In this document: positions 1 to 64,000 of the stretch, in pieces | Numbering within the stretch: position 1 is the stretch's first letter | Layout of the letters: each line of letters opens with the position of its first letter | IMG/VR virus record: IMGVR_UViG_3300027963_000035 | Coordinates: 1-64,000 of that record | Origin: a virus | Length of the DNA stretch: 64,000 nucleotides | Reading direction: 5' to 3' (one strand) | Translations under genes and position numbers: made by a program | Notes under the pieces: generated by a model | What the model was told of the DNA's origin: nothing | The model's input: the letters and a program-made list of their open reading frames with translations, nothing else | Databases searched by the model: none

Positions 1-216
1 CCCAAGGTTTACAAGGAACCCAAGGTTTACAAGGAACCCAAGGTTTACAAGGAACCCAAGGTTTACAAGGAACCCAAGGTTTACAAGGAACCCAAGGTTT
101 ACAAGGAACCCAAGGTTTACAAGGAACCCAAGGTTTACAAGGAACCCAAGGTTTACAAGGAACCCAAGGTTTACAAGGAACCCAAGGTTTACAAGGAACC
201 CAAGGTTTACAAGGAA
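1..216 (+). repeat. 18-bp tandem repeat, 12 perfect copies
   Basis: Unit cccaaggtttacaaggaa occurs twelve times without a visible mismatch and is cut by the window edge, so the full array may be longer. It encodes the collagen-like Gly-X-Y stalk. Perfect identity suggests recent expansion or ongoing copy-number change, which would alter fibre length in steps of six residues. Confidence 0.95.
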
Positions 217-917
217 CAACTGGCAGTCAGGGAATTCAGGGCGTTCAAGGTTTAACCGGCCCAGTTGCAGGATCAGCAAATCAAATAGTATATAAAAATG
301 CTAGTGATAGTCCTGCTGGAACAGGATTATTCACATTCACAGAAAGTGGATCAATATTTCAAATTGACAATATTAGAATTGATGGCAATACAATATCTGT
401 TACTAACGGCGCTAATATTACTTTATATGATAGTGCCAGTATATCATCTAATGATGGTGCTAATATTACTTTAACTGATAATATTGAAATATCATGCGGA
501 GGTGATATCGGCTTAAATGGAGCTTCTATCATCTTAACATGTGATCCTTCAGCAACTATAGAACTAAATGGGCCAGTTAATGTTAATGGCGATCTTACTT
601 TTGATAGTTATACTGAAAGTGTTGTAGCTAATGGTAATAGTGGAGCTAGTAAAACTCTAAGTTTGGCCAGTGGAACTGTTCATACTTGTACCCTAACGAA
701 CAACTGCACATTCACTATGCCAACAGCAACTGCAGGAAAGAGTTTTAGCTTATTCCTTAATAGCGGCTCTGGAAATTATATGGCCACTTTTACTGGAGTA
801 AGATGGGCTGATAGTGCCACTCCTACAGCAACTATTACTGCTAGTAAAGTTGATATATATAGTTTTATTAGTGATGGCTCTTTTTGGTATGGTAGTTTCT
901 CTCAGAATTATGGTTAA
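1..917 (+). CDS. Tail fibre protein with collagen-like repeats (5' truncated by window)
   Basis: An open frame runs without a stop from base 3 to the TAA at 915-917 and has no ATG or GTG start, so the gene begins before the window. The N-terminal part reads Gly-Leu-Gln-Gly-Thr-Gln, a collagen-type Gly-X-Y pattern, encoded by twelve identical 18-bp units. After about 25 further Gly-rich residues comes a Thr/Ser/Asn-rich region with beta-helix-like repeats, then a compact C-terminal domain from about base 663. Collagen-like stalks joined to receptor-binding tips are common in phage tail fibres. The next fibre gene starts 5 bases downstream. Fibre role is inferred from repeat type and neighbours. 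Confidence 0.8.
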   Translation, partial: QGLQGTQGLQGTQGLQGTQGLQGTQGLQGTQGLQGTQGLQGTQGLQGTQGLQGTQGLQGTQGLQGTQGLQGTTGSQGIQGVQGLTGPVAGSANQIVYKNASDSPAGTGLFTFTESGSIFQIDNIRIDGNTISVTNGANITLYDSASISSNDGANITLTDNIEISCGGDIGLNGASIILTCDPSATIELNGPVNVNGDLTFDSYTESVVANGNSGASKTLSLASGTVHTCTLTNNCTFTMPTATAGKSFSLFLNSGSGNYMATFTGVRWADSATPTATITASKVDIYSFISDGSFWYGSFSQNYG

Positions 918-922
918 AAATT

Positions 923-1984
923 ATGTTTAGTATAAGACAAAATTTCACTCAACGATCCACACGACTTCCCAAAAAAAGTCAACTGTTGACTTTAAATACT
1001 GCTTATTTAGCTCAACCATTTGTAAAAGTTGTTGGTAAAAACCAGAACACATTGGGCTTGGATGTATCATACAACGCACAGCCTTTTGTTGCTGCCTATA
1101 ATAATAGATTGAACGGTCTGGAGAGGACCGTATCCAATCATATGGAAGTTGACAAATGGCTTGCTAACATCTATTGGAATGCTGGAAGTGCAAACTCCAC
1201 AACAATAGCAGCATTAAATACTTTTTGCAATGCAATAGATAATGCGGGAATAAGAATCAAATTTTATCGTCTTAATTTATTTTGTGGCAACAACCTACAA
1301 GCATGTTGTGTTCCACTATACACAAGCACATCTTATTATGATCAATCTTTAGGCTTGGCCGTAGATATGAACAACGGTTTTGTTAGTGGTGATTATAATG
1401 AAACGGGATCTAATGGAGGATTGTTGGGAGATGGAACAAGCAAGCATTTAAGAACAGGACTAAGACCAGATAAGTTGCCATCTGGATTTGAATATAATTG
1501 TCACTTATCTGCTTATCGTAAAACAGCCGGCAATACTCAAGCCCTTATGGGATCATATTATTACGATACTTCAATTACTGCCAATAGGCATAATTATGAA
1601 ATATCTCAAAATAGCATTAGTCTTAATACAACTGGAGGACCAACAATTCCAACAATAAGTGGTTATCCTGCGTTTCAACTGGGAATTCGCTACTCTTCTT
1701 CAAATGCTATAGCCTATACTAATTCAACTGCCGGAACACCCTACACAGCTTCTATAACAGCATTTGCTACAAATGTGCCTTTCACAATATTCGGTAGAAA
1801 TTTAATCACAGGATCTCCGCCATCAGATGGAGGACAATCTGCTTTTGGAACATACACTGTCACTTTTCTAACAACATCTTTACTTGCAGGATACTCTATA
1901 GGATCCTCATTATCTTCATCAGAAGCAGTAGCATTTTATAATGCAATTCAAGCATTTCAAACATCTTTAGGTAGGAACGTATAA
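923..1984 (+). CDS. Tail fibre / virion structural protein
   Basis: A 353-aa protein without a recognised enzymatic motif. It is rich in Ser, Thr, Asn and Tyr, with many short Gly turns, as in beta-structured fibre proteins. Around residues 85-165 there is a segment on an asparagine-rich theme (NAIDNAGIRIKFYRLNLFCG, then GLLGDGTSKHLRTGL) that I associate with phage fibre or appendage proteins. It sits between a collagen-like fibre and a 1055-aa fibre, 5 bases after the former and with its stop overlapping the next ATG, so the three are probably one operon. Function inferred from composition and context. Confidence 0.65.
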   Translation: MFSIRQNFTQRSTRLPKKSQLLTLNTAYLAQPFVKVVGKNQNTLGLDVSYNAQPFVAAYNNRLNGLERTVSNHMEVDKWLANIYWNAGSANSTTIAALNTFCNAIDNAGIRIKFYRLNLFCGNNLQACCVPLYTSTSYYDQSLGLAVDMNNGFVSGDYNETGSNGGLLGDGTSKHLRTGLRPDKLPSGFEYNCHLSAYRKTAGNTQALMGSYYYDTSITANRHNYEISQNSISLNTTGGPTIPTISGYPAFQLGIRYSSSNAIAYTNSTAGTPYTASITAFATNVPFTIFGRNLITGSPPSDGGQSAFGTYTVTFLTTSLLAGYSIGSSLSSSEAVAFYNAIQAFQTSLGRNV

Positions 1985-4900
1985 TGCCAACATTTTTTTT
2001 AGACTACGAAAATGGAAACGACAATTACTCAGGAACTAGCTTTGCTTTACTAGCAAGTGCGGCAGACGGAGCAACAACAGCAGGATCCAGTTCTGTTTTT
2101 GGAACGTTCTCTTCAGCAAGTGCAAATTTTTTAAATAATGGAACATTGGCCCCAACAAAAAATCTTGCTTGGTATTCTAATTGCATGTACTTGAATAGCA
2201 CAGCCACAGCATCATTTATAGAAAAAGATTTAACAATCGGGCCCAGCGGAGTAGATGCCTCCGTATATAAATTGATGGAAGACAGTCAAACTAGCTCAGG
2301 ACATTGGTGGGCCAGCACCACATGGTACAATCCATTTGCTGCAACAACTCAGTATACGGTATCTGTGTATGTTAAGGCTGCTGAGAAAAATAAGGTAATT
2401 TTAAGACTAGACAATGATGCCAAGGCCGCAAGGTTTAATCTTAGTAGTGGAACAGTAGAGCAGACCGGGGCAAGTGCAACATCATCAATAAGCAGCATAG
2501 GAAACGGATGGTATAGAATATCCATAACAGCTACCACTACTGGAGCATCAGATAATATTCAAATTATTCTCATACCAAGTAGCAATACCGGGTTGGCTAT
2601 TACCTCCTATGACGGAGATAGCATTAGTGGAATATATTTATGCGGCTTACAAATAGAACAAGCATCATCAGCAACAGCATATGAAAAACCTCCGGAACAA
2701 TATTTGAGTTTATTTAATGGAACAAGCTATATAGCATACCATATAGTTCAAAGGATAAGTTCTACTAGCTTAAGAATAAACCAAACTCCAACATCAGCAA
2801 CAGCAGTATCGTCCCAAAGCAGTAGGCAATATTATATTGGTGGAAGATGGAAAACCTTTTCTAGCACAGGAGCATCGGCCACAAGATTGGCAAGTGATGA
2901 CACTTTACGAATAATGAGTAGTACCGATCCCACTAGTATTGGCAGTGGTACTTGGGTGGGTTCAAAAATGCAAGGAAGTTCTAGTATAAATAGTACCACA
3001 AATGCATCTCCTATTGTTGTAAGTTGTGCTAGTAGTATGGCTACTTTAGGAATAAGCAATGGAGATACTGTTGTATTAACTGGCCATACAACTAACACTA
3101 ATGCTAACGGAACATGGGAGGTCACTAGTGTTAGTGGATCTACTTGCGCTCTTGTAGGATCAACAGGAAACGGAGTTGGAGGAACTGTTGGATTTTTAAG
3201 AAAAGTTTCCAATCAAAGAGTAATATTATCATCATCCCCAATAGTTAATATTGCTAGTCACGGAAATAGAGGCAACGGAAGAACAGCATGGACAGCACAG
3301 ACTGCCGACATAACAACATCTTTGGCTACTACTGATGTTTTGGGTGGCATTAAAGAGGGCGACTGCTCAGATTCCATAGCGGTTGGAGCAAACTTCACCA
3401 CGGGATTGGCATCATACAAAGCTACCGGAACTTTGAATCTTAGCGGATACCAACAAATCAGTTTTTGGATAAAACAAATATCAGGCACAATCGGAGCATC
3501 TGGAGCATTGTCTTTAAAGTTATGCTCTGACACAGCAGGGGCAACAGCAGTAAACACATTCAACATTGAAAACTTGACGGTACTCAATAGATGGACTCCA
3601 ATAACCATAGATCTTGCTACCAACTTAGGATCAAGCATTCAGAGTATAGGATTCTATGTGAATACTGACAACGGCGCTCAAACATTCGTATTATCTAATA
3701 TTATTGCTTGCAAAGCAAGTTCTAGTGCAGATAGTCTCAATCTTTGTTCTTTGATTGGTAAAAATACTAGCGGAGAAACTTGGTGTGGAATCCAAAGTAT
3801 TAATGGAACAAGAGTAATGCTAGATACTAGTGGACAATTTGGACCTGTCACGATTGGATCCACTAACATACAGATACCAGGATATTACGGAACTAGTGAA
3901 ACAGTAACAACATATAAAAGAGAAACAATAAAGGTACCATTAGCGGCGGCAACTTCATCACAATCCTCTTTATTAAACTTTCAAATCGGAGGTCGAGCAC
4001 CACAATCTGCAGGAGTAGGTAATCCAATAATTTACTCTTTTGGTTGGAATAGAACTGATATGAGCACCAGAACAGGAGAAAGTTGGTTTGATGGAAGAAA
4101 TGGATTTGGTTTTGGAAATTATTCTTACTATATTGGGATGTTAACAGTAGATAGAGCTTGCTTTGTTAGATTTTATTATGGACTATTCTTGCCGGGCAAT
4201 ATGTATTCTATAGCTACTAACTGTCATTGCAATAATTGCGATCAATATGGCTTGTATGCTAGAGAACATATACGTTTCACATACGATACAATTTATTGTT
4301 GCTATTCTGGTGCTGGAGGACTTTTTGCATTCAGTCAGCCAGGACAAACAATTTTTAGAAATATGGTTGTATGTAGTAATAATGGAGCAGGTATCACATA
4401 CTACAATGCTATTTATAGTATATTAGATACTTTCACAATTAAAAATAATATTAATGGAATAGGTATTATTCAAGCTCATAATTTAACTGCAAATAATGGG
4501 ACGATATCCGATAGTTGGCAATATGGAGTAGACAATAATGGTCTTGGACATAGTAATGTTTTCAAAAATATTACATTTTCGACCAATACTACAGCATCTC
4601 ATAGAACTAATACTGGCGGACCATCATACTTTATTAATTGTGCTATGAATGATACTACTGAAGTTAGTGTTGCGAGTGTAGGATATGGTAATAATTCTAA
4701 GGTATTCTCTCACAACCATGACCAAACAAATAATCTTCACTATATATGGTGCGAATTCGGATTGATATACAGCACAACATCAGTGAGATACAGCAATAAT
4801 GGAATAGCCTGGGCGATGGCTCCTACAAACGTTAACGTAAGATCAATTAACTTTCCTTTAGATCTTAGTTTAGCAACAGTTGCTGTAAGTGCTAATAGTC

Positions 4901-5151
4901 AGGTTACTGTTAAGGCTTGGATGAGAAGAAGTGCTTTTGGCTTAGTTATGAGATTAAGAGTGAAAGGTGGACAAATAGCAGGAGTAACCAATGACGTGAC
5001 AGGCTATATGACTGCTGCGGCTAATACTTGGGAGCAAGTTTCTTTAAGCTTCACTCCTACTGAAGCTGGTGTTGTCGAAATACTAGCAGAGTGCTGGGGA
5101 GGCAGTACATTTACTGGATATGTTGATGATCTTACTATAATACAAATATGA
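1984..5151 (+). CDS. Large tail fibre protein with CBM-like and beta-helix regions
   Basis: A 1055-aa protein starting at the ATG that overlaps the upstream TAA (TAATG). Residues about 55-240 resemble a carbohydrate-binding jelly roll (YTVSVYVKAAEKNKVILRL, then a GWYRISIT strand), and a similar jelly roll recurs near residues 490-570 and at the C terminus (QVTVKAWMRRSAFGLVMRLR). The middle, about 720-920, has Asn/Ile-rich short-period repeats typical of a right-handed beta-helix. This architecture suits a receptor-binding fibre that binds surface glycans. No catalytic residues are identified, so depolymerase activity is only a possibility. Confidence 0.7.
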   Translation: MPTFFLDYENGNDNYSGTSFALLASAADGATTAGSSSVFGTFSSASANFLNNGTLAPTKNLAWYSNCMYLNSTATASFIEKDLTIGPSGVDASVYKLMEDSQTSSGHWWASTTWYNPFAATTQYTVSVYVKAAEKNKVILRLDNDAKAARFNLSSGTVEQTGASATSSISSIGNGWYRISITATTTGASDNIQIILIPSSNTGLAITSYDGDSISGIYLCGLQIEQASSATAYEKPPEQYLSLFNGTSYIAYHIVQRISSTSLRINQTPTSATAVSSQSSRQYYIGGRWKTFSSTGASATRLASDDTLRIMSSTDPTSIGSGTWVGSKMQGSSSINSTTNASPIVVSCASSMATLGISNGDTVVLTGHTTNTNANGTWEVTSVSGSTCALVGSTGNGVGGTVGFLRKVSNQRVILSSSPIVNIASHGNRGNGRTAWTAQTADITTSLATTDVLGGIKEGDCSDSIAVGANFTTGLASYKATGTLNLSGYQQISFWIKQISGTIGASGALSLKLCSDTAGATAVNTFNIENLTVLNRWTPITIDLATNLGSSIQSIGFYVNTDNGAQTFVLSNIIACKASSSADSLNLCSLIGKNTSGETWCGIQSINGTRVMLDTSGQFGPVTIGSTNIQIPGYYGTSETVTTYKRETIKVPLAAATSSQSSLLNFQIGGRAPQSAGVGNPIIYSFGWNRTDMSTRTGESWFDGRNGFGFGNYSYYIGMLTVDRACFVRFYYGLFLPGNMYSIATNCHCNNCDQYGLYAREHIRFTYDTIYCCYSGAGGLFAFSQPGQTIFRNMVVCSNNGAGITYYNAIYSILDTFTIKNNINGIGIIQAHNLTANNGTISDSWQYGVDNNGLGHSNVFKNITFSTNTTASHRTNTGGPSYFINCAMNDTTEVSVASVGYGNNSKVFSHNHDQTNNLHYIWCEFGLIYSTTSVRYSNNGIAWAMAPTNVNVRSINFPLDLSLATVAVSANSQVTVKAWMRRSAFGLVMRLRVKGGQIAGVTNDVTGYMTAAANTWEQVSLSFTPTEAGVVEILAECWGGSTFTGYVDDLTIIQI

Positions 5152-5160
5152 GGTAAAAAT

Positions 5161-5340
5161 ATGGATTATAAAATTACTGAAGTCTTTCTTGATGAAGCCA
5201 ATAAATATATAACAAGAGTGGTTGTCGATGAAAACTCAACTCAGTTCTTTAAATTTGACCATTATCCAACTCAAGAAGAAGTTAATGAATTAGTTGGTGG
5301 CTATTTAGAATCTTTAAAAAACGATCAAATAATACTATAA
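5161..5340 (+). CDS. Small hypothetical protein following fibre gene (59 aa)
   Basis: Starts at ATG 5161, preceded by a good GAGGT Shine-Dalgarno with 5-base spacing, and ends with TAA at 5338-5340. It begins MDYKITEVFLDEANKYI and has a C-terminal YPTQEEVNELVGGYLESL. That end loosely recalls the YTQEQAEARYLELLG end of the two small proteins at 23110-23382 and 18890-19180, which also follow fibre or sulfotransferase genes. A small fibre-associated or assembly protein is a guess based on that position. Confidence 0.6.
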   Translation: MDYKITEVFLDEANKYITRVVVDENSTQFFKFDHYPTQEEVNELVGGYLESLKNDQIIL

Positions 5341-5374
5341 TAATTTAAATACCTGCCTGCGTTAGAATATTATT

Positions 5375-6175
5375 ATGAAAAAGTTTAGTTTTATAAGTGG
5401 TTTACCAAGAAGTGGTAGTACTCTTTTATGTAATATATTGGCACAAAATAACGATCTTTTTGTTAGTAAAGCTACTAGCGGGTGCCATGACGTTCTTTTT
5501 GGAGTCAGAAACCAATGGGACAAGTTAATAGAGCACCAAGCAGAAGGCGTTGACCATGATCAGTTAAAAAGAGTTTTAAAATCAATTTTAGAAAACTACC
5601 ACACAACTAATAAAAATTTTATAATAGATAAAGGCAGAGGCTGGCTTAGTCTTATAGAGATGGTGCAATTCATTATTGATGAAAAACCTAAAATAATAGC
5701 CCCGGTAAGAAATATAAGCGATATACTATCTAGTTTTGAAAAACTATGGAGAAAAAGCACTGGCTTCTCTCAGTGGAATTTTGAACAAAATGAATACTTC
5801 AAGGCTCAAACTGTAGAGGGACGATGTGAAATATGGAGCAGTGCAGCTCAACCTGTAGGATTAGCTTACAATAGAATTAAAGATGCTATATCAAGAGGTT
5901 ATAAAAATGATATTTTATTTTTGGAATTTGAGGAGTTGACCAACTACCCAGGTCAAACTATGAAGAAAATTTATGATTATTTAGAATTGCCATATTATAT
6001 TCACAATTTTACTAACATAGTACAGGTGACAAAAGAGGATGATTCCGGTGTTCATAGAATACCGGGTTTGCATAACATAAGACCCGTTTTGGATCCGGTG
6101 CCCAGTGATGCTGACAAAGTTTTAGGAAATTTTTTATTAAACAAATACTCTAATTTAGAAATATGGAGAAATTAA
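5375..6175 (+). CDS. P-loop sulfotransferase family protein
   Basis: A 266-aa protein opening with FISGLPRSGSTLLCNILA, the 5'-phosphosulfate-binding loop of the sulfotransferase superfamily that binds PAPS. Residues about 108-125 (IIAPVRNISDILSSFEKLW) match the second PAPS-binding segment (R..., S). The length fits a single-domain sulfotransferase. It would transfer sulfate to a carbohydrate, lipid or protein acceptor; the acceptor is unknown. It lies directly after the fibre genes and before glycan-type enzymes, suggesting a role in modifying virion or host surface glycans. A second family member is at 19183-19887. Confidence 0.85.
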   Translation: MKKFSFISGLPRSGSTLLCNILAQNNDLFVSKATSGCHDVLFGVRNQWDKLIEHQAEGVDHDQLKRVLKSILENYHTTNKNFIIDKGRGWLSLIEMVQFIIDEKPKIIAPVRNISDILSSFEKLWRKSTGFSQWNFEQNEYFKAQTVEGRCEIWSSAAQPVGLAYNRIKDAISRGYKNDILFLEFEELTNYPGQTMKKIYDYLELPYYIHNFTNIVQVTKEDDSGVHRIPGLHNIRPVLDPVPSDADKVLGNFLLNKYSNLEIWRN

Positions 6176-6176
6176 T

Positions 6177-6629
6177 ATGGGAATATTAGATAACAACAGC
6201 CAGCAACCGTCAGAGATGGTTGCGAATAGAATTAAAAATCAAACTCGTCAAACATATGTTATGATGGTAAATGCTTTTAACGAAGGAGCTAGGATATTTT
6301 GGCGAAATCCACGAGGATTACTACCAATAGAGATAACTACAGCTTTAGGCAAAGATGCAAAAGAAGTTTTTGAACTTCATGGTAAATTAGGTCAATTATT
6401 ATGGTCTATAAAACCAGAAGATATATCTGAAGGTTTGTCTTTAGTTGGAAGTTTTTCTTATAATGAAGATGGAACTGTAACTGTAGAACCACCTGCTACT
6501 GAACCACCTGCTACTGAACCACCTGCTACTGAACCACCTGCTACTGAACCACCTGCTACTGAACCACCTGCTACTGAACCACCTGCTACTGAACCACCTG
6601 CTACTGAACCACCTGAGCTTGGTCAATAA
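6177..6629 (+). CDS. Hypothetical protein with C-terminal Pro-Pro-Ala-Thr-Glu repeats
   Basis: A 150-aa protein starting one base after the sulfotransferase stop. Residues 1-100 form a compact, mostly helical region (KNQTRQTYVMMVNAFNEGAR, then ALGKDAKEVFELHGKLGQLL). It resembles small phage proteins that begin with a fixed domain and end in a Pro/Thr tail. The C-terminal third is eight PPATE pentads encoded by 15-bp units, a low-complexity, extended linker. Function unknown; position in the fibre operon suggests a virion or fibre-assembly role. Confidence 0.7.
   Translation: MGILDNNSQQPSEMVANRIKNQTRQTYVMMVNAFNEGARIFWRNPRGLLPIEITTALGKDAKEVFELHGKLGQLLWSIKPEDISEGLSLVGSFSYNEDGTVTVEPPATEPPATEPPATEPPATEPPATEPPATEPPATEPPATEPPELGQ
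6486..6605 (+). repeat. 15-bp tandem repeat, 8 copies
   Basis: Unit gaaccacctgctact (Glu-Pro-Pro-Ala-Thr) repeated eight times with no visible mismatch, inside the C-terminus of the gene at 6177-6629. It is in-frame (15 bp), so changes in copy number would lengthen or shorten the tail without frameshift. Confidence 0.95.
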
Positions 6630-6631
6630 TT

Positions 6632-7612
6632 ATGTTAGTTAAAAACTGTGTGGAGAATGGGGGCTTTATAGCTCCTTTGATTGTTCCTATTGATTCTATG
6701 ATAGGTCCATCATTAACCAATCCTACTATATATATTAATAAAATTGGAGAGATTTTTGTCAACCTCAGGAATCTTAATTATGTGCTATATCATAGCGAGA
6801 ATGGAGTTTTTGAGCACAGTTGGGGACCACTTTGTTATCTTCATCAAGAAAATGATCAAAGGTTGGTAACAAATAATATTTTATGTAAATTAGATGAAAA
6901 CTTTAATATAAAAGATAGTAAAATTATAGACACCACTTTTTTGGATGAAAATCCTATGTGGGAATTCGTTGGATTGGAAGACGGAAGATTAGTTGAGTGG
7001 GATGATAAGTTATTTTTAAGCGGAGTCAGAAGAGATACTACGGTAAACGGCGTTGGAAGAATGGAGTTGTCTGAGATAGTTTATAAAAAAGATAAGTTAA
7101 TAGAAAAGAGTAGATTACGTATTCCCGCACCGGGCATTGACAATAGTTATTGTGAAAAAAATTGGATGCCAGTTTTAAATAAAAAGTATACTTATGTTAA
7201 ATGGACAAACCCAACGGAAGTTGTTGAAGTAAATCCTGAAGATAAAACATGCAAAACAATCGTATTGAATGAATATAAAAAGTTAGAAACCGGAGATCTT
7301 AGAGGTGGCTCCCAGCTTTTATTTTTAAACGATAATTATTTGGCCATAGTTCATGAAGTAAATTTATATAGCTCAGAAGCTGGAAGAAAAAATGCAATAT
7401 ACACACATAGATTTGTTGTGTGGAATAAAGATTTTGAAATTATTGAGATCTCAGATTCTTTTTCATTTATGGGGGCAAAAATTGAATTCTGTTGTGGCAT
7501 GGCCGACTATAAAGATAAATTATTAATAACTTTTGGATTCCAAGATAATGCGGCCTATATTTTGGGAATGCCAAAAAATATATTAGGAAAATTTTTAAAA
7601 ACTTATGAATAA
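6632..7612 (+). CDS. Five-bladed beta-propeller protein, GH130-like
   Basis: A 326-aa protein with blade-like strands throughout. Segments FVGLEDGRLVEWDDKLFLSG (about residues 110-130), KNWMPV, RGGSQLLFLNDNYLAIVHE, THRFVVWN and FCCGMADYKDKLLITFG follow the order of motifs in the GH130 glycoside phosphorylase/hydrolase group and related five-bladed propellers. GH130 enzymes act on beta-mannosides. The catalytic acid cannot be assigned with certainty here. It starts 2 bases after the upstream stop and its 3' end overlaps the next gene by 8 bases, so it is cotranscribed with a sulfotransferase and methyl/glycosyltransferase genes. A glycan-processing role fits. Confidence 0.65.
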   Translation: MLVKNCVENGGFIAPLIVPIDSMIGPSLTNPTIYINKIGEIFVNLRNLNYVLYHSENGVFEHSWGPLCYLHQENDQRLVTNNILCKLDENFNIKDSKIIDTTFLDENPMWEFVGLEDGRLVEWDDKLFLSGVRRDTTVNGVGRMELSEIVYKKDKLIEKSRLRIPAPGIDNSYCEKNWMPVLNKKYTYVKWTNPTEVVEVNPEDKTCKTIVLNEYKKLETGDLRGGSQLLFLNDNYLAIVHEVNLYSSEAGRKNAIYTHRFVVWNKDFEIIEISDSFSFMGAKIEFCCGMADYKDKLLITFGFQDNAAYILGMPKNILGKFLKTYE

Positions 7613-8867
7613 AGAATTATTAGATTACATAAAAGACTCTGATAAAGATAAAACTAATTTTAATCTAGCATTGTGGTATGAAAACCAAAAACACCTTGCA
7701 CCGGCCTGTAGTTATTATTTAAGGTGCGCAGAACTTACTAAAGATGAAAATTTAGCATATGAATGCTTATTAAGACTTTACTTGTGTTACTATAATTTAT
7801 CAAATAGAGGTTATACTTGTGAAAATTTATTAAAAAGTGCTATTAATTTGAAGCCAAAAAGCCCAGAGGCATATTTTTTCTTAAGTCAATTTTTTGAAAG
7901 AAAACAAAATTGGATGGATGGATACTTATATGCTTCGATAGCTCTGGAGACTACAAATTGTCTCCCTTCTAATTTAATAACTACTTTTGAGTATTCATCA
8001 AAATACATGCTTGTTTTTCAAAAGGCGGTTTGTTCTTGGTGGTATGGAAAGCCAAAAGAAGCAAGAAAACTTCTTAGAAAATTAAAAGATGAATATGGAG
8101 ATCAACTTAATGAAACTTATTTAAAGTTGGTAGAAACGAACCTGATCACATTGGGCTCTGGCTCTGTTGAGCAGAGTTCTGCTACTTATTCCAAAAATTC
8201 TGATTTTGATTTGAGTTTTAAGTTTGAAGGATCTGACAATATTGAAAGAAATTTCTCTCAGGTTTATCAAGATCTTTTTGTTCTTGCTGCTTTGAATGGA
8301 AAGAAAAATGGAACCTACTTAGAGATAGGTTCTGCCCATTCTCTTCATAATAGTAACACAGCTTTACTGGAAAGAGAATTTGGATGGACTGGCGTTGGCA
8401 TAGAGATGAAACGTGAGTTAGTTGATATGCATGATAGAGAAAGAACCAATAAAGTTTTATGCGAAAATGCTCTAAAGATAAATTATGAAGAACTTTTGAG
8501 AAATAATTTTTCCAATAATGTTATTGATTATTTACAAATAGATATTGAACCTTGTAAAAACACATTTGAAGCATTACTATTAATTCCATTCGATAAATAT
8601 AAGTTCAAAGTAATAACATATGAACACGATCACTATGTCGATATAACAAGAAGCTTCAGAGATAAATCTAGAAGATATTTGAGAAGCATGGGATATACTC
8701 TTGTCTTTAATGATATATCTCCTTATGAAGATTGTAGTTTTGAAGATTGGTGGGTTCATAAAGATTTAATTGATAATTCAATATTTAAAAAATTAATTTC
8801 TACTCCTAAGCGTGAAATTAATTTAGCTAAAGATATAATGCTTAAAAAAAAAAAAATAATAAACTAA
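7605..8867 (+). CDS. TPR-like + FkbM-type methyltransferase
   Basis: A 420-aa two-part protein. Residues about 15-190 are helical and TPR-like (alternating KSPEAYFFLSQFFERKQNW-type helices). Residues about 215-385 match the FkbM methyltransferase family: SQVYQDLFVL, then the SAM-binding G-T-YLEIGSAHSLHNSNTALLE strand-turn, GWTGVGIEMKRELV, and YLQIDIEPCKNTFEALL. FkbM-type enzymes O-methylate sugars and other metabolites. The gene stops just after an A13 run, beyond which a GT25 domain continues in the -1 frame, so the natural product may be a longer fusion. Confidence 0.75.
   Translation: MNKELLDYIKDSDKDKTNFNLALWYENQKHLAPACSYYLRCAELTKDENLAYECLLRLYLCYYNLSNRGYTCENLLKSAINLKPKSPEAYFFLSQFFERKQNWMDGYLYASIALETTNCLPSNLITTFEYSSKYMLVFQKAVCSWWYGKPKEARKLLRKLKDEYGDQLNETYLKLVETNLITLGSGSVEQSSATYSKNSDFDLSFKFEGSDNIERNFSQVYQDLFVLAALNGKKNGTYLEIGSAHSLHNSNTALLEREFGWTGVGIEMKRELVDMHDRERTNKVLCENALKINYEELLRNNFSNNVIDYLQIDIEPCKNTFEALLLIPFDKYKFKVITYEHDHYVDITRSFRDKSRRYLRSMGYTLVFNDISPYEDCSFEDWWVHKDLIDNSIFKKLISTPKREINLAKDIMLKKKKIIN
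8844..8856 (+). other. A13 homopolymer at a frame junction
   Basis: Thirteen adenines join the end of the FkbM-type gene (frame of 7605) to an open frame encoding the conserved N-terminus of a GT25 domain in the -1 frame. Such runs are classical transcriptional-slippage or ribosomal-frameshift sites and also common sites of sequencing indels. The frame after the run lacks an ATG, which favours a real or artefactual frame change here. Confidence 0.7.
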
Positions 8868-10165
8868 AAGGAATAGGTCCTGTTAATTTTATTGGTATTG
8901 AAGAATCTTTAGAAAGAAGAGAAAATCTTAAAAAACAATTTTTGAGTCATGGAATAACAAATTTAATTCCTCATATATTTAAAAGGTATCATGAATATAA
9001 TTATAAGTTGAATGGAAATCTCGTTGATAAATTACATGAAAATAGTAAAGGCCCCATAACATCTCACATCAAAGCTCTAAAAAAATGGTATGACTCTACA
9101 AAAGAAGATTATACATTTTTTTGTGAAGATGATCTTTCATTAGAACCTGTGTCTTATTGGAACTTTACATGGGAAGAGTTTATCGATAGTCTTCCAAATA
9201 ATTGGGAGTGCGTTCAATTATCTTGGATACGCCCAAATAATGTCGATGTAGAATTTAGACAAAGACTAGCGGATGATTGGGGTGCAGCGGCATATTTGAT
9301 AAAAAGAGAGTATGCTAAAAAGATAATAGACAGTTATTATGTCAATGAAAATGAATTTAATCTGGACATAAATAATAATTTAATCCCCATTGTAGAAAAC
9401 ATAGTTTTTTCTGGGTTGGGTACAGTCTATAATATTCCAATATTTGTAGAAGACGTAAAAAATGTAAAATCAACATATCTTGGTAAAGATCCTACAGAAA
9501 TAAATGGACAGGGAGAATATCACTGGGATTCTTATAATTGGATAATTAATTGGTGGAAGAATAAGGGTCAATATATCAATCTTAATGATATGATTAAAAA
9601 AATTCCTCATATTTATGATAAGCCTCAGTTTGGAGAAAATTGGTTCACATACGCCAAACTATACAGAGATATGGTTCTTAGTTCATCCTCGGGCAGTCGA
9701 TTTGTTGAAGTTGGGTCTTGGAAGGGAAAATCTTCTAGCTTTATGGCTGTGGAAATTGCAAATTCAAATAAGAATATAGAATTTTATTGTGTTGATACTT
9801 GGATGGGAAGCTCGGAGCACAAGGAAATAAAAGAAATAGACTCTTTATATGAAACCTTTATCCAGAATATGAAACCACTGGAAGGGTATTACATTCCAAT
9901 TAAAAAACCTTCTATTGAAGCCGCAAATCAATTTCAAGATCATTCTTTGGACTTCGTGTTTATAGATGCATCTCATGAATATGAGGATGTTAAAAATGAT
10001 ATAAAGGCTTGGCTTCCAAAAGTAAAGAAAAATGGAATACTAGCTGGTCACGATTATTACACTGGTGAACAAAACTATCATCCTGGTGTAAAAAAGGCTG
10101 TCCATGAATGTTTAAATAACTTTATAACTTATGATGATTGTTTTGTATATAAAAATAATTTATAA
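8846..10165 (+). CDS. GT25-like glycosyltransferase fused to SAM methyltransferase
   Basis: Residues read from about 8879 give GPVNFIGIEESLERRENL, the typical start of GT25 (LPS-type) glycosyltransferases, followed by KGPITSHIKALKKW, FFCEDDLSLEP (acidic DD metal site) and GAAAYLIKREYAKK. After about residue 250 a class I methyltransferase of the Methyltransf_24 type follows: RFVEVGSWKGKSSSFMA, FYCVDTWMGS, LDFVFIDASHEYEDVKND, GILAGHDYY. The first usual in-frame start is TTG 8942, which would cut into the GT25 domain. I therefore extend to the upstream stop-free frame, which begins inside the A13 run. A -1 shift there would fuse it to the FkbM protein. The acceptor glycan is unknown. Confidence 0.75.
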   Translation, partial: KKKNNKLKGIGPVNFIGIEESLERRENLKKQFLSHGITNLIPHIFKRYHEYNYKLNGNLVDKLHENSKGPITSHIKALKKWYDSTKEDYTFFCEDDLSLEPVSYWNFTWEEFIDSLPNNWECVQLSWIRPNNVDVEFRQRLADDWGAAAYLIKREYAKKIIDSYYVNENEFNLDINNNLIPIVENIVFSGLGTVYNIPIFVEDVKNVKSTYLGKDPTEINGQGEYHWDSYNWIINWWKNKGQYINLNDMIKKIPHIYDKPQFGENWFTYAKLYRDMVLSSSSGSRFVEVGSWKGKSSSFMAVEIANSNKNIEFYCVDTWMGSSEHKEIKEIDSLYETFIQNMKPLEGYYIPIKKPSIEAANQFQDHSLDFVFIDASHEYEDVKNDIKAWLPKVKKNGILAGHDYYTGEQNYHPGVKKAVHECLNNFITYDDCFVYKNNL

Positions 10166-10181
10166 TTTAATATATATTCAT

Positions 10182-10451
10182 ATGAAAAAGTTTAAAGATT
10201 ACATTAAAGATAAAAAAGACCACAATGTTATATTGACCGGATTAAATGTTGACGAAAATTTTTGGAATAATTTTCTTTTGGTTATCAATAATAGTCAAGG
10301 ATTATCTGATCTTTTAGGAGTTTCTAAAAATAAGATTTCAACTTGGAACAAAAAAATAAGAGATGCTTTAAAAGAACATGAAAATAGAGATCAAAAAGTT
10401 TTAAGAAATAAAAAGATCATCAGAACTGGTCTTAAAAATTCTTCCAAATAA
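10182..10451 (+). CDS. Small protein with T4-type capsid-targeting N-terminus
   Basis: An 89-aa basic protein. The ATG at 10182 is chosen because its product begins MKKFKDYIKD, which fits the capsid-targeting consensus found in about fourteen proteins of this window; upstream ATGs only add a hydrophobic translation of the AT-rich leader. The rest contains ILTGLNVDENFWNNFLLVI, then a helix-turn-helix-like GLSDLLGVSKNKISTWNKKI. It could therefore be a small DNA-binding protein delivered with the genome. It converges with the methylase gene, overlapping it by 20 bases. Confidence 0.6.
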   Translation: MKKFKDYIKDKKDHNVILTGLNVDENFWNNFLLVINNSQGLSDLLGVSKNKISTWNKKIRDALKEHENRDQKVLRNKKIIRTGLKNSSK

Positions 10452-11175
10452 ATTCTTTTTTATTCTTATTTGATATTTTCTTTCTATTCCAATCTTTGTA
10501 TAGCTTTTTATATAATAAACTATCACTACCACTTAGTATTATTTTGCTATTGGACTTCATTAAAACTTTAGATAAGTCTATGTGCTCTTCTTCTGTCATG
10601 TAATCTTTATATGGACACTGTGATTTTCTATTTTTAACATATCTTGGTGGATCACAATACATCAAAACATTCTCGCTATTAAATATTCCAATTATTTCTA
10701 TAGCCGTATTATTAAAAACAAAAACGTCGGATAATTTTAGAGATATCTGATTCAAGTTCTCCACATTAGTGTTCCAGCTTTCAATATTTTCTATTTTTTT
10801 TCTTTTATTTTTTGAATAACAATAGTTTTTGCACAATCCCCCTCTGCTTGTTCTGTATAGGATATACTGATTTATGGCGTAATCTACATTGTTCTTAAAC
10901 TTATTACGTTTTAATTCTTTTTTGAAAGTTTGTTGATTATAGTTGATTTTTTTAAGTTTGCTTATTGCTTTTTTCCCATCATCTCTCATCACTGTTAAGA
11001 AGTTACTTATTCCATTATTTAAATCATTTAATACTGTTATTTCTGAATTTTCTTTTTTGAGAAACACATTGCAGCATCCGCAAAAAGGCTCGCAATAAAT
11101 GAGATCCTTATGGTTTTCTGGCATTTCTTCTAATATTATATCGGAAAGTTTTCTAGATTTCATTTGGCCTTTCAT
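10432..11175 (-). CDS. DNA adenine methyltransferase (D12/Dam class)
   Basis: A 247-aa N6-adenine methyltransferase. The SAM-binding motif reads EPFCGCCNVFLKKENSEITV with LNDLNN following (FxGxG-type motif with Cys replacements), and the catalytic motif near residue 175 reads MYCDPPRYVKN. In the D12 family the latter is normally DPPY; here an Arg sits before the Tyr, which is unusual. Spacing between the motifs and total length fit Dam-like enzymes. Such phage methylases commonly protect the genome from restriction. The 5' end overlaps the zinc-ribbon gene upstream by 23 bases, suggesting translational coupling. Confidence 0.8.
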   Translation of the reverse strand: MKGQMKSRKLSDIILEEMPENHKDLIYCEPFCGCCNVFLKKENSEITVLNDLNNGISNFLTVMRDDGKKAISKLKKINYNQQTFKKELKRNKFKNNVDYAINQYILYRTSRGGLCKNYCYSKNKRKKIENIESWNTNVENLNQISLKLSDVFVFNNTAIEIIGIFNSENVLMYCDPPRYVKNRKSQCPYKDYMTEEEHIDLSKVLMKSNSKIILSGSDSLLYKKLYKDWNRKKISNKNKKEFIWKNF

Positions 11176-11371
11176 CTTCTTCTATTTTATTTACAAAAGC
11201 ATTACAAGCTGTACAGCTAACATTAAAATGTCCGTAACCCTTAAGTTTTCCAGGCCAATACCAGCCCAACGGATTCTTTTCATGACAATTAACACATAAA
11301 ACACTCATTATCTTTTTTTCTTTTGCCGTGTTTTCGTCTATATAAAAGTAGCAATCTTCTTGAATTTTCAT
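11153..11371 (-). CDS. Small zinc-ribbon-like protein
   Basis: A 72-aa protein with two CxxC knuckles: VLCVNCHEKNP (about residues 25-35) and VSCTACNAFVN (about 50-60), separated by GWYWPGKLKGYGHF. Four cysteines in this arrangement would bind one zinc. It is probably cotranscribed with the overlapping methylase gene downstream and divergent from the portal gene. Similar short restriction-alleviation-type (Lar) zinc ribbons occur in phages, but the match is too weak to name it. Confidence 0.6.
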   Translation of the reverse strand: MKIQEDCYFYIDENTAKEKKIMSVLCVNCHEKNPLGWYWPGKLKGYGHFNVSCTACNAFVNKIEEDERPNEI

Positions 11372-11458
11372 GAGTTTTTACTTTATTATGTAATAGAGTC
11401 GATTTTTTTCAATTTTTGCTCTTATTTTTTACCGTAAAACCAATAACTATATTACATT

Positions 11459-13969
11459 ATGGCATGGTCAGACTATTTTAAATTGTTTACATTTGGTTTC
11501 CAAAAGGATCCAAGTTCTAAGGTACAAGATACTAAAAATCTTACTGGGGCAGGCATCGCTCAAGCGGATGCCCTGCAGACATTTGCCGGTGATGATGTAG
11601 TTAATAATCCAGGTGGACTGATGGCATATCGTCAAACAAACGATATGATCGATATAACCACCCTAACGAATAGAACTGCTAGATACAAGGAATATGAGAG
11701 GCTTAGAAATCTACCCGAGATAGAAACTGTTGTTACGGTAATATCCGATGAAGCATGTGTTAGCGGAAACACAGAAATAAGCACTCCTTTTGGACTTAAA
11801 AAAATTGAAGACTTGGTAAAAAACAACCCAGATGAAAGATTTCTAGTTTATTGCTACGATGAAATTTCTAAAGATTATACCCTTGGCTGGGCATATAATC
11901 CAAGATTGGTTAAGAAAGAGAAAACAATAACCATAATATTGGATGATGGAAGCAAATTCACAGCTACTAGTGATCACAAAGTTTTAAACCGAAATGGGGA
12001 TTGGGTGGAAACAGGCTCCTTGAAAGAAGGAGACACACTCATGGCATTCTATAGATTGCCTGTAAATAATTATCAAACTAAATTAAATAAAAATCAGTTC
12101 CCCAGAGTATTTACATACAACAAAGGTTGGACTCACGAGAGAATGTTCGTTGATGAATGGCGAACAGGAAAAGTAGAAGAAGAAAATAAAAAGACATCAA
12201 AAATACTTCACATGTTAAGTAAAGGATTGGCTTTAAATAAAACATGTGAGTTAATCGGAATGACAGTTCCGGGTGTAATTGCTAATTTAAAGAGGATTGG
12301 GTTCACTACCACCGAAGTTCATAGATTAAGTAAGAAACAAGACCGCCGCAGAGTTATAGGTGTTTTCAAAAATGAAACAGAAGAAAATGTATATGATATA
12401 AGTGTAGAAAAACATAAGTGCTTTTGCACAGATAGTGTGGTCTTACATAATTGTCAAAAAGACACAGAAGGTAACATATGCAAATTGGAAATATCAAATG
12501 AAGAAGTTAGAAAAGAATTAGAATTCTTATTCTTCCATCGACAGATGTTGAATATAAATAAAAATGGGTGGAGCTGGTTTAAGAATCTTTGTGTGAATGG
12601 AGATCACTTCTTAGAACTGATAATAGATCCAGATAATCCGGAGGACGGATTATATAAAGCCATATCCCTGCCAGCAGAGACTATGTATCGCATAGAAACT
12701 ATCCGGGGTAAATTAATAGAATTCCAACAGAGTAAAGAAGGGCCGGACTATAGTGCTTTGATGAACCCCATACCATTGGGTCAAGATAATTTCGATCTTC
12801 AAAAATCTACTGCCATAAGATTCAACTTAAATCAAATCGTTCATTTCAGAATAGGAGAAGATAGAAAATTATTTTATCCTTATGGAGTGAGTTTGATAGA
12901 ACCAGCCAGAAGCCCTGCTCATCAATTAAGATTGATGGAAGATGCCATGGTCACATATAGATTAGCTAGAGCACCTGAGAGAAGAGTGTTTTATGTAGAT
13001 GTTGGTCAATTACCACCATTTAAAGTTGATAGCTTAATCGATAGAATGAAGGACCAGTTCAGAAAAAGAAAAATAGCCATGGGAAGCGGTTCCAGTGCTA
13101 ATCAAGTAGATGAAAGATGGCAGCCACCTGCAGTAGATGAAGATTATTGGTTGCCATTAAGGCCGGGCAGTAACACCAGAATAGAAACTCTTCCTGGGGC
13201 ACAGAATTTAGGTGAAGTTGATGATGCAATTTATTTTAGAAATAAACTTTTTGTGAGTTTAAATTTTCCAAAAAGTTATTTTAGTGGAGAGGACGTCAAT
13301 GCTACGAGAATGACTTTATCCGCACAGGATGTTAAATTTGCAAGAATGATCGAGAGATTACAATCTTCTTTTGAAGATGGGCTCTACGACATAGCAGATA
13401 GACACCTATATCTTCGTGGATTTCCTCAAGAACTCTATAAAGATCTTAAAATAAAGATGACTCCTCCAAGCGATTGGAGAGAATTAAGTAGAGCTGAAGT
13501 TGTTAATTCTAGATTAAATGTTGCCACACAACTTAAAACAGCAAATTTAATGAGCGATTATGATATTTACACTCAGTGGCTTCAATACAATGATCAAGAA
13601 ACTTCTGAGATGCTTAGTAGATTAAAGATTCAAAAACTAGAAGAATTAAAGATTCAAGTTTTATCTCAAAATCCTCAATTATTGGGGGTGGGCATTCCTC
13701 AAGAAAATAACGGAGATGAAACTGAGTTATCCGCAGTCCCTGGCGGCCCCGCACAAAATTTAGAGGCTCCTTCCGAAGATAGTGGAGAAACTGAAACTGA
13801 AACTCCTCAAGAAGAGCCCGCTCCATCTGAGGAGGAAACCTCAGAGGATAATAATGCCAAACCCCTCCCAGAACCAGATAAGCAGGATGTTGAAAAATAC
13901 GGTCTAGAAATAAAGGATTATGAAACAGAAATGGATAGTGAAAATCCAGACTACTCTATAGACGGTTAA
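11459..13969 (+). CDS. Portal protein (T4 gp20-like) interrupted by an intein
   Basis: An 836-aa ORF. The exteins are a T4-type portal vertex protein: residues after the intein include FNLNQIVHFRIGEDRKLFYP, YGVSLIEPARSPAHQLRLME and RAPERRVFYVDVGQLPPF, which closely parallel T4 gp20. Residues 100-331 are an intein. The joined extein of about 604 aa is near the usual size for gp20-type portals with a longer acidic C-terminus (many Glu, Pro, Ser after residue 750). The portal forms the dodecameric ring through which DNA is packaged. It converges with the subtilase gene, overlapping by 4 bases. Confidence 0.95.
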   Translation: MAWSDYFKLFTFGFQKDPSSKVQDTKNLTGAGIAQADALQTFAGDDVVNNPGGLMAYRQTNDMIDITTLTNRTARYKEYERLRNLPEIETVVTVISDEACVSGNTEISTPFGLKKIEDLVKNNPDERFLVYCYDEISKDYTLGWAYNPRLVKKEKTITIILDDGSKFTATSDHKVLNRNGDWVETGSLKEGDTLMAFYRLPVNNYQTKLNKNQFPRVFTYNKGWTHERMFVDEWRTGKVEEENKKTSKILHMLSKGLALNKTCELIGMTVPGVIANLKRIGFTTTEVHRLSKKQDRRRVIGVFKNETEENVYDISVEKHKCFCTDSVVLHNCQKDTEGNICKLEISNEEVRKELEFLFFHRQMLNINKNGWSWFKNLCVNGDHFLELIIDPDNPEDGLYKAISLPAETMYRIETIRGKLIEFQQSKEGPDYSALMNPIPLGQDNFDLQKSTAIRFNLNQIVHFRIGEDRKLFYPYGVSLIEPARSPAHQLRLMEDAMVTYRLARAPERRVFYVDVGQLPPFKVDSLIDRMKDQFRKRKIAMGSGSSANQVDERWQPPAVDEDYWLPLRPGSNTRIETLPGAQNLGEVDDAIYFRNKLFVSLNFPKSYFSGEDVNATRMTLSAQDVKFARMIERLQSSFEDGLYDIADRHLYLRGFPQELYKDLKIKMTPPSDWRELSRAEVVNSRLNVATQLKTANLMSDYDIYTQWLQYNDQETSEMLSRLKIQKLEELKIQVLSQNPQLLGVGIPQENNGDETELSAVPGGPAQNLEAPSEDSGETETETPQEEPAPSEEETSEDNNAKPLPEPDKQDVEKYGLEIKDYETEMDSENPDYSIDG
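11756..12451 (+). other. Mini-intein in the portal protein
   Basis: The intein begins at Cys100 (block A, CVSGNTEISTPFGLKKIEDL) and ends at Asn331 in VVLHN, followed by the +1 Cys (block G His-Asn-Cys). Block B is visible as ATSDHKVLN with the TxxH-type Thr-Ser-Asp-His, and block F as VYDISVEKHKCFC. At 232 residues it is too short for a LAGLIDADG endonuclease. The middle (about residues 230-305 of the ORF) holds a helix-turn-helix-like segment, MLSKGLALNKTCELIGMTVP, perhaps a remnant of a homing domain. Removal restores VISDEACQKDTEG, continuous portal sequence. Confidence 0.93.
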
Positions 13970-16512
13970 CTATACAAGGTATAACTTATACCTGGAAAAT
14001 AGGCAGATCTGTTGGCCCCTCCCAATAAAGAGGTGAGATCAGAATAGCTGCCGCCTGTATCATTGACAGTGTTTCTTGAGGTGCCTCTAATAAATTGAAT
14101 TGCAGTTAATTGATTTATATTTCTGTTGGTTGTGGCGTGGGATGCTATCATGCCACATACTTGTGGACTAGCCATGCTTGTTCCGCTTAATTTTGACACA
14201 TAGTATGTAATTGGTTTTCCGATACTTCTAATATCAGGAATACTTGGATATCCGGGAAAAATACTGTGTGTCGTTGAAGCTATCATATCCCCAGGTGAAT
14301 AAACATCTACTCTGGGTCCTGTATTGCTCCAAGTATTTTTTGTTTCTGCTACCAATCTACTTAAAGATCCTACGCTAATTACATTTGGGCAAGCCGTTGG
14401 ACTTGATCCTCTGTGATAATACGTCTCATACATGAATTCAGTAAAATATATTGGGTCCACTCCTTCTGGTAGATACCAACCAAATCCTGGGACTACCACA
14501 TTTAGTTTATTGTCATAATCCGGTCCTCCTGGCACATCTATTTTGGTAGAATTATTGCCCGCCGCCCCTACAACAACTACTCCAGAATTCATCAGGTCTG
14601 TTAAATCTGCTTCCATAGTAATAGTTCTTATTCCTATGTCTATGAATCTTTTACCTTGCATCAATGGATCCGAGTAAGCATAAGATATTAATCCAAAATT
14701 ATTTAATTGTTCTTTTGAAAACCCTCCTCCATTTGTAAATACCACATTTGGTGGTGAGGTATATCCGGAACCTTGATGTGTTATATTTATTCCTATGATT
14801 TTTCCTTGATTTACCCCGGTGCCCAGCACCGCTCTTGCCTCTGCCTTATTTCCGGTTTTAACTCCATCCACCACAGAATTTCCGCCATAAAAGCTAACAA
14901 TTGGATCGGAGGTGTAGCCTTCTCCACACAACCAGGTGTATTTTATACTTTCAACAACATATCTTTCATATATTGTTCCATTTATATTATCTTGAACTAT
15001 CTTATAAGTTGGTTCTCCGTGATAGTCTATAAAAATATCGCCGTTTTTAATTGTACTCAAATCACCATCTGTGTGATTATCCTCAAATGCAAGTATGCTT
15101 ATTTGAGCTGGGGTGGAAGGATTTCCTCCGCTTAATATAACTTCTGGAAAATTTAAATACCCTGATCCTCCATTATTAACAATGGGTTCATTCAAAACCC
15201 CAGACTTTATTTTACATGTTGCCCGTGCTGTTCTTCCTCCATTTGGAGGAGGAGGGAAAGTTATAGTAGGAGGCGTAGTATATCCACTTCCCCTGTTTTG
15301 CATCTCTATATAATAAATTCCAGACCCCTCAACCATCCTAATCGATCCTCTACCTCTTGCCGTTTGGCCTCCCGCAGGAGCAGGGCTGAATGTTATCGGA
15401 ACCCACTCAACCCACGAAGTTGGATATCGCTCGCAGGCAGCGCAAGGATACCCCTCCCCAGGATCGGTTATTGTTATTTCATATATTGTTCCATTTCCAA
15501 CTGGTGCTTTTGCTCTGGCTTGTCCTCCCCCGTAAAATGACACTGTCGGTTCATTTGTATAATTTTTTCCCTGATTTGTAATGGCTCCAGAAACAACCTT
15601 GCCAGAATCAACAGTTGTTGTTGCTGTGGCCCCAGAATAATTTCTTGTAGAAGTATATTTTACGCCTCTGTATGTTACGTCTATAATATTTCTGACATCA
15701 ATTCCACCAATGCCAACCCCGTAGCTATGATTTGTTATAGTGGGATTTTTTGTTCCTTTTTTAATATTTACTGGTTTATTTTCGTGCCAGACTTTAATAG
15801 CATGTAAATATAGATCATGCGGACCATCTGACCTCCAATCTCGGCCGTCGACCATCTCTGCGTGATATGGTGATATGTTATATATATTTGCTTTTGGTGC
15901 CCAACCCTGAGTATTTCCGGCTATTGTTCCTCCTACATGAGCACCGTGATTGTTATCTTCTGTTTCTAGATAATTGTCTGGATTTACATATGGTTCATAA
16001 TTGTATTTTTCATATGGCCGGAAATTATCCGGAACCCCATATGGATATAAAACATTGAACCAATCTATTTGGTTTACTCTGCTTCCGCCTGTTCCATCTT
16101 TTCTTAATGCAAACTCTGGATTATTTGGGTCTATGTGTCCATCTACTACAACAACATCTACATCTTCTCCTGTTGGTATTCTGTAGATTGCTGCTACTGC
16201 ATCTGACGGCGCAGCTTGCATTCTTATATTTTTTTCTTCACCATAATCACGACCAGGATCTAGAATCAGGGGTTTTATTTTATAAGGGATTTTCTGTTGA
16301 ATTGCTTCCACTCTTGGATCTTTTTCAAGTTTTTCTGCTTCTTCTTCTGTTAATCTAAAAGATAAAACTCTTCTTTGTAAATTTGTGTTATTTAAAGCTA
16401 AACATTTTTTTTCCGGAATATATTCATCTCCCGAGTCTTTTTTCATGTCATCTAAGAATGAAGTCTTATCTTTTATGTCTTTTAATACTAAATTATATAT
16501 TTTTTCTTTCAT
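13966..16512 (-). CDS. Subtilisin-like serine protease (S8) with inserted repeat region
   Basis: ATG 16512 is preferred over the in-frame GTG 16521 because it lies just after the upstream stop and has a GGGGTG-type ribosome site. An inhibitor-I9-like propeptide precedes the catalytic triad: Asp124 (VDVVVVDGHID), His189 (NNHGAHVGGTIAG) and Ser779 (GTSMASPQVCGMIA); GAAGNNST supplies the oxyanion Asn. About 330 residues inserted between the His and Ser parts carry five or more GxGYTxxPxVxF-type beta repeats, as found in phage fibre proteins. It probably acts as a virion-associated or self-processing protease. Follows a Thr/Pro-linker protein in the same operon. Confidence 0.9.
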   Translation of the reverse strand: MKEKIYNLVLKDIKDKTSFLDDMKKDSGDEYIPEKKCLALNNTNLQRRVLSFRLTEEEAEKLEKDPRVEAIQQKIPYKIKPLILDPGRDYGEEKNIRMQAAPSDAVAAIYRIPTGEDVDVVVVDGHIDPNNPEFALRKDGTGGSRVNQIDWFNVLYPYGVPDNFRPYEKYNYEPYVNPDNYLETEDNNHGAHVGGTIAGNTQGWAPKANIYNISPYHAEMVDGRDWRSDGPHDLYLHAIKVWHENKPVNIKKGTKNPTITNHSYGVGIGGIDVRNIIDVTYRGVKYTSTRNYSGATATTTVDSGKVVSGAITNQGKNYTNEPTVSFYGGGQARAKAPVGNGTIYEITITDPGEGYPCAACERYPTSWVEWVPITFSPAPAGGQTARGRGSIRMVEGSGIYYIEMQNRGSGYTTPPTITFPPPPNGGRTARATCKIKSGVLNEPIVNNGGSGYLNFPEVILSGGNPSTPAQISILAFEDNHTDGDLSTIKNGDIFIDYHGEPTYKIVQDNINGTIYERYVVESIKYTWLCGEGYTSDPIVSFYGGNSVVDGVKTGNKAEARAVLGTGVNQGKIIGINITHQGSGYTSPPNVVFTNGGGFSKEQLNNFGLISYAYSDPLMQGKRFIDIGIRTITMEADLTDLMNSGVVVVGAAGNNSTKIDVPGGPDYDNKLNVVVPGFGWYLPEGVDPIYFTEFMYETYYHRGSSPTACPNVISVGSLSRLVAETKNTWSNTGPRVDVYSPGDMIASTTHSIFPGYPSIPDIRSIGKPITYYVSKLSGTSMASPQVCGMIASHATTNRNINQLTAIQFIRGTSRNTVNDTGGSYSDLTSLLGGANRSAYFPGISYTLYS

Positions 16513-16513
16513 G

Positions 16514-17734
16514 TTATTCACCCCATCCTGAAATATTATTTTGATTTATCATTCTTAATAATCCCCAATTAATATAATTTTGATCAATATCTCTAGATCT
16601 ATTATAATTTGATATTGAACTAACCTGCATGTTGTCGAAAATACAATTGGCGCCCAAAGCCCTTATGCCTATACCACCATATCCTGGGATGCTTGTATTA
16701 ACGGCAGAAACTATTTGTGTATTATTAAAATACAGTGTTAAAGAACTTCCCAATGTTTTAAAAGCTAGTACGCCTACGGTGTTTGTAGAATTTATTGGTG
16801 ATGAACTTAGTAATGACCATGATCCATTGTTGGACCATATTTGACCGTAATATGTAGTTCCATTTTTTGCAATCATTCCCAAATACATATACCCATCACC
16901 AAATACTCCATATGGATCGGCTGTATATCTAGTTATAATTCCTCCTCCTGAACCCACAGGCATATATGATCTTGCTGCTCCCGTAGGTATCGATGAATTT
17001 ATTAAATCCACATAACAACTAATAAAAGAATCTTTTTCTCTTATTCCATTAAGTGTCATTAAAGAGATGGATGGATCCACGCCCACTGCAGAATTATTAG
17101 ATATTATAAAATTTCCTATGCGTTCACGCCAATAACCTGATATGTAAGGGTTATTTTGTCTGTTGAAATCATCATAGAATGGCAAGGATGCTTCCACTAT
17201 TGCTGGAGGAGCTATTGTTAGAGTAGGAGTGCTGGTTAATGTGGGCGTGCTTGTTTTGGTAGGAGTTAATGTTGGGGTTGATGTTGGGGTGGGAGTGGAA
17301 GTTCTGGTTGGTGTTAAAGTGGGGGTGGAAGTTTTAGTTGGAGTTAATGTTTTAGTATTGGTTGGTGTAGGAGTATTTGTTAAAGTAGGAGTAGGCGTTT
17401 TAGTTGGAGTTAAAGTTGGAGTACTTGTTTTTGTCACTGTGGGAGTGGGAGTGACTTGCATTAAGGTCATACCTCCTATCCAACTGGATGAGCATGCTGG
17501 TATTACTGTCCATCCTACCCCGTTCCAGAAACAATGATAATTGTCTACGCAACTGGTGTAGTTTGATCTGTTTTGTGTTCCTGGTGCGGTTTGAGATGCC
17601 GATGATACTTTGTAGTTTCTCGCTGATTCAATTTTTGCTATGTAATCTAAATTTCTCTGATCCCAGGATAAAGAATTGGGTGCACCGTATCTCGCTCTTA
17701 AATTAAAAGGATCACTAAAAACAATGTTCGCCAT
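16514..17734 (-). CDS. Virion-like protein with Thr-Pro linker and concanavalin-type domain
   Basis: A 406-aa protein in three parts. Residues 1-90 contain the segment YTSCVDNYHCFWNGVGW. Residues about 95-175 are a long linker of TPT/TPTLTP repeats encoded by degenerate 6- to 12-bp units. Residues about 180-385 form a jelly-roll-like domain (LPFYDDFNRQN at its start, then GVLAFKTLGSSLTLYFNN and GGIGIRALGANCIFDNMQVS) of the LamG/concanavalin type that often binds sugars. Located directly upstream of the subtilase, probably in one operon. Likely a virion appendage protein. Confidence 0.65.
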   Translation of the reverse strand: MANIVFSDPFNLRARYGAPNSLSWDQRNLDYIAKIESARNYKVSSASQTAPGTQNRSNYTSCVDNYHCFWNGVGWTVIPACSSSWIGGMTLMQVTPTPTVTKTSTPTLTPTKTPTPTLTNTPTPTNTKTLTPTKTSTPTLTPTRTSTPTPTSTPTLTPTKTSTPTLTSTPTLTIAPPAIVEASLPFYDDFNRQNNPYISGYWRERIGNFIISNNSAVGVDPSISLMTLNGIREKDSFISCYVDLINSSIPTGAARSYMPVGSGGGIITRYTADPYGVFGDGYMYLGMIAKNGTTYYGQIWSNNGSWSLLSSSPINSTNTVGVLAFKTLGSSLTLYFNNTQIVSAVNTSIPGYGGIGIRALGANCIFDNMQVSSISNYNRSRDIDQNYINWGLLRMINQNNISGWGE

Positions 17735-17743
17735 TTAAAAAAC

Positions 17744-18151
17744 CTATTTCTCGCCTTTCCATGAAATTCTTTTACTTGATTTTTTTTTATTTTTATTTTT
17801 ATTACAGGCTGATAAAACAGGTCGGCACGCAGGATATTCTCTTTCTGTTCCTTTGCCTGTTTTTTTTCTTCCACAAGGTACTAATTTTCCTTTTTTACTA
17901 GCCTTACAATCTATCCATCCACCTGTTTTTCTGCTGAACCAACCATGAAGTCCCTGTTCTTTTTCTTTATTGAAAATTGATTCTTCAAGATTTTCATTTT
18001 TTGAGTTGCCCCAATTTTTGGCTCCTTTTTTTCTACACTGGACCAATGCGCCTGACGAATATGCAGATGGAAAAACTGAATATCTACTTTTAACCTTATA
18101 ATAACAAGCGTCTTTTTCTTCGTTTATTAGCCATTCTTTAAAATTTTTCAT
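17744..18151 (-). CDS. Capsid-targeted basic Cys protein (DUF5872-like)
   Basis: A 135-aa, strongly basic protein. The N-terminus MKNFKEWLINE fits the capsid-targeting consensus with a (L/I)-x-Glu cleavage site at residues 9-11. The body contains GLHGWFSRKTGGWIDCKASK, VPCGRKKTGKG and CRPVLSACNKNKNKKKS, a Cys/Lys/Trp pattern that I recognise from the DUF5872 type of protein in large viruses and phages. The basic charge suggests nucleic-acid binding. Predicted to be packaged and trimmed by the prohead protease; biochemical role unknown. Confidence 0.7.
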   Translation of the reverse strand: MKNFKEWLINEEKDACYYKVKSRYSVFPSAYSSGALVQCRKKGAKNWGNSKNENLEESIFNKEKEQGLHGWFSRKTGGWIDCKASKKGKLVPCGRKKTGKGTEREYPACRPVLSACNKNKNKKKSSKRISWKGEK

Positions 18152-18212
18152 AGTACTTTATATATTAAAAATTCAAACATAAAAAATAACAAAATTATTA
18201 ATATCTACTTAT

Positions 18213-18887
18213 ATGAATGATGCGATTATAATAAGCGATATTCATTTAGGCAGTGATGTCTGTCAAGCTAAAAAATTGATAAGTTTTTTTGTTACGATTG
18301 AGGATGGAACGAATCCTACAAAATCTATTATTTTAAATGGAGATTTATTCGATAGTTGGGACTTTAGAAAATTAAAGAAAAGTCACTGGAGGGTTTTATC
18401 TTACATAAGAAAACTTTCAAAAAAAGTTAATATAATTTGGGTAGCAGGAAATCATGACGGGCCAGCAGAAGTTATATCTCATTTATTAGGAGTGGAATTT
18501 TTAGAAGAATATATTCTTTATAGTGGAGATAAAAAGATACTTGTTCTCCATGGAGACCGATTCGATAGCGTGATATCCAATCAACCAATGTTAGTTTACT
18601 TTGCTGATAAAATTTATAAATTGATACAAAAAATAGATAAAAGTTTTTATCTTGCAAAGCTTGCAAAAAAAAGTAGTAAAACTTTTATGAGAAATGCTGA
18701 GATCATAGAAAAAAAGTCTATTGAACATATGAAGAAAATAGGCTGCAATGTTGTTTGTTGCGGACATGTGCATTATGCAAACTCTAAACCCCACACAGGT
18801 TATTATAATAGCGGAAGTTGGACGGAATTACCTTGCAATTATTTGACTGTTAAAAATGGTGTTATAAATCTCTATAATTATTTTTAA
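18213..18887 (+). CDS. Metallophosphoesterase, LpxH-like
   Basis: A 224-aa calcineurin-type phosphoesterase with all metal-binding motifs: DIHLGS (residues 8-13), NGDLFDSWDF, WVAGNHDGPAE, LHGDRFD and CCGHVHYANSKPH. The order and spacing resemble UDP-2,3-diacylglucosamine hydrolases (LpxH) and related phage enzymes. The true substrate could equally be a cyclic nucleotide, nucleotide or phospho-sugar. Divergent from the capsid-targeted gene at 17744-18151, with 61 AT-rich bases between that must hold both promoters. Confidence 0.88.
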   Translation: MNDAIIISDIHLGSDVCQAKKLISFFVTIEDGTNPTKSIILNGDLFDSWDFRKLKKSHWRVLSYIRKLSKKVNIIWVAGNHDGPAEVISHLLGVEFLEEYILYSGDKKILVLHGDRFDSVISNQPMLVYFADKIYKLIQKIDKSFYLAKLAKKSSKTFMRNAEIIEKKSIEHMKKIGCNVVCCGHVHYANSKPHTGYYNSGSWTELPCNYLTVKNGVINLYNYF

Positions 18888-18889
18888 TA

Positions 18890-19180
18890 TTATTTAAAAT
18901 AATTCTCTAAAACTACTGTTGGGTTATCGCCCAATATTTCCAATAATCTTGCTTCAACTTGTGCTTGAGTATAATCACCAGCAGTAGTATAGGAATCATT
19001 TTCCCATAACACTATTTGTTTTTTAAGTGGAGGTATTGATGCCTTGGCTATTTTTTGATTTTCATTATCAATTATTGTAATATTTAATTCTTTTAAAACT
19101 AAAGGAGGAATACTTCTTTTTCTTCCATTTTTTAACACTACGTCGGGCATGTTTATTGTGATTGGATTTTGTAGTTTCAT
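18890..19180 (-). CDS. Small conserved protein, paralogue of 23110-23382
   Basis: A 96-aa protein. Its second half (QIVLWENDSYTTAGDYTQAQ, then VEARLLEILGDNPTVVLENY) aligns with LTLWEGASYDAIGNYTQEQ/AEARYLELLG of the protein at 23110-23382, so the two are paralogues. Both directly follow larger genes of the fibre cassette on the minus strand (this one follows the sulfotransferase by 2 bases). I do not recognise the family. A small fibre-assembly or adaptor role is suggested only by the genomic pairing. Confidence 0.65.
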   Translation of the reverse strand: MKLQNPITINMPDVVLKNGRKRSIPPLVLKELNITIIDNENQKIAKASIPPLKKQIVLWENDSYTTAGDYTQAQVEARLLEILGDNPTVVLENYFK

Positions 19181-19182
19181 TT

Positions 19183-19887
19183 TTATTTTCCTTTAAATAA
19201 TCTGGGCATATCCACTTCATCATTAATGTTTGTTGGTTCTGTTGTGGTTGGTTCTGTTGTGGTTGGTTCTGTTGTGGTTGGTTCTGTTGTGGTTGGTTCT
19301 GTTGTGGTTGGTTCTGTTGTGGTTGGTTCTGTTGTGGTTGGTGTGTATTCTACACTCGCATTCTCATATAGTTCCACGTCCTTAAAATAGTATTTTCTTA
19401 AATTGTCTATTTGCTTCTGCGTGAGATTCGGCTTCTCGCCGTCCTCGCTTTCGTTTTCCTGCTCGGGCGGCGTCATCCCAAGCGCCTCCGAAAGTGCGTT
19501 TATTCCCTCTGGGAACTTGAAGCACTTTATGTCCTTTTGGTGTTTTATCCTGTTGCTCTGCGGTTCGATGTGAACGTTCATTATGCATTCGCCCCTGAAA
19601 AGGTCTTCTATCACCTCGTCCACGGTCCTTCCAAAATTTGCCCTTGAAAATCCGCTCCTGAACCTTTCCACCGGGTCCCTTATGAGGGCATAGGCGTCCC
19701 CGTCAGGAAAGCTGCTGGACGGGCAGATGAATTGTGGCTTGGGATCCGTTTTGTTAGGATGTTTTTTCTCGAGCCTTGGGAGGAGCTCAGGGTAGAACTG
19801 TTTGATTATTGCCCTTGCGAAACTTGTGCTTCCCGACCTAGGGATGAAGGCGAGGTATTTGTTGCTTGGTGTCTTGAAGTAGTTCAT
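19183..19887 (-). CDS. Sulfotransferase-like protein with Thr-Thr-Thr-Glu-Pro repeat tail
   Basis: ATG 19887 overlaps the TAA of the upstream fibre gene (TAATG); an earlier in-frame ATG lies inside that gene and is rejected. The 234-aa product has YLAFIPRSGSTSFARAII (PAPS-binding loop) and YALIRDPVERFRSGFSR (second PAPS motif with Arg-Asp-Pro), as in carbohydrate sulfotransferases. The C-terminus has seven TTTEP pentads encoded by 15-bp units, then NINDEVDMPRLFKGK. The enzyme part is less AT-rich than most of the window, the tail is not, suggesting separate origins. Confidence 0.82.
   Translation of the reverse strand: MNYFKTPSNKYLAFIPRSGSTSFARAIIKQFYPELLPRLEKKHPNKTDPKPQFICPSSSFPDGDAYALIRDPVERFRSGFSRANFGRTVDEVIEDLFRGECIMNVHIEPQSNRIKHQKDIKCFKFPEGINALSEALGMTPPEQENESEDGEKPNLTQKQIDNLRKYYFKDVELYENASVEYTPTTTEPTTTEPTTTEPTTTEPTTTEPTTTEPTTTEPTNINDEVDMPRLFKGK
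19235..19339 (-). repeat. 15-bp tandem repeat, 7 copies
   Basis: Seven identical units (plus strand ggttctgttgtggtt) encode Thr-Thr-Thr-Glu-Pro pentads near the C-terminus of the sulfotransferase-like protein. In-frame and perfect, so recent expansion is likely. Confidence 0.95.
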
Positions 19888-22800
19888 TAGCAGTCGCTCC
19901 CCGTTTCTATATACCATCCAGGACCACCTTGTCCCTGTTCCCAGGAGAAGTGGTTGTTTATCATATAGTTGATTGCATCTTGTACGTCGCATCCGTAGGT
20001 TACCGCTTGGATATAATTCTTACTCCCACCGGCAGTGCTGTCACCCAGAGACTCAAAGAATTTTATCCATGCGGTAGTGTCCATGTTGTTTTCAGGATTA
20101 TCCCCGTAGTAGTTTATTATTCTGAATTTTGCCTTTCCATTGTATCCCGCCCATGTTCCGAAGCCATAGGCCAAAACCGACTCTAGGGACGGGGTCCCGC
20201 CATTGTTTGAAATGTCTATGTAGCTCAGGTTTCTCAGTCCGCTTACGTTCACGCTCGTTATGTTTGGCCCCGATATACCCAGGGTTTCGAGTGACTTCAG
20301 GCTAAGTACATCTAGTACATCTAGCTCTGTGTTTTGAATGTCTAGTTCAGCTATTCTGTTCATTCCTCTGAGGCTTCCAACTTCCGTGATGAAGTTCAGG
20401 GCTTGGTAGGTAACGAACGATGTTATTCGTTCCCAAGTAGGATTCCCATCCATACTACATGGTTGAATGGTTATGTTTCGAAAACCCGTCATTTCAAATT
20501 GATTTATTATGTAGCTCAAATCTACATAAGGTGTGGACTCTATGGTTGATATGTCTCCATTAATTTTTACATATGAGCATCCACCCACTATGAACGTCTT
20601 GTACCCCGTATGGTCTGCGTTCACCGTGAGGCTCAGTATGTCGGGGTAGCAGTCCCCGGTGGTGTTGCATATTATCCTTCCCTCGACCCTCGTCCCGCTC
20701 TCTCCGACTCCGTGGTTCAAGCCAAGAAGATCTCCCCATGTTGTGGCAGTCACGTTGTACTGGGTCATTCCGCTTTCGCCGTTGAGCGTCAGGTCGTTAA
20801 GGACGAGGAAGTCTCCAAGGGTTGAATTCCCGTAGAGGGCGCAGCCACCAACGTAGAAGTCCGACCTCAGGTTGGGCGGATCATATCCGTCGATCGGACG
20901 ATACTGGCCTTCGCTCCACCCCTCCCAATCAGGTGATCCGTAAGTGTTATACAGCCAGTCTGAATTAAGCCCCGGGCTGTAGCTCATGTTGCCGTGGGAG
21001 TTGTCGTAGAAATACACATCGCCAGGGCATGCTACGCTTCCCAGCGTTGAATTGTCGTGGCAATATATTTTGCCTTCTATGAGTGGAGGCTTGAATGTAT
21101 TTGTTAGGATCACGTCGTCGTATAGGTGGACGTCACCCAGGAAAGTGCCCGCACCGCCAACAATGCCCGTGCCGTATATTTTTGTTTTTCCGTTTATGGT
21201 TCCAAAATAATAAGTTCCATTGTTTCCATCATAAGCGTAGTTTGCTGCGGAGGTTAAAATGGCGTCCCCGTTTATGGTTCCGCCATTTTGACCTCCATCC
21301 ATATATATATCGCCCGTTACTGTGCCAATATTCCATGAACTATAGAATTCGGCATTTCCTCCGATATTTCCCGAGTTGTTTCCATATTGGAACGCTGCAT
21401 TCCCTGTGACGTTCATTGTAGAGTTGAAATTACTGAAGATTGCGTTACCGTTGACGGTTCCTCCGCCGCTTTGCTCGTAAAAAATTGCGTTTCCGTTTAT
21501 TGTTGGTGACCCGCCGCTGACTGACCCCGCAAAGCCACATATTAAGCTGCCATTTACGGTCATCGATCCTACGAGCCTGTATTTTGTAATTAAGTTACCG
21601 TGAACTAAAGAGTTAAATGGCAAATTTCCGTAGTCTGATGCATCTGTGACGTATGTGTTGCCATACAATGTGCAATTAGAAAATCCTGAGTATTCTATTC
21701 CGGAAGAACCGCCGCAGTAAGAGATTATTCCGTTTGTGGCGTGTATGGTGGAGTTGCTGAACAACGTACTTAATCCTGAATCCCCGTTAGACGTCAGTAT
21801 AAGCTTCCTTACTGTAATGTTGACTCCGCTGATTGAGGCATTTTGTGCATAGACTATATCTTTTTCCCCGGGTAGCGATGTGCTCTGCACAGTATGCTCC
21901 TCATCAACCCACCAGTTATTAAGGTTGGTCCAACTGTTGTCGTTGGCGATGTTGTTGAAGTAGAGCGTCCTTGAATCCAAGGATGGGTGGTCTTCAACAA
22001 TCACGGAAAGTGCTTCTGTTGGTGGGAGGAATTCGCCACTGTATACGGCTCTTCCCTTTATGACTCTGAACTCCTTGAGGTATCCGTACAAATAAAAGGC
22101 CCCCATTCCGTCCTCTTCCCAGGCTCCTATCCTCAGCATGTTGGATCTTCCAAGGTCCGCTGAGACCCCGGTGAGCTGGAAGACCCTTTCTCCGTTAACG
22201 AATATGTTGAATTCCCCGCCCTTCCTTGTCATTGCGATGTGAGCTTCCTGGTCGATGGGAATGTTTTCATCCGGATACCAGTTGTATGTTTCTCCGTTTA
22301 TCACCAGGCTTTCTGCTCCATAAGTCCTGAGCTTTATTTTCCCGCCCAGGTTGAATATTGTTCCTATGGTGCCCCAGCCGTCGTATGGGATGTAGATTTT
22401 CGACTCTATTGTGAAGTCTCCCCTTCCGAATCCGAAGTCCTTTTCGTCCTTAGTCTCAAGGTAGCTTCCATTCCCGTCGAAGAAGCACTTAGATTCCTTG
22501 ATCCTTGTATTTCCCTTGACTTTTATATGCTTGTTTTCAATGGAGCAATCGGTGAATATTGTGCTGTTTTCCCTGCCGTCCATGTGCAGGAGCAATGAGA
22601 CCTTTTCCGTCTTGCTCAGTCCTAGTATGTTTCCGCCGCCTAGTCCCTTTGCTTTGCCTGAGCAGGTGGTTTCTGATGAGTTTATGTAAACCACATCAGA
22701 GTCTATTAAACTTATTGATGCCGAATTTACTGCGCCGGCCTTGCAGTCCGTTAGCACGGTCGATCCGCCACTTATTTCTCCGATTTCAACGGTTTTATTG

Positions 22801-23099
22801 CTTATTATGCTTATTTTGTGTGGAGCCCCTATTATCCCTCCCAAAATGCTTGATTGACTGTCTACCCCACGAACAGCAATCCTTGAGGGCCAATCGTAGC
22901 CATCCAGGCCCATACTTGCGATATCCACCCCGAGGAAATCGCCCGCACCAAAATCAAGCACCTTGAGTCCCGTCCCTGCATAGGCCACTTCGAATGCCTT
23001 CTGTGCTGTCAAGTATGGATTTCCACTGCTCCCGTCTCCTGTGGAGTCGTTGCCTGTGGTTCTTACGTATATCGGTGTGTATTGCTCTAGGTTTGCCAT
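19887..23099 (-). CDS. Large tail fibre protein with LamG and beta-helix regions
   Basis: A 1070-aa protein. It begins MANLEQYTPIYVRTTGNDST with a GDGSSGNPYLTAQKAFEVAY segment, common at the start of pectate-lyase-like fibre domains. Residues about 200-360 look like a LamG/concanavalin domain (FTIESKIYIPYDGWGT, INGETYNWYP, FNIFVNGERVFQL). Residues about 480-720 are short-period NGNAIF/VTGNAAF/INGDAIL repeats of a beta-helix. Near residue 930 a leucine-rich-like stretch (LKSLETLGISGPNITSVNVS) follows. A receptor-binding or glycan-binding fibre is the best reading. GC content looks higher than surrounding genes. Confidence 0.75.
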   Translation of the reverse strand: MANLEQYTPIYVRTTGNDSTGDGSSGNPYLTAQKAFEVAYAGTGLKVLDFGAGDFLGVDIASMGLDGYDWPSRIAVRGVDSQSSILGGIIGAPHKISIISNKTVEIGEISGGSTVLTDCKAGAVNSASISLIDSDVVYINSSETTCSGKAKGLGGGNILGLSKTEKVSLLLHMDGRENSTIFTDCSIENKHIKVKGNTRIKESKCFFDGNGSYLETKDEKDFGFGRGDFTIESKIYIPYDGWGTIGTIFNLGGKIKLRTYGAESLVINGETYNWYPDENIPIDQEAHIAMTRKGGEFNIFVNGERVFQLTGVSADLGRSNMLRIGAWEEDGMGAFYLYGYLKEFRVIKGRAVYSGEFLPPTEALSVIVEDHPSLDSRTLYFNNIANDNSWTNLNNWWVDEEHTVQSTSLPGEKDIVYAQNASISGVNITVRKLILTSNGDSGLSTLFSNSTIHATNGIISYCGGSSGIEYSGFSNCTLYGNTYVTDASDYGNLPFNSLVHGNLITKYRLVGSMTVNGSLICGFAGSVSGGSPTINGNAIFYEQSGGGTVNGNAIFSNFNSTMNVTGNAAFQYGNNSGNIGGNAEFYSSWNIGTVTGDIYMDGGQNGGTINGDAILTSAANYAYDGNNGTYYFGTINGKTKIYGTGIVGGAGTFLGDVHLYDDVILTNTFKPPLIEGKIYCHDNSTLGSVACPGDVYFYDNSHGNMSYSPGLNSDWLYNTYGSPDWEGWSEGQYRPIDGYDPPNLRSDFYVGGCALYGNSTLGDFLVLNDLTLNGESGMTQYNVTATTWGDLLGLNHGVGESGTRVEGRIICNTTGDCYPDILSLTVNADHTGYKTFIVGGCSYVKINGDISTIESTPYVDLSYIINQFEMTGFRNITIQPCSMDGNPTWERITSFVTYQALNFITEVGSLRGMNRIAELDIQNTELDVLDVLSLKSLETLGISGPNITSVNVSGLRNLSYIDISNNGGTPSLESVLAYGFGTWAGYNGKAKFRIINYYGDNPENNMDTTAWIKFFESLGDSTAGGSKNYIQAVTYGCDVQDAINYMINNHFSWEQGQGGPGWYIETGSDC

Positions 23100-23109
23100 T
23101 TTTTTTACT

Positions 23110-23382
23110 TTATTTGGTTGGTTCTACGTATAGCTTTGCGAGTTCTTTTGCTGGTTTGCTACCGAGCAGTTCGAGGTATCTGGCCTCCGCTTGCTCCTGT
23201 GTGTAGTTTCCTATGGCGTCGTAAGACGCCCCTTCCCACAAGGTCAATGTCTTGTAGAAACGGGAGGATTGCGCCTTGCATACTTTGGTTTTTTGAATGT
23301 CAATTACCACAAGGGGCAGCTCGCTCACATTTATTTTCTTTCCTTTTACTTGCACTTCTAGTGGCGGGTCGAATTTGATCAT
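23110..23382 (-). CDS. Small conserved protein, paralogue of 18890-19180
   Basis: A 90-aa protein with LTLWEGASYDAIGNYTQEQ followed by AEARYLELLGSKPAKEL, matching the second half of the 18890-19180 protein. It lies between two giant fibre genes, 12 bases after the upstream one and 10 before the downstream one. Presence of one copy per fibre-type unit suggests an accessory role in fibre folding, trimerisation or attachment, but no family is recognised. Confidence 0.65.
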   Translation of the reverse strand: MIKFDPPLEVQVKGKKINVSELPLVVIDIQKTKVCKAQSSRFYKTLTLWEGASYDAIGNYTQEQAEARYLELLGSKPAKELAKLYVEPTK

Positions 23383-23394
23383 GTTTTGTCCTTT

Positions 23395-26202
23395 TTATCC
23401 GAGGAATCCTGGTCCGTTTATTGCCTGTTTATTTGTGTATGTTTTTATTAATCCTTCTGTGCCGTATTCACCTGCCCTGGTGTCGATGTTTGATATTGTG
23501 CTGTCTATTGCCATGGCGTGGCCCCCATGACCCCCACCCGCTATAGGCCCGGCTAAATCCATCAAGTTTATTTCGCTGTTTATTATTGTTGCCTTTCCTC
23601 CAATTCCGCCCTTCTGATCTTCGGCAAACCAGTCACCGTGCGGAAGGCCTCCTTTAGATTCTATTTCTTCCACCACACTATCCAATATAAATATTGTTCC
23701 TCCATGTCTTCCAAAACCACTATTCTCGCTCGACAACGGCCTTCCCCCGTTTGAATATATTGTGTTGATATTGCATCCTAATATGATGGCATCTCCCCCA
23801 TCCCCTGCAGGATCTCCTCCTTGACCTGGATTTAGATTGATTTCTTTTATTGTGGAATTTATGCCGGTGAATACACCTCCACGTCCGTTTCCCGTCCAGT
23901 ATGGCTCAGAGGCCGCACCATCACCTCCCGTTAAACTAATGGCCGACACAAGTGCGTTGTTTAACCTTATTTCTCCTCCATTGCCCGCTCCTAAAGTGGC
24001 ATCTGAATCGCCCCCGTTTGAATTTATGTTTAATATGCTAACTTCTCCGTATGTTAATATATCGATATTTCTTCCATTGGTTGATGTTGTTATTGCCACA
24101 TCTTCGTCGTAGTCCCATACTGCGTCCCGTCCATTGAAAATTATATTGCCCATGGCTGAAGCCGGTTTAAATTTGGCCGGCAGTTTCCATGTCCCAACAA
24201 GTTCAGATGGACCGTATTGGTTATTTGTAGGATATACGCTTATATTGTTGGGCCCCGATGTAAAAGTTAAGTACGCCAGACCTTTTTTGGATGTGCTCCC
24301 TTCGGCCCACTCTACAATGTAGACTCCTTGCAAACTAGTATTTGAGAATGCATTCGAATTGTTAAGTAAAAATTTATTCTCTAGATTGGTGGCCCCAATA
24401 AAACGTATTCCGCCACCTCCTACATTCGGAGTTCCATCTGTTGCGAATCCATCCGAGAGCAAGTTTGCGCCTCCCAATTCGGTGGCATATTGAAGATCTT
24501 CTTCTGATATTATTACTTCTTTCCATGGCGATCCATCTGCGTTGGCATTATTTCCTCTTAACGCTATATTGTTTGGCCACTCTGTGGCTTCCCCGTGATT
24601 TCTGCCTGGTCCAGCGTCTGCGATCCAGACATCGTCTTGGGGATACAAGGCCTTAACATCTATCAGATAATTCTTGGGAGTGTCAAAATTCCACAGAAAG
24701 CTGGCTGTGTGTAATCCTACCGTGGATCCAAAATCATCCGGGGAACTGGGCGTGAACGTACTTGTGTAGACTGCGGCTTCGTTGAATATTCTTATTCCGC
24801 TTATGTATCCGTCAAAAAAATCGCCATTATCGTAATCGTAGCCTATATCTAATCCGCATTCATAGTCGAAGTATTCGACGTCGACTCCTCCATGAACCCC
24901 AAAAGCATATCCTCCAGTAAAATTATATGTTGATTCTAAATTTCCATTTAAGTATATCTTAAACACTCCTCCATTTGCAACCATTGCAAAATGAGTCCAT
25001 TCATTTAACTCTATGTTGGAGAAGGTATTTCCTACTGAGGAGGCTACACCGGCGTTCGTCCTAGAAACAGAAATTACATTATTAGTGCCATATGCTGACA
25101 ACCCCAAAGAATCTCTTGTGCAGATATTTACCTTCCATAATGGATGAGTTTGTGAATTAGATCCTTGATTAAACAAGTTGCTCAGAAGTGTGTAGCTTCC
25201 ACTTGTTTCGCTTTTCATATAGAACCAAAATTCCACAGTAAAAGTTTCCTGTATGTTTGCTCCTTGCACAGGAAGAACATTTAAGTAATCTGTTGATCCA
25301 TTGAAACTAGCACATTTTACCCCGTCTACGGTTGTTAATTTTGGAACCAAATGATACGCAGTCACAAATCCCTTTTGAATTGTGTTATATGGACTTTGTG
25401 GTGTGGATATGTCATTATTGTTATTTCCACTATTTGAGTCTACGTATATCACTCCATCATAATTTTTCGAATAATCATTGAAAACTGTGTTTTCTGATAT
25501 TGTTCCCGTGTTATACGAATAGTCGTTGAAAACTGTGTTTTCTGGTGTTGTTCCTGTGTTATATGAATAATTGTTGAAAATCACATTTAATGTTGTTGCG
25601 CATTCGTCGCCGCAATATTGTATTAAATTTTGTTCATTGGTTGAATGATCATTGAATACAATCGAACCAATATAAATACCTCCATAATTACGACTATAAT
25701 CATTGAATGTGATATGGGCAAGGTAGAGACCCGCTGACAACCTGCTATGATCATTGAATACGACCTCTGTGTCCCATTCGTCTCCATCATTTAATGTTGA
25801 TTCTGCAAGTGAATAGTCATTGAATGTGACTTTTCCATGAATATAAAAATCGCCTGCGATAGAATAATCATTGAAGACTGCATTCCCGGTTATGGTGGGG
25901 AGAAGGCCTGCGGTCGGGGACGCAGCATAACTATGATTATTGAAGGTCGCAGTTCCAAGAACAATCACCGACGTTTGAAAAGGTTTATAGGCCCCGCTGG
26001 GCTCTTTTTCCGAGTTGTTTGTCAGATTGTTGACAGTGGGCGCACTTCCTGAATTACTTGTCAGCCGTTCGTATATTTCAACATCATCACTGCTTGTTGG
26101 AAGCTGGGTTGCGGGGGTAGAGAAAGAATCATCAAGCCACCAGTTTCCCAGCGTTGACCAGTCTTCGTTTCCAACGGCGTTGTTATAATAAAGAGTTGCC
26201 AT
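23395..26202 (-). CDS. Large tail fibre protein with FNDYS repeats and LamG domain
   Basis: The start is placed at ATG 26202, 7 bases after the upstream stop, because the in-frame ATG at 26274 lies inside the upstream gene. The 935-aa product begins MATLYYNNAVGNEDWSTLGN. Residues about 75-260 contain ten or so (V/T)(F)NDYS/NDHS repeats about 18-20 residues apart, a beta-solenoid pattern. A LamG-type domain follows (about 300-470: FNGSTDYLNVLP, FTVEFWFYMKSE, FKIYLNGNLESTYNF). The remainder is Gly/Asn-rich beta-helix with GGDGAASEPYWTGNGRGGVF turns. Probable receptor-binding fibre, cotranscribed with its neighbours. Confidence 0.75.
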   Translation of the reverse strand: MATLYYNNAVGNEDWSTLGNWWLDDSFSTPATQLPTSSDDVEIYERLTSNSGSAPTVNNLTNNSEKEPSGAYKPFQTSVIVLGTATFNNHSYAASPTAGLLPTITGNAVFNDYSIAGDFYIHGKVTFNDYSLAESTLNDGDEWDTEVVFNDHSRLSAGLYLAHITFNDYSRNYGGIYIGSIVFNDHSTNEQNLIQYCGDECATTLNVIFNNYSYNTGTTPENTVFNDYSYNTGTISENTVFNDYSKNYDGVIYVDSNSGNNNNDISTPQSPYNTIQKGFVTAYHLVPKLTTVDGVKCASFNGSTDYLNVLPVQGANIQETFTVEFWFYMKSETSGSYTLLSNLFNQGSNSQTHPLWKVNICTRDSLGLSAYGTNNVISVSRTNAGVASSVGNTFSNIELNEWTHFAMVANGGVFKIYLNGNLESTYNFTGGYAFGVHGGVDVEYFDYECGLDIGYDYDNGDFFDGYISGIRIFNEAAVYTSTFTPSSPDDFGSTVGLHTASFLWNFDTPKNYLIDVKALYPQDDVWIADAGPGRNHGEATEWPNNIALRGNNANADGSPWKEVIISEEDLQYATELGGANLLSDGFATDGTPNVGGGGIRFIGATNLENKFLLNNSNAFSNTSLQGVYIVEWAEGSTSKKGLAYLTFTSGPNNISVYPTNNQYGPSELVGTWKLPAKFKPASAMGNIIFNGRDAVWDYDEDVAITTSTNGRNIDILTYGEVSILNINSNGGDSDATLGAGNGGEIRLNNALVSAISLTGGDGAASEPYWTGNGRGGVFTGINSTIKEINLNPGQGGDPAGDGGDAIILGCNINTIYSNGGRPLSSENSGFGRHGGTIFILDSVVEEIESKGGLPHGDWFAEDQKGGIGGKATIINSEINLMDLAGPIAGGGHGGHAMAIDSTISNIDTRAGEYGTEGLIKTYTNKQAINGPGFLG

Positions 26203-26209
26203 AAAATAA

Positions 26210-26665
26210 TTAGTATCCCGGGATAAAGGCCACAACGTCCCACTTGTCTCTGCCGGCATGATAAGTGGCCGCAAACAGATCGGTCTTTCCTGTGACTTCG
26301 CTAACCGGAAGAGGATCTGTTGCTCCGTCTGGTAGTGCGAATTTATTGCCTAATGTTAGTGTATATCCCGCATCTATCCAATTCATTCTTATCTTGATGG
26401 TTTTTCCGTCGACGGCACTGCCCGTCCAGGTAGGGTTGCTTATCGTCACGTTGTTGTCCACATCTACGTCGAATATGTCGCCGGAACTGGCGTTTATTGA
26501 TATCGATGTGTCAGTGCCTAGGTCTACCACTGTAGGCTTATAGAGAGATGCAATATCTCCTAATTTTATTTTTTCTGTTAGTGTTCCTGCGGCATTTGTT
26601 GCTGGCACAACTGCATCTTTATTTGCTGAGCCCAATGGTAATTCTGATATTTTTATATCTGCCAT
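26210..26665 (-). CDS. Fibre N-terminal-type/adaptor protein
   Basis: A 151-aa protein beginning MADIKISELPLGSANKDAVV, a sequence style found at the N-terminus of many phage tail fibre and tip proteins (KISELP...A...D.VP...N), followed by KIKLGDIASLY. The rest is beta-rich (TISNPTWTGSAVDGKTIKIR, YTLTLGNKFALPDG). It heads the minus-strand fibre cassette with an AAAAGGA ribosome site. Probably an attachment or connector component for the following fibre. Confidence 0.7.
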   Translation of the reverse strand: MADIKISELPLGSANKDAVVPATNAAGTLTEKIKLGDIASLYKPTVVDLGTDTSISINASSGDIFDVDVDNNVTISNPTWTGSAVDGKTIKIRMNWIDAGYTLTLGNKFALPDGATDPLPVSEVTGKTDLFAATYHAGRDKWDVVAFIPGY

Positions 26666-26718
26666 TTTAATTCCTTTTTATTAAATAACATATATATCTA
26701 TACATAATTAAGGAAAAT

Positions 26719-26775
26719 ATGTTCAGTAATCTAAAATTAGAACCCACGGCGATGGAGACCCAGCTTCAACGTTAA
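26719..26775 (+). other. Possible 18-codon leader ORF upstream of the structured RNA
   Basis: An AAGGA ribosome site at 26710-26714 precedes ATG 26719; the frame reads MFSNLKLEPTAMETQLQR then TAA. The rest of 26666-26870 has no other gene. Such a short frame may be chance; it is listed because the ribosome site is good and it precedes a large RNA structure. Confidence 0.2.
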
Positions 26776-26887
26776 CAACTACGGTGAAGACTGTGATTTG
26801 CCCCAGAACCGCTGATTTTTTTTAAAAACTTTAAATAAAAAAAAGAAAAGTGCAAAATTACCCGTAAAAATAGGCTCAAAAAAATTT

Positions 26888-27843
26888 TTGGATAGGGGCT
26901 TGCGAGGGTTCAAGGAGTCGCTATACTGAGCCCATCAACGACGTCGGAAACGATGAGTTGAAGAAAAAACTTGCTCTTTGACAATTTGAAACAAAGTCCT
27001 TGCTAACACTGAAAGGTGTTGGCGAAAAAATTAAGCCACAAGGACAATCGATGGAAACTGAAAAGTTTCCACGATCTCAAAAGCCTAATCCGTAAAAAGA
27101 AGGGCTGGGATATTACTAGTTTGCTGCAAAGCAAAAAGAGGTAGTATACGATAAAGAAGAAACCTTGAACTAAAAAATCAAGGGGGATTTTTGTCGGAAC
27201 TTTGTGGTGGGCTTCGGTAAGAGGATGTTTGACTTGTATAAATTTAAAAATTAGAAATAATTTTTAAAGACAAGAAGTCAGAACTAACGACGTTGAGGAA
27301 TTTGGGAACGCATTAGTCTTGAGAAAGACTATCCCACTGAAATCAAATGTAGCGGTCCTCTTAGTATCACGGGATAAGTTAAGGAGACAGGCAGTGTCTT
27401 TAACAACCCCTCTATTTTATTATGGAGCAACCGTGGCGACGGTGAATAGTGATATTGAGTCTGGGTGCTGAAAAGCAAAAACAACCCTAGAAACGACGTG
27501 GTGGCTCAAACACGTTAAACAAATGAGAGTGTTGTGGTGAATGTTCGGTACGAGTAAATCCAGATACTGCTAGATCAACCACTAAAGGGGTCACTGGTAA
27601 CAGGTGATATTTTGTGGGTAGTTTAGCTTTAAAAGAAATATGAGTGGCGAACGGACTACGACTGTCACATATAGGTAAAACGGTGGATGAAAAACATCCA
27701 ATGGTAGAGGAGACCTATAAGAACTGCTGTTAAAGTGACGGACTATTTTATGCGATTCATTCCTCTGTATATGAGTGGATCGTAAACTTCTTCTATCTAC
27801 TAAAGCCGGTTGAAACTAGAAATGGTTTCAACCGGCTTTTTTT
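26888..27843 (+). ncRNA. Large structured non-coding RNA (about 950 nt)
   Basis: No credible gene lies in 26780-27860. The plus strand folds into many short, stable hairpins: UCAAC/GUUGA (26935-26961), CUUUG/CAAAG (26976-26996), GUCCUUG/CAAGGAC enclosing GCUAACAC/GUGUUGGC (26996-27045), GGAAACU-GAAA-AGUUUCC (27053-27070), UUGCU-GCAA-AGCAA (27121-27134), CCUUGA/UCAAGG (27163-27183), an 11-bp stem capped by GAAA (27243-27268), AGUCUU-GAGA-AAGACU (27315-27330), UGCU-GAAA-AGCA (27466-27477) and GGAUG/CAUCC. Five GNRA loops are on this strand only. It ends at a perfect terminator. Size and phage context recall GOLLD or ROOL RNAs, but I cannot confirm the family. The 5' end is estimated. Confidence 0.8.
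27802..27843 (+). terminator. Rho-independent terminator of the structured RNA
   Basis: Perfect 12-bp stem gccggttgaaac (27805-27816) with gtttcaaccggc (27825-27836), 8-base loop, followed by seven T. The U-run orientation fixes the plus strand as the transcribed one. Confidence 0.93.
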
Positions 27844-27867
27844 GTTTATATTTTACTATTTTAGTTT

Positions 27868-28080
27868 GTGGAAGAGTATTTTTACATAAGAAGTGTTTTA
27901 AAATATTGGAACTTGGAATATCCATATACTCCAATGGGCAATGTATTAGATATCAATAAAGATATAAAATCATTAATAAAAAATTGCTATAGTTTAAATT
28001 GGACTCCACAAAGGTGTTGTTCAAGAATATATGAGATGTTCTTTTCTTCGGGAAGTCTCACCCTTAAAAAAGATGAATAA
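27868..28080 (+). CDS. Small hypothetical protein
   Basis: A 70-aa frame starting at GTG 27868, just beyond the RNA terminator. It has several aromatic residues and Cys (NCYSLNWTPQRCCSRIYEMF), a mixed composition like a real small helical protein, but no recognised family and no strong ribosome site. Moderate to low certainty. Confidence 0.45.
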   Translation: MEEYFYIRSVLKYWNLEYPYTPMGNVLDINKDIKSLIKNCYSLNWTPQRCCSRIYEMFFSSGSLTLKKDE

Positions 28081-28143
28081 AACTTAAAATTCAACATATT
28101 GTATTATATAAGGTATATAAGGTATATACAATAAAGGATCAAT

Positions 28144-30558
28144 ATGTTGAACATCCAGAACACAATGTCTAGGCTAAATTCTGATCACGCAGAAATAACT
28201 GCAATGGCACCGGATCTGAATTATTTCACAGATGAAGTTGAAAACTACATAAGTTGTCAATGTAATACTAGTAGAGTGAACGGCATTGCCCAACATGATG
28301 ATGGTGATATGCTTTTGGTCGGAGAAGGGTTTGTAGATGGCACGCCAGACAATAACTGGGAATGTTGCTACTCAGAGGTGGTAAAAATAAGCCAAAACGG
28401 TATCCAAGATGAAACATTTCCCGCTACAAGATTTAGTGATTCTGTCTATACTGTTGCCGTCCAACCTAATGGAAAAATATTATTAGGTGGTTGGTTCTAC
28501 AATCATTCTGTAGACGGATCTATTACAACACAAACTTCACACTATATTGCCAAATTTGATTCAAATGGTGTCTTTGACGCCAGTTTTGATTCTACATTAA
28601 ATGGCGCAATAGATGGAGTTGTGAATAAAATTCTAGCCTTAAGTGACAATACTTCGGTAGTGGCGGGCCGGTTCACTTCTAGAATTATGATCCTAAATGA
28701 TGATGGAACTCAAGTCCCGATAGAAGCAAACTCTAACTTTGACGCAGTATATGATGTTGCAATAGACTCTGAGGAAAGATTAATTGCAGTAGGATATAAT
28801 TTAGAAAGAAAACATATTATCAGATATGTATATGATAGTGGAACTTCAACATGGATTGAAGATGATACATTTATTCCTCCTGTTTTCAATAACGATAGTT
28901 TCTTGAAAACAGTTGCGGTTCAAGATGATAATAAGATAATAGTGGGCGGAAATTTTAGTGTAATCTCAGATACTGGAATAACCACAACACTATATAGCAT
29001 ATGTAGAATAAATGAAAATGGCTATATAGATACATCTTTTGGTTTAGACGCACAAGGAGCACAAAATCCTGGAATTGCTTACTACATCCCAGCTGGATAT
29101 TATGGCGAGGAAAATTTCTATCCTCCCTATATAACAAAGATTGAACTTTTAGATGATGGAAAAATGATTGTTGGTGGTAATTTCAATGCTTTCGGATATC
29201 CCGGAGACACACCATCAGTTAGAAATAACATCTGTAAAATTAATTCAGATGGATCACTGGACAGTTCTTTTGGCGGAGCAAATGATTTCTATGGAAATAA
29301 TCGATCTAGTAATCAAATAGATAATAATTCATACTACCCATCAGTAAATGATATATATCAAGTATCTTCTGGCGATATATGGGTTGGTGGATATTTTATT
29401 AAACCAAAAAGATACTATGTTAAATTAAATTCATCGGGAACGCCAGGTTCCTTTGGATCCGATTATATGCCATTAGTAACTGGTATTGATGATGGCGGAT
29501 TTGATATGTATGATGGCGGTAATTTCTTTAATACCAATCTAACTCAAATCTATGATGATATTAAAGAAGATGAAGTAGATTATGATCTTTCCATTCCTTC
29601 CACTCACACCCAGATGCCCAATGAAGTTTCTTTTGGTCCTCAATGGGCAGCAGGAGGTGCTTCAAAGAATATTTATTCACCAATATATTTCGACAGCACA
29701 ATAGAAGACGGAACAGATTATTTCGGAGAAGGAAGTCAATATTTCACTTCCATGTATCCTGGTATGTTTGTTTTAGTGGCCACAAATATAGATATAACTC
29801 AGTTTAGTATAACTGGAGATATCGGCGCAGACGGAGGAACTAGTTATTCAGTGGATGTTTTGTCAATAACATCTAGATCGAATGATTACACCGTATTTGC
29901 TAAGACCGTAGAAGCAGCACAAGAGGAAGAGGAAGTGGCGCCCACTCATTTAATAATTGTTCCGGGTAATAGTGATGGAATAACTCATCTTTATGACGAA
30001 TCTACAAATTATGACGATCACGCAGTCGATGGAATAACCGGTATAAAAGAAATATATGTAATAGTAATGTCTAAGCTTGATGGAAGTTTTATGACAACAT
30101 CTGAGATGGGAGATATAGCACAAAAATTCTTAGATACCATAACCGAAGAAGCCACCGTCACTACTACCACTACTACTGAGCCTTTTATTGTTGAAGCGGA
30201 AGAACCTAAATCTTGTGGTAGTACTATTTGCAACATTAATATAAGATGTTTGAAACATAATAAAGATTTAAAAATAGGATCCACTTTGAATTCTTGTGGA
30301 TGTTCTACTTGGAAATTTATTGATCCAGGTACTAAGTTAAAAGGAGGAGTACTAAGCGGATCATCAAAGAAGGGAGCATGGATTCCTGCATCAACAGTCT
30401 GTTCGCAGATGCTTTATTCGTATCCTTCAAAGGTTGTTTCTGCTGCACCGGTGACAACCACCACGACGGCCCCAACCACAACAGTGGCTCCCACAACCAC
30501 AACAGTGGCTCCCACAACCACAACAGTGGCTCCCACAACCACAACAGTGGCTCCCTGA
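28144..30558 (+). CDS. Delta-60 repeat seven-bladed propeller protein with Thr-rich linkers
   Basis: An 804-aa protein with a clear AAAGGA ribosome site. Residues about 45-430 contain seven delta-60-type repeats, each with a D-G-(K/D)-(I/M)-x-(V/L)-G-G-x-F core: DGDMLLVGEGF, NGKILLGGWF, NTSVVAGRF, EERLIAVGYN, DNKIIVGGNF, DGKMIVGGNF, SGDIWVGGYF, interspersed with NGVFDASFD / NGYIDTSFG. Seven repeats suggest a closed propeller. A C-terminal Cys-bearing domain (KSCGSTICNINIRC, then LNSCGCSTWKF) sits between Thr runs, and the end is VAPTTTT repeats. Delta-60 repeats are mostly known from bacterial surface proteins; here a virion surface or fibre role is likely. Confidence 0.85.
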   Translation: MLNIQNTMSRLNSDHAEITAMAPDLNYFTDEVENYISCQCNTSRVNGIAQHDDGDMLLVGEGFVDGTPDNNWECCYSEVVKISQNGIQDETFPATRFSDSVYTVAVQPNGKILLGGWFYNHSVDGSITTQTSHYIAKFDSNGVFDASFDSTLNGAIDGVVNKILALSDNTSVVAGRFTSRIMILNDDGTQVPIEANSNFDAVYDVAIDSEERLIAVGYNLERKHIIRYVYDSGTSTWIEDDTFIPPVFNNDSFLKTVAVQDDNKIIVGGNFSVISDTGITTTLYSICRINENGYIDTSFGLDAQGAQNPGIAYYIPAGYYGEENFYPPYITKIELLDDGKMIVGGNFNAFGYPGDTPSVRNNICKINSDGSLDSSFGGANDFYGNNRSSNQIDNNSYYPSVNDIYQVSSGDIWVGGYFIKPKRYYVKLNSSGTPGSFGSDYMPLVTGIDDGGFDMYDGGNFFNTNLTQIYDDIKEDEVDYDLSIPSTHTQMPNEVSFGPQWAAGGASKNIYSPIYFDSTIEDGTDYFGEGSQYFTSMYPGMFVLVATNIDITQFSITGDIGADGGTSYSVDVLSITSRSNDYTVFAKTVEAAQEEEEVAPTHLIIVPGNSDGITHLYDESTNYDDHAVDGITGIKEIYVIVMSKLDGSFMTTSEMGDIAQKFLDTITEEATVTTTTTTEPFIVEAEEPKSCGSTICNINIRCLKHNKDLKIGSTLNSCGCSTWKFIDPGTKLKGGVLSGSSKKGAWIPASTVCSQMLYSYPSKVVSAAPVTTTTTAPTTTVAPTTTTVAPTTTTVAPTTTTVAP
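30484..30555 (+). repeat. 21-bp tandem repeat (Val-Ala-Pro-Thr4)
   Basis: Three full units plus a partial unit of a 21-bp sequence beginning gtggctcccacaacc at the extreme 3' end of the delta-60 gene; the stop codon follows the last partial unit directly. Confidence 0.9.
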
Positions 30559-30619
30559 TCAATTATTTTATAAACAATACTATATAATTTATACCAACAA
30601 ACATAAAGGAATAACAAAC

Positions 30620-31057
30620 ATGTCAGACTCTAATTTAGAACTCAGTCCAATTCTCAAAAACTTAGCCTCAGAAGGTGGATTAGATACAGCCATATTAAAC
30701 GGAAACAGTATCCAAAGAACTTTAAACATGGTTGACTTTGATGGAAAAAAAATAGTTTCTAAAAAAGACGGAGATGTAATAACAGTTTCTGATGGTGGAG
30801 AATACTTGGCCCAAATTATTCCAAGTGAATTTGTTGAAGCAAGAGGAGATTGTTCTGACTCGGAAACCCTTTGCGATAGTGTTTGTGTTAATTTAATGAC
30901 TGATGAGAGTAATTGCGGAAGTTGTGGTAACGAGTGCCCAGTAGGATATACCTGTGTAAGCGGGGTTTGCATTGCACCAACACCAACACCAACACCAACT
31001 CGCACAGTTACTCCAACTCCAACAAGAACTCCAACCCCAACACCAACTCGTGCGTAA
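30620..31057 (+). CDS. Cys-rich domain protein with Pro-Thr-Arg tail
   Basis: A 145-aa protein with a GGAAT ribosome site. Residues 1-75 form a small domain (NSIQRTLNMVDFDGKKIVSK). Residues about 78-115 form a Cys-rich motif: CSDSETLCDSVCVNLMTDE, then NCGSCGNECPVGYTCVSGVC, like the short Cys-rich (Stig1-like) modules found in secreted myxobacterial and other bacterial proteins. The tail is PTPTPTR-type repeats. Eight or more Cys imply disulfides in an extracellular setting, so an exposed virion protein is likely. Its end overlaps the next gene by 8 bases. Confidence 0.65.
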   Translation: MSDSNLELSPILKNLASEGGLDTAILNGNSIQRTLNMVDFDGKKIVSKKDGDVITVSDGGEYLAQIIPSEFVEARGDCSDSETLCDSVCVNLMTDESNCGSCGNECPVGYTCVSGVCIAPTPTPTPTRTVTPTPTRTPTPTPTRA

Positions 31058-31349
31058 AAAATTCCTAGAATGGTTAGAAGAAAAAGACCCAGAAGTCTAT
31101 AATGAAATACTAGGAACACTTGCTCTTGCTGGTGGTGCTGGCATGTTAATTGCCCCCAAGGCCACTAAATATGTAGCCAAAAAGGTTTTTGATGTTGGTG
31201 CCAATGTCACAGGCCACGCTCTTAAAAAAGGAATAGATCTCACAGCAGATGCCATAAAAGGTGGCACTAAACTTGCTGGTAAAGGGATTTATCATGGATC
31301 AAAAATGGCTGCAAAAGGCATAAAAAATGCCATTAGCAAAAAAGAATAA
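31050..31349 (+). CDS. Capsid-targeted glycine/alanine-rich amphipathic protein
   Basis: GTG 31050 is chosen over upstream frames because its product begins MRKKFLEWLEEKD, fitting the capsid-targeting pattern with Leu-Glu-Glu as the cleavage site, and because the upstream portion would lie inside the Pro-Thr repeat of the previous gene. The 99-aa protein has a hydrophobic stretch (EILGTLALAGGAGMLIAP) followed by KATKYVAKKVFDVGANVTGH and repeated A/G/K amphipathic helices, which could insert into or disturb membranes. It may be an ejected internal head protein. Confidence 0.65.
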   Translation: MRKKFLEWLEEKDPEVYNEILGTLALAGGAGMLIAPKATKYVAKKVFDVGANVTGHALKKGIDLTADAIKGGTKLAGKGIYHGSKMAAKGIKNAISKKE

Positions 31350-31801
31350 TGAATTTCAAAGAATATATACAAATCAGAGAAATTGAAAATTCACTCAATG
31401 AAGTGAGTATGACCGCAGTATCAAAAGGCTTATCCAAATTAATAGATACCCCAGAAAATATAGTATCGGCTTTATATAAGGCTTACAGAGTCATGAAAGC
31501 CACAGCATTCCTCGCTGCTTTAATTTATATGGGGTTTAGACTTGAAATGGTGAGAGCATTGCTTCCTTGGTTAGCACCATTTATAGACAAAGCTGGGGCT
31601 CTTGTATTGGCATCTGGGGCCGGTTTCTTAGAACAATCCTTCTCTAAGTTATCATCATTATACCCAGAACTTGTAGATTGGCTCTCAGAGCAAATCGGCA
31701 CCAAAGCAGTATTCAAAGCTGGTGAAGATGCCTATCAAATAAATAAAAAGGTATTAGGTCCAAGTTTTAGACCATATTCTGGACCAACTGGGAAGTTTTA
31801 A
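31349..31801 (+). CDS. Capsid-targeted hydrophobic protein
   Basis: A 150-aa protein whose ATG overlaps the last base of the upstream gene. The N-terminus MNFKEYIQIREIENSLNE is a shortened form of the capsid-targeting motif with Ile-Arg-Glu and Leu-Asn-Glu as candidate protease sites. Hydrophobic segments at about residues 48-66 (AYRVMKATAFLAALIYMGF) and 70-98 suggest membrane association. Adjacent to two other predicted internal head proteins in one operon. Function unknown. Confidence 0.62.
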   Translation: MNFKEYIQIREIENSLNEVSMTAVSKGLSKLIDTPENIVSALYKAYRVMKATAFLAALIYMGFRLEMVRALLPWLAPFIDKAGALVLASGAGFLEQSFSKLSSLYPELVDWLSEQIGTKAVFKAGEDAYQINKKVLGPSFRPYSGPTGKF

Positions 31802-31824
31802 GTGGTTAAATAGTATATAAATCT

Positions 31825-32541
31825 ATGAAAACATTTATTGAGTGGCTAGAATTAAACGAGGCTCGATTTTTTTCTAATTTGTTTGGAGCCAAGAAACAAG
31901 TTGCTCCACAAAATGTGAATCAAGAAACACCAGAAGAAAAAGAACGTAGAAGACAGTCTGATGCTCACGATGATGCAATGAGGATGTTGGTTCCTGGTTA
32001 TAAGCCCTCTGAAAATAAGACCAGTATATCACAACCTAACCTACCAAAAATCTCACAACCTCAACAACAAAATAAACTATCAAAGGCTTTGGATTTGCCT
32101 AAATCTGGGGGTAAAACGCTATTTGATCAACTATATGATTTAGTGGGAGACAAAATACTACCGATTCAGAGAATGAGATCTGAGTCTGATTATTCTCTGA
32201 AGAATTCATCAAATAGTTCTAGATTACGTGAGGCCTATTCATGGCTGTCTCGGGCTAAAAATTACGGAGATGACAATTACGGACTGTCGGTCTCTGAAAT
32301 CGACAAGGCAATTAATATCATAGAGAAGATGTTCAAGGATGAGCTGGGAGCAGTTGCCTTCCCAGACGAAGAAGTAGTTGTTCCGTATGCCAAACCAGAT
32401 TGGAATCCGAAGGATTATCACATCAGTGACGCAGGGATAAGTAGTCTTGAAGAGCCTGCGAAGGTAATAGTAAAAGGTTTCAGATATAGTGGAAGGACTA
32501 CACCCGCTATAATTAGTATAAAAGCCTTTAAAAATTCCTAA
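31825..32541 (+). CDS. Capsid-targeted protein, 238 aa
   Basis: Begins MKTFIEWLELNEARFF, a near-perfect capsid-targeting sequence with Leu-Asn-Glu at residues 10-12 as probable cleavage site. A Gln/Pro-rich segment (about 25-90) follows, then a helical domain (LREAYSWLSRAKNYGDDNYG, SVSEIDKAINIIEKMF) and a C-terminal segment EEVVVPYAKPDWNPKDY. No catalytic motif recognised. A TATAAATC-like box lies 12 bases upstream of the ATG. Predicted internal head protein. Confidence 0.68.
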   Translation: MKTFIEWLELNEARFFSNLFGAKKQVAPQNVNQETPEEKERRRQSDAHDDAMRMLVPGYKPSENKTSISQPNLPKISQPQQQNKLSKALDLPKSGGKTLFDQLYDLVGDKILPIQRMRSESDYSLKNSSNSSRLREAYSWLSRAKNYGDDNYGLSVSEIDKAINIIEKMFKDELGAVAFPDEEVVVPYAKPDWNPKDYHISDAGISSLEEPAKVIVKGFRYSGRTTPAIISIKAFKNS

Positions 32542-32568
32542 AAGAGGAAAAGTATTTAAACTTAAATT

Positions 32569-32616
32569 TTGTCATTTGTACTCCTATACATTAAACAATA
32601 GGAGTGCAAATGACAA
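32569..32616 (+). promoter_or_regulatory. Hairpin sequestering the RBS and start of the HNH gene
   Basis: Arms 32569-32587 and 32598-32616 form 19 base pairs (one U-G wobble) with a 10-base loop (acattaaaca). The right arm holds the GGAG ribosome site at 32601-32604 and ATG 32610-32612. In an mRNA read through from upstream both would be buried. T4 homing-endonuclease genes such as I-TevI use such hairpins to block early translation. Confidence 0.85.
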
Positions 32617-33332
32617 GAAAGAAAACAAGTCCCGTCTGGATTTTAAATAAAAAAGAAATTCAAGAGCTTTTAAATAATTCTAATAGTTTCGTTGAAGTTT
32701 TAGAAAAAATAGGATTAGATGCACATAGCGGAAATCATAGAACTCTTAAAGAAAGAATAAAACAAGATTCGCTTGATATTAAAGAGCTGGAAAAGAGGAG
32801 GAAAGATAGGATAGGACAGTTTTCGATTAAAAATAAAATACCTTTAGATGAAATAATGGTAGAGAATTCAAGTTATGGAACAAACCATCTCAAAAAAAGA
32901 ATATTAGATGAAAAAATGTTAGATTATGCTTGTGAAAAATGTAAAAACAATGGTAATTGGCTAGGCAATAAGTTGGTCCTACAACTAGAACATAAAAATG
33001 GAAATTCTAAAGATCACAGGCTGGATAATCTTTGCTTTTTATGTCCAAACTGTCACACACAAACATCAACTTATGCCGGTAAGAATAGCAGCTTAAAAAA
33101 AAGTAGAATATGTATTGAATGTAAGGGCCCAACTAAAGGTAAGGGAACTAAGTGTAGAAGGTGTGCTTCTCAAAAACAACCAAAAAAGTTTTTTGTTACA
33201 AAAGAAGAGCTTCAAAAGTTAGTTGAAATATATCCTCTTACAACAATAGGAAGAAAATTTGGAGTGTGTGGCAACTCAATAAAGAAAAGATGCAGATCTT
33301 TCGGAATAGAAAATAGTAGAAAGAAAAAATAA
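32610..33332 (+). CDS. HNH homing endonuclease
   Basis: ATG 32610, 5 bases after GGAG, is preferred to the in-frame GTG 32604. The 240-aa basic protein has an N-terminal recognition region (NSNSFVEVLEKIGLDAHSGN, SSYGTNHLKKRIL) and an HNH nuclease with zinc Cys pairs: ACEKCKNNG, VLQLEHKNGNSKDHRLDNL, FLCPNCHTQTSTYAGKN. A second CxxC pair (ICIECKG, KCRRCAS) and a C-terminal HTH-like segment (TTIGRKFGVCGNSIKKRC) follow. Free-standing homing endonuclease; start region is inside a strong hairpin. Confidence 0.9.
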   Translation: MTRKKTSPVWILNKKEIQELLNNSNSFVEVLEKIGLDAHSGNHRTLKERIKQDSLDIKELEKRRKDRIGQFSIKNKIPLDEIMVENSSYGTNHLKKRILDEKMLDYACEKCKNNGNWLGNKLVLQLEHKNGNSKDHRLDNLCFLCPNCHTQTSTYAGKNSSLKKSRICIECKGPTKGKGTKCRRCASQKQPKKFFVTKEELQKLVEIYPLTTIGRKFGVCGNSIKKRCRSFGIENSRKKK

Positions 33333-33348
33333 GCGGGATAAGAGAGTC

Positions 33349-33756
33349 TTAAAAACCTATTTTCTCTACTTTTTTAACGTCTTTATTTTTACGTAAACTC
33401 TCAATAAAAGACTTAACATTTTTTAGTTTCTCTATCTTAACTTCATAAGTATTATCGGAATTTTGTTTAACACTAACAACAGTTCCTCCACTAGCCGATA
33501 CCATTTCTGAGATACTCTCTGGGTTGTCTAAAACAACCATAACACTCTCTGAAGAACTATTATATGAAACGCCAACAATTAAAAATAAACAAAAAGTGAG
33601 TGCAAATAAGAGAGGATTAAACCAATTTATTGAAGACTTTGGTGAGTCCACTATTCTTCCCATGTCAACAACAAGATCTTCGTCTGTCCCTCCACTCTTT
33701 CTAAGAGAGTCCAGGTACCCAGGCAGATTCTCAAGATTCATTGGTTGTTTGCTCAT
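33349..33756 (-). CDS. Single-pass membrane protein
   Basis: A 135-aa protein with one clear transmembrane helix (WFNPLLFALTFCLFLIVGVSY, about residues 45-65). The N-terminal side begins MSKQPMNLENLPGYLDSL and the C-terminal part (VVSVKQNSDNTYEVKIEKLK, then NVKSFIESLRKNKDVKKVEK) would be on the other side of the membrane. No family recognised. Converges with the HNH gene and diverges from the small gene at 33793. Confidence 0.65.
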   Translation of the reverse strand: MSKQPMNLENLPGYLDSLRKSGGTDEDLVVDMGRIVDSPKSSINWFNPLLFALTFCLFLIVGVSYNSSSESVMVVLDNPESISEMVSASGGTVVSVKQNSDNTYEVKIEKLKNVKSFIESLRKNKDVKKVEKIGF

Positions 33757-33792
33757 AATATTATATATAATAATTGCATATATAATTTAACT

Positions 33793-33966
33793 ATGTCAAA
33801 TTACACTGTGGATCTATCGCCGCCACTCTTCACCAATGTAGCTGCAGGTCAACAAGAAGTTGATTTAGAAGGTAGAACACCACAAGAAAAAGCAGAGCTT
33901 ATCAGAAGTATGCTCGATAACTTAAATGATGATCATCCATTAGTGGTTAATATTAGGAGTATGTAG
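33793..33966 (+). CDS. Small hypothetical protein (57 aa)
   Basis: ATG 33793 begins MSNYTVDLSPPLFTNVAAGQ; an earlier ATG lies in the AT-rich leader and is rejected. Contains a charged helix GRTPQEKAELIRSMLDNLND. Converges with the following minus-strand gene, overlapping by 27 bases. Unknown function. Confidence 0.6.
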   Translation: MSNYTVDLSPPLFTNVAAGQQEVDLEGRTPQEKAELIRSMLDNLNDDHPLVVNIRSM

Positions 33967-34446
33967 AAGAAGTTTGTAAACCAAAGCATCCCAAGAAAGT
34001 TTCTTCTCCTTTAGTAAGATATCCACTCTACCACCATTAAGAGTATCATCTGGATAATTTAATGTAATGTTTTTAAGTTCCGGTAATATCCCAAATTCCC
34101 GAGCCATATCAACTGCTAAATTTTTATAATACACATTATATTTAATCATTTCTTTTATTGCTTTTTTTCGTAAATGAAAATATTTATGTTGTCTAAGATG
34201 CATTATTAATAATGAAAATCTACTCCAATCTTTTTTATCAAAATTTTGAAATTCTAAGTTTGGAAACAACTTTATAAATTTAGAGATTGTTTCTTTATCG
34301 TTAAAAACATCGTCCCTACTTGTTTGGTGTTTTTTAACAAAATCATCCACTATTTTTTGCGACCAGCCGGATGCCTTTATATCAGCAGCAAAAACACTTC
34401 TTAATTTTTGATCATTTTGTTCAAGATCAAATAATTCTTTATTCAT
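33940..34446 (-). CDS. Hypothetical helical protein
   Basis: A 168-aa, charged, mostly alpha-helical protein (FAADIKASGWSQKIVDDFVK, RKKAIKEMIKYNVYYKNLAV). Ends SWDALVYKLLLHTPNINH. No motif recognised and no capsid-targeting N-terminus (MNKELFDLEQ). Part of a run of minus-strand genes, three of which carry that motif. Confidence 0.6.
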   Translation of the reverse strand: MNKELFDLEQNDQKLRSVFAADIKASGWSQKIVDDFVKKHQTSRDDVFNDKETISKFIKLFPNLEFQNFDKKDWSRFSLLIMHLRQHKYFHLRKKAIKEMIKYNVYYKNLAVDMAREFGILPELKNITLNYPDDTLNGGRVDILLKEKKLSWDALVYKLLLHTPNINH

Positions 34447-34485
34447 TATAACAGGTATCTTTATGCGTGTTCAATAAAATTAAAC

Positions 34486-34959
34486 TTAAGATTGTTGAGA
34501 TAATTTATAATAATTTGCTAATTCGCTCTCTAGGCCATTGATGTATTCAACTATTTTATTATAGTTTCCTTGCTTAACATCATCAACTACCCACTGTGGT
34601 GCTGTGTTGCTATTTAAATCACGATTATTCATTATAAAAGCAAGAGCAGAGTTTATTATTCTAAATTCAAAGTTATTTGCAAAAGTAATCTTTCTGTCGA
34701 AAGGCATTAAGTTTTCTGCTACCATTTTGAAATGTCTTTTTATATGATCTAAAAGAACATCTGGTTTAGCTTGATTTTGTTTTGAACCTACAACTCTTTC
34801 TAATTCTTTTAATATTTGCCTGCTCTGCCCTATAGCCTTTACAAATGCATCTTTTAATCGGGGATCAGTATTGGCTCCACCTTGAGCTGGTTGTTTGGTG
34901 GCTACAAAACCTTGTTGTTGTGGATAGTTCTCGTTTAACCATTCATAAAATGTTTTCAT
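34486..34959 (-). CDS. Capsid-targeted helical protein, 157 aa
   Basis: Begins MKTFYEWLNENYPQQQ, matching the capsid-targeting motif with Leu-Asn-Glu at residues 8-10. The body is a four-helix-like domain: AFVKAIGQSRQILKELERVV, VLLDHIKRHFKMVAENLMPF, FEFRIINSALAFIMNNRDLN, KIVEYINGLESELANYYKLS. A good AAAAGGA ribosome site precedes the ATG. Predicted internal head protein; activity unknown. Confidence 0.7.
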   Translation of the reverse strand: MKTFYEWLNENYPQQQGFVATKQPAQGGANTDPRLKDAFVKAIGQSRQILKELERVVGSKQNQAKPDVLLDHIKRHFKMVAENLMPFDRKITFANNFEFRIINSALAFIMNNRDLNSNTAPQWVVDDVKQGNYNKIVEYINGLESELANYYKLSQQS

Positions 34960-34993
34960 AATTTTTCCTTTTCAAAATATATCTTATATCTGA

Positions 34994-35404
34994 TTAACCC
35001 CCATATGGCCAATCTTCTCTTTGTCTTCTCGTGTCAGTGACTGGAAGTCGCCATTCCCCAGTTTTAGGATCACGTATTAATCCTCTAGCTTCCTTTTTCT
35101 TCCGTTCAAGAGCTTCTTCCTCTTTCTTTTTTCTCAAATATTCTGCATTTGCACCCATTGATGCTTCATGGTCTTTTTTTGCCTGAGCCATCCATTGTCT
35201 TTTCTCTTTTTCTTCTTCTGCTTTTTTCATTCTCAAATATTCTGGGCTTCTTTTGTATCTTTTTTGTTCTGCTTCATCTTCTTCAGCAGTAGTTTTACCC
35301 ATAAGTCCCATATTTTGTAATGGTTTTCTAATGAACCCTGGTGTGTAATCCGCCATGTTTTCTTCTATGTTTTTTTCTTTGAGCCATTCATTAAAGCTTT
35401 TCAT
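34994..35404 (-). CDS. Capsid-targeted charged protein, 136 aa
   Basis: Begins MKSFNEWLKEKNIEENM with Leu-Lys-Glu at 8-10, a model capsid-targeting sequence. An AGGAG ribosome site and an upstream TATATAAATTA box are present. The body is dominated by Lys/Glu coiled-coil-like sequence (YLRMKKAEEEKEKRQWMAQA, AEYLRKKKEEEALERKKKEA) and ends in DPKTGEWRLPVTDTRRQRED. Predicted to be packaged; could bind DNA or other core proteins. Function unknown. Confidence 0.68.
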   Translation of the reverse strand: MKSFNEWLKEKNIEENMADYTPGFIRKPLQNMGLMGKTTAEEDEAEQKRYKRSPEYLRMKKAEEEKEKRQWMAQAKKDHEASMGANAEYLRKKKEEEALERKKKEARGLIRDPKTGEWRLPVTDTRRQREDWPYGG

Positions 35405-35453
35405 AATAACTCCTAAAATAAGATAATTTATATATACTTTAAAAAGCTATTTT

Positions 35454-35960
35454 CTACCAATTTTGTCCGATGTACTTGATGGTTTCGATTCCGCTTTTTG
35501 ATTTTGTTGTAATCCATCTTTCTTTTCTATCATTTGTTTCGTCTTTAATCACTTCGCCTTGAATTATTCCTTGTTGAAGCAACTCTTCGGGTCCCAACTT
35601 AACCATGGCCTGGGGAACTTGATTAGCTCTACCAATGAATTTTGTACTTTTGACTCCGTTGGCCCATCTGGTTTCGATGCTTCTAGCACCAGTTCTGTCG
35701 GTTATATCTTTGATAATTTCACCTTCAATCACTCCTTTTTGGAGCAATTCTTCTGGGCTAAGATTGACCATGTTTTGGGAGAGACGCCCACCAGACGATT
35801 TACGCTCTGGTTTAGAGGGAGAATATGTTTTTTTCTCATCTTGTCCTAGTTGATGACCAATCAAGGCGCCAACTGGACCACCAAGAAGAAATCCTGCTCC
35901 TGCTGCCGCTGGCTTGGATACTTCATTTTTTCCTGCCCGCCACTCTTGGAAACTTTTCAT
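35454..35960 (-). CDS. Capsid-targeted-like protein with glycine zipper and internal duplication
   Basis: Begins MKSFQEWRAGKNEV; it keeps the first seven positions of the targeting motif but has Arg at position 8 and Gly at 10, so cleavage is doubtful. Residues about 19-42 are a Gly/Ala-rich hydrophobic segment (AAAGAGFLLGGPVGALIGHQ) resembling a glycine zipper. The remainder contains two copies of a ~45-residue unit: SPEELLQKGVIEGEIIKDIT and GPEELLQQGIIQGEVIKDET, each ending in a (T/E)xxxKxIG strand. Unknown role. Confidence 0.62.
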   Translation of the reverse strand: MKSFQEWRAGKNEVSKPAAAGAGFLLGGPVGALIGHQLGQDEKKTYSPSKPERKSSGGRLSQNMVNLSPEELLQKGVIEGEIIKDITDRTGARSIETRWANGVKSTKFIGRANQVPQAMVKLGPEELLQQGIIQGEVIKDETNDRKERWITTKSKSGIETIKYIGQNW

Positions 35961-36060
35961 GATATTTTCCTTTCGTAATCTGATATCATATGTAGTTAGT
36001 GCGTGTAATTTTACCGCTATTTTTCTGGCGTGGGGGGATAAATATATATACTGTTTAATA

Positions 36061-36068
36061 TATAAATA
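36061..36068 (+). promoter_or_regulatory. T4-late-type TATAAATA box
   Basis: An exact TATAAATA, the -10 consensus of T4 late promoters, lies 1 base before ATG 36070. It may serve the downstream gene (leaderless) or be chance in AT-rich DNA. Confidence 0.3.
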
Positions 36069-36069
36069 T

Positions 36070-37629
36070 ATGAAAAATTACCAAGAAGCAATAGTTGATG
36101 CTCCGAGCCAATCACTCTCTGATATTTTTGACCCCGAAGGAAAACTAAAGTCAGAGGTTGTTAATACTATTATCAAAGGTATCCAGGAGATAAAAAATCA
36201 ATTCCCCAATCTACCAATAGATGATTATTTCGTTGTGGGAGCAGCCGTAACTTACCAGTATTCTCCAAAATCTGATATTGATACAACAATCTCTGTCCCT
36301 CGTGCTCCTGATGATGTTTTTAAACAAGCAAACGATTGGATAGGTTCAAATTTAGATCCTAAATATAAATTTGGCGCTCGTCCATATCAATTCAAAGTTT
36401 CCAAGGGCACAAGAGGCCAATTGCAATCCTTCGATGCAGTATATGATGTTAAAAGCCAAATTAAAACAGGTAAACCAACTTGGATAAAAAAACCAGATCC
36501 AAATAAAACAAGTATGGATTTCAAAAAATTTATATCAAACCAAGAAAGCGAAGAACACGAGTTATATAAATCAATCGAGAAAACAATTAAACCATCAATT
36601 GAAAATTTATTAAAATTAATTAAAGCATCAGGTGGAGTTCTAAACGATCAAATTAAACAGCAAACTGCTGCAGTCTTGGACCGATACAAAATAATTAAAA
36701 AATTAAGATCGAAGTCCTATGACGGGCCAGCTGATTTAAGAGATCAAGATAAGATGAGCAAAAATTGGGGCGTAGGCAATATAGTATATAAATTTCTAGA
36801 CAGAGAGGGTTATGTTGATTTATTTGGAATTTTAAAAGAATTAGTAAAAAATCAATTTCAAAACTTTACATCTATTGTTGGAAAATTAATAAGCTCCCTA
36901 CAGCATGTCGTCAGTAGTTCGATTGGTTTTGGTGTAGGTCATATGAAACAACCACAAATGCAACCACGACCACGAACACAAATGCAACCACGAACAACAC
37001 GACAAGCTCCAAGGCCGCAATTGCAACAATCTTCACAACTGCAAACGGCTTCTATGTTATATAATTCTCCAATGTTATCAGAAGAAAACAATAAGAAAGT
37101 GTTAATAATTGATGTTGAATCCACTTGTGATACTAGTCCAATAACAAATGAAATAATAGAGATAGGATTATCAGATACATCTGGGGCAAAATTTCCTCCT
37201 CTATTCATAAAGCCTGAAAAATCTGAGGTAACAAAATTTTGCACAAAATTAACTTCAATAACACCCGATCAAATAGATAAGCTGGGATTAAGTCCACAAG
37301 AAGCATATAGAAAATTAAATAAAATATTTTCCATGTATGACAAATGGGCATCATATGGAGATTACGACAAAGAGATGCTTTTAAAAATGGAAAGTTTATA
37401 CGGACTAACTATTAATATGCCCGAACACGAAAACGTAAGACTTTTATTTGCACAAAAAGTATTTAATTCAAATAATCCTCAAGTTGCTCCTAAAAATCCA
37501 AAAGACGCACTTGAAATGCTTGGGATGTCTTTCAAGGGATTCAACCATAGAGGTGCAGATGATGCTATGAACATTGCAAATCTTTACAATGTTTTACAAG
37601 ATTATAAAGGCGCAAAGAATCCTCTTTAG
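36070..37629 (+). CDS. Capsid-targeted nucleotidyltransferase / DEDD exonuclease fusion
   Basis: ATG 36070 gives MKNYQEAIVDAPSQ, close to T4's MKTYQEFIAE; the upstream in-frame start translates the leader of the opposite gene. The 519-aa product has an N-terminal nucleotidyltransferase-like fold (DYFVVGAAVTYQYSPKSDID with TTISV, a G...D-x-D pattern, about residues 55-80). A Gln/Arg/Pro linker (about 295-335) follows, then a DEDDh 3'-5' exonuclease: VLIIDVESTCDTSP (Asp-x-Glu), TSITPDQIDKLG, YGDYDKEMLL and NHRGADDAMNIANL (H-x4-D). If packaged, it would be an enzyme delivered with phage DNA. Confidence 0.78.
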   Translation: MKNYQEAIVDAPSQSLSDIFDPEGKLKSEVVNTIIKGIQEIKNQFPNLPIDDYFVVGAAVTYQYSPKSDIDTTISVPRAPDDVFKQANDWIGSNLDPKYKFGARPYQFKVSKGTRGQLQSFDAVYDVKSQIKTGKPTWIKKPDPNKTSMDFKKFISNQESEEHELYKSIEKTIKPSIENLLKLIKASGGVLNDQIKQQTAAVLDRYKIIKKLRSKSYDGPADLRDQDKMSKNWGVGNIVYKFLDREGYVDLFGILKELVKNQFQNFTSIVGKLISSLQHVVSSSIGFGVGHMKQPQMQPRPRTQMQPRTTRQAPRPQLQQSSQLQTASMLYNSPMLSEENNKKVLIIDVESTCDTSPITNEIIEIGLSDTSGAKFPPLFIKPEKSEVTKFCTKLTSITPDQIDKLGLSPQEAYRKLNKIFSMYDKWASYGDYDKEMLLKMESLYGLTINMPEHENVRLLFAQKVFNSNNPQVAPKNPKDALEMLGMSFKGFNHRGADDAMNIANLYNVLQDYKGAKNPL

Positions 37630-37661
37630 TAATTGTGTTAGTCGTATTTCTTGATAGTGTG

Positions 37662-37853
37662 TTATACCAAACCCCTCTTAATTTTTTCTATAAATCTGTT
37701 CATATTTTTCTTGTTGTAAACATGACCAAATAGGTTCATCTCAGTCCAGACTTCAAAGGGGATGTTACAACTTATTTTTCTGTTTCGGATGGAGCTGGTG
37801 CGTGAGATAATTAAAATACAATTTAAAGTTTGCTCACGAGAAGGAGCGAAATT
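37662..37853 (-). other. Open frame continuing past the HNH stop (possible remnant)
   Basis: The minus-strand frame stays open for 63 codons after the TAA of the HNH gene at 37854, to a TAA at 37662-37664. It reads with protein-like content (IPFEVWTEMNLFGHVYNKKN then MNRFIEKIKRGLV). There is no obvious start except ATGs near its end. It could be a remnant of a longer endonuclease tail or of a displaced gene. Otherwise nothing is seen in 37630-37853. Confidence 0.3.
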
Positions 37854-38642
37854 TTATGTGGTGCAATATTTATTTTTAAATTCCTCCTCATCATAAATAT
37901 CTGCTTTTAATATGTTATCTGGCCCCGGGATAGGACGAAGATTCTCTAGTGAATTTATCTTTTTAATATCAAGTATTCCATGATCTAAAAATGCTTTAAT
38001 TGGAAATATATGATCTACATGCCATGCCTTATCTTTGCATTTTTCATAATCTGGGTGATTTAATATATGCTCTTGTAATTGTTGTGGAGTATAACCCAAT
38101 AGTTCGTGTGTATGGCGTGTTTTATGTTTTCCTGTGGCCTCCATGAATCTTTTAATATGTTGGCCGCACATTTTACGGAACCTTTTACGCAAACTAACAG
38201 CCTCTCTATCTGGATCATACATATGACAATTAGCCCCAGATATTTTTAATGAGCCGCACTTTTTACAATTAGGATATCTTTTAAAATTACCTAAATATGC
38301 TTCTGATTCTCTACCGCATTTACAAACATATTTGATTCTCGTCCTAGTTTTATAAATCCAAGATTCAACTAATTTACATCCATTTTTTTCACATATTTCT
38401 TTTATATCGTTGTCTTTTGTTTTAAATTTATTTGAGAGAATTTTAGGTTTGCAGTTTTCGACGCATCTTTTCCCATTTTGAACGTTAGCTAATCGCATCA
38501 TTGTTTCGTTTCCGCAAATACATATGCACCTCATGGGCTCATTATTATTTTTATAATTTGTTTCCAATAATTTAAATCCTTTTTCTTCAAAAATATGTTT
38601 TACTTGACTATAAGAAAACTTATTTGCTCCTCCGCTTGACAT
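37854..38642 (-). CDS. HNH homing endonuclease
   Basis: ATG 38642 (MSSGGANKFSYSQVKHIF) has a GAGG ribosome site 6 bases upstream; the earlier in-frame ATG at 38687 is inside the capsid-gene terminator. The 262-aa protein has repeated zinc-ribbon-like Cys blocks (MRCICICGNETMMRLANVQ, IKYVCKCGRESEAYLGNFKR, CKKCGS) typical of DNA-recognition repeats in phage endonucleases. The HNH core is WHVDHIFPIKAFLDHG followed by NSLENLRPI. It sits directly downstream of the major capsid gene, a favourite target site for homing endonucleases. Confidence 0.9.
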   Translation of the reverse strand: MSSGGANKFSYSQVKHIFEEKGFKLLETNYKNNNEPMRCICICGNETMMRLANVQNGKRCVENCKPKILSNKFKTKDNDIKEICEKNGCKLVESWIYKTRTRIKYVCKCGRESEAYLGNFKRYPNCKKCGSLKISGANCHMYDPDREAVSLRKRFRKMCGQHIKRFMEATGKHKTRHTHELLGYTPQQLQEHILNHPDYEKCKDKAWHVDHIFPIKAFLDHGILDIKKINSLENLRPIPGPDNILKADIYDEEEFKNKYCTT

Positions 38643-38683
38643 TTTTTCCTCACTTTTAAGTTTGATTGTGTATAGCGTATTAT

Positions 38684-38717
38684 ACAAAAAAACCTTGGCT
38701 GTTTCCAGCCAAGGTTT
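38684..38717 (-). terminator. Terminator downstream of the major capsid gene
   Basis: A perfect 12-bp stem (38690-38701 with 38706-38717, core accttggctg / cagccaaggt) with loop tttc. On the minus strand it is followed by a run of T, fitting the end of the capsid transcript. On the plus strand a TTTTTT run lies 2 bases beyond, so it may act in both directions. Confidence 0.88.
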
Positions 38718-38749
38718 AGTTTTTTAGAACCTATATCGCAAGTCCATGT

Positions 38750-40174
38750 TCAGACAATGAAGTTAGCGATGTTAAGTCTGGCATAAAATTTTGCTCCTTC
38801 TCGAAGCAACTTCTTCCCATACCTTGTTAACAGACCCTTACGTGGTGTGAAGGAATCTGGATCAAGGACTACTGGAGTCTGGGTGAGTGGCACGTATGGG
38901 CAGTAGAAGTATCCGCTGTCCATGTAGCTGTCGCCCTTATATCCCATTAGGATTTGACCTGTTGGGAACAGTGGGTCCTTGTAGAGTCTCCAACGATTGT
39001 TCACAGTTCCGACATACTGGATGCCGAGTGAGCTAGTGAAAGTCTCTGAAGGAGCTGGAGCGAAACCGGCTGTGGCTGTTTCGAATACTGAAGCAACTTC
39101 TGGACTTGTTACTAACCAATTGGCACCACCACGTAGTGTCTTACGATGAATTACGTTGCTGACTTCAACAACCTTAACGTATAGACTCTCGTAGCGTTCC
39201 TTGACTGTATCACCGAGGGCGGTGCTATAGTCCCAAGCACTGACGGTACCGGCGTTATTGCGGAGGTCACCTAGAACTTCACGGTCGATTTCTAGATTGA
39301 TTTCCTGAGCAAGAACGGCAGTTAGCTCAGCCTCGGCGTCGAGGTTGTGCTGTGAACGTAGATCTTGCTGAGCCTCATAACTCCAAACTGCCTTCAGTTT
39401 ACGAGTCTTGGCGGCAATCTCTTCGCTCTCGATGGCGAGATTGATCTCGGGCATATCACTGTTGCCTTCCATGTTGTATTCATATGATACAACTACGGTG
39501 TTGGCACTTGGATCATTATTCCAAGTTAGACTAACAGCACCAGTTGTTGGATTAAGTGTACCACTTGTTACCTTGTTACTTGGGCTGCCAACGTCGGTGA
39601 CACTCATTGTGCCGCCAGCTGAAACAACGAAAGTATTGACAACAACTGTACCATCATAAACTGTACCGGTCATTGTGCCAGCGATAACTGGAACGTGCTC
39701 AACAGTGAAAGCAGTGGTTGTGCCACCGGCGTCAGTATGGCTCTCGTTCTGAACGAACTGATGAGAGTAGAAGACGTCGAGATTGGCTGTACCATCGGCT
39801 AACTGCTGTAGTGAGTTAACGTCATCACCTGGGAATCCGCCCTTAGCGGCTCCACGGACAGCACCCTTGTTGCTGCCATATCTAAAACGGAGATAGTAAA
39901 CTAGACCGGTTGGGCCGAGCAATGGCTGGACCGAGACGATCTTGTTTGCAATCAACTGTGGGTAAACTCTGCGAACAAGTGGGATGCTGATTCTTTTGAA
40001 TTGAGCAACGTCACCTGTGTCGGTTGAAACTTCATTGATGAGTCTCTGGTTCTCGAGAAGAACAGCTGTGGTGGATCGGACGTAACGATCTTCGATGCCC
40101 TCCAACAAGCCGGTTTTCTTCCAACGACCTTCTAACTCCTTCGCTTCGTTGAGAAATTTAGCATTTATATTCAT
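38750..40174 (-). CDS. Major capsid protein (T4 gp23-like)
   Basis: A 474-aa protein of the gp23/HK97-fold type. SIPLVRRVYPQLIANKIVSV then QPLLGPTGLVYYLRFRYG correspond to the T4 gp23 segment MVRRAIPNLIAFDICGVQP. LRKTLRGGANWLVTSPEVAS-type and ILMGYKGDSYMDSGYFYCPY segments match the later core. The N-terminal ~50 residues are a probable propeptide with several (L/I)-x-Glu sites (FLNE, LLE, INE). Residues about 170-240 form an Ig-like beta insertion (TMTGTVYDGTVVVNTFVVSA) suggestive of a surface-exposed domain. Last gene of the core-protease-scaffold-capsid operon. Confidence 0.94.
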   Translation of the reverse strand: MNINAKFLNEAKELEGRWKKTGLLEGIEDRYVRSTTAVLLENQRLINEVSTDTGDVAQFKRISIPLVRRVYPQLIANKIVSVQPLLGPTGLVYYLRFRYGSNKGAVRGAAKGGFPGDDVNSLQQLADGTANLDVFYSHQFVQNESHTDAGGTTTAFTVEHVPVIAGTMTGTVYDGTVVVNTFVVSAGGTMSVTDVGSPSNKVTSGTLNPTTGAVSLTWNNDPSANTVVVSYEYNMEGNSDMPEINLAIESEEIAAKTRKLKAVWSYEAQQDLRSQHNLDAEAELTAVLAQEINLEIDREVLGDLRNNAGTVSAWDYSTALGDTVKERYESLYVKVVEVSNVIHRKTLRGGANWLVTSPEVASVFETATAGFAPAPSETFTSSLGIQYVGTVNNRWRLYKDPLFPTGQILMGYKGDSYMDSGYFYCPYVPLTQTPVVLDPDSFTPRKGLLTRYGKKLLREGAKFYARLNIANFIV

Positions 40175-40219
40175 TTTTCTTACTTTCTTTTAATAGATTG
40201 ATTAGCCAGTAGAATCCGT

Positions 40220-41116
40220 TCAGTCTTCTATCTTTTTAATACCAGCTAAAATGTGCAAATCGTTAAAGTCGTGTTGAGTACCATTATTTTCCGCAATAAC
40301 AGCTTCACCAGCGACTACTTGTCCTCTCCCCATTACATTCTTGCTCTTTTCAGCTCTTTCTTTCATTTCATTAACAGTTTTTACCTGTTTTTCATTCTCT
40401 ACAGCCTTGACTTGTTCGGTCACAACTGTTTGTGCGTGGCGAACAGCCTCGGTTAGTTTTGTGTTCTCTGTCGATAGTCTTATGCTTCTGGCCTCTAATA
40501 GCTTGATTTGGCCCTTGAGATCATCAATCTGCTTCTTGGCTTCATCAACCTTAGCAGAACTGACACTTGCATAATCTTCGTCACTTAGATATTCACTTGT
40601 GATATCAACAATCTTGTCGAAAGCACTTCTGTGCTCGACAGTTCTTGGATCAGCAAGGACATCCTTCTTGGCTTGTTCATAGATTTCGGCACCCTTGAAC
40701 TGTAGAAATTGATCTACTTTGTCAACGATGTACTCTTTCATCTCGGCAAGCTTCTTGTCGTATTCTTCATAGAGGGAAACTTCAAGACTACCATTCTTGC
40801 TTCTCTCCTCTTTGAGCATTTCATAAGCTTCTTCGTAGCCCTCTTCGAGAGCTGCTTCATACTCTTCACCTTGAACTTCAAGACGATTTCTGAGTTCAGA
40901 GATGATAGCATAAGCTTCGGTATAACCTTCTTCTGCTGTCTTTTCAGCTGACTTTAGTTCATTGGAAACTTCGGCGTAGGCCTCCTCCAATTTGGAATTA
41001 AATTCAGTCTCTAGTTCTGACTTTGCATCCTTTAACATTTCTTCGACTGCTGAGCTTACCTCTTGAATCTGATCAGCAGGTAAGAGTTTTTCTAGTGCTT
41101 CTTTAATTTTGTTCAT
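40220..41116 (-). CDS. Prohead core scaffold protein (T4 gp22-like)
   Basis: ATG 41116 overlaps the protease stop (ATGA); an upstream in-frame start is rejected. The 298-aa product (MNKIKEALEKLLPADQ...) is almost entirely coiled coil, rich in Glu, Ala and Lys (EEGYTEAYAIISELRNRLEV, YDKKLAEMKEYIVDKVDQFL, KKQIDDLKGQIKLLEARSIR). Position between prohead protease and major capsid gene matches T4 gene 22. Such scaffolds are degraded at (L/I)-x-Glu sites, many of which are present. Confidence 0.87.
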   Translation of the reverse strand: MNKIKEALEKLLPADQIQEVSSAVEEMLKDAKSELETEFNSKLEEAYAEVSNELKSAEKTAEEGYTEAYAIISELRNRLEVQGEEYEAALEEGYEEAYEMLKEERSKNGSLEVSLYEEYDKKLAEMKEYIVDKVDQFLQFKGAEIYEQAKKDVLADPRTVEHRSAFDKIVDITSEYLSDEDYASVSSAKVDEAKKQIDDLKGQIKLLEARSIRLSTENTKLTEAVRHAQTVVTEQVKAVENEKQVKTVNEMKERAEKSKNVMGRGQVVAGEAVIAENNGTQHDFNDLHILAGIKKIED

Positions 41117-41802
41117 GAGCCTAAACCTCGCTTTAATGAATTGGTTGAATTTTCGATTATTGTTCCTAAACAAGCAATTAACGCTTCTTTATTAACAGTA
41201 TATATGCTGCTGCTTTCATTTTTTGCAGGAATTTCTTCCACCGCAGAAGAAATTTCTACACTTTCTTTCTTATCCTTCTTATCAGTAACCTTCTCTTGAA
41301 AAGCTGCGAAAGTGCTAGGATCAGCTACTGCGTCGAATGTTATAAGTTTATAACTTTCACCGATAACTAATACTCCATTTTCATTTACTTTTCCATTACC
41401 AACGCCTCTGCTGCTAATGCCAACTCTAACACCGTCGTTCAAAAGACTTCTCAGTATTTTTCCGTGAGGTGTGTTGAGTATTTCGCCTTCGCCCATGAGG
41501 ACATTGCCGTCCCACCAAAGCTTGGTGATGACATGGCTAGCCTTTTCAAAATGTATAATGCTGTCGGTTGGGTGATCTAACTCACCAATTAAACCTCTGT
41601 GCTTTACACATTCGTTAAGTTTTTTGACGTTCTCACTGAGAACTTCAAAAGGATATATTCTTTTGTTTTTATTAATAGCTTCAGCTTCTTGGAACTTGCC
41701 ACGGAATCTGGTTAAGCCTTTGTCCGTGACACTTTCATTTAGGTCCATGTTGAACCCACCACCGCTGCAGCTATCTACGAATAGCATTTGATCTTTTGAC
41801 AT
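41113..41802 (-). CDS. Prohead maturation protease (T4 gp21-like)
   Basis: A 229-aa serine protease of the herpesvirus-assemblin/gp21 type. The catalytic His lies in GELDHPTD (about residue 75) and the catalytic Ser in RVGISSRGVGNGKV (about 124); FDAVADPSTFAAF closes the core. RIYPFEVLSENVKKLNE near the N-terminus is the typical lead-in. It cleaves scaffold, capsid and internal proteins, classically after (L/I)-x-Glu, and thus links to the many proteins here with that motif at residues 8-10. Confidence 0.92.
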   Translation of the reverse strand: MSKDQMLFVDSCSGGGFNMDLNESVTDKGLTRFRGKFQEAEAINKNKRIYPFEVLSENVKKLNECVKHRGLIGELDHPTDSIIHFEKASHVITKLWWDGNVLMGEGEILNTPHGKILRSLLNDGVRVGISSRGVGNGKVNENGVLVIGESYKLITFDAVADPSTFAAFQEKVTDKKDKKESVEISSAVEEIPAKNESSSIYTVNKEALIACLGTIIENSTNSLKRGLGS

Positions 41803-41820
41803 TGTTTTTCTCCTTTATAT

Positions 41821-43608
41821 TTATTTGGCAAAAGGATTCTGAAGACCTGGCCAAGTATCTTTACCTTGGTTTGTTCCGAGATCTTCACCATCCTTATCAA
41901 CTCCTTTTTCGCCCTTCATCGTGAATTCCATTGCATTTGGAATATAAGGATTAGTTAATGATGGATAGACGTGGTCACCGCCAACGTTGCCCCAACCATT
42001 ATCTTTCATCTCATCATCTAAATCGTTTACAATAGTCTTGCCATCGCTAACTGGAGCTGGGCTATCGACTACACTCTTGTCCTCAAGATCAGCAGCTGGG
42101 CTGTAACTTTTTCTTGCCTTTTCACTAAGCGATGGGTGATCCCCATTAACACTCATTGTTGGCATACTGTCAGCCCAATCTTCGCATCCGAGATTACTCT
42201 CATAGATATCCTTGAGGTAGTTGGCAACAAACTCAGCAAGTTGAACATCTGGTTCTTCTTCTTGGTTGACAACTAGGATGCACTCATCGAGTAGTTCCGA
42301 AGCTTCAGCAACAACTTCTTTGTCGCCAAGTTTTTCGGCTAATACTTTGAGGTTCTCTAGAGCCTCAACTAGATCTTCGAAAACCTTGAGATCAGCACTG
42401 GCTGATTCATCAAGATACTTGTAGAACTTGTCAGCAACTTCTTTGAATCCTGGATACTTGTCTTCGCACTCTTCACAAACTGTGGCACCAGCTAAATTTG
42501 TGATTTTGTTAACACGATCTGAATAAGCATTGTGAGCGGTTCTTAGTAGACCCTCAGCAATGAAATTGCAGGTATTATCATCAAAATTTCTGGCTCCAAC
42601 TGTCTCAAGGGCTTCTTTAACCATTGAAGATAGTTCTTCTTGAGTGACATAAACTAGTTCTGGAAAATTCTTAACAGCATTCTCTAAACTTGTCTCAAGC
42701 ATGTTGTTATCAGAAATATTGTTGTACTTCTTGATTTGAGCAACACTCTTGACGAAGTTTTCATTCTTTACAAGGCATTTGCCTTTGCTTCTGAGAACCT
42801 TGACTTCGGTGTCGAGAGTCTTCCAATCGAAACTTAATACTTTGCCTTCATTTACTTTGCTTACTGTTGGAACTTTGATTCCAACGATATCACCTTTATC
42901 GTTTTGTTCAACGATGCATTCTTTGTAAACATGGCCCATTTCTTTGTGATTTACATAACCAAGAACGTTCTCTGTTAGGCTGGTCCATTCCTTCATAGTC
43001 TTAACAACATAAATTCTGGCTCTTGGATTGCTGATGTTCTTAAGACGACGCTTGGCACTGGCTGTCTTCATCTTGAGGTAGTTCTTGAGGCTAGCACGCT
43101 TTCTCTTTGTTTTCATCATTGAGCGAATACGTTTGGCAACAAGGCTTCTTGGCTGCTTCTTGTGGAACAATTTGCTCCTCTTGCCAGTTGGCTTGCTTAA
43201 CTTAACTTTGAAACCTTCTGAAATTAGGTTTCTTCTTACTGATGGCATATTGAGATACTCGCTAAGAACTTCTGAAGCGACTTCTTCTTTATTCTCAAGA
43301 AGATTATCAATCATGTCAGAGATGAGTTTCTTTGACTCATTCTTTTCTGTCTCTTCATCGATTACTAGTTCTTCGATGTTTTCTAGAGCAAGATTATCGT
43401 TGGTTAGTTTGTAGTTGGCACGAACGATATCTTCGTTTACTGTCTTGTAAACAACTTCTGACTCATTAAAGAACATGAGTTCAAGTTTTTCTGTTTCAAG
43501 AATTGTTGCAAGAAGCTCCTCAGCTTCGATTAGCTCCTTCTCAACTCTGGATACTGACTCATTCTCCATTTTCTTGAATTCATCATAATTGATTAATTTA
43601 CGCTTCAT
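41821..43608 (-). CDS. Large prohead core / head-associated protein
   Basis: ATG 43608 has a GGGAG ribosome site 5 bases upstream and begins MKRKLINYDEFKKMENES. The 595-aa product starts with a charged, coiled region rich in Leu-x-Glu-type sites (EKELIEAEELLATILETEKL). A very basic stretch follows at about 145-200 (KLFHKKQPRSLVAKRIRSMM, KRKRASLKNYLKMKTASAKR), then acidic helical sequence (about 330-480) and a Pro/Asp/Gly tail. It precedes the protease in the head operon. The basic segment could contact DNA or the portal. No specific T4 counterpart can be assigned. Confidence 0.7.
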   Translation of the reverse strand: MKRKLINYDEFKKMENESVSRVEKELIEAEELLATILETEKLELMFFNESEVVYKTVNEDIVRANYKLTNDNLALENIEELVIDEETEKNESKKLISDMIDNLLENKEEVASEVLSEYLNMPSVRRNLISEGFKVKLSKPTGKRSKLFHKKQPRSLVAKRIRSMMKTKRKRASLKNYLKMKTASAKRRLKNISNPRARIYVVKTMKEWTSLTENVLGYVNHKEMGHVYKECIVEQNDKGDIVGIKVPTVSKVNEGKVLSFDWKTLDTEVKVLRSKGKCLVKNENFVKSVAQIKKYNNISDNNMLETSLENAVKNFPELVYVTQEELSSMVKEALETVGARNFDDNTCNFIAEGLLRTAHNAYSDRVNKITNLAGATVCEECEDKYPGFKEVADKFYKYLDESASADLKVFEDLVEALENLKVLAEKLGDKEVVAEASELLDECILVVNQEEEPDVQLAEFVANYLKDIYESNLGCEDWADSMPTMSVNGDHPSLSEKARKSYSPAADLEDKSVVDSPAPVSDGKTIVNDLDDEMKDNGWGNVGGDHVYPSLTNPYIPNAMEFTMKGEKGVDKDGEDLGTNQGKDTWPGLQNPFAK

Positions 43609-43775
43609 TAGTTTCTCCCTAAGATAATTTTGTTTTTGCAAAAAGGTTCGATACTAGTTTAGTATATTGTTGAATAAAACCTTAAATGTATATACACTTT
43701 TGCCTTTAAAAATTTTTCAAAAAAAACATATATACATTTTAGTGTTAGTTAAACAAACAAAATTAAAGGAAAAAT

Positions 43776-44126
43776 ATGAAAAGTTTTCAAGAATATTTAA
43801 AAGATAATAATAGTGTTTCTGAAGTCACAGGTATGAATGTTGGAAAAACAGCCTATGGCACCGCTAGTTTCAGCAACAGCGAAGCAGAGCAGCTCACTCA
43901 CATGATGAAGGTTGTTGATATGGCAATCGCTGAGAACCCACAGAGATTTATGAATGCTCTAAGAGGCATTGCTTCAAACAACCCAGAAATGGAACTATTG
44001 ATCTCAAATATTAATCTTCCAAAACTCAAGATGGCTGCTAAGAAACATGTTGAAGAGAATGAGGCTGCTGAAGATCATGATTCAATGGGTGGAGATGAGT
44101 CAAAATATCTACCAAAAGGCATGTAA
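43776..44126 (+). CDS. Capsid-targeted protein, 116 aa
   Basis: Begins MKSFQEYLKDNNSVSE, matching the targeting motif with Leu-Lys-Asp at 8-10. An AAAGGA ribosome site precedes the ATG. The body is helical (AEQLTHMMKVVDMAIAENPQ, ALRGIASNNPEMELLISNIN) with an acidic, His-containing end (EENEAAEDHDSMGGDES). Divergent from the head operon; the 167-base gap has ACATATATACA-type AT boxes likely to be promoters. Predicted internal head protein. Confidence 0.7.
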   Translation: MKSFQEYLKDNNSVSEVTGMNVGKTAYGTASFSNSEAEQLTHMMKVVDMAIAENPQRFMNALRGIASNNPEMELLISNINLPKLKMAAKKHVEENEAAEDHDSMGGDESKYLPKGM

Positions 44127-44408
44127 TTGAAAAGTTATAAGGAATACCTCCTGGCAGAAGGTGCTAAAAAAGATTCTGACAAGAGGTCTAAAGATAAAGA
44201 TGATACGAGTCAAAACTCTGCCATAATGGAGTTGGCAGAGAAGCTTCAGAGTGTTTTTAAGAAATATAGCTTGATAACTAGACGAGCTGCTTGGAATAAA
44301 CTTAACACAAAAAAGGGGGATGAGGCAATTGATGACCTCATCAAGAACCCCGCAAGATCCTTAAATGCTTTTAAAAAGCTATCTAATCAAGGAAATCAAG
44401 GAAAATAA
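44127..44408 (+). CDS. Capsid-targeted protein, 93 aa
   Basis: Starts at TTG 44127 immediately after the upstream TAA, giving (M)KSYKEYLLAEGAKK, with Leu-Ala-Glu at residues 9-11 as probable prohead cleavage site. The remainder is Lys/Asp-rich (KKDSDKRSKDKDDTSQNSAI) then helical (MELAEKLQSVFKKYSLITRR). Downstream partner of 43776-44126 in a two-gene unit of predicted internal head proteins. Confidence 0.68.
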   Translation: MKSYKEYLLAEGAKKDSDKRSKDKDDTSQNSAIMELAEKLQSVFKKYSLITRRAAWNKLNTKKGDEAIDDLIKNPARSLNAFKKLSNQGNQGK

Positions 44409-44467
44409 AGCTTAAAATTATTTTTTGAACCCCAGAACCATAAATAATTATAGATCAAGGAGGATCT

Positions 44468-45142
44468 ATGAAAAGGATTTCATGGGTTTTATTAATTCTG
44501 TTTTTAGGGTCTTTCGGCCAGATTGACTGTCTTTATCCAAATCCCCTTTTTGCTAGTAACATTAACCCTGTTGCTAGTTATGAGGGGGAGGAAGATGAAG
44601 ATCTTTCGAATGTCCAGGTCCCTATACCATTCGAAGATCGTGTGCCAAACAGAACTGGTATCCAGTGCGTTTGGTGCAGCTTCGAAACAATTGCAAGGTA
44701 TGCGAAGGAAACACGGTTGTATGATTTAACAAGAATGAAAGAATACCAAAGCTATGCAGGCCCCAGTGCTGCTAGGGCTATGCTTGAAAGATTCAGCGTT
44801 AAGCATGAAATGACAACGAAGGGTGATAGAAATTTATTGATAAAAGGCTGCCAAATTGAACGTAGAGGCGCTGTTTTTGCTGTTCCTGGCCACATGATGA
44901 CAATGGTTCATTATGATGAAAAGGCCGGAGTAGTAAAATATATCAATAATAGCGATCCTCAACTTAAGATTAGAACTTGGAATATGAACGAGTTCAACAA
45001 AAGGTGGGATGGCTGGGCAGCTATCATCTATGCAAAAGAAGACATAATACCTAACAAATACAGGGTATTAGAATTGCCAATAATCGACAGGAATGTGTTG
45101 CAAAGAGAATATAGCAAAGACTATATTTTAATGCCAAGATAA
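44468..45142 (+). CDS. Exported cysteine-protease-like protein
   Basis: A strong AAGGAGG ribosome site precedes ATG 44468. The 224-aa product has a Sec signal peptide (MKRISWVLLILFLGSFGQID). The mature part carries a papain/C39-like arrangement: Cys in GIQCVWCSFETIARYAK (about residue 65-80), His in VPGHMMTMVHYDE (about 140) and YINNSDPQ (Asn/Asp, about 158), followed by a Trp-containing strand NKRWDGWAAIIYAK. Likely acts in the periplasm or outside the cell; substrate unknown. Followed by a strong terminator. Confidence 0.72.
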   Translation: MKRISWVLLILFLGSFGQIDCLYPNPLFASNINPVASYEGEEDEDLSNVQVPIPFEDRVPNRTGIQCVWCSFETIARYAKETRLYDLTRMKEYQSYAGPSAARAMLERFSVKHEMTTKGDRNLLIKGCQIERRGAVFAVPGHMMTMVHYDEKAGVVKYINNSDPQLKIRTWNMNEFNKRWDGWAAIIYAKEDIIPNKYRVLELPIIDRNVLQREYSKDYILMPR

Positions 45143-45150
45143 CGAATGGA

Positions 45151-45185
45151 GCCGATCAATTATTTTTTAGTTGATCGGCTTTTTT
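45151..45185 (+). terminator. Rho-independent terminator
   Basis: A perfect 9-bp stem gccgatcaa / ttgatcggc with an 11-base loop and TTTTTT tail, directly after the exported cysteine-protease-like gene. It overlaps the 3' end of the convergent minus-strand gene. Confidence 0.92.
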
Positions 45186-45716
45186 CTTCATTTTAGTCTT
45201 GTATTTTAGATTTTCCTGACGTCGGGAAAATGGTGTGGGTGGTAGGTCATTTATGCTCATGTGAGGATCGGCAGAATACTCGCTTGCTTTTGGACTGCGC
45301 TCATTTTCTGGATCTGGCATACTCTGATTTACGAATCCTTCTTTTTTATTATAGTCGAGGTGATGAAACACATCATCCATATACTCGCCTGCTAAATTTA
45401 GTTTTGATTTAATCCAGTCTTTTAGTTCTTTTTCTTTATCAAGTATCTTTTCTATTTCTTTTGCTTTTTCATGGATGCTTCTCAAATCTCCCATTGCCAT
45501 TTTGTTATTGTCTTCGTTCTGTTGTTTATAGTATTTTAAATAATCAAGAACGGTATTAAGATAATCCTCGGTGTGAGTTAGTTTTGCTTTAACCCAATCT
45601 TCGAGTTCTACATTTGGCTTGACTATACCTAATAATTTTTCACTGTATTGAACTATCTTGTGAACATCATTTTTTGAATGTTCGAGATTTTCTAAGAATG
45701 TTTTGAAGTTAAGCAT
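45156..45716 (-). CDS. Capsid-targeted-like protein with two DWxKxKL repeats
   Basis: A 186-aa protein beginning MLNFKTFLENLEHSK, a looser version of the targeting motif. It contains two copies of a ~45-residue helical unit: VELEDWVKAKLTHTEDYLNT-VLDYLKYY (about residues 38-65) and KELKDWIKSKLNLAGEYMDD-VFHHLDYN (about 98-125). A unit of the ELxxWVxxK(I/L)xxxxxYLxxVxDYL type occurs in many phage virion proteins. The C-terminus is polar (NERSPKASEYSADPHMSIND). Possibly an internal virion component. Confidence 0.62.
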   Translation of the reverse strand: MLNFKTFLENLEHSKNDVHKIVQYSEKLLGIVKPNVELEDWVKAKLTHTEDYLNTVLDYLKYYKQQNEDNNKMAMGDLRSIHEKAKEIEKILDKEKELKDWIKSKLNLAGEYMDDVFHHLDYNKKEGFVNQSMPDPENERSPKASEYSADPHMSINDLPPTPFSRRQENLKYKTKMKKKADQLKNN

Positions 45717-45747
45717 ATTTTATCTATTGTTTTCTCTCTATTATTTT

Positions 45748-46365
45748 ATGCAGAAAAAAGAACTATTATTGGTGATTACACACTATAGAGAAAATAATGT
45801 TTTAGTTGATACATTGAATACTAATAAGAGAATACAAAAAATAGACCTACAGTTATACAAAGATATAAATAATCTTTTTTCTCTAGGATCTATTAGAAGC
45901 GGATATAGAAAAAATCCCCATATTTATATGGATCCTCTTTACTATAATCATCAATTCTGTTTTGCTCCTTTATTAAATTTTTGTAAATTTATTTATCTTG
46001 TAAATAAGCCAAGATTAGTGATGCCAAATCTAATCGGGAACAAAACGTACAGCTCAGAGTCGTGTTTAAACTATTATTGTTTTAGGCTTCGCAAGATCTA
46101 TGAAATGATAAGAAAAACTCCCAAGCAAAACTTTAAAGTCTATTTTGACGAGGAGTTTACCCTACCTGAAACTTACAAAAAAATTCAAGAGTTCTTAGAT
46201 TTAAAAGAAGAATTTAATATCAGAAAAGAAAATAGTGTTGCTGACTTTAATATCAGCAACACTATTCTTGAAAAAGCAAATGAGTGTTATGAAAAATATA
46301 GGTTTAAAATCAAGGGGCTACAGGGGCAGGAGCAGGAGCACCGCCTCTTGGAGCCATTGGCATAG
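45748..46365 (+). CDS. Sulfotransferase-like protein lacking a clear PAPS loop
   Basis: ATG 45748 (MQKKELLLVITHYRENNVLV) is chosen; the earlier frame is a hydrophobic leader translation. The 205-aa product has FIYLVNKPRLVMPNLIGN followed by YYCFRLRKIYEMIRKTPKQN, FKVYFDEEFTLPETYKKIQE and FLDLKEEFN, an order resembling the later half of sulfotransferases (arginine/serine segment, then the E-x-L...FLxL end). The N-terminal PxSGTT loop is absent, so it may be degenerate or another glycan enzyme. It converges with 46310-46825, overlapping by 56 bases. Confidence 0.5.
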   Translation: MQKKELLLVITHYRENNVLVDTLNTNKRIQKIDLQLYKDINNLFSLGSIRSGYRKNPHIYMDPLYYNHQFCFAPLLNFCKFIYLVNKPRLVMPNLIGNKTYSSESCLNYYCFRLRKIYEMIRKTPKQNFKVYFDEEFTLPETYKKIQEFLDLKEEFNIRKENSVADFNISNTILEKANECYEKYRFKIKGLQGQEQEHRLLEPLA

Positions 46366-46825
46366 AAACTTGGGCATCCTGCATTTTTGGAATGTTCTCT
46401 TTCTCCTTCATTAGTCCCTTTAGAATTCCGCCAAGATAAGAAGCAACTGTTTGTCTTGGATTGGTCGAAGATGGCATACTTGCAGTTTGTGGATTTTTTT
46501 GAAGTTGATTCACAAGATCGTTTAAAACTCTTGCCGCAGAATCAAACTTCGAAGCAGGGCCGGCTAATGTATCGGCGGCTTGAGCAGCACCACCTTTGAT
46601 ACCGCCACCGTCCCAAACATTTTTTCCAAATTGCTTGGCAGCACTCCAGGCATTTTTGCCAAATGCCTTTAGGCTATCCATGAAACCTTCGTCAAGTTCC
46701 ATCTCGGGAGCGTTTTCTAAAATATATTCGGCGGGATTGATGTCCATCTCAACCATAAGTCCTGCAATGCTCTCAACTAGTGTGTCGATATTTTTTTGTT
46801 CAATAAACTCATTAAATGTTTTCAT
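46310..46825 (-). CDS. Capsid-targeted protein with Gly-rich core
   Basis: Begins MKTFNEFIEQKNIDTLVE, with the first eight positions identical in pattern to T4 MKTYQEFIAE but Gln at position 10. An AAGAGGA ribosome site is present. The 171-aa protein has DEGFMDSLKAFGKNAWSAAK then FGKNVWDGGGIKGGAAQAAD and a helix AARVLNDLVNQLQKNPQT, ending in a Pro/Ala tail. Gly/Ala-rich amphipathic segments could interact with membranes. Predicted internal head protein. Confidence 0.66.
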   Translation of the reverse strand: MKTFNEFIEQKNIDTLVESIAGLMVEMDINPAEYILENAPEMELDEGFMDSLKAFGKNAWSAAKQFGKNVWDGGGIKGGAAQAADTLAGPASKFDSAARVLNDLVNQLQKNPQTASMPSSTNPRQTVASYLGGILKGLMKEKENIPKMQDAQVSMPMAPRGGAPAPAPVAP

Positions 46826-46909
46826 TATATTCCTCTTGATTAAAAGATTATAGATTATATACTACTCTAGTCTAAATTTTTATCCATTTTTTGAAAGAAA
46901 CAAAATTTT

Positions 46910-47335
46910 ATGATTAATGCTTTGGTTGAAAGAATAAATCAAGACCTTAAAAATGAGTGGAAACATCATTGCTTTTATCTTCATAATGCAAGTAATATAG
47001 TTGGATTGCACGCAAAGGAATACAAAGAGTGGCTGTTGGAACAAGCTGCCAGTGAAATGCAACACATCGTCCAATTCTCTGATCTTATTACTGGGCTTGG
47101 GGGCTCTCCTGTAAAGGTGCCGAACGATTTTCCATCCTTGAGCGATCCAAGAGAAATTCTCGAATACGCAGCAAAAATGGAAGAAGAGGTTATAAATAAC
47201 TATTATCAGAGAATAGCTGATGCTGAAAAAATAAACGATCTTAATAGTTATTGGGTAGTTATATTTTTGGAAAAACAGATGGAAGATAGCAGGAAAGATT
47301 TGGATGAGATAAGACAGATGCTAAAAGGAATATAA
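46910..47335 (+). CDS. Ferritin-like diiron protein
   Basis: A 141-aa four-helix protein of the ferritin/bacterioferritin type. Candidate metal ligands: Glu in DLKNEWKHHCFYLHNAS (helix A), E..xxH in LLEQAASEMQHIVQFSDLI (helix B), Glu in AAKMEEEVINNYYQRIADAE (helix C) and Glu/Asp in FLEKQMEDSRKDLDEI (helix D). It lacks the length of a full 24-mer bacterioferritin (about 158 aa). Could bind iron or another metal, or protect DNA from oxidation. Its stop overlaps the next ATG by one base, implying coupling to the HAD gene. Confidence 0.78.
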   Translation: MINALVERINQDLKNEWKHHCFYLHNASNIVGLHAKEYKEWLLEQAASEMQHIVQFSDLITGLGGSPVKVPNDFPSLSDPREILEYAAKMEEEVINNYYQRIADAEKINDLNSYWVVIFLEKQMEDSRKDLDEIRQMLKGI

Positions 47336-47625
47336 TGGTTTTTTCTTTAGATTTTGACAACACTTTCACAGAAGATCCAATATTTTGGAAGTGGTTTATT
47401 CTTAAGGCAACCTCTAGAGGCCACCGAGTTTTTTGTGTAACTGCCCGGACAGAAGAACAAAAAAATATAGATGAAGTACAGGGTAGCTTTGGGTCTTCTT
47501 TGGAATTAATAGAAGATGTGATATTCTGCAATCATCTTCCTAAAAAAGATGTTGTCGATAAACTTGGTGTGAATATTGATGTCTGGATAGACGACAAGCC
47601 AGAAACAATTATATTCGGTTTATAA
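47335..47625 (+). CDS. HAD-like hydrolase, small
   Basis: A 96-aa protein with a compact HAD fold: FSLDFDNTFTEDP (motif I, D-x-D nucleophile), VFCVTARTEEQKN (motif II Thr), HLPKKDVVDKLG (Lys) and DVWIDDKPETI (motif III/IV Asp-Asp). It is a cap-less phosphatase, near the minimum size for the family. Substrate could be a nucleotide or phospho-sugar; phage HADs are often 5'-nucleotidases. Cotranscribed with the ferritin-like gene. Confidence 0.82.
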   Translation: MVFSLDFDNTFTEDPIFWKWFILKATSRGHRVFCVTARTEEQKNIDEVQGSFGSSLELIEDVIFCNHLPKKDVVDKLGVNIDVWIDDKPETIIFGL

Positions 47626-48412
47626 TTCTCTTTGCAATCTTGGACACATACTCTAAAGAAGGGGTGTGGTCCATTTTAGATAAAAGATTTATTGGATTAT
47701 CGGATGCCATGGAGAAATTCATATCATTACTTTTATATAGTTTTTTATTAAACATGGGATTAACTCCATGCCTATAGCTTATTATATCTTTTAATTGACT
47801 CTCTATTAGATTTCCTTCGATATCATTACTGGCTAATATTTTACTGACTTTATGTTTGCACAAAGTCGCAAATAATGCCACTTTATCAACTTGATATTTG
47901 TTTGGATCCAATCCCACCATTTGACATAATATTGCCATATCCTTAAAGAAATTTAATGATAATTCATTAAAAACAAACACTTCACCCAGATTAAGCCATT
48001 TATCCATTTCATTTTTTGATAGTCTAATTAATTTGGCATATCTTTTATTATAAACAAAGTCAGGATCAATAGAAAATATAAATTGTTTATCTTGTATTTT
48101 TATATCTTTTTGTATGACTGTATCGGGATCTAGTACGGTCACGGGTAAACTTAGTATGTTGTTCTCCATAAGAGTGTAAAGAGAACCCCATTTATTTAAT
48201 TTGAGTATACCTGTTTCTCTGCCTATATTTTTATGAATATATTTATTGGCATGTGTTGAAAGATTTTTATTATTTTTAAGATACTCTTTGTCTGCCTGAG
48301 CCACCGATATATATAGATTGTCCTCTAGACCCAATACCTTGAAGCTTTCTATCAATAATTCTAGTTGCCAATTATGGTAGTAAGAATCTTCTACCGAGAC
48401 AAAATAATTCAT
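47609..48412 (-). CDS. Glycosyltransferase-like protein
   Basis: A 267-aa protein with a GT-A-like N-terminal half: MNYFVSVEDSYYHNWQLELL, then LPVTVLDPDTVIQKDI with a D-x-D-type metal site (about residue 92-95), and FIFSIDPDFVYNKRY. GEVFVFNELSLNFFKDM follows, resembling the acceptor side of family 8-like transferases. The ATG overlaps the end of the upstream SprT-like gene (ATGA). Sugar and acceptor unknown. Converges with the HAD gene, overlapping by 17 bases. Confidence 0.6.
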   Translation of the reverse strand: MNYFVSVEDSYYHNWQLELLIESFKVLGLEDNLYISVAQADKEYLKNNKNLSTHANKYIHKNIGRETGILKLNKWGSLYTLMENNILSLPVTVLDPDTVIQKDIKIQDKQFIFSIDPDFVYNKRYAKLIRLSKNEMDKWLNLGEVFVFNELSLNFFKDMAILCQMVGLDPNKYQVDKVALFATLCKHKVSKILASNDIEGNLIESQLKDIISYRHGVNPMFNKKLYKSNDMNFSMASDNPINLLSKMDHTPSLEYVSKIAKRIINRI

Positions 48413-48843
48413 ATTATTTCTTGATCTGTTCCTCTGCTACAATATCTTTTTTTACTGCACATGGTTGATTCATCTACGTTACTCATTCCATCTGTGCTTA
48501 ATAGAAAGTATCTCTGATATAGTCTATAGACTTCGCTATATGCAACTCCCCATGATGCATCGTGGGAAAAATCATCGAATTTGTCTTGACTATCCAAGTT
48601 ATCTAGTAGATGATTCCAAGCACGGGCATGTGCCCATTCATGTAAAAGAGTGTCTATAGCAGAATCTTCTGGCAGATCTCTGTTAATTCTTATAAAGAAT
48701 TTCTTTTTATATTTTACACAATCTCCATCAAGACATCTTCCCATTGCCACTCTTCTAACGCTGATTTCATACGCTAAAGGGCAATGCTTTTTAAGAATTT
48801 TAACTACATCTTTGTAATCTGTAAATTTATTTTTCATTTTCAT
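48409..48843 (-). CDS. SprT-like zinc metalloprotein
   Basis: A 144-aa protein with the zinc-protease signature LLHEWAHARAWNH (HExxH, about residue 65-77), preceded by FFIRINRDLPEDSAIDTL and followed by DASWGVAYSEVYRLYQRY, as in SprT/M48-like minigluzincins. A GGGAG ribosome site precedes the ATG. It might be a small peptidase acting in the infected cell. Upstream is the 224-base gap with an inverted repeat. Confidence 0.78.
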   Translation of the reverse strand: MKMKNKFTDYKDVVKILKKHCPLAYEISVRRVAMGRCLDGDCVKYKKKFFIRINRDLPEDSAIDTLLHEWAHARAWNHLLDNLDSQDKFDDFSHDASWGVAYSEVYRLYQRYFLLSTDGMSNVDESTMCSKKRYCSRGTDQEII

Positions 48844-48939
48844 GATCTCCCTATTATATCTTAATCGAGCCTGGAATAAAACACTATTGTATTTAGATTT
48901 ATTGGGATTAACTTTAATGTTTAAATATAATTAAATAAT

Positions 48940-48984
48940 TTTTTTGTCGTAAGTGCTTTTAAAATAAGGACTTACGACAAAAAA
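48940..48984. repeat. 15-bp perfect inverted repeat in intergenic gap
   Basis: Arms ttttttgtcgtaagt (48940-48954) and acttacgacaaaaaa (48970-48984), with a 15-base AT-rich centre. The T-runs lie at the outer 5' edge of each arm, so it is not a normal terminator on either strand. It lies about 84 bases upstream of the Sm-like gene and 96 bases upstream of the SprT-like gene start, so an operator, a 5'-leader hairpin or an origin element are possible. Confidence 0.85.
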
Positions 48985-49067
48985 CAATTGCTATTGAAAA
49001 GCATTGAATTGTGGTGTATTCTAATTTGTGAATTGAATAATTTATACTTTAAATAGAAAGAAATTAA

Positions 49068-49349
49068 ATGGAGATCAAAGTTTTGAAGCTCGTGAGTGGA
49101 GAAGAATTCATATGTGCATTGGAGGCAAAAGATGATTTCTATGTAGCCATCAAGCCCCAAAAGTTCCTTATGACCCAGAATGGAATCGCAAGTATGCCCT
49201 TGATTCCATACTCGAAAGATGAAAAGTATTTGATTCACAAGAGCCATGTGATATTGACATGCGAGCCAGATGATGATATCAAAAACGTCTATAACTCAGA
49301 GCACGGTACAGGCGTTGTAATTGCAAAAAATAGTATAATAAAGGGTTGA
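49068..49349 (+). CDS. Sm-like protein
   Basis: A 93-aa protein with an Sm/Lsm-type small barrel pattern: MEIKVLKLVSGEEFICALEA, FYVAIKPQKFLM, GIASMPLIPYSKDEKYLIHK, SHVILTCEPDDDIKNVY. Phage genomes often encode this V-L-x-L-xSGEE type protein; RNA binding is suspected from the fold but unproven. It heads a three-gene plus-strand unit with the zinc-ribbon and DUF3445-like genes. Confidence 0.7.
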   Translation: MEIKVLKLVSGEEFICALEAKDDFYVAIKPQKFLMTQNGIASMPLIPYSKDEKYLIHKSHVILTCEPDDDIKNVYNSEHGTGVVIAKNSIIKG

Positions 49350-49351
49350 AA

Positions 49352-49825
49352 ATGCCAAAAAAGATTTGTGATAAATGCAAAAAAGAAAATGGTGTAAGAG
49401 CCAGAAGATGTAAATTTTGTGATGCCGGCTTTGCATTTAAAATAAAAAAAGATAAGCCCAAGGCAACTAGAATAGACTGGAAGGAGCTCCAAAGCGGAGA
49501 CATTATAAAAGTTTTGGGTGGTGGTCCAATATGGAAAACATCCGACAGCCCTTCTTCTAAAACAGAGGTGGAGGAATATGATGATGAAGACGATGATGAC
49601 AACGAAGATGAAGATGGTTCTTCGAACTTAAAAAATAAAACACGTGACAAAATTTTAATGGGTTATCGTGGAAAGTTCAAAGTTTTTAGATTAGATCAAA
49701 ACGGAATAGTCGCCTATGGAATAGAAAAGAATTCTGGCTATTGTCATATTTGGATGGCTGAAGAAAAATTAATTGATGGTAAATTATTAAAGAGGCCTCA
49801 CAGGATAACCAAAGTTGCATGGTAA
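49352..49825 (+). CDS. Zinc-ribbon protein with acidic linker
   Basis: ATG 49352 with an AAAGGG ribosome site is preferred to TTG 49346. The 157-aa product begins MPKKICDKCKKENGVRARRC-KFC, a two-knuckle zinc ribbon (CxxC...CxxC). WKELQSGDIIKVLGGGPIW then starts a small beta barrel that is interrupted by an Asp/Glu run (EEYDDEDDDDNEDEDG) and resumes as MGYRGKFKVFRLDQNGIVAY. Possibly a nucleic-acid or ribosome-associated protein. Overlaps the next gene by 7 bases. Confidence 0.62.
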   Translation: MPKKICDKCKKENGVRARRCKFCDAGFAFKIKKDKPKATRIDWKELQSGDIIKVLGGGPIWKTSDSPSSKTEVEEYDDEDDDDNEDEDGSSNLKNKTRDKILMGYRGKFKVFRLDQNGIVAYGIEKNSGYCHIWMAEEKLIDGKLLKRPHRITKVAW

Positions 49826-50571
49826 ATCATGCTTATATTAAGGGGTTTAGCACTTTACCTGATTTAAAGAAGATAAACCCAGAACAGGTCTTTGAAAAAG
49901 ACAGAAAAGATTCTGAATTTATACAAAAAGAAAAAAGAATTGCTCTATCTCAGCAAGAATTCTTTTTTGAAAACCACATATCTGAAGATATATATGAGTC
50001 CTGCGAAAGGTTCATACTGGATAATTACCCCATAAGTCTACAGAGTGGAAAATATATCGATATAGCCAGAGAAATAGATGAAGATCTAATAATTCATAGG
50101 ATAAAAAATAATAAAGATTGGATGGCTAGTGGACATGTCTGCTTCCCCAGTAGTTGGAATCCGGCTGAAAAAATAGGCATGTCTTTTGATGAGTTGCATT
50201 CTCCAGTTCCAATGAGTTTAAAAAATAGCACTAAAATAGTTAATGCAATAATAAACTCTGGGATATTTGAAAGATATCTTTGGAGTGTGGTTCATGAGAG
50301 GAAATATAACTATCATCCAAGGTTTCCATTCATAAATTTTGACAAGAATGACCCTAAGGTTTTTATAAAAATAGAAAGACAAGTCACCGTAGGATTCCCA
50401 GATAAGGGTTTTTGTCTTTTTATTTTAAGACAGTACCTGATTGATGAAGAGGATATAGACAAAGAAAGCTTGATTAAAACAATAAATAATATGACAGAAG
50501 AGCAAAAAAAATATAAAGGTCTGTCAGATTCTAAAGATTTAATTGACTATCTTGGGCAAAATATTTCTTAA
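49819..50571 (+). CDS. DUF3445-like (heme-dependent oxidative N-demethylase-like) protein
   Basis: A 250-aa protein following the DUF3445 pattern: DIAREIDEDLIIHRI, then DWMASGHVCFPSSWNPAEKI with GMSFDELHSPVPMS, then LWSVVHERKYNYHPRFP, and VFIKIERQVTVGFPDKGFCL near the end. In bacteria this family includes the catalytic heme subunit of an oxidative N-demethylase. It is unusual in a phage. The substrate here is unknown; a role in modified-nucleobase or amino-acid metabolism is only speculation. Converges with the patatin gene, overlapping by 33 bases. Confidence 0.75.
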   Translation: MVNHAYIKGFSTLPDLKKINPEQVFEKDRKDSEFIQKEKRIALSQQEFFFENHISEDIYESCERFILDNYPISLQSGKYIDIAREIDEDLIIHRIKNNKDWMASGHVCFPSSWNPAEKIGMSFDELHSPVPMSLKNSTKIVNAIINSGIFERYLWSVVHERKYNYHPRFPFINFDKNDPKVFIKIERQVTVGFPDKGFCLFILRQYLIDEEDIDKESLIKTINNMTEEQKKYKGLSDSKDLIDYLGQNIS

Positions 50572-51351
50572 AGATTTTTTGTCATGTATCGTGTATTCTT
50601 TTCTTCCATACTGTACACCATTTTTGCACTGATTAAAATATACTGAATCAAAGAATAGTTTATCTGGTTCTACTAAATAAATTTCTATATCATTATTATT
50701 TAAATGTTGATTTATATCTCTTATCATTATCTCATACAAACTAATATCGAGTGCTCTAAAGGCCATTTCTAATGGCTTTAAAATTCCCTTTGCGCCTTCC
50801 CAATAAGAAAGAGTTAAAGGTCTACCCATTATCACATATATTTCGTTATATCCTAAATCTATGCATTGTTTTAATGGCGCTAATTGGCGACTGCCGGCAT
50901 CAACCCAGCCGTTTCTATCTTCTACTAGTCCTGTAATTGCAACGCTTGAAAGCACATTTTCCTTAAACTCATCTGCTGTTATTCCTTTATTGGAAACATA
51001 CATCATCTCTCCAGAATGAATATTTAACTTAGAAACTATACTTTCACATACTGGGGTGTTCTTTAATGCGTTGGAAACTATTTTTTCCATTGGTTTTTGA
51101 TTTAACATCCCTGTTTTTCTCCAGGGAAAGTAATTAATCCCAAAAACATCAAATATGTTTTTTATATTAGACCACATATCTGCAACACCTTGTGGCCCCA
51201 AATAAGCATAACTAGCTGCGCATATACTCCCAGAACTGATCCCTATTGTTAATTCTGGTTTTATATTACTCTCATATAGAGATAAAGCTATTCCCGCTTG
51301 TATACTTCCTCTAGCTCCTTCTCCCGTAAAACAAAAAGCAGTTCTTTTCAA
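50539..51351 (-). CDS. Patatin-like phospholipase
   Basis: A 270-aa patatin-type acyl hydrolase. Oxyanion loop FTGEGARGSIQAG (about residues 8-20), nucleophile elbow IGISSGSICAASYAY (GxSxG, Ser about 40) and catalytic Asp in NGWVDAGSRQLAPL (about 157, D-x-G form). The family cleaves acyl chains from phospholipids; bacterial phage examples may help lysis or act during entry. ATG overlaps the stop of the upstream capsid-targeted gene (51348-52004). Confidence 0.88.
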   Translation of the reverse strand: MKRTAFCFTGEGARGSIQAGIALSLYESNIKPELTIGISSGSICAASYAYLGPQGVADMWSNIKNIFDVFGINYFPWRKTGMLNQKPMEKIVSNALKNTPVCESIVSKLNIHSGEMMYVSNKGITADEFKENVLSSVAITGLVEDRNGWVDAGSRQLAPLKQCIDLGYNEIYVIMGRPLTLSYWEGAKGILKPLEMAFRALDISLYEIMIRDINQHLNNNDIEIYLVEPDKLFFDSVYFNQCKNGVQYGRKEYTIHDKKSLRNILPKIVN

Positions 51352-52004
51352 GGTAGTTCTTTCTTTTTAACATATCTCGATAATGGTGCCGGACTTGAAC
51401 TTGGTTGTTCTGATTTAAATATATCTTTTAATCTACTATCTTCTTCTTCTGCCCGAGTATCTAATTTTTCTTTACTTGCGGCAGCAAACCAAGATCTTAA
51501 TTTATCTATTTGTTTTTGATCTATCTCTTTTTGTTTTGAAATCACATCCTCTATCTCTTTTTCTTTATATTGACTTGCAAATTTTTTATATTGTCTTTCA
51601 GATAATTTAATCCAAAGGTTTTTGGCGCCCATTGCATCCAGTTGCTGTTGATCTCTTGGTATTAGCTCCCTGCCCATTAGATCTTTTTTTAGGTATAGTT
51701 CATCTATGGATATAATTGTTAATCTTTGATTATATAGATTTAGAACCTTAACAGTAGAATTTCTTACTTCTACTATTTTTGCGATTTGATTCTTCGATAC
51801 TTCCGGACCTAAATCTACTATATCACCTATTGAGATGGCCATTCTTTTTGCATCTTCGTCTGATATATCCGTTCTTTGATATGCTGACGATCTCCTCGAC
51901 AGACTAGTTTTTTCCCTGGATAAACCACTATCCAGGGGCATGAACTCAAAGTTTTCATAAAACTCTGGGTGGTTATCTACTATCCACTCTGAGAAAAGTT
52001 TCAT
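51348..52004 (-). CDS. Capsid-targeted protein, 218 aa
   Basis: Begins MKLFSEWIVDNHPEFYEN, matching the targeting motif with Ile-Val-Asp at 8-10. An intrinsically charged region (LSREKTSLSRRSSAYQRTDI) precedes a small SH3-like barrel: MAISIGDIVDLGPEVSKNQI-AKIVEV, STVKVLNLYNQRLTIISIDE. A coiled coil (KFASQYKEKEIEDVISKQKE) follows, then a Ser/Pro tail. Directly upstream of, and overlapping, the patatin gene, so the pair may work together during entry. Predicted internal head protein. Confidence 0.66.
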   Translation of the reverse strand: MKLFSEWIVDNHPEFYENFEFMPLDSGLSREKTSLSRRSSAYQRTDISDEDAKRMAISIGDIVDLGPEVSKNQIAKIVEVRNSTVKVLNLYNQRLTIISIDELYLKKDLMGRELIPRDQQQLDAMGAKNLWIKLSERQYKKFASQYKEKEIEDVISKQKEIDQKQIDKLRSWFAAASKEKLDTRAEEEDSRLKDIFKSEQPSSSPAPLSRYVKKKELP

Positions 52005-52033
52005 GCAGTATATATGCAGCGTCTATATTAAAT

Positions 52034-52264
52034 TCATTTAATAAGCATGTAGATTAAGACTAATATCTGGGCTGCTATCACGCCAAGTAAAACCTTATCT
52101 GTTACCGATGGGTATGAATCTTTACTTTTCTTCTTGTCTGCAACCTTTGCTTCTAATTTTTTGATCATATCTACTTTTTTGGTTGCTGGTTCTAGAGATT
52201 GGGCTTTTACTACGGTGTTCTTTTTTGGTTTTGAATTTCTTTGTGGTTTATTTTTTTCGTTCAT
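52034..52264 (-). CDS. Small tail-anchored membrane protein
   Basis: ATG 52264 (MNEKNKPQRNSKPKKN) has an AAAGGA ribosome site; the earlier in-frame ATG lies within the upstream gene's end. The 76-aa product is basic in its first 50 residues and ends in one transmembrane helix (VTDKVLLGVIAAQILVLIYM-LIK). Unknown role. Confidence 0.62.
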   Translation of the reverse strand: MNEKNKPQRNSKPKKNTVVKAQSLEPATKKVDMIKKLEAKVADKKKSKDSYPSVTDKVLLGVIAAQILVLIYMLIK

Positions 52265-52308
52265 GTGTTTCCTTTTCTTATAATATATAGAGTAATAATT
52301 ATCAAAAA

Positions 52309-52824
52309 TCACAGGTTCCATTTTTCTTTCAAATAATTAATTAAACTTGATTTCTTTTCTTCAAATTTTTCTTTTCTAATATCTTTTTTCTGTTTTTCGT
52401 ATTCTTTTTCTCTCTTCTCTGCTATTAGATATAATTTTTCTACTTTTGATTCCCATTCCTCATCTGGGTAGTAGCTCTCCAGTTCACCTGCGATTTCTTC
52501 ATAAACTTTTCTTGAATTATAAAAGACCTTTATCAATTTATCATCACTAAAAGCCAATATTTCTAAATTATATCCATTTCTGAGTCCATCAAAAGCGTGG
52601 CCAATACATTCTGAGTATTCGTTTTCGTCCATTGTTCTTATATCGTTTTCATTGGTGTTCCAGAAATTGTCATAAATTATATAATTGCTTTCTTCATTAT
52701 GTCTTATAATTGGTTCACCTACATTTTTGGCTATCAAATATAGCTTTCCATTGACTCCCATAAACTGTTTTTTCACAGCTTCTATTGTTCTTTTTTCTTT
52801 TATTACCTGTTCATTGAATTTCAT
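52309..52824 (-). CDS. Hypothetical protein, 171 aa
   Basis: No family recognised. The first 110 residues look like a mixed alpha/beta domain (VNGKLYLIAKNVGEPIIRHN, ECIGHAFDGLRNGYNLEILA, DDKLIKVFYNSRKVYEEIAG). The end is a Lys/Glu-rich helix (LIAEKREKEYEKQKKDIRKE). Two exact TATAAATA boxes lie just upstream on the minus strand. It leads a group of minus-strand genes that includes the tail-anchored protein. Confidence 0.6.
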   Translation of the reverse strand: MKFNEQVIKEKRTIEAVKKQFMGVNGKLYLIAKNVGEPIIRHNEESNYIIYDNFWNTNENDIRTMDENEYSECIGHAFDGLRNGYNLEILAFSDDKLIKVFYNSRKVYEEIAGELESYYPDEEWESKVEKLYLIAEKREKEYEKQKKDIRKEKFEEKKSSLINYLKEKWNL

Positions 52825-52836
52825 TTTAATTTTTTC

Positions 52837-52861
52837 TATTTATATGAACTATATATTTATA
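52837..52861 (-). promoter_or_regulatory. Two T4-late-type TATAAATA boxes
   Basis: On the minus strand TATAAATA occurs at 52844-52837 and 52861-52854, 13 and 30 bases before ATG 52824. The exact T4 late -10 sequence twice in 25 bases upstream of a gene is suggestive; AT-richness makes chance occurrence possible. Confidence 0.4.
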
Positions 52862-52896
52862 GAAGTATATACAACTTTAGAAAAAAGGAGTTTTCT

Positions 52897-54264
52897 ATGT
52901 GGGGCTTATTTAAAAAAGTATTTGGTAAGAAATTAATCTCTGATAATCCTTCTGCTCCCATTCAATTTTGGGTAAATGATCCAACTTTACCTGAGCTAGT
53001 AAAAGAAATACCGGCTAATTCAACTCCTTCTTTGCCCATGAAGGTCGATGGGTATAAGGGTTCGGGTCATAAAGTAGGCACCCCCGAGTGGAGAGCCGCC
53101 AGTTGTTATGGAATTTTAGTTAATACCATGGACAATATTATTCCAAAGATTAAAAAATTTCCACAAAAGTGGGCCGCAACAAAACAATTAACTGTCTACC
53201 CTGTGGCCGGCAAGGAATTAAATGCATTCTACGATAGAAGAAGTTTAAAGTTTTTTTATGAATTTGATCCGGTTGCAAAGAAGAACATCTATTCCGCAGA
53301 CTCTGCTGACATAGTTTCTCATGAATTGGGTCACGCTCTACTAGACTCTATCCGCCCAGATTTTTGGAACGTTCAATCTTATGAAATATGGGCTTTACAT
53401 GAAAGTTTTGGAGATATAGTTGCTATAACAAGCATATTAGAAAATGAAGATGTTATTAAATATATAATAAAGGAAACTAAAGGAGACTTATCTAAAAGCA
53501 ACTCAGTGTCAAAGCTTGCCGAGCAATTTGCAAAGATTTTATTTAATTTAACAAAAGGGAAAGGCGGATATAATCCTCATTCATTGAGAGACGCCGCTAA
53601 TGAATTTTATTATGTTGCCCCTGAAAATTTAAGGAATGAGACCCCGTATAACATTCTCAGCAGAGAGTGTCATAGTTTTAGTAGAGTTTGGACAGGCGCC
53701 TGGTATGAATGTTTAGTTGAGATTTACAACGATAGTGTCAAAAATGGATCCTCTCCTATTCAAGCTTTAATATTTGCAAGGAACATAACTTTTCATTATT
53801 TCGTAACTGCGGTATCCCAAACCCCCATCACAAACAGATTGTTTGATGCTTTGGCGCAAAAAATGATAGCTATAGATGCCGATAACGGATCAAAGTTATC
53901 ATCAATTTTAACCCGAGTTTTTACAAAAAGAAATATATTATCCACTAATGTTAAATCTTTGTCTTTAAATGATATCTCAATCCAGAGTTCCGGTGAGCCC
54001 ATAAAGAAAATAAGAATTTCAGATTATTTTGAAAGATCTATGGTGTTAAATCAAAAACTATATGATTTAGAAATCGAAATTCCCTCTGAAAATAGGGTAG
54101 AATTTAATAAGGATGGCATTGTTTCCCTGTGTGTTAGGAACGATTTTCAAGAGAACGCCAATATTGCAATTATGTGCATCAACACTCTAAGTGCGGGAAA
54201 TCTAATAGATAACTTGTTTGTTATTGAAAATAATAAGCTAGTTCGCCAGAAATTCATAAATTAA
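52897..54264 (+). CDS. Thermolysin-like (gluzincin) metallopeptidase
   Basis: A 455-aa protein with an AAAGGAG-type ribosome site. The zinc site is IVSHELGHALLDSI (HExxH, about residues 146-155), and the third ligand Glu lies in WALHESFGDIVAI (about 172), the (N/H)ExxxD arrangement of M4-like gluzincins. The N-terminal part (FWVNDPTLPELVKEIPA) and C-terminal ~170 residues (TNRLFDALAQKMIAIDAD and beyond) are extra domains. No signal peptide. Could be a virion-associated or intracellular peptidase. Confidence 0.83.
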   Translation: MWGLFKKVFGKKLISDNPSAPIQFWVNDPTLPELVKEIPANSTPSLPMKVDGYKGSGHKVGTPEWRAASCYGILVNTMDNIIPKIKKFPQKWAATKQLTVYPVAGKELNAFYDRRSLKFFYEFDPVAKKNIYSADSADIVSHELGHALLDSIRPDFWNVQSYEIWALHESFGDIVAITSILENEDVIKYIIKETKGDLSKSNSVSKLAEQFAKILFNLTKGKGGYNPHSLRDAANEFYYVAPENLRNETPYNILSRECHSFSRVWTGAWYECLVEIYNDSVKNGSSPIQALIFARNITFHYFVTAVSQTPITNRLFDALAQKMIAIDADNGSKLSSILTRVFTKRNILSTNVKSLSLNDISIQSSGEPIKKIRISDYFERSMVLNQKLYDLEIEIPSENRVEFNKDGIVSLCVRNDFQENANIAIMCINTLSAGNLIDNLFVIENNKLVRQKFIN

Positions 54265-54441
54265 TTTTTTAAAATAAACATACTATATATAATTTTGTGT
54301 CAAAACTACTTTATTCCTATGGGTTTATAGTTATTCATATAGTTTTAATCTTAGTGTTTTGATATTGAATTTTAGAAATAAGTTGTTAAAATGACATCGC
54401 ACTTAATTTTAATTTAATAATCATTAAAGAGAAAGGCAGAA

Positions 54442-54819
54442 ATGGCAAGAGTTATCGACTTCGAAACAATGGAAATTGTGAATTTTTGTTATTTCTTGGA
54501 AGCCTCTGACGATTACGATGATTACGATGATAATGATGAATGGTATAAAGAAGACGAAGACGATAATTATGATAACGATGAAGATGATAAGGAATATGAT
54601 TATGAGTGGTATAAAGGAGAGGACGATGAAGATGAGGATGAAGACGACGATCATGAATACGAATATTTAGATGAAGATGAAGATGAAGATGAAGATGAAG
54701 ATGAAGATGAAGATGAAGATGAATGGTACAAAGACGATGAGGATGATTATGAAGATGAAGAGGAAGAAGATTATGAAGATGAAGAAGATGAAGAAGACGA
54801 TGATGATTATGAATACTAA
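54442..54819 (+). CDS. Extremely acidic Asp/Glu-repeat protein
   Basis: A 125-aa protein with an AAGG-type ribosome site (54434-54437) before ATG 54442. After a normal 20-residue start (MARVIDFETMEIVNFCYFLE) nearly all residues are Asp, Glu or Tyr, with three Glu-Trp-Tyr-Lys blocks (DEWYKED, YEWYKGE, DEWYKDD) as periodic breaks. It immediately precedes the large terminase, where a small terminase would be expected, but has no DNA-binding fold. Possibilities: DNA mimic, nucleic-acid-binding competitor or metal-binding protein. Confidence 0.7.
   Translation: MARVIDFETMEIVNFCYFLEASDDYDDYDDNDEWYKEDEDDNYDNDEDDKEYDYEWYKGEDDEDEDEDDDHEYEYLDEDEDEDEDEDEDEDEDEWYKDDEDDYEDEEEEDYEDEEDEEDDDDYEY
54670..54723 (+). 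repeat. Hexanucleotide gatgaa repeat, 9 units
   Basis: Nine gatgaa units encode the Asp-Glu run in the acidic protein; a clean in-frame simple repeat that can vary in length. Confidence 0.9.
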
Positions 54820-54835
54820 ATGAATAGATAATTCT

Positions 54836-56608
54836 ATGGCCGATTATAGCGAATACTATTATAAGCTTTACGATAAAAGATATTACACTCTTCATCCTTA
54901 TGAATTAGCAATTAATCCTGAAGAGACAATCGAAGAAACAAATCTTTATGATCTTGAGACACAAAAAAAAGAACTATTAAAATGTGTCGATAGTTTTGAA
55001 TATTTTTGTCACAAATATATTAGAATATTGCATCCAACAAAAGGACTTGTTCCTTTTGTTTTGTTTAATTACCAAAGAAAAGTAATTAAAGATTACGAGA
55101 ACAATAGATTTAATATAATCTCTAAATTCAGACAGGGAGGATTGACCACTGTCACTCTCTTGTGGGGCTTGTGGAGATGTATGTTTAAACTCGATCAGCA
55201 GGTTATGCTTCTTTCTAAAACTGATCGTGAAGCCACAGAAACTGGCATGATAGTAGATAGAGCAGTAGAAAATCTTCCGGTTTGGTTGATCCCTAAAAAA
55301 ACAAGTAAATGGAATGATCATTTAAAAATGTTTGTTGACACAGGCGGAGCTTTAAAGTTCTATTCTCCGGAAGCTGCTCGTGGTAAAAGCGTAACATTTT
55401 TAATTATAGACGAAGCGGCGTTTATTCCTGAGATGGAAAAGCATTGGAAGGCTATGTGGCCTGTATTAAGTACGGGTGGCAGTTGCACTCTGGTTTCTAC
55501 TGTTAATGGCGTTGGAAATTGGTATGAACAAACCTACAACGACGCTCGAGAAGGCCGAAATATGTTCCATGTAATAGATTTGGATTACTGGGAGCACCCT
55601 GAGTATAATGATCCTAAGTGGGTTGAAGAGCAAAAAGCTCAATTGGGCGAAAAAGGTTTTCTACAAGAAGTTCTTAGAGAATTTTTAGGATCCGGAGAAA
55701 CATATATCCCTTCTGCTCTAATCAGAGAAATGTCTGAGTTTACAATTCACAATAATCCTATTAAAAAGTTATTTCCAAAATGGGTCAATAAAACAGGAAG
55801 GGCCGCACAGCTAGATGGAGCAGATAACAATAAAGGAGCGCTCTGGGTGTGGAAAGAGCCTGTCGATGGAAAAGAATATATCATAGGAGCAGACTGTGCT
55901 GAGGGAATGGGAGAAAACGCAGATAGTAGTTGCTTCCATGTTCTTGAGATGGATACTTTGGAACAAGTTGCTGAGTTTTATAGTAATTTAGTCCCCCCTC
56001 ACATATTCGCACAAATATTAAAAGAGGTGGGCGTGTATTACAATACCGCACTTGTTATTGTTGAAGCAATGTCCCCTGGGGGAGCAGTATTAAGTTCGCT
56101 TGAAAATACTTTATATTACGAGAATATATTTTATGAAACTAAAAAAAGTGGCACTCAAACTCCTGGTTTAAAAGTGAACAGAGTTAATAGGCCATTATTG
56201 CTTGAGGCTATGCAGAACAGAATCTTAAACAAAGCCATTAAAATAAATAGTTCGAGATTCACTGCAGAATTACAAACATTTCAATACAATCCAGTGACCA
56301 AGAAGGCCGAGGCCCAAAAAGGGAAGCACGATGATGCCATAACTGCTCTTTGTGCTGCTATTTATGTAAGAGACAAACTAATAAACGATGTGCCAATTGG
56401 TGCTGATGCACCTAAGGAAATGCTTAATAAAATACAGGATGATGTGTATCAAGAAATTAAAAGAGAGCTATTCAATAGTTCTTATGAAGATTTTGTAGAA
56501 GAAGAAATAAGTTTCACCTCAAACGACAGTCTAAGTTCGGCTGACGAAGAAACTCTTATTAATATTTATAGAAAAAATTCAAAACTACTTGATGAATTTG
56601 GATGGTAA
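54836..56608 (+). CDS. terL: Terminase large subunit (T4 gp17-like)
   Basis: A 590-aa packaging motor ATPase/nuclease. The ATPase domain has the adenine-binding FNYQRKVIKDY, the P-loop region at residues 96-105 (SKFRQGGLTT), Walker B VTFLIIDEAAFI (Asp192-Glu193) and a coupling motif TLVSTVNG. In the P-loop a Leu replaces the usual Lys of GKT/T, a variant to note. The C-terminal RNase H-like nuclease has IIGADCAEGMGENADSSCF, IVEAMSPGG and KHDDAITALCAAIY as acidic active-site motifs. Starts 17 bases after the acidic gene and overlaps the next gene. Confidence 0.95.
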   Translation: MADYSEYYYKLYDKRYYTLHPYELAINPEETIEETNLYDLETQKKELLKCVDSFEYFCHKYIRILHPTKGLVPFVLFNYQRKVIKDYENNRFNIISKFRQGGLTTVTLLWGLWRCMFKLDQQVMLLSKTDREATETGMIVDRAVENLPVWLIPKKTSKWNDHLKMFVDTGGALKFYSPEAARGKSVTFLIIDEAAFIPEMEKHWKAMWPVLSTGGSCTLVSTVNGVGNWYEQTYNDAREGRNMFHVIDLDYWEHPEYNDPKWVEEQKAQLGEKGFLQEVLREFLGSGETYIPSALIREMSEFTIHNNPIKKLFPKWVNKTGRAAQLDGADNNKGALWVWKEPVDGKEYIIGADCAEGMGENADSSCFHVLEMDTLEQVAEFYSNLVPPHIFAQILKEVGVYYNTALVIVEAMSPGGAVLSSLENTLYYENIFYETKKSGTQTPGLKVNRVNRPLLLEAMQNRILNKAIKINSSRFTAELQTFQYNPVTKKAEAQKGKHDDAITALCAAIYVRDKLINDVPIGADAPKEMLNKIQDDVYQEIKRELFNSSYEDFVEEEISFTSNDSLSSADEETLINIYRKNSKLLDEFGW

Positions 56609-56871
56609 ATATGACTCCTAATTATGAAAAAATTATTTATTATTTAAATTTAGCTTATGCTAATTGCGGAGATTCATTTAAAGCAGAAGATATTAAACAT
56701 TCTATTAAATTATTAATATCTAATGTTAATCAACTGGATATTAAAAACAAAAATAAGATAAAAAAACAACAACAGGAAGTAAATAAGCCTGGTAATAAAT
56801 ATAAATATCCTGTAGAATCTATTCAAGCAATAGATGAAATGATAGAAAAAGAAAAGAGAGAAAATTTATGA
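56602..56871 (+). CDS. Small hypothetical protein
   Basis: An 89-aa helical protein overlapping the terminase stop; ATG 56611, just after the stop, is an alternative start. Sequence MTPNYEKIIYYLNLAYANCG then SFKAEDIKHSIKLLISNVNQ and a Lys-rich middle, ending AIDEMIEKEKREN. Not a recognised terminase subunit. Its stop overlaps the next ATG (ATGA). Confidence 0.6.
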   Translation: MVNMTPNYEKIIYYLNLAYANCGDSFKAEDIKHSIKLLISNVNQLDIKNKNKIKKQQQEVNKPGNKYKYPVESIQAIDEMIEKEKRENL

Positions 56872-57404
56872 GTTTCCACTTAATGAAGATAGATAATTTT
56901 TTAATTTTAGACAAAAATAATAAAGTTAGATATCAGCAAAGAGATATCAAAAACACTTTTCACCAACAAGGGGAAGAATACATCCTCAATGCTTTATTCA
57001 AGGGTTCAGAGAATCTGGTTACTAACGGTTATTATATTGGGTTGGACGCCAGACCCACCTTAAATAGAACAGATACTCTCAGCAATATAATTGGCGAACC
57101 ACTGGTTCAAGGAAACAACTATCAGCGACAGAACGTTTCTTTTTTGAATTGGCAAATAATCAACCCTAATACTTCTGCAACCACCACTGCGTCACCGACT
57201 CTTACTCCTTATTATGCAAAAAGTGGCCCCGTTATTTTTTCATCTCTAAATTCTGGATGGAACTCTGTCACTAACATATTTCTAGCAACAACTATTGGTA
57301 GCGGAGGCAAGTTGATTTCATCTGCTACTTTGGGAACAACAGTTTCTGTTGCTATTGGTGAGAGCGTTGTTATGGAGATGAGCATTAGTCTGTATGATTA
57401 CTAG
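56868..57404 (+). CDS. Virion structural protein
   Basis: A 178-aa beta-rich protein: FLILDKNNKVRYQQRDIKNT, GEEYILNALFKGSE, YYIGLDARPTLNRTDTLSNI-IGEP, YQRQNVSFLNW, then VIFSSLNSGWNSVTNIFLAT. The GL(D)xRxxLxxxDTLxxIxGEP segment is common in phage virion proteins found near terminase, portal or capsid genes (possibly decoration or tail-associated). Function not established. A weak inverted repeat follows the stop. Confidence 0.65.
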   Translation: MSFHLMKIDNFLILDKNNKVRYQQRDIKNTFHQQGEEYILNALFKGSENLVTNGYYIGLDARPTLNRTDTLSNIIGEPLVQGNNYQRQNVSFLNWQIINPNTSATTTASPTLTPYYAKSGPVIFSSLNSGWNSVTNIFLATTIGSGGKLISSATLGTTVSVAIGESVVMEMSISLYDY

Positions 57405-57447
57405 GCCAACTCAATGTTTAAATCGATTGAGGCCGAAAAATTGATTA

Positions 57448-59604
57448 TTATATTCTTTGATAACAATTAGATAACCCCACCTCAAGATTTGCTGTCCCAC
57501 TATAACTAGGGGGTTCGCAATCGCACCCTGCCAAGAAGCAAGTCATTCGGTCGGTGCCCAAACTGCCGGCAGTACTTTCCCAATGTGCGAATCCAATATA
57601 AGGTATTCTCCATATCCATTCGCACATATCTGGACACTCTGGTGGGAGGGCTTCACATTTACAATCTTTGCCTCGTTTTTCATTTTCTTTACAAGGTGGG
57701 AATCTGGGCTTCCCAGATGCGTCTTTTGCTTCATCGCAAGGACAATAACAATCAAGGTCGTCCCATAAAGGTTTTCCTCCCACTTTCGGACAGTCTTCTT
57801 TTCTTACCGCATTGGATGCCCCGGGAGCATAAACCGTGTTATCACAATCACAAGCGCATTTTCCTATGTCAAACTTAAATCCTTTAGATTCACATTTTTC
57901 TTTAATTTCATCTTTGGGGCAGACGCACATACAATAATCATCTTTTTTATAGTTTTTATTTAGAATTTTTTTGCAATCTGGAGAATCCGGATTTGATACA
58001 CACTTACACTTACACTCAGACTCATCCCATACAGCAGAACCAAGTTCATTGACATAATTGCAATAGACACACCTGCCCATACACTCAGAATATCCGAAAC
58101 CTTTAACACTTACCTCGCCCGGTGGAAAATCCCCATATCCAGGAATTTTACCTTCACTAGGGTCTGGCCATGGATCGCCCGGTTGCCAATCTCCCCAACC
58201 ACCTGCTGGAGGACAACACTCTCCTTCTTGACCAGGTTCGGCCCATTCTGGCGGTATATTCAATGGTCTTCTGGGGCCTCCGTCTGGGCACGGCGGAAGA
58301 GGGAGATTTTGATTATCGCTGCTATAGGTGATACCAGAAACAATAAAATTAAAACTATTTAAAAGCAAATAGTGTGTGGCTCCTGATGGGCCTAAAGCAT
58401 TTAATGAATTATCTGCTTGAGTTATTATTTCATTAATATCACCTAATAAATCTGAATTACTAAAAGTAAGATCTGCAGAAAACACGTCTCCAGCAGCCCA
58501 TCTTCCTAATATTGAATCTTCATTCATGGTTCCGCTGAAAAAGGTTGTGTTTCCATTTTGGGATGGAATTGTTATGATGCTTGTTGTTGTGAATGAACCC
58601 GAGCTTCCTCCAAAGAAAGAGAAACTCCCGTTCATTTTTGTGAAATTTTCTGAATTTTTTAATTGACTCGGCAGGAAATCATTAGTAAGCAAGTCTGCGT
58701 CACCAGTTAAATTAAAACTAATATCATTTATCATAAGATTCTGTAGTTGATCTGATGCTGGCTTGTAAACTTTTATTGATATTTTGTCTGATGTTGAAGA
58801 AGTGTTTATATCATAAATATCATCAAGAATCTTGATGCTCAATAATCCTCTGAATGTGTCTATGACAATTGGTGGTCCAACTGTTGTTGTTACTATAACT
58901 TGATCTAAATAAATTTCTAATATATTGTTTCCAGGATTGGTTACCGATATGTTTTCTTGATATGTTTCAAACCCATCGGCAGATATTATTAAATCAAATT
59001 GAAGAGGTTCTTCTAAACATGGTTTTATACTATCTCTTACTCCTATGCATACCATGTTGTTATGAGGAATAAAATTATTATTTAATAAATCTAAAAATGA
59101 ATCAGGATAATCTACTCCTCCCCATTTTATATTTTGTATATCTACGGAAATATTTTCTGGTATGATATTATTGTCATTCCTGACCACTAGTGTTATGGTT
59201 GTTTTTGGGAAATCATAATTATTCATTTCTACTTCTATGTTTATTAGTGTACCTTGGTTTTGATCTAATATAATTTCATTATCAAATTTTTCAAACCATA
59301 ATACTTGATTTTCTTTATTTGTTACATAATATCCTTTGATATTAACTGTTTGTCCTAAATTTTTCCATATTATTCTATTTTTATATTTATATTTTATATA
59401 ATTTGCTGGGGTTTGATTCGTTGGTTCCCATAATAGTGGATTTAAAAATTTTGGAGAATAACCAATGAACGATGCTTCTTCAAATTCAATAGAAGATGGA
59501 ATATCCTCACAATCCAAAAGATCATTTATGAATAATTTTGCGGTTAAGTTGGTTGAATTTAATAATTCTTTTAATAATTTTGAATTTAATGGTATTGTGC
59601 TCAT
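57448..59604 (-). CDS. Virion-like protein with Cys-rich C-terminus, paralogue of 59607-60356
   Basis: A 718-aa protein. Residues 1-225 align along their length with the next-upstream 249-aa protein (shared KLF.NDL.DCED, NP/NSxLW, GY.VTN...VLWF.KFDN, NNYD.PK.TIT.VV, CIGV). A middle beta region (about 240-430) follows. From about 460 it has a Pro/Gly-rich part (PEWAEPGQEGECCPPAGGWG) and about 30 Cys in CxC and CxxxC patterns (ECKCKCVSNPDSPDCKK, DDYCMCVCPKDE, KCACDCDN). The Cys suggest disulfide-linked extracellular repeats. Role unknown; virion surface is plausible. Confidence 0.65.
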   Translation of the reverse strand: MSTIPLNSKLLKELLNSTNLTAKLFINDLLDCEDIPSSIEFEEASFIGYSPKFLNPLLWEPTNQTPANYIKYKYKNRIIWKNLGQTVNIKGYYVTNKENQVLWFEKFDNEIILDQNQGTLINIEVEMNNYDFPKTTITLVVRNDNNIIPENISVDIQNIKWGGVDYPDSFLDLLNNNFIPHNNMVCIGVRDSIKPCLEEPLQFDLIISADGFETYQENISVTNPGNNILEIYLDQVIVTTTVGPPIVIDTFRGLLSIKILDDIYDINTSSTSDKISIKVYKPASDQLQNLMINDISFNLTGDADLLTNDFLPSQLKNSENFTKMNGSFSFFGGSSGSFTTTSIITIPSQNGNTTFFSGTMNEDSILGRWAAGDVFSADLTFSNSDLLGDINEIITQADNSLNALGPSGATHYLLLNSFNFIVSGITYSSDNQNLPLPPCPDGGPRRPLNIPPEWAEPGQEGECCPPAGGWGDWQPGDPWPDPSEGKIPGYGDFPPGEVSVKGFGYSECMGRCVYCNYVNELGSAVWDESECKCKCVSNPDSPDCKKILNKNYKKDDYCMCVCPKDEIKEKCESKGFKFDIGKCACDCDNTVYAPGASNAVRKEDCPKVGGKPLWDDLDCYCPCDEAKDASGKPRFPPCKENEKRGKDCKCEALPPECPDMCEWIWRIPYIGFAHWESTAGSLGTDRMTCFLAGCDCEPPSYSGTANLEVGLSNCYQRI

Positions 59605-59606
59605 TG

Positions 59607-60356
59607 TTAGCCAGGTTCTTGAGTTGTTGTGGTTGGTTCCTCTGTTGTGGTTGTTAGATTAATTTCTATAAATTTATTTCCAACTTCTTCTATTATTATG
59701 TTTTCTTTATATTCGCTATAACCGATGGCTGTCACAGTTATATCAAAACTCAATGGATCTCCGTGGCAAATATTTATTGTATTATCAACACCTATGCACA
59801 AGATATTTTGATTGGGGGTCCAATCACTTTCCATCAAATCCATTAAAGCATAAGGATAACTTACACTTCCCCATTTAATATTATCTATAAATATATTAGT
59901 GTTTTGTGGTTTATCTATATCTCCTTTGACTACTATTGTTATTGTATTTTTCGGATAATCATAATTATTTAAATAAACCCTAATATCCACCAGGACTTTT
60001 TGATTTTGTTGTAGTTCTATTGAGTTATCAAATTTTCCAAACCAAAGCACTTCGTTTTTACCATTGGTTACAAAATATCCATTAATGACTTCACTTTGGG
60101 CAATATTTGTGTTTCCCCAAATTAAAGATTCTTGGTAATCGCATTGTGAATAATTATTAGCTGCAATATTCAATTTCCATAAATTTGAATTTAATAATTT
60201 AGAAGAATATCCATTAAAAACTGGTTCCTGGAATTCAAAATCCAAAGGCAGGTCCTCACAATCTCCGAGATCGTTTGTGAAAAGTTTGGCTTTATATTCT
60301 CCTGAAGACAATAGCTCTTTTAGAGTAACGCTTTTTGTTGGTATTATTGCACGCAT
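59607..60356 (-). CDS. Virion-like protein, short paralogue of 57448-59604
   Basis: A 249-aa protein beginning MRAIIPTKSVTLKELLSSGE. Shares KAKLFTNDLGDCEDLP, GYFVTNGKNEVLWFGKFDN and NNYDYPKNTITIVVKG with its downstream neighbour, and ends in a TTTTEEPTTTTQEPG linker that in the neighbour is replaced by further domains. The two lie 2 bases apart, a tandem duplication with one copy extended. Beta-sandwich repeat proteins of this kind are often virion or baseplate-associated; not confirmed. Confidence 0.62.
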   Translation of the reverse strand: MRAIIPTKSVTLKELLSSGEYKAKLFTNDLGDCEDLPLDFEFQEPVFNGYSSKLLNSNLWKLNIAANNYSQCDYQESLIWGNTNIAQSEVINGYFVTNGKNEVLWFGKFDNSIELQQNQKVLVDIRVYLNNYDYPKNTITIVVKGDIDKPQNTNIFIDNIKWGSVSYPYALMDLMESDWTPNQNILCIGVDNTINICHGDPLSFDITVTAIGYSEYKENIIIEEVGNKFIEINLTTTTEEPTTTTQEPG

Positions 60357-60376
60357 AATATAACATATATAGACTT

Positions 60377-60823
60377 TTATGTTATTAAAGATTCCATCAA
60401 ATTTTCAATTTTTTGTATTTCTACACTATGGATTAGGTTTATGTATTTTCGATCATATGATCTAAAATATAGCCATTCTGCTCCTCCATCTTTTATGTCT
60501 AAAAGTGATATTACACTTGGGGGATTACTTGTTTTATTAAAAAACTTTTTAATTTTTGCCGGCATTGTCCCAACATCTTCTTTTTCCTGTAATAAAAAGA
60601 TATCGTAACCATCTCCATTTACTTTTATATTTCTAAAAACACTTTTATATGGATGTATACGATACCGGCAAAATATCTCTCTACCAGGTTCCGACGTCTT
60701 TTCCCCTGAAAACCAAATTGGAAAATTACTTCCAATTACTTCTATTGCCTTTTTATTATTAAGGTCATATCTTTGATTTCGGTCTAGAAATATATTGTGG
60801 CTAATAGAAAGTATTTGTGACAT
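60377..60823 (-). CDS. Hypothetical protein, 148 aa
   Basis: A mixed alpha/beta protein (ISHNIFLDRNQRYDLNNKKA, NIKVNGDGYDIFLLQEKEDV, AEWLYFRSYDRKYINLIHSV). No motif recognised. Divergent from the secreted protease gene: only 15 AT-rich bases separate the two ATGs. Upstream of the duplicated virion-like pair on the same strand. Confidence 0.58.
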   Translation of the reverse strand: MSQILSISHNIFLDRNQRYDLNNKKAIEVIGSNFPIWFSGEKTSEPGREIFCRYRIHPYKSVFRNIKVNGDGYDIFLLQEKEDVGTMPAKIKKFFNKTSNPPSVISLLDIKDGGAEWLYFRSYDRKYINLIHSVEIQKIENLMESLIT

Positions 60824-60838
60824 AATATATAATATATT

Positions 60839-61714
60839 ATGGAAAAATACTTTTTAACCTTATTTTTAATTTTAAATATATTTAATATTGCTGCCGCCCG
60901 TGAATTAGGCAATATTGACAACATGCAATTGGTCAAGCCTATTCCTTTGAATAGGACCATAGAACTCTATGGTGCGCCAGTAGAACAAAGAGGAATAGAG
61001 TATAGGAAATATTTATCCGCTTCTTTAAAGATAAGTGTAAATGATGGTGCTGGTTCGGGTACCATTATATTTTATGACAAAAATAATAATACAGCATATG
61101 TTGCAAGTTGTGGTCATTTGTGGCAACCCGGTGTTTTAAGCTCTGATAAAGCCAAAGAAAAAAGAATAACTTGTAAGGTTATTACCTGGTATCACAATGA
61201 TACTAAATTAGAATCTCCAAGAAGCTATGAATCAGAATTACTCTTTTATAGTTTTGTGAATGGTTGCGATACTTCGCTTATTAGCTTTCATCCTGATTGG
61301 GAGCCTGAATATTTTCCAATAGCTCCAAAAGATTATGTTTATAAAGAGGGCGATATGGTTCACTCTCTTGGTTGCGATGCTGCAAAAGAAGTTGCTCACT
61401 ATAATGTTGAAATAGTAAGGCTTGAAGACCAAGATTTGGTAACAATTAGGAATTCACCAAGACCAGGCAGAAGTGGCGGTGGATTAATGGACAATAATGA
61501 TTATTACATTGGAACTTGTTGGGGAACAACAGACATAGATGGAAGTGGACAAGGATTTTTTACCCCATTATCTGTAATACATGACTTTTGGTCTAAAAAT
61601 GGGTACTCTTGGTTGCTTGTAGGAGCTGATGCAAAGAAGATTAAAATAGTAGATGGATTTAATAGAAAAACAATTAATGAAGATTTGGTATTAGTGCCAA
61701 AGTTGGCGTTTTAG
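60839..61714 (+). CDS. Secreted trypsin-like serine protease
   Basis: A 291-aa protein with a Sec signal peptide (MEKYFLTLFLILNIFNIAAA). The triad of a trypsin/Trypsin_2 fold is visible: His in AYVASCGHLWQPG (about residue 98), Asp in NGCDTSLISFHPDW (about 143) and Ser in SPRPGRSGGGLMDN (about 213); GSGTIIFYDKNNNTAYVAS is the barrel strand before the His. The acting site would be periplasm or outside the host. Ends 4 bases past the start of the 3' end of the nuclease gene on the other strand. Confidence 0.85.
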   Translation: MEKYFLTLFLILNIFNIAAARELGNIDNMQLVKPIPLNRTIELYGAPVEQRGIEYRKYLSASLKISVNDGAGSGTIIFYDKNNNTAYVASCGHLWQPGVLSSDKAKEKRITCKVITWYHNDTKLESPRSYESELLFYSFVNGCDTSLISFHPDWEPEYFPIAPKDYVYKEGDMVHSLGCDAAKEVAHYNVEIVRLEDQDLVTIRNSPRPGRSGGGLMDNNDYYIGTCWGTTDIDGSGQGFFTPLSVIHDFWSKNGYSWLLVGADAKKIKIVDGFNRKTINEDLVLVPKLAF

Positions 61715-62466
61715 CTTGATCTATACCAAGTGCACATTTTTCTAAAGTCGCATCTATTGCAATGATTTCCAACTCTTCCTCTTACTAATTCTGGGTCTTT
61801 CTCCACTATATTGTTGTAAGTATCCAACAATAAACTTTCTGCATTTATTAGCATGTTTTCATTGAATTTAGTTGGAACTATATCTCCTCCATCCAAATAA
61901 TAAAGGGCCGCCCTTATATTTTCTGGTTTTATTCCAAAATTCTTTTGAACCACCCTAGCGTAACAAAGAAGCTGGATGTCTTTTCTTATGGTGTCTGAAT
62001 TCTTTCTCCAAAATCCTTTTTTTGTTGTTTTATAATCTATAATAAAACATTTTTCATCTTTTATTAAGATTCGGTCTATAACACCTGTGACAAATTTTTC
62101 TTTTGGTGGCTCGAGATCATACTTAAAAAAGTATTCTGTTTCTCCATCGAATCCAATTCTGTCATTTAATTTTTTAATATTTGTTAGATGTTCTTTTAAT
62201 TTATTTTTATAATCTTTTGTTAGTTCTACTTTCTTATTTTCAAGGAGCAATTCTCCCTTTAAATATGGGTGTAAAAAACTCTCTATCTCCACTTCTCCCT
62301 TGTTTTTCACGTATTCTTCTGCTATCTTATGGACAAGTTTTCCGTATAAAAAGTACTCTGGTTCTGGTTCGGGTGACTTGATTTCAAGGTGGTATTTATA
62401 TTTGTATGCTTGTTCGCATTGATCCCAAAGTTGTTTTCTGCTAACTGATATGTGTTGTATTTTCAT
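61711..62466 (-). CDS. PD-(D/E)XK nuclease (Cas4/RecB-like) with C-terminal Cys cluster
   Basis: ATG 62466 (MKIQHISVSRKQLWDQCEQA) is preferred over an earlier ATG in the leader. The 251-aa product has YKYKYHLEI near the start, HKIAEEYVK, the core FVTGVIDRILIKDEKCFIID-YKTTKK (D...xYK motif) and QLLCYARVVQ. The end GNHCNRCDFRKMCTWYRSS with the N-terminal DQCEQ Cys matches the 4Fe-4S cluster arrangement of Cas4/AddB-type exonucleases. Probably acts in phage DNA replication or recombination; neighbour of the primase on the opposite strand. Confidence 0.87.
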   Translation of the reverse strand: MKIQHISVSRKQLWDQCEQAYKYKYHLEIKSPEPEPEYFLYGKLVHKIAEEYVKNKGEVEIESFLHPYLKGELLLENKKVELTKDYKNKLKEHLTNIKKLNDRIGFDGETEYFFKYDLEPPKEKFVTGVIDRILIKDEKCFIIDYKTTKKGFWRKNSDTIRKDIQLLCYARVVQKNFGIKPENIRAALYYLDGGDIVPTKFNENMLINAESLLLDTYNNIVEKDPELVRGRVGNHCNRCDFRKMCTWYRSS

Positions 62467-62491
62467 AAATATATTATAGTATAGTCTAAAC

Positions 62492-63550
62492 ATGAGTGAT
62501 ATTTTTGATAACTTTAAGAAGTGGGCTGAAAAAGCACTGGGCGATATAGTTGTTCACGGATCTGAGATCAGAGTTAATTCTGTTTTCGCAGAAGATTCAA
62601 AGCACCATTTGTGGTGCTCTCCCTCTGGCGGTAAAACTAAAAGAAAGAATGGGGTATTCCATTGTTTCAAAACCGATAAGAAGGGAAGCCTGGTAAAATT
62701 AATAAAGATAGTAGATAAGTGTTCTTATGAAGATGCCTATCTCACATTAAATGGCAGAAGCAGTATAAGAGAGCTGGAGGATAAACTTTATGACTTCTTT
62801 GATAATTTGGATGATGACCAGGAATCTCCTAGTAAAGTTCAAGAAAAAAAGACAATATCCCTCCCAGAGGGAAGTAGCTTAATAAATAGTTTACCAAAAA
62901 ATAATTTTTGGAGAAATTTAGCCGTTGAGTATCTAGAGAAAAGAAAGATACCCACTGATGGCCTATACATCTGCAGAACCGCACCATATAAAGCTAGAAT
63001 AGTTATTCCTTACTATGATAGAGATGGAGACTTATTCTATTTTAATGCTAGGCATATTGGTAAGTCTAGCCTCAGATACCTGGGGCCAGATAAGAGTATA
63101 GGTATTGGTAAAGGTGATGTTTTATTTATGGCCGGTGGAAGTTGGCCCGATAAAGATAATTTCGTCTATGTGTGTGAGGGAGAGTTTGATGCTTTGAGTA
63201 TTTTCCACTCTGGGTTAAACTCAATTGCATGTGGTGGAAAAAACCTTAGCGAAAAACAAATGTCTTTGATAAAAGACTATAAAATTGTAATCTGCTTAGA
63301 TAATGATAAAGCGGGTCTCCAGGGCAGTACATCAATGAGTATGATGGCTAGCCAGAACATGCAAACAAATGGATCCGACCAAAGACTGATGTTTGTCAGT
63401 CCGCATAAGCTGTATAAAGACTGGAATGAAATGTATGTTAAAGAGGGGCCAAGGATACTTAAAAATTATATTTTGGCCTCTAGGAAAAATTTAGATTTCC
63501 AGGCACCATTCGGGACGGGCGGAGACTATTTTAAGATCAAAACAATATAA
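62492..63550 (+). CDS. DNA primase (DnaG-type, T4 gp61-like)
   Basis: A 352-aa primase. The N-terminus has a zinc-binding CHC2-like domain (HLWCSPSGGKTKRKNG then VFHCFKTDKKGSLVKL, with His, Cys and Cys). The TOPRIM core is FVYVCEGEFDALSIFHSG (catalytic Glu), NSIACGGKNLSEKQM, and IVICLDNDKAGLQGS (D-x-D). Synthesises RNA primers for lagging-strand replication. Starts 25 bases from the divergent nuclease gene, which would share the short AT-rich promoter region. Confidence 0.9.
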   Translation: MSDIFDNFKKWAEKALGDIVVHGSEIRVNSVFAEDSKHHLWCSPSGGKTKRKNGVFHCFKTDKKGSLVKLIKIVDKCSYEDAYLTLNGRSSIRELEDKLYDFFDNLDDDQESPSKVQEKKTISLPEGSSLINSLPKNNFWRNLAVEYLEKRKIPTDGLYICRTAPYKARIVIPYYDRDGDLFYFNARHIGKSSLRYLGPDKSIGIGKGDVLFMAGGSWPDKDNFVYVCEGEFDALSIFHSGLNSIACGGKNLSEKQMSLIKDYKIVICLDNDKAGLQGSTSMSMMASQNMQTNGSDQRLMFVSPHKLYKDWNEMYVKEGPRILKNYILASRKNLDFQAPFGTGGDYFKIKTI

Positions 63551-63561
63551 AGGAATTGATT

Positions 63562-63927
63562 ATGGACTTGGAAAAATTTAGGTATTTTATAGGTAAGCCA
63601 ATAACTGTATTCACTGTTCATATAGGAAGGAAGTTTACAGAAAATCAATTCAATGATTATTTTACTGGCATATGTCAATCGGTTCATATTGATGGAATAG
63701 AAACCTTGCACCCAATAACAGGTTGTAAAAACTTTTTCTTTTTTAGTAATATTGTTGGGATCTGCGAAGAGCAGCAACTAGACCCAGATAATCCTGAGCA
63801 TCAGGAGATAATAAGTGAATTCAATAATAATAAATCTGAAAAGCCAGTTGATAAAAACATAGTCTTCAACAATGGAGATAATATAGATATTAATAATTTA
63901 AATATGCTTTTAAAGCCACAGAGGTAA
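63562..63927 (+). CDS. Hypothetical protein following primase
   Basis: ATG 63562 has an AAGGA ribosome site at 7-base spacing; TTG 63556 is an alternative. The 121-aa protein has MDLEKFRYFIGKPITVFTVH, FTENQFNDYFTGICQSVHID and TGCKNFFFFSNIVGICEEQQ, an Sm- or OB-like beta pattern, then an Asn/Asp-rich tail. Function unknown; cotranscribed with the primase. Confidence 0.6.
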   Translation: MDLEKFRYFIGKPITVFTVHIGRKFTENQFNDYFTGICQSVHIDGIETLHPITGCKNFFFFSNIVGICEEQQLDPDNPEHQEIISEFNNNKSEKPVDKNIVFNNGDNIDINNLNMLLKPQR

Positions 63928-64000
63928 TTAGAAATCAAAATCAAAATCTGGGTTTTCTGATTTTAATTTATCTATTGCTTTTTTAACTGCCTCGGGAGAG
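63928..64000 (-). CDS. C-terminal end of a minus-strand gene (truncated by window)
   Basis: From the window edge the minus strand reads SPEAVKKAIDKLKSENPDFD then FDF and TAA at 63928-63930. An acidic/aromatic Asp-Phe tail of this kind is reminiscent of phage ssDNA-binding-type C-termini, but only 23 residues are seen. Converges with the gene ending at 63927. Confidence 0.5.
   Translation of the reverse strand, partial: SPEAVKKAIDKLKSENPDFDFDF

Follow-up and report, generated by a model that had tools for sequence, protein, structure and literature searches.

The open reading frame at 36070-37629 of the window (the whole 64 kb stretch of DNA analysed, part of a 251,265-base virus record) encodes a fusion of a nucleotidyltransferase (NTase) and a DEDDh exonuclease which is probably an internal (ejection) protein carrying two independent effectors, packaged in the head, clipped, and ejected with the DNA for counter-defence or host takeover. 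Judged by its sequence, the source phage is a T4-like jumbo phage. The sequence-only reading had proposed that the enzyme is packaged in the head; this proposal is well supported by a leader, a prohead-protease-type site, a surrounding island of head genes and a homolog in virions of cyanophage S-CREM2, from which we infer packaging itself. Cleavage, ejection, substrates and purpose are likewise predicted. Taken one by one, packaged internal proteins, Pol-beta NTases and ERI1-type exonucleases are familiar classes, and both folds are known separately; their fusion in a putatively head-packaged protein appears to be new.

The frame is unbroken from the ATG at 36070 to the stop at 37629, and its features are summarized in Table 1. 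A longer reading from a TTG at 35914 would add 52 residues that are common to no relative. No second copy of the gene was found across the 251,265-base record. Among the relatives found, the NTase-exonuclease fusion was seen in two phages only, the window phage and that of locus L098, which upholds the earlier remark that the pairing of domains is unfamiliar. The three features on which that remark was based (a leader-like N-terminus, an NTase-like core and a C-terminal DEDDh exonuclease) were confirmed by sequence and structure prediction. The check suggested for both halves also came out in their favour, AlphaFold and Foldseek supporting the NTase and exonuclease folds and hhalign supporting the NTase.

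Table 1. Features of the fusion gene and its surroundings (window coordinates).
Feature	Position	Strand	Evidence
CDS: leader, NTase, linker and DEDDh exonuclease	36070..37629	+	519 aa; 66% identity to the full-length homolog L098:4386-5861
Putative capsid-targeting leader, MKNYQE, which the prohead protease is predicted to cut behind Glu6 (YQE|A)	36070..36087	+	Junction motif
Pol-beta-type NTase domain and C-terminal helical domain, residues 11-285	36100..36924	+	AlphaFold, hhalign, Foldseek
NTase signature GAAVTYQYSPKSDID with catalytic-type D69 and D71	36238..36282	+	G57, T61, Q63, D69 and D71 invariant in clade
Gln107, in place of the third NTase carboxylate	36388..36390	+	hhalign alignment to cyanophage clade
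Disordered Pro/Gln-rich linker, residues 286-341	36925..37092	+	pLDDT about 30; motif scan
ERI1-type DEDDh 3'-5' exonuclease domain (D348, E350, D433, H493, D498)	37093..37602	+	Pfam, alignment, Foldseek
MKTFIEWL capsid-targeting leader gene	31825..32541	+	Leader scan
MKTFYEWL capsid-targeting leader gene	34486..34959	-	Leader scan; ortholog in L020
MKSFNEWL capsid-targeting leader gene	34994..35404	-	Leader scan
MKSFQEWR capsid-targeting leader gene, divergent neighbour of the fusion gene	35454..35960	-	Leader scan
HNH-endonuclease-like gene, between the fusion gene and gp23	37854..38687	-	phrog_559, E 2.7e-10
Major capsid protein gp23	38750..40174	-	Pfam Gp23, 1e-89
Scaffold (gp22-like) gene	40220..41173	-	Position between gp21 and gp23 only
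Prohead protease gp21	41113..41802	-	Pfam Peptidase_S77, 2e-27; phrog_207, 1.5e-49

The N-terminal motif is a genuine Pol-beta signature of the form G-[GSA]...[ST]DxD, and residues G57, T61, Q63, D69 and D71 are invariant among 11 sequences of the NTase clade. Direct searches of Pfam and PHROGs with the N-terminal half gave nothing above threshold, the best Pfam match being NTP_transf_2 with a sub-threshold E of 0.08. The related-locus search with the raw fusion protein as query retrieved no relative, and tblastn of the N-terminal half against phages gave matches at chance level only. Relatives were reached by a degenerate DNA motif scan for TYQYxxx[ST]DID followed by alignment-based scans, which together gave about eleven distinct NTases; a second degenerate scan added no further ones. 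When one of these relatives served as query, matches came from cyanophages, Caulobacter phages, Lak phages and further huge phages. The window clade aligned to the cyanophage clade with an hhalign probability of 97.8% across 199 columns, and eight of the nine cyanophage-clade members matched NTP_transf_2 (best E 5e-5). Because the relatives thus link the window clade to a clade that matches NTP_transf_2, the NTase assignment is solid. The AlphaFold model of residues 11-285 had a pLDDT of about 90. Its best Foldseek matches in the PDB were AAD(9), ANT(4'') and the MNT antitoxin, each weak (E 2e-3 or higher), and stronger matches were obtained to uncharacterised phage proteins (1e-8 to 1e-6). 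Apart from NTP_transf_2, for which the window protein stays below the cut-off, the only NTase-family matches were weak MTPAP-like ones of its relatives; RlaP, CCA-adding and AbiEii/MenT identities were discarded, since the Pfam scans gave no match to any such family.

The fold and the D69/D71 pair of the NTase-like core that had been proposed are therefore sound, but its usual third acid is replaced. In the hhalign alignment (PYQFK against PVELY) Gln107 falls opposite Glu117, which is invariant in the cyanophage clade, and this position is Gln or Asn across the entire window clade, so that the window protein lacks the usual third catalytic carboxylate of the Pol-beta superfamily. D126 is present in nearly all members without the Glu and is Ser in the cyanophage clade; from this distribution, it could stand in for the lost acid. 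Because the clade has swapped its third catalytic acid from E to Q/N, nucleotidyl transfer is not to be assumed; the reaction may proceed in a modified way, or the domain may bind nucleotides without transferring them.

The C-terminal half matches Pfam RNase_T (residues 345-506, E 6e-12) and phrog_192 (residues 311-514, E 6e-10), and the closest solved structures by sequence are those of human ERI1/3'hExo (2e-7). All five DEDDh catalytic residues, D348, E350, D433, H493 and D498, are invariant among 23 sequences. In the full-length AlphaFold model this half, with a coverage of just two aligned sequences, came out poorly; modelled separately with the 23 sequences, the domain reached a mean pLDDT of 93.7, and its best Foldseek matches in the PDB were 3'hExo/ERI1 proteins (4e-10 downward), followed by DnaQ and RNase T. 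On the alignment and the model, the exonuclease half is firm as regards fold and residues. The DEDDh domain had thus been correctly recognized, with the amendment that its nearest solved relatives are RNA-acting ERI1-type enzymes and not DNA exonucleases. Between the two halves lies a long linker whose sequence is not conserved. A motif scan of this linker picked out LSE338|E (the bar marks the cut) as a candidate second protease site; it is weak evidence of cleavage, because the protein has six hydrophobic-x-E sites in all, and LSE338|E is not conserved in L098.

The two halves might constitute one coupled RNA-end remodeller, packaged or not: the exonuclease would shorten the 3' end of an RNA such as tRNA and the NTase would add nucleotides to it, with the effect that host RNA is damaged or that RNA cleaved by the defences of the host is repaired. 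That the domains are fused in two phages and that the nearest exonuclease structures act on RNA 3' ends are in line with such an enzyme, as is the frequent occurrence in jumbo phages of Pol-beta NTases that restore RNA ends, such as RlaP and CCA-adding enzymes (PMC7824862). We nevertheless consider it unlikely: these families and AbiEii/MenT are absent from the Pfam scans, the best NTase folds are modifiers of small molecules or proteins, a long, disordered linker without sequence conservation joins the halves, the NTase has lost its third acid, and each domain exists alone elsewhere. A specifically head-packaged version, in which an NTase with a relocated acid (e.g. D126) would re-tail or cap the same RNA that the exonuclease has trimmed, seems rather improbable; if true, a remodeller of RNA 3' ends acting on host or defence RNA moments after DNA entry would be a type of ejected enzyme not previously described.

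The NTase stands alone in most relatives, and the other exonuclease homologs are likewise stand-alone proteins, those on other viral contigs being about 190 aa long and leaderless. In L100, a separate, leader-bearing DEDDh exonuclease is encoded within about 6 kb of the NTase. Because the domains are separable in this way, we prefer the view that one leader delivers two effectors to that of a single coupled enzyme. The L100 NTase has the leader MKNLFENWKAYLKE, and neighbouring genes have one of the same type: at L100:7965-12346 (+) and 14960-15931 (-) lie genes with an MK-L-L/F-EN/SW---hydrophobic--E leader, namely the NTase, the DEDDh exonuclease and three others without an assigned function. 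Judged by its sequence pattern, this is apparently a second kind of head-targeting leader. In L103 (7944-9557) the NTase is followed by a different C-terminal region, an extension behind a second leader-like stretch (FFRKYADIIQAAHTSPLQE|A); by eye this extension resembles the PGDYG neighbour of the L098 fusion, and Pfam gave no match for it.

The window protein begins with MKNYQEAIVDA. Of the leader MKNYQEAIVD originally proposed, the start is indeed leader-like, but only about six residues, MKNYQE, can be counted as leader, because relatives share E|AIVDxPxxxLSDIFD; AIVD belongs to what is conserved across the NTase family. Across the parent genome, the loose leader pattern ATGAARWVNTWYNNNGAR gave 14 matches (one with an in-frame stop), the fusion gene among them, against two for the reversed-pattern control, and the strict form MK[ST][FY]xEW gave seven against none. 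MKNYQE fits the loose and not the strict pattern, being short and without the Trp of the strict motif, and the closest relative, L098 (66% identical and also a fusion), has the fuller leader MKNFHKWLE. A leader arising by pure chance was judged unlikely, as the leader-motif counts of both genome and lineage exceed those of the controls.

The leader is closed by a prohead-protease-type site (hydrophobic-x-Glu), YQE|A. The motif hydrophobic-x-E|A/S was present at this junction in all nine family members, the window protein included, outside the L102/L105/L124 lineage, and the junction Glu was absent in all three members of that lineage; these counts come from homologous sequences that are not independent, and the start codon of L099 is uncertain. 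Upstream of the junction Glu the leaders vary in both sequence and length (4-38 aa) across the family, and the argument from the junction is that the Glu persists while the surrounding sequence does not. In the L102 and L105 records, which may be fragments, gp21 and gp23 were looked for and not found; genes beside their NTases also begin with NW[YWFL]K-type leaders. P3 of the window site is Tyr (YQE) as compared with Ile at the T4 ITE-6 site. A leader of six residues has a precedent, because T4 Alt also loses six, being cut at ITE-6 (PMC5694885).

The phage encodes both a gp21-type protease and a gp23 capsid protein (Table 1); for the gp22-like gene between them, Pfam and PHROGs gave no convincing family match. 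Four of the seven strict leader starts fall within 31.8-36.0 kb. In loci related by gp23, the leader motif was found at 115 starts as compared with seven for reversed controls, and the leader-bearing proteins fall into about 42 clusters. These clusters (L018-L099 and the window) include an FMN-reductase-like protein, L066:8958-9824, and PGDYG-domain leader proteins are found at L082:17133-18002 and L098:5889-6650. Locus L020 matches the window at 98.5% identity through 5.2 kb across gp23-gp21 and yet has other genes at the place of the fusion gene, and the NTase was not found in any of the 22 gp23-relative records searched, a set that contains no positive control. Together with the leader counts, these observations place the fusion gene in an island of genes with leaders that is hypervariable, much as the internal-protein loci of T4 are. 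Elsewhere in the record, far from the head cluster, two divergent leader genes with MKTFNEW starts lie about 350 bp apart (G000 141989-142376). The 109-bp intergenic stretch 35961-36069, between the divergent MKSFQEWR and MKNYQE genes, contains TATAAATA-like late-promoter words. One T4-type late-promoter word, GATAAATA, is positioned 33 bp upstream of the ATG of the fusion gene; it was given no weight because few other head genes here have one.

The L098 fusion gene is directly downstream of gp21-scaffold-gp23, and in L104 the NTase gene comes directly after gp21. The gene directly before gp21 of L104 (L104:4062-4763) starts with the leader MKLLMESWRQFLKE and encodes a P-loop protein (AAA_33, kinase-like), a possible packaged kinase. 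The adjacency of the L104 NTase to gp21, together with the Gln/Asn at the third-acid position throughout the clade, would fit a protein of the prohead core or another structural part, whose NTase fold is a catalytically dead scaffold for binding nucleotides or DNA and whose exonuclease works on the ends of packaged or incoming DNA. This is very improbable, since D69 and D71 are invariant and the nearest exonuclease relatives are RNases; moreover, the NTase was not found in any of the 22 gp23-relative records, which makes a core structural role in that lineage unlikely.

In the virion proteome of S-CREM2, mass spectrometry detected ORF156 (126012-126725), a 'hypothetical protein', with 6 unique peptides and 15.2% coverage (PMC10665884 Table 3); the authors caution that CsCl purification may carry along abundant proteins that are not part of the virion (PMC10665884). 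The encoded gp156, the same gene as L132:2959-3672, is a distant homolog of the window protein, belonging to the NTase family by hhalign (97.8%), and on this alignment it is a previously unrecognised NTase. Like the window protein, gp156 and the related cyanophage NTases have the homologous NTase and helical domain, and gp156 has a possible early site, MKKLISE|L; they differ in having no exonuclease and in keeping the third acid (PVELY) that the window clade has lost. The genes for gp154, gp155 and gp156 are adjacent (OR473000.1, 124608-126725) and all three products were detected in virions, gp154 being a virion cytidylyltransferase with a T4-like leader, MKNFSSFLTE|A.

The virion homolog also bears on the possibility that the fusion is an ordinary cytoplasmic enzyme, not packaged, with MKNYQE resembling a leader by chance. 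The window leader is weak next to those of its neighbours, and ERI1-like exonucleases elsewhere have no leaders. Against this stand the clear leader of the closest ortholog, L098, the conserved junction motif, the position of the gene inside a leader-gene island beside gp21-gp23, and the detection of the homolog in S-CREM2 virions; we hold an unpackaged enzyme to be improbable.

For the favoured two-effector internal protein we envisage the following sequence of events. The short leader would draw the fusion protein into the prohead core, where the gp21-type protease would clip it after Glu6 (YQE|A) and possibly again within the linker at LSE338|E. The clipped protein would remain in the head beside the DNA and enter the host upon infection. 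There, the ERI1-type domain would trim RNA 3' ends, and the NTase-fold domain would bind a nucleotide or transfer it to a target in the host; by analogy with the MNT and ANT/AAD relatives, this target would most likely be a small molecule or a protein. The likely purpose would be counter-defence early in infection, or takeover of the host. T4 IPI-III and Alt offer parallels: IP1-3 enter the host by injection and inhibit GmrSD (PMC12373910). Alt, likewise injected, is a modifying enzyme.

The T4 internal proteins known so far are mostly small inhibitors, with Alt the main ejected enzyme; if packaged, the fusion would add RNA trimming to what a phage delivers at time zero. The link to gp156 ties a 'hypothetical' virion protein to a widespread phage NTase family, so that the role of gp156 can be tested in a cultured phage, and the junction motif provides a sequence test for further ejected enzymes in uncultured T4-like phages.

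Among known systems, T4 IPI-IPIII share with the window protein a short N-terminal leader (putative in the window protein), a prohead-protease-type site, a hypervariable accessory locus and a phage of the T4 gp21/gp23 type, but they are small inhibitors of the GmrSD nuclease without enzyme domains, whereas the window protein has 519 aa and two domains. T4 Alt, with which it had been compared from the start, is a fair functional analogue, having a six-residue leader and an ejection like that predicted here; Alt carries an ADP-ribosyltransferase, however, in place of which the window protein has NTase and DEDDh domains. An ADP-ribosyltransferase domain was sought in Pfam, PHROGs and NCBIfam without a match, and identity with Alt was rejected on this ground. 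ERI1/3'hExo, KapD and the phage ERI1-like exonucleases share the DEDDh fold and all catalytic residues at roughly 25-40% identity, the phage proteins differing from the fusion in standing alone at about 190 aa, without leader or NTase. Foldseek picks MNT antitoxin and the ANT/AAD adenylyltransferases as the nearest solved NTase folds, each with a weak match (E 2e-3 or higher); they have resistance or antitoxin roles and no exonuclease, while the window protein carries one. Polyvalent proteins deliver several effector domains together, and Pol-beta NTases are on their domain list (Iyer et al. 2017, PMC5512222). In the part of that survey drawn on here, Pol-beta NTases occur only in proteins of conjugative elements, some domains occur solo in phages, and no NTase-exonuclease pair of this sort is described (PMC5512222). 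The window protein has two effector domains, with delivery predicted, and by Pfam neither an ArdC-N nor a zincin hub domain.
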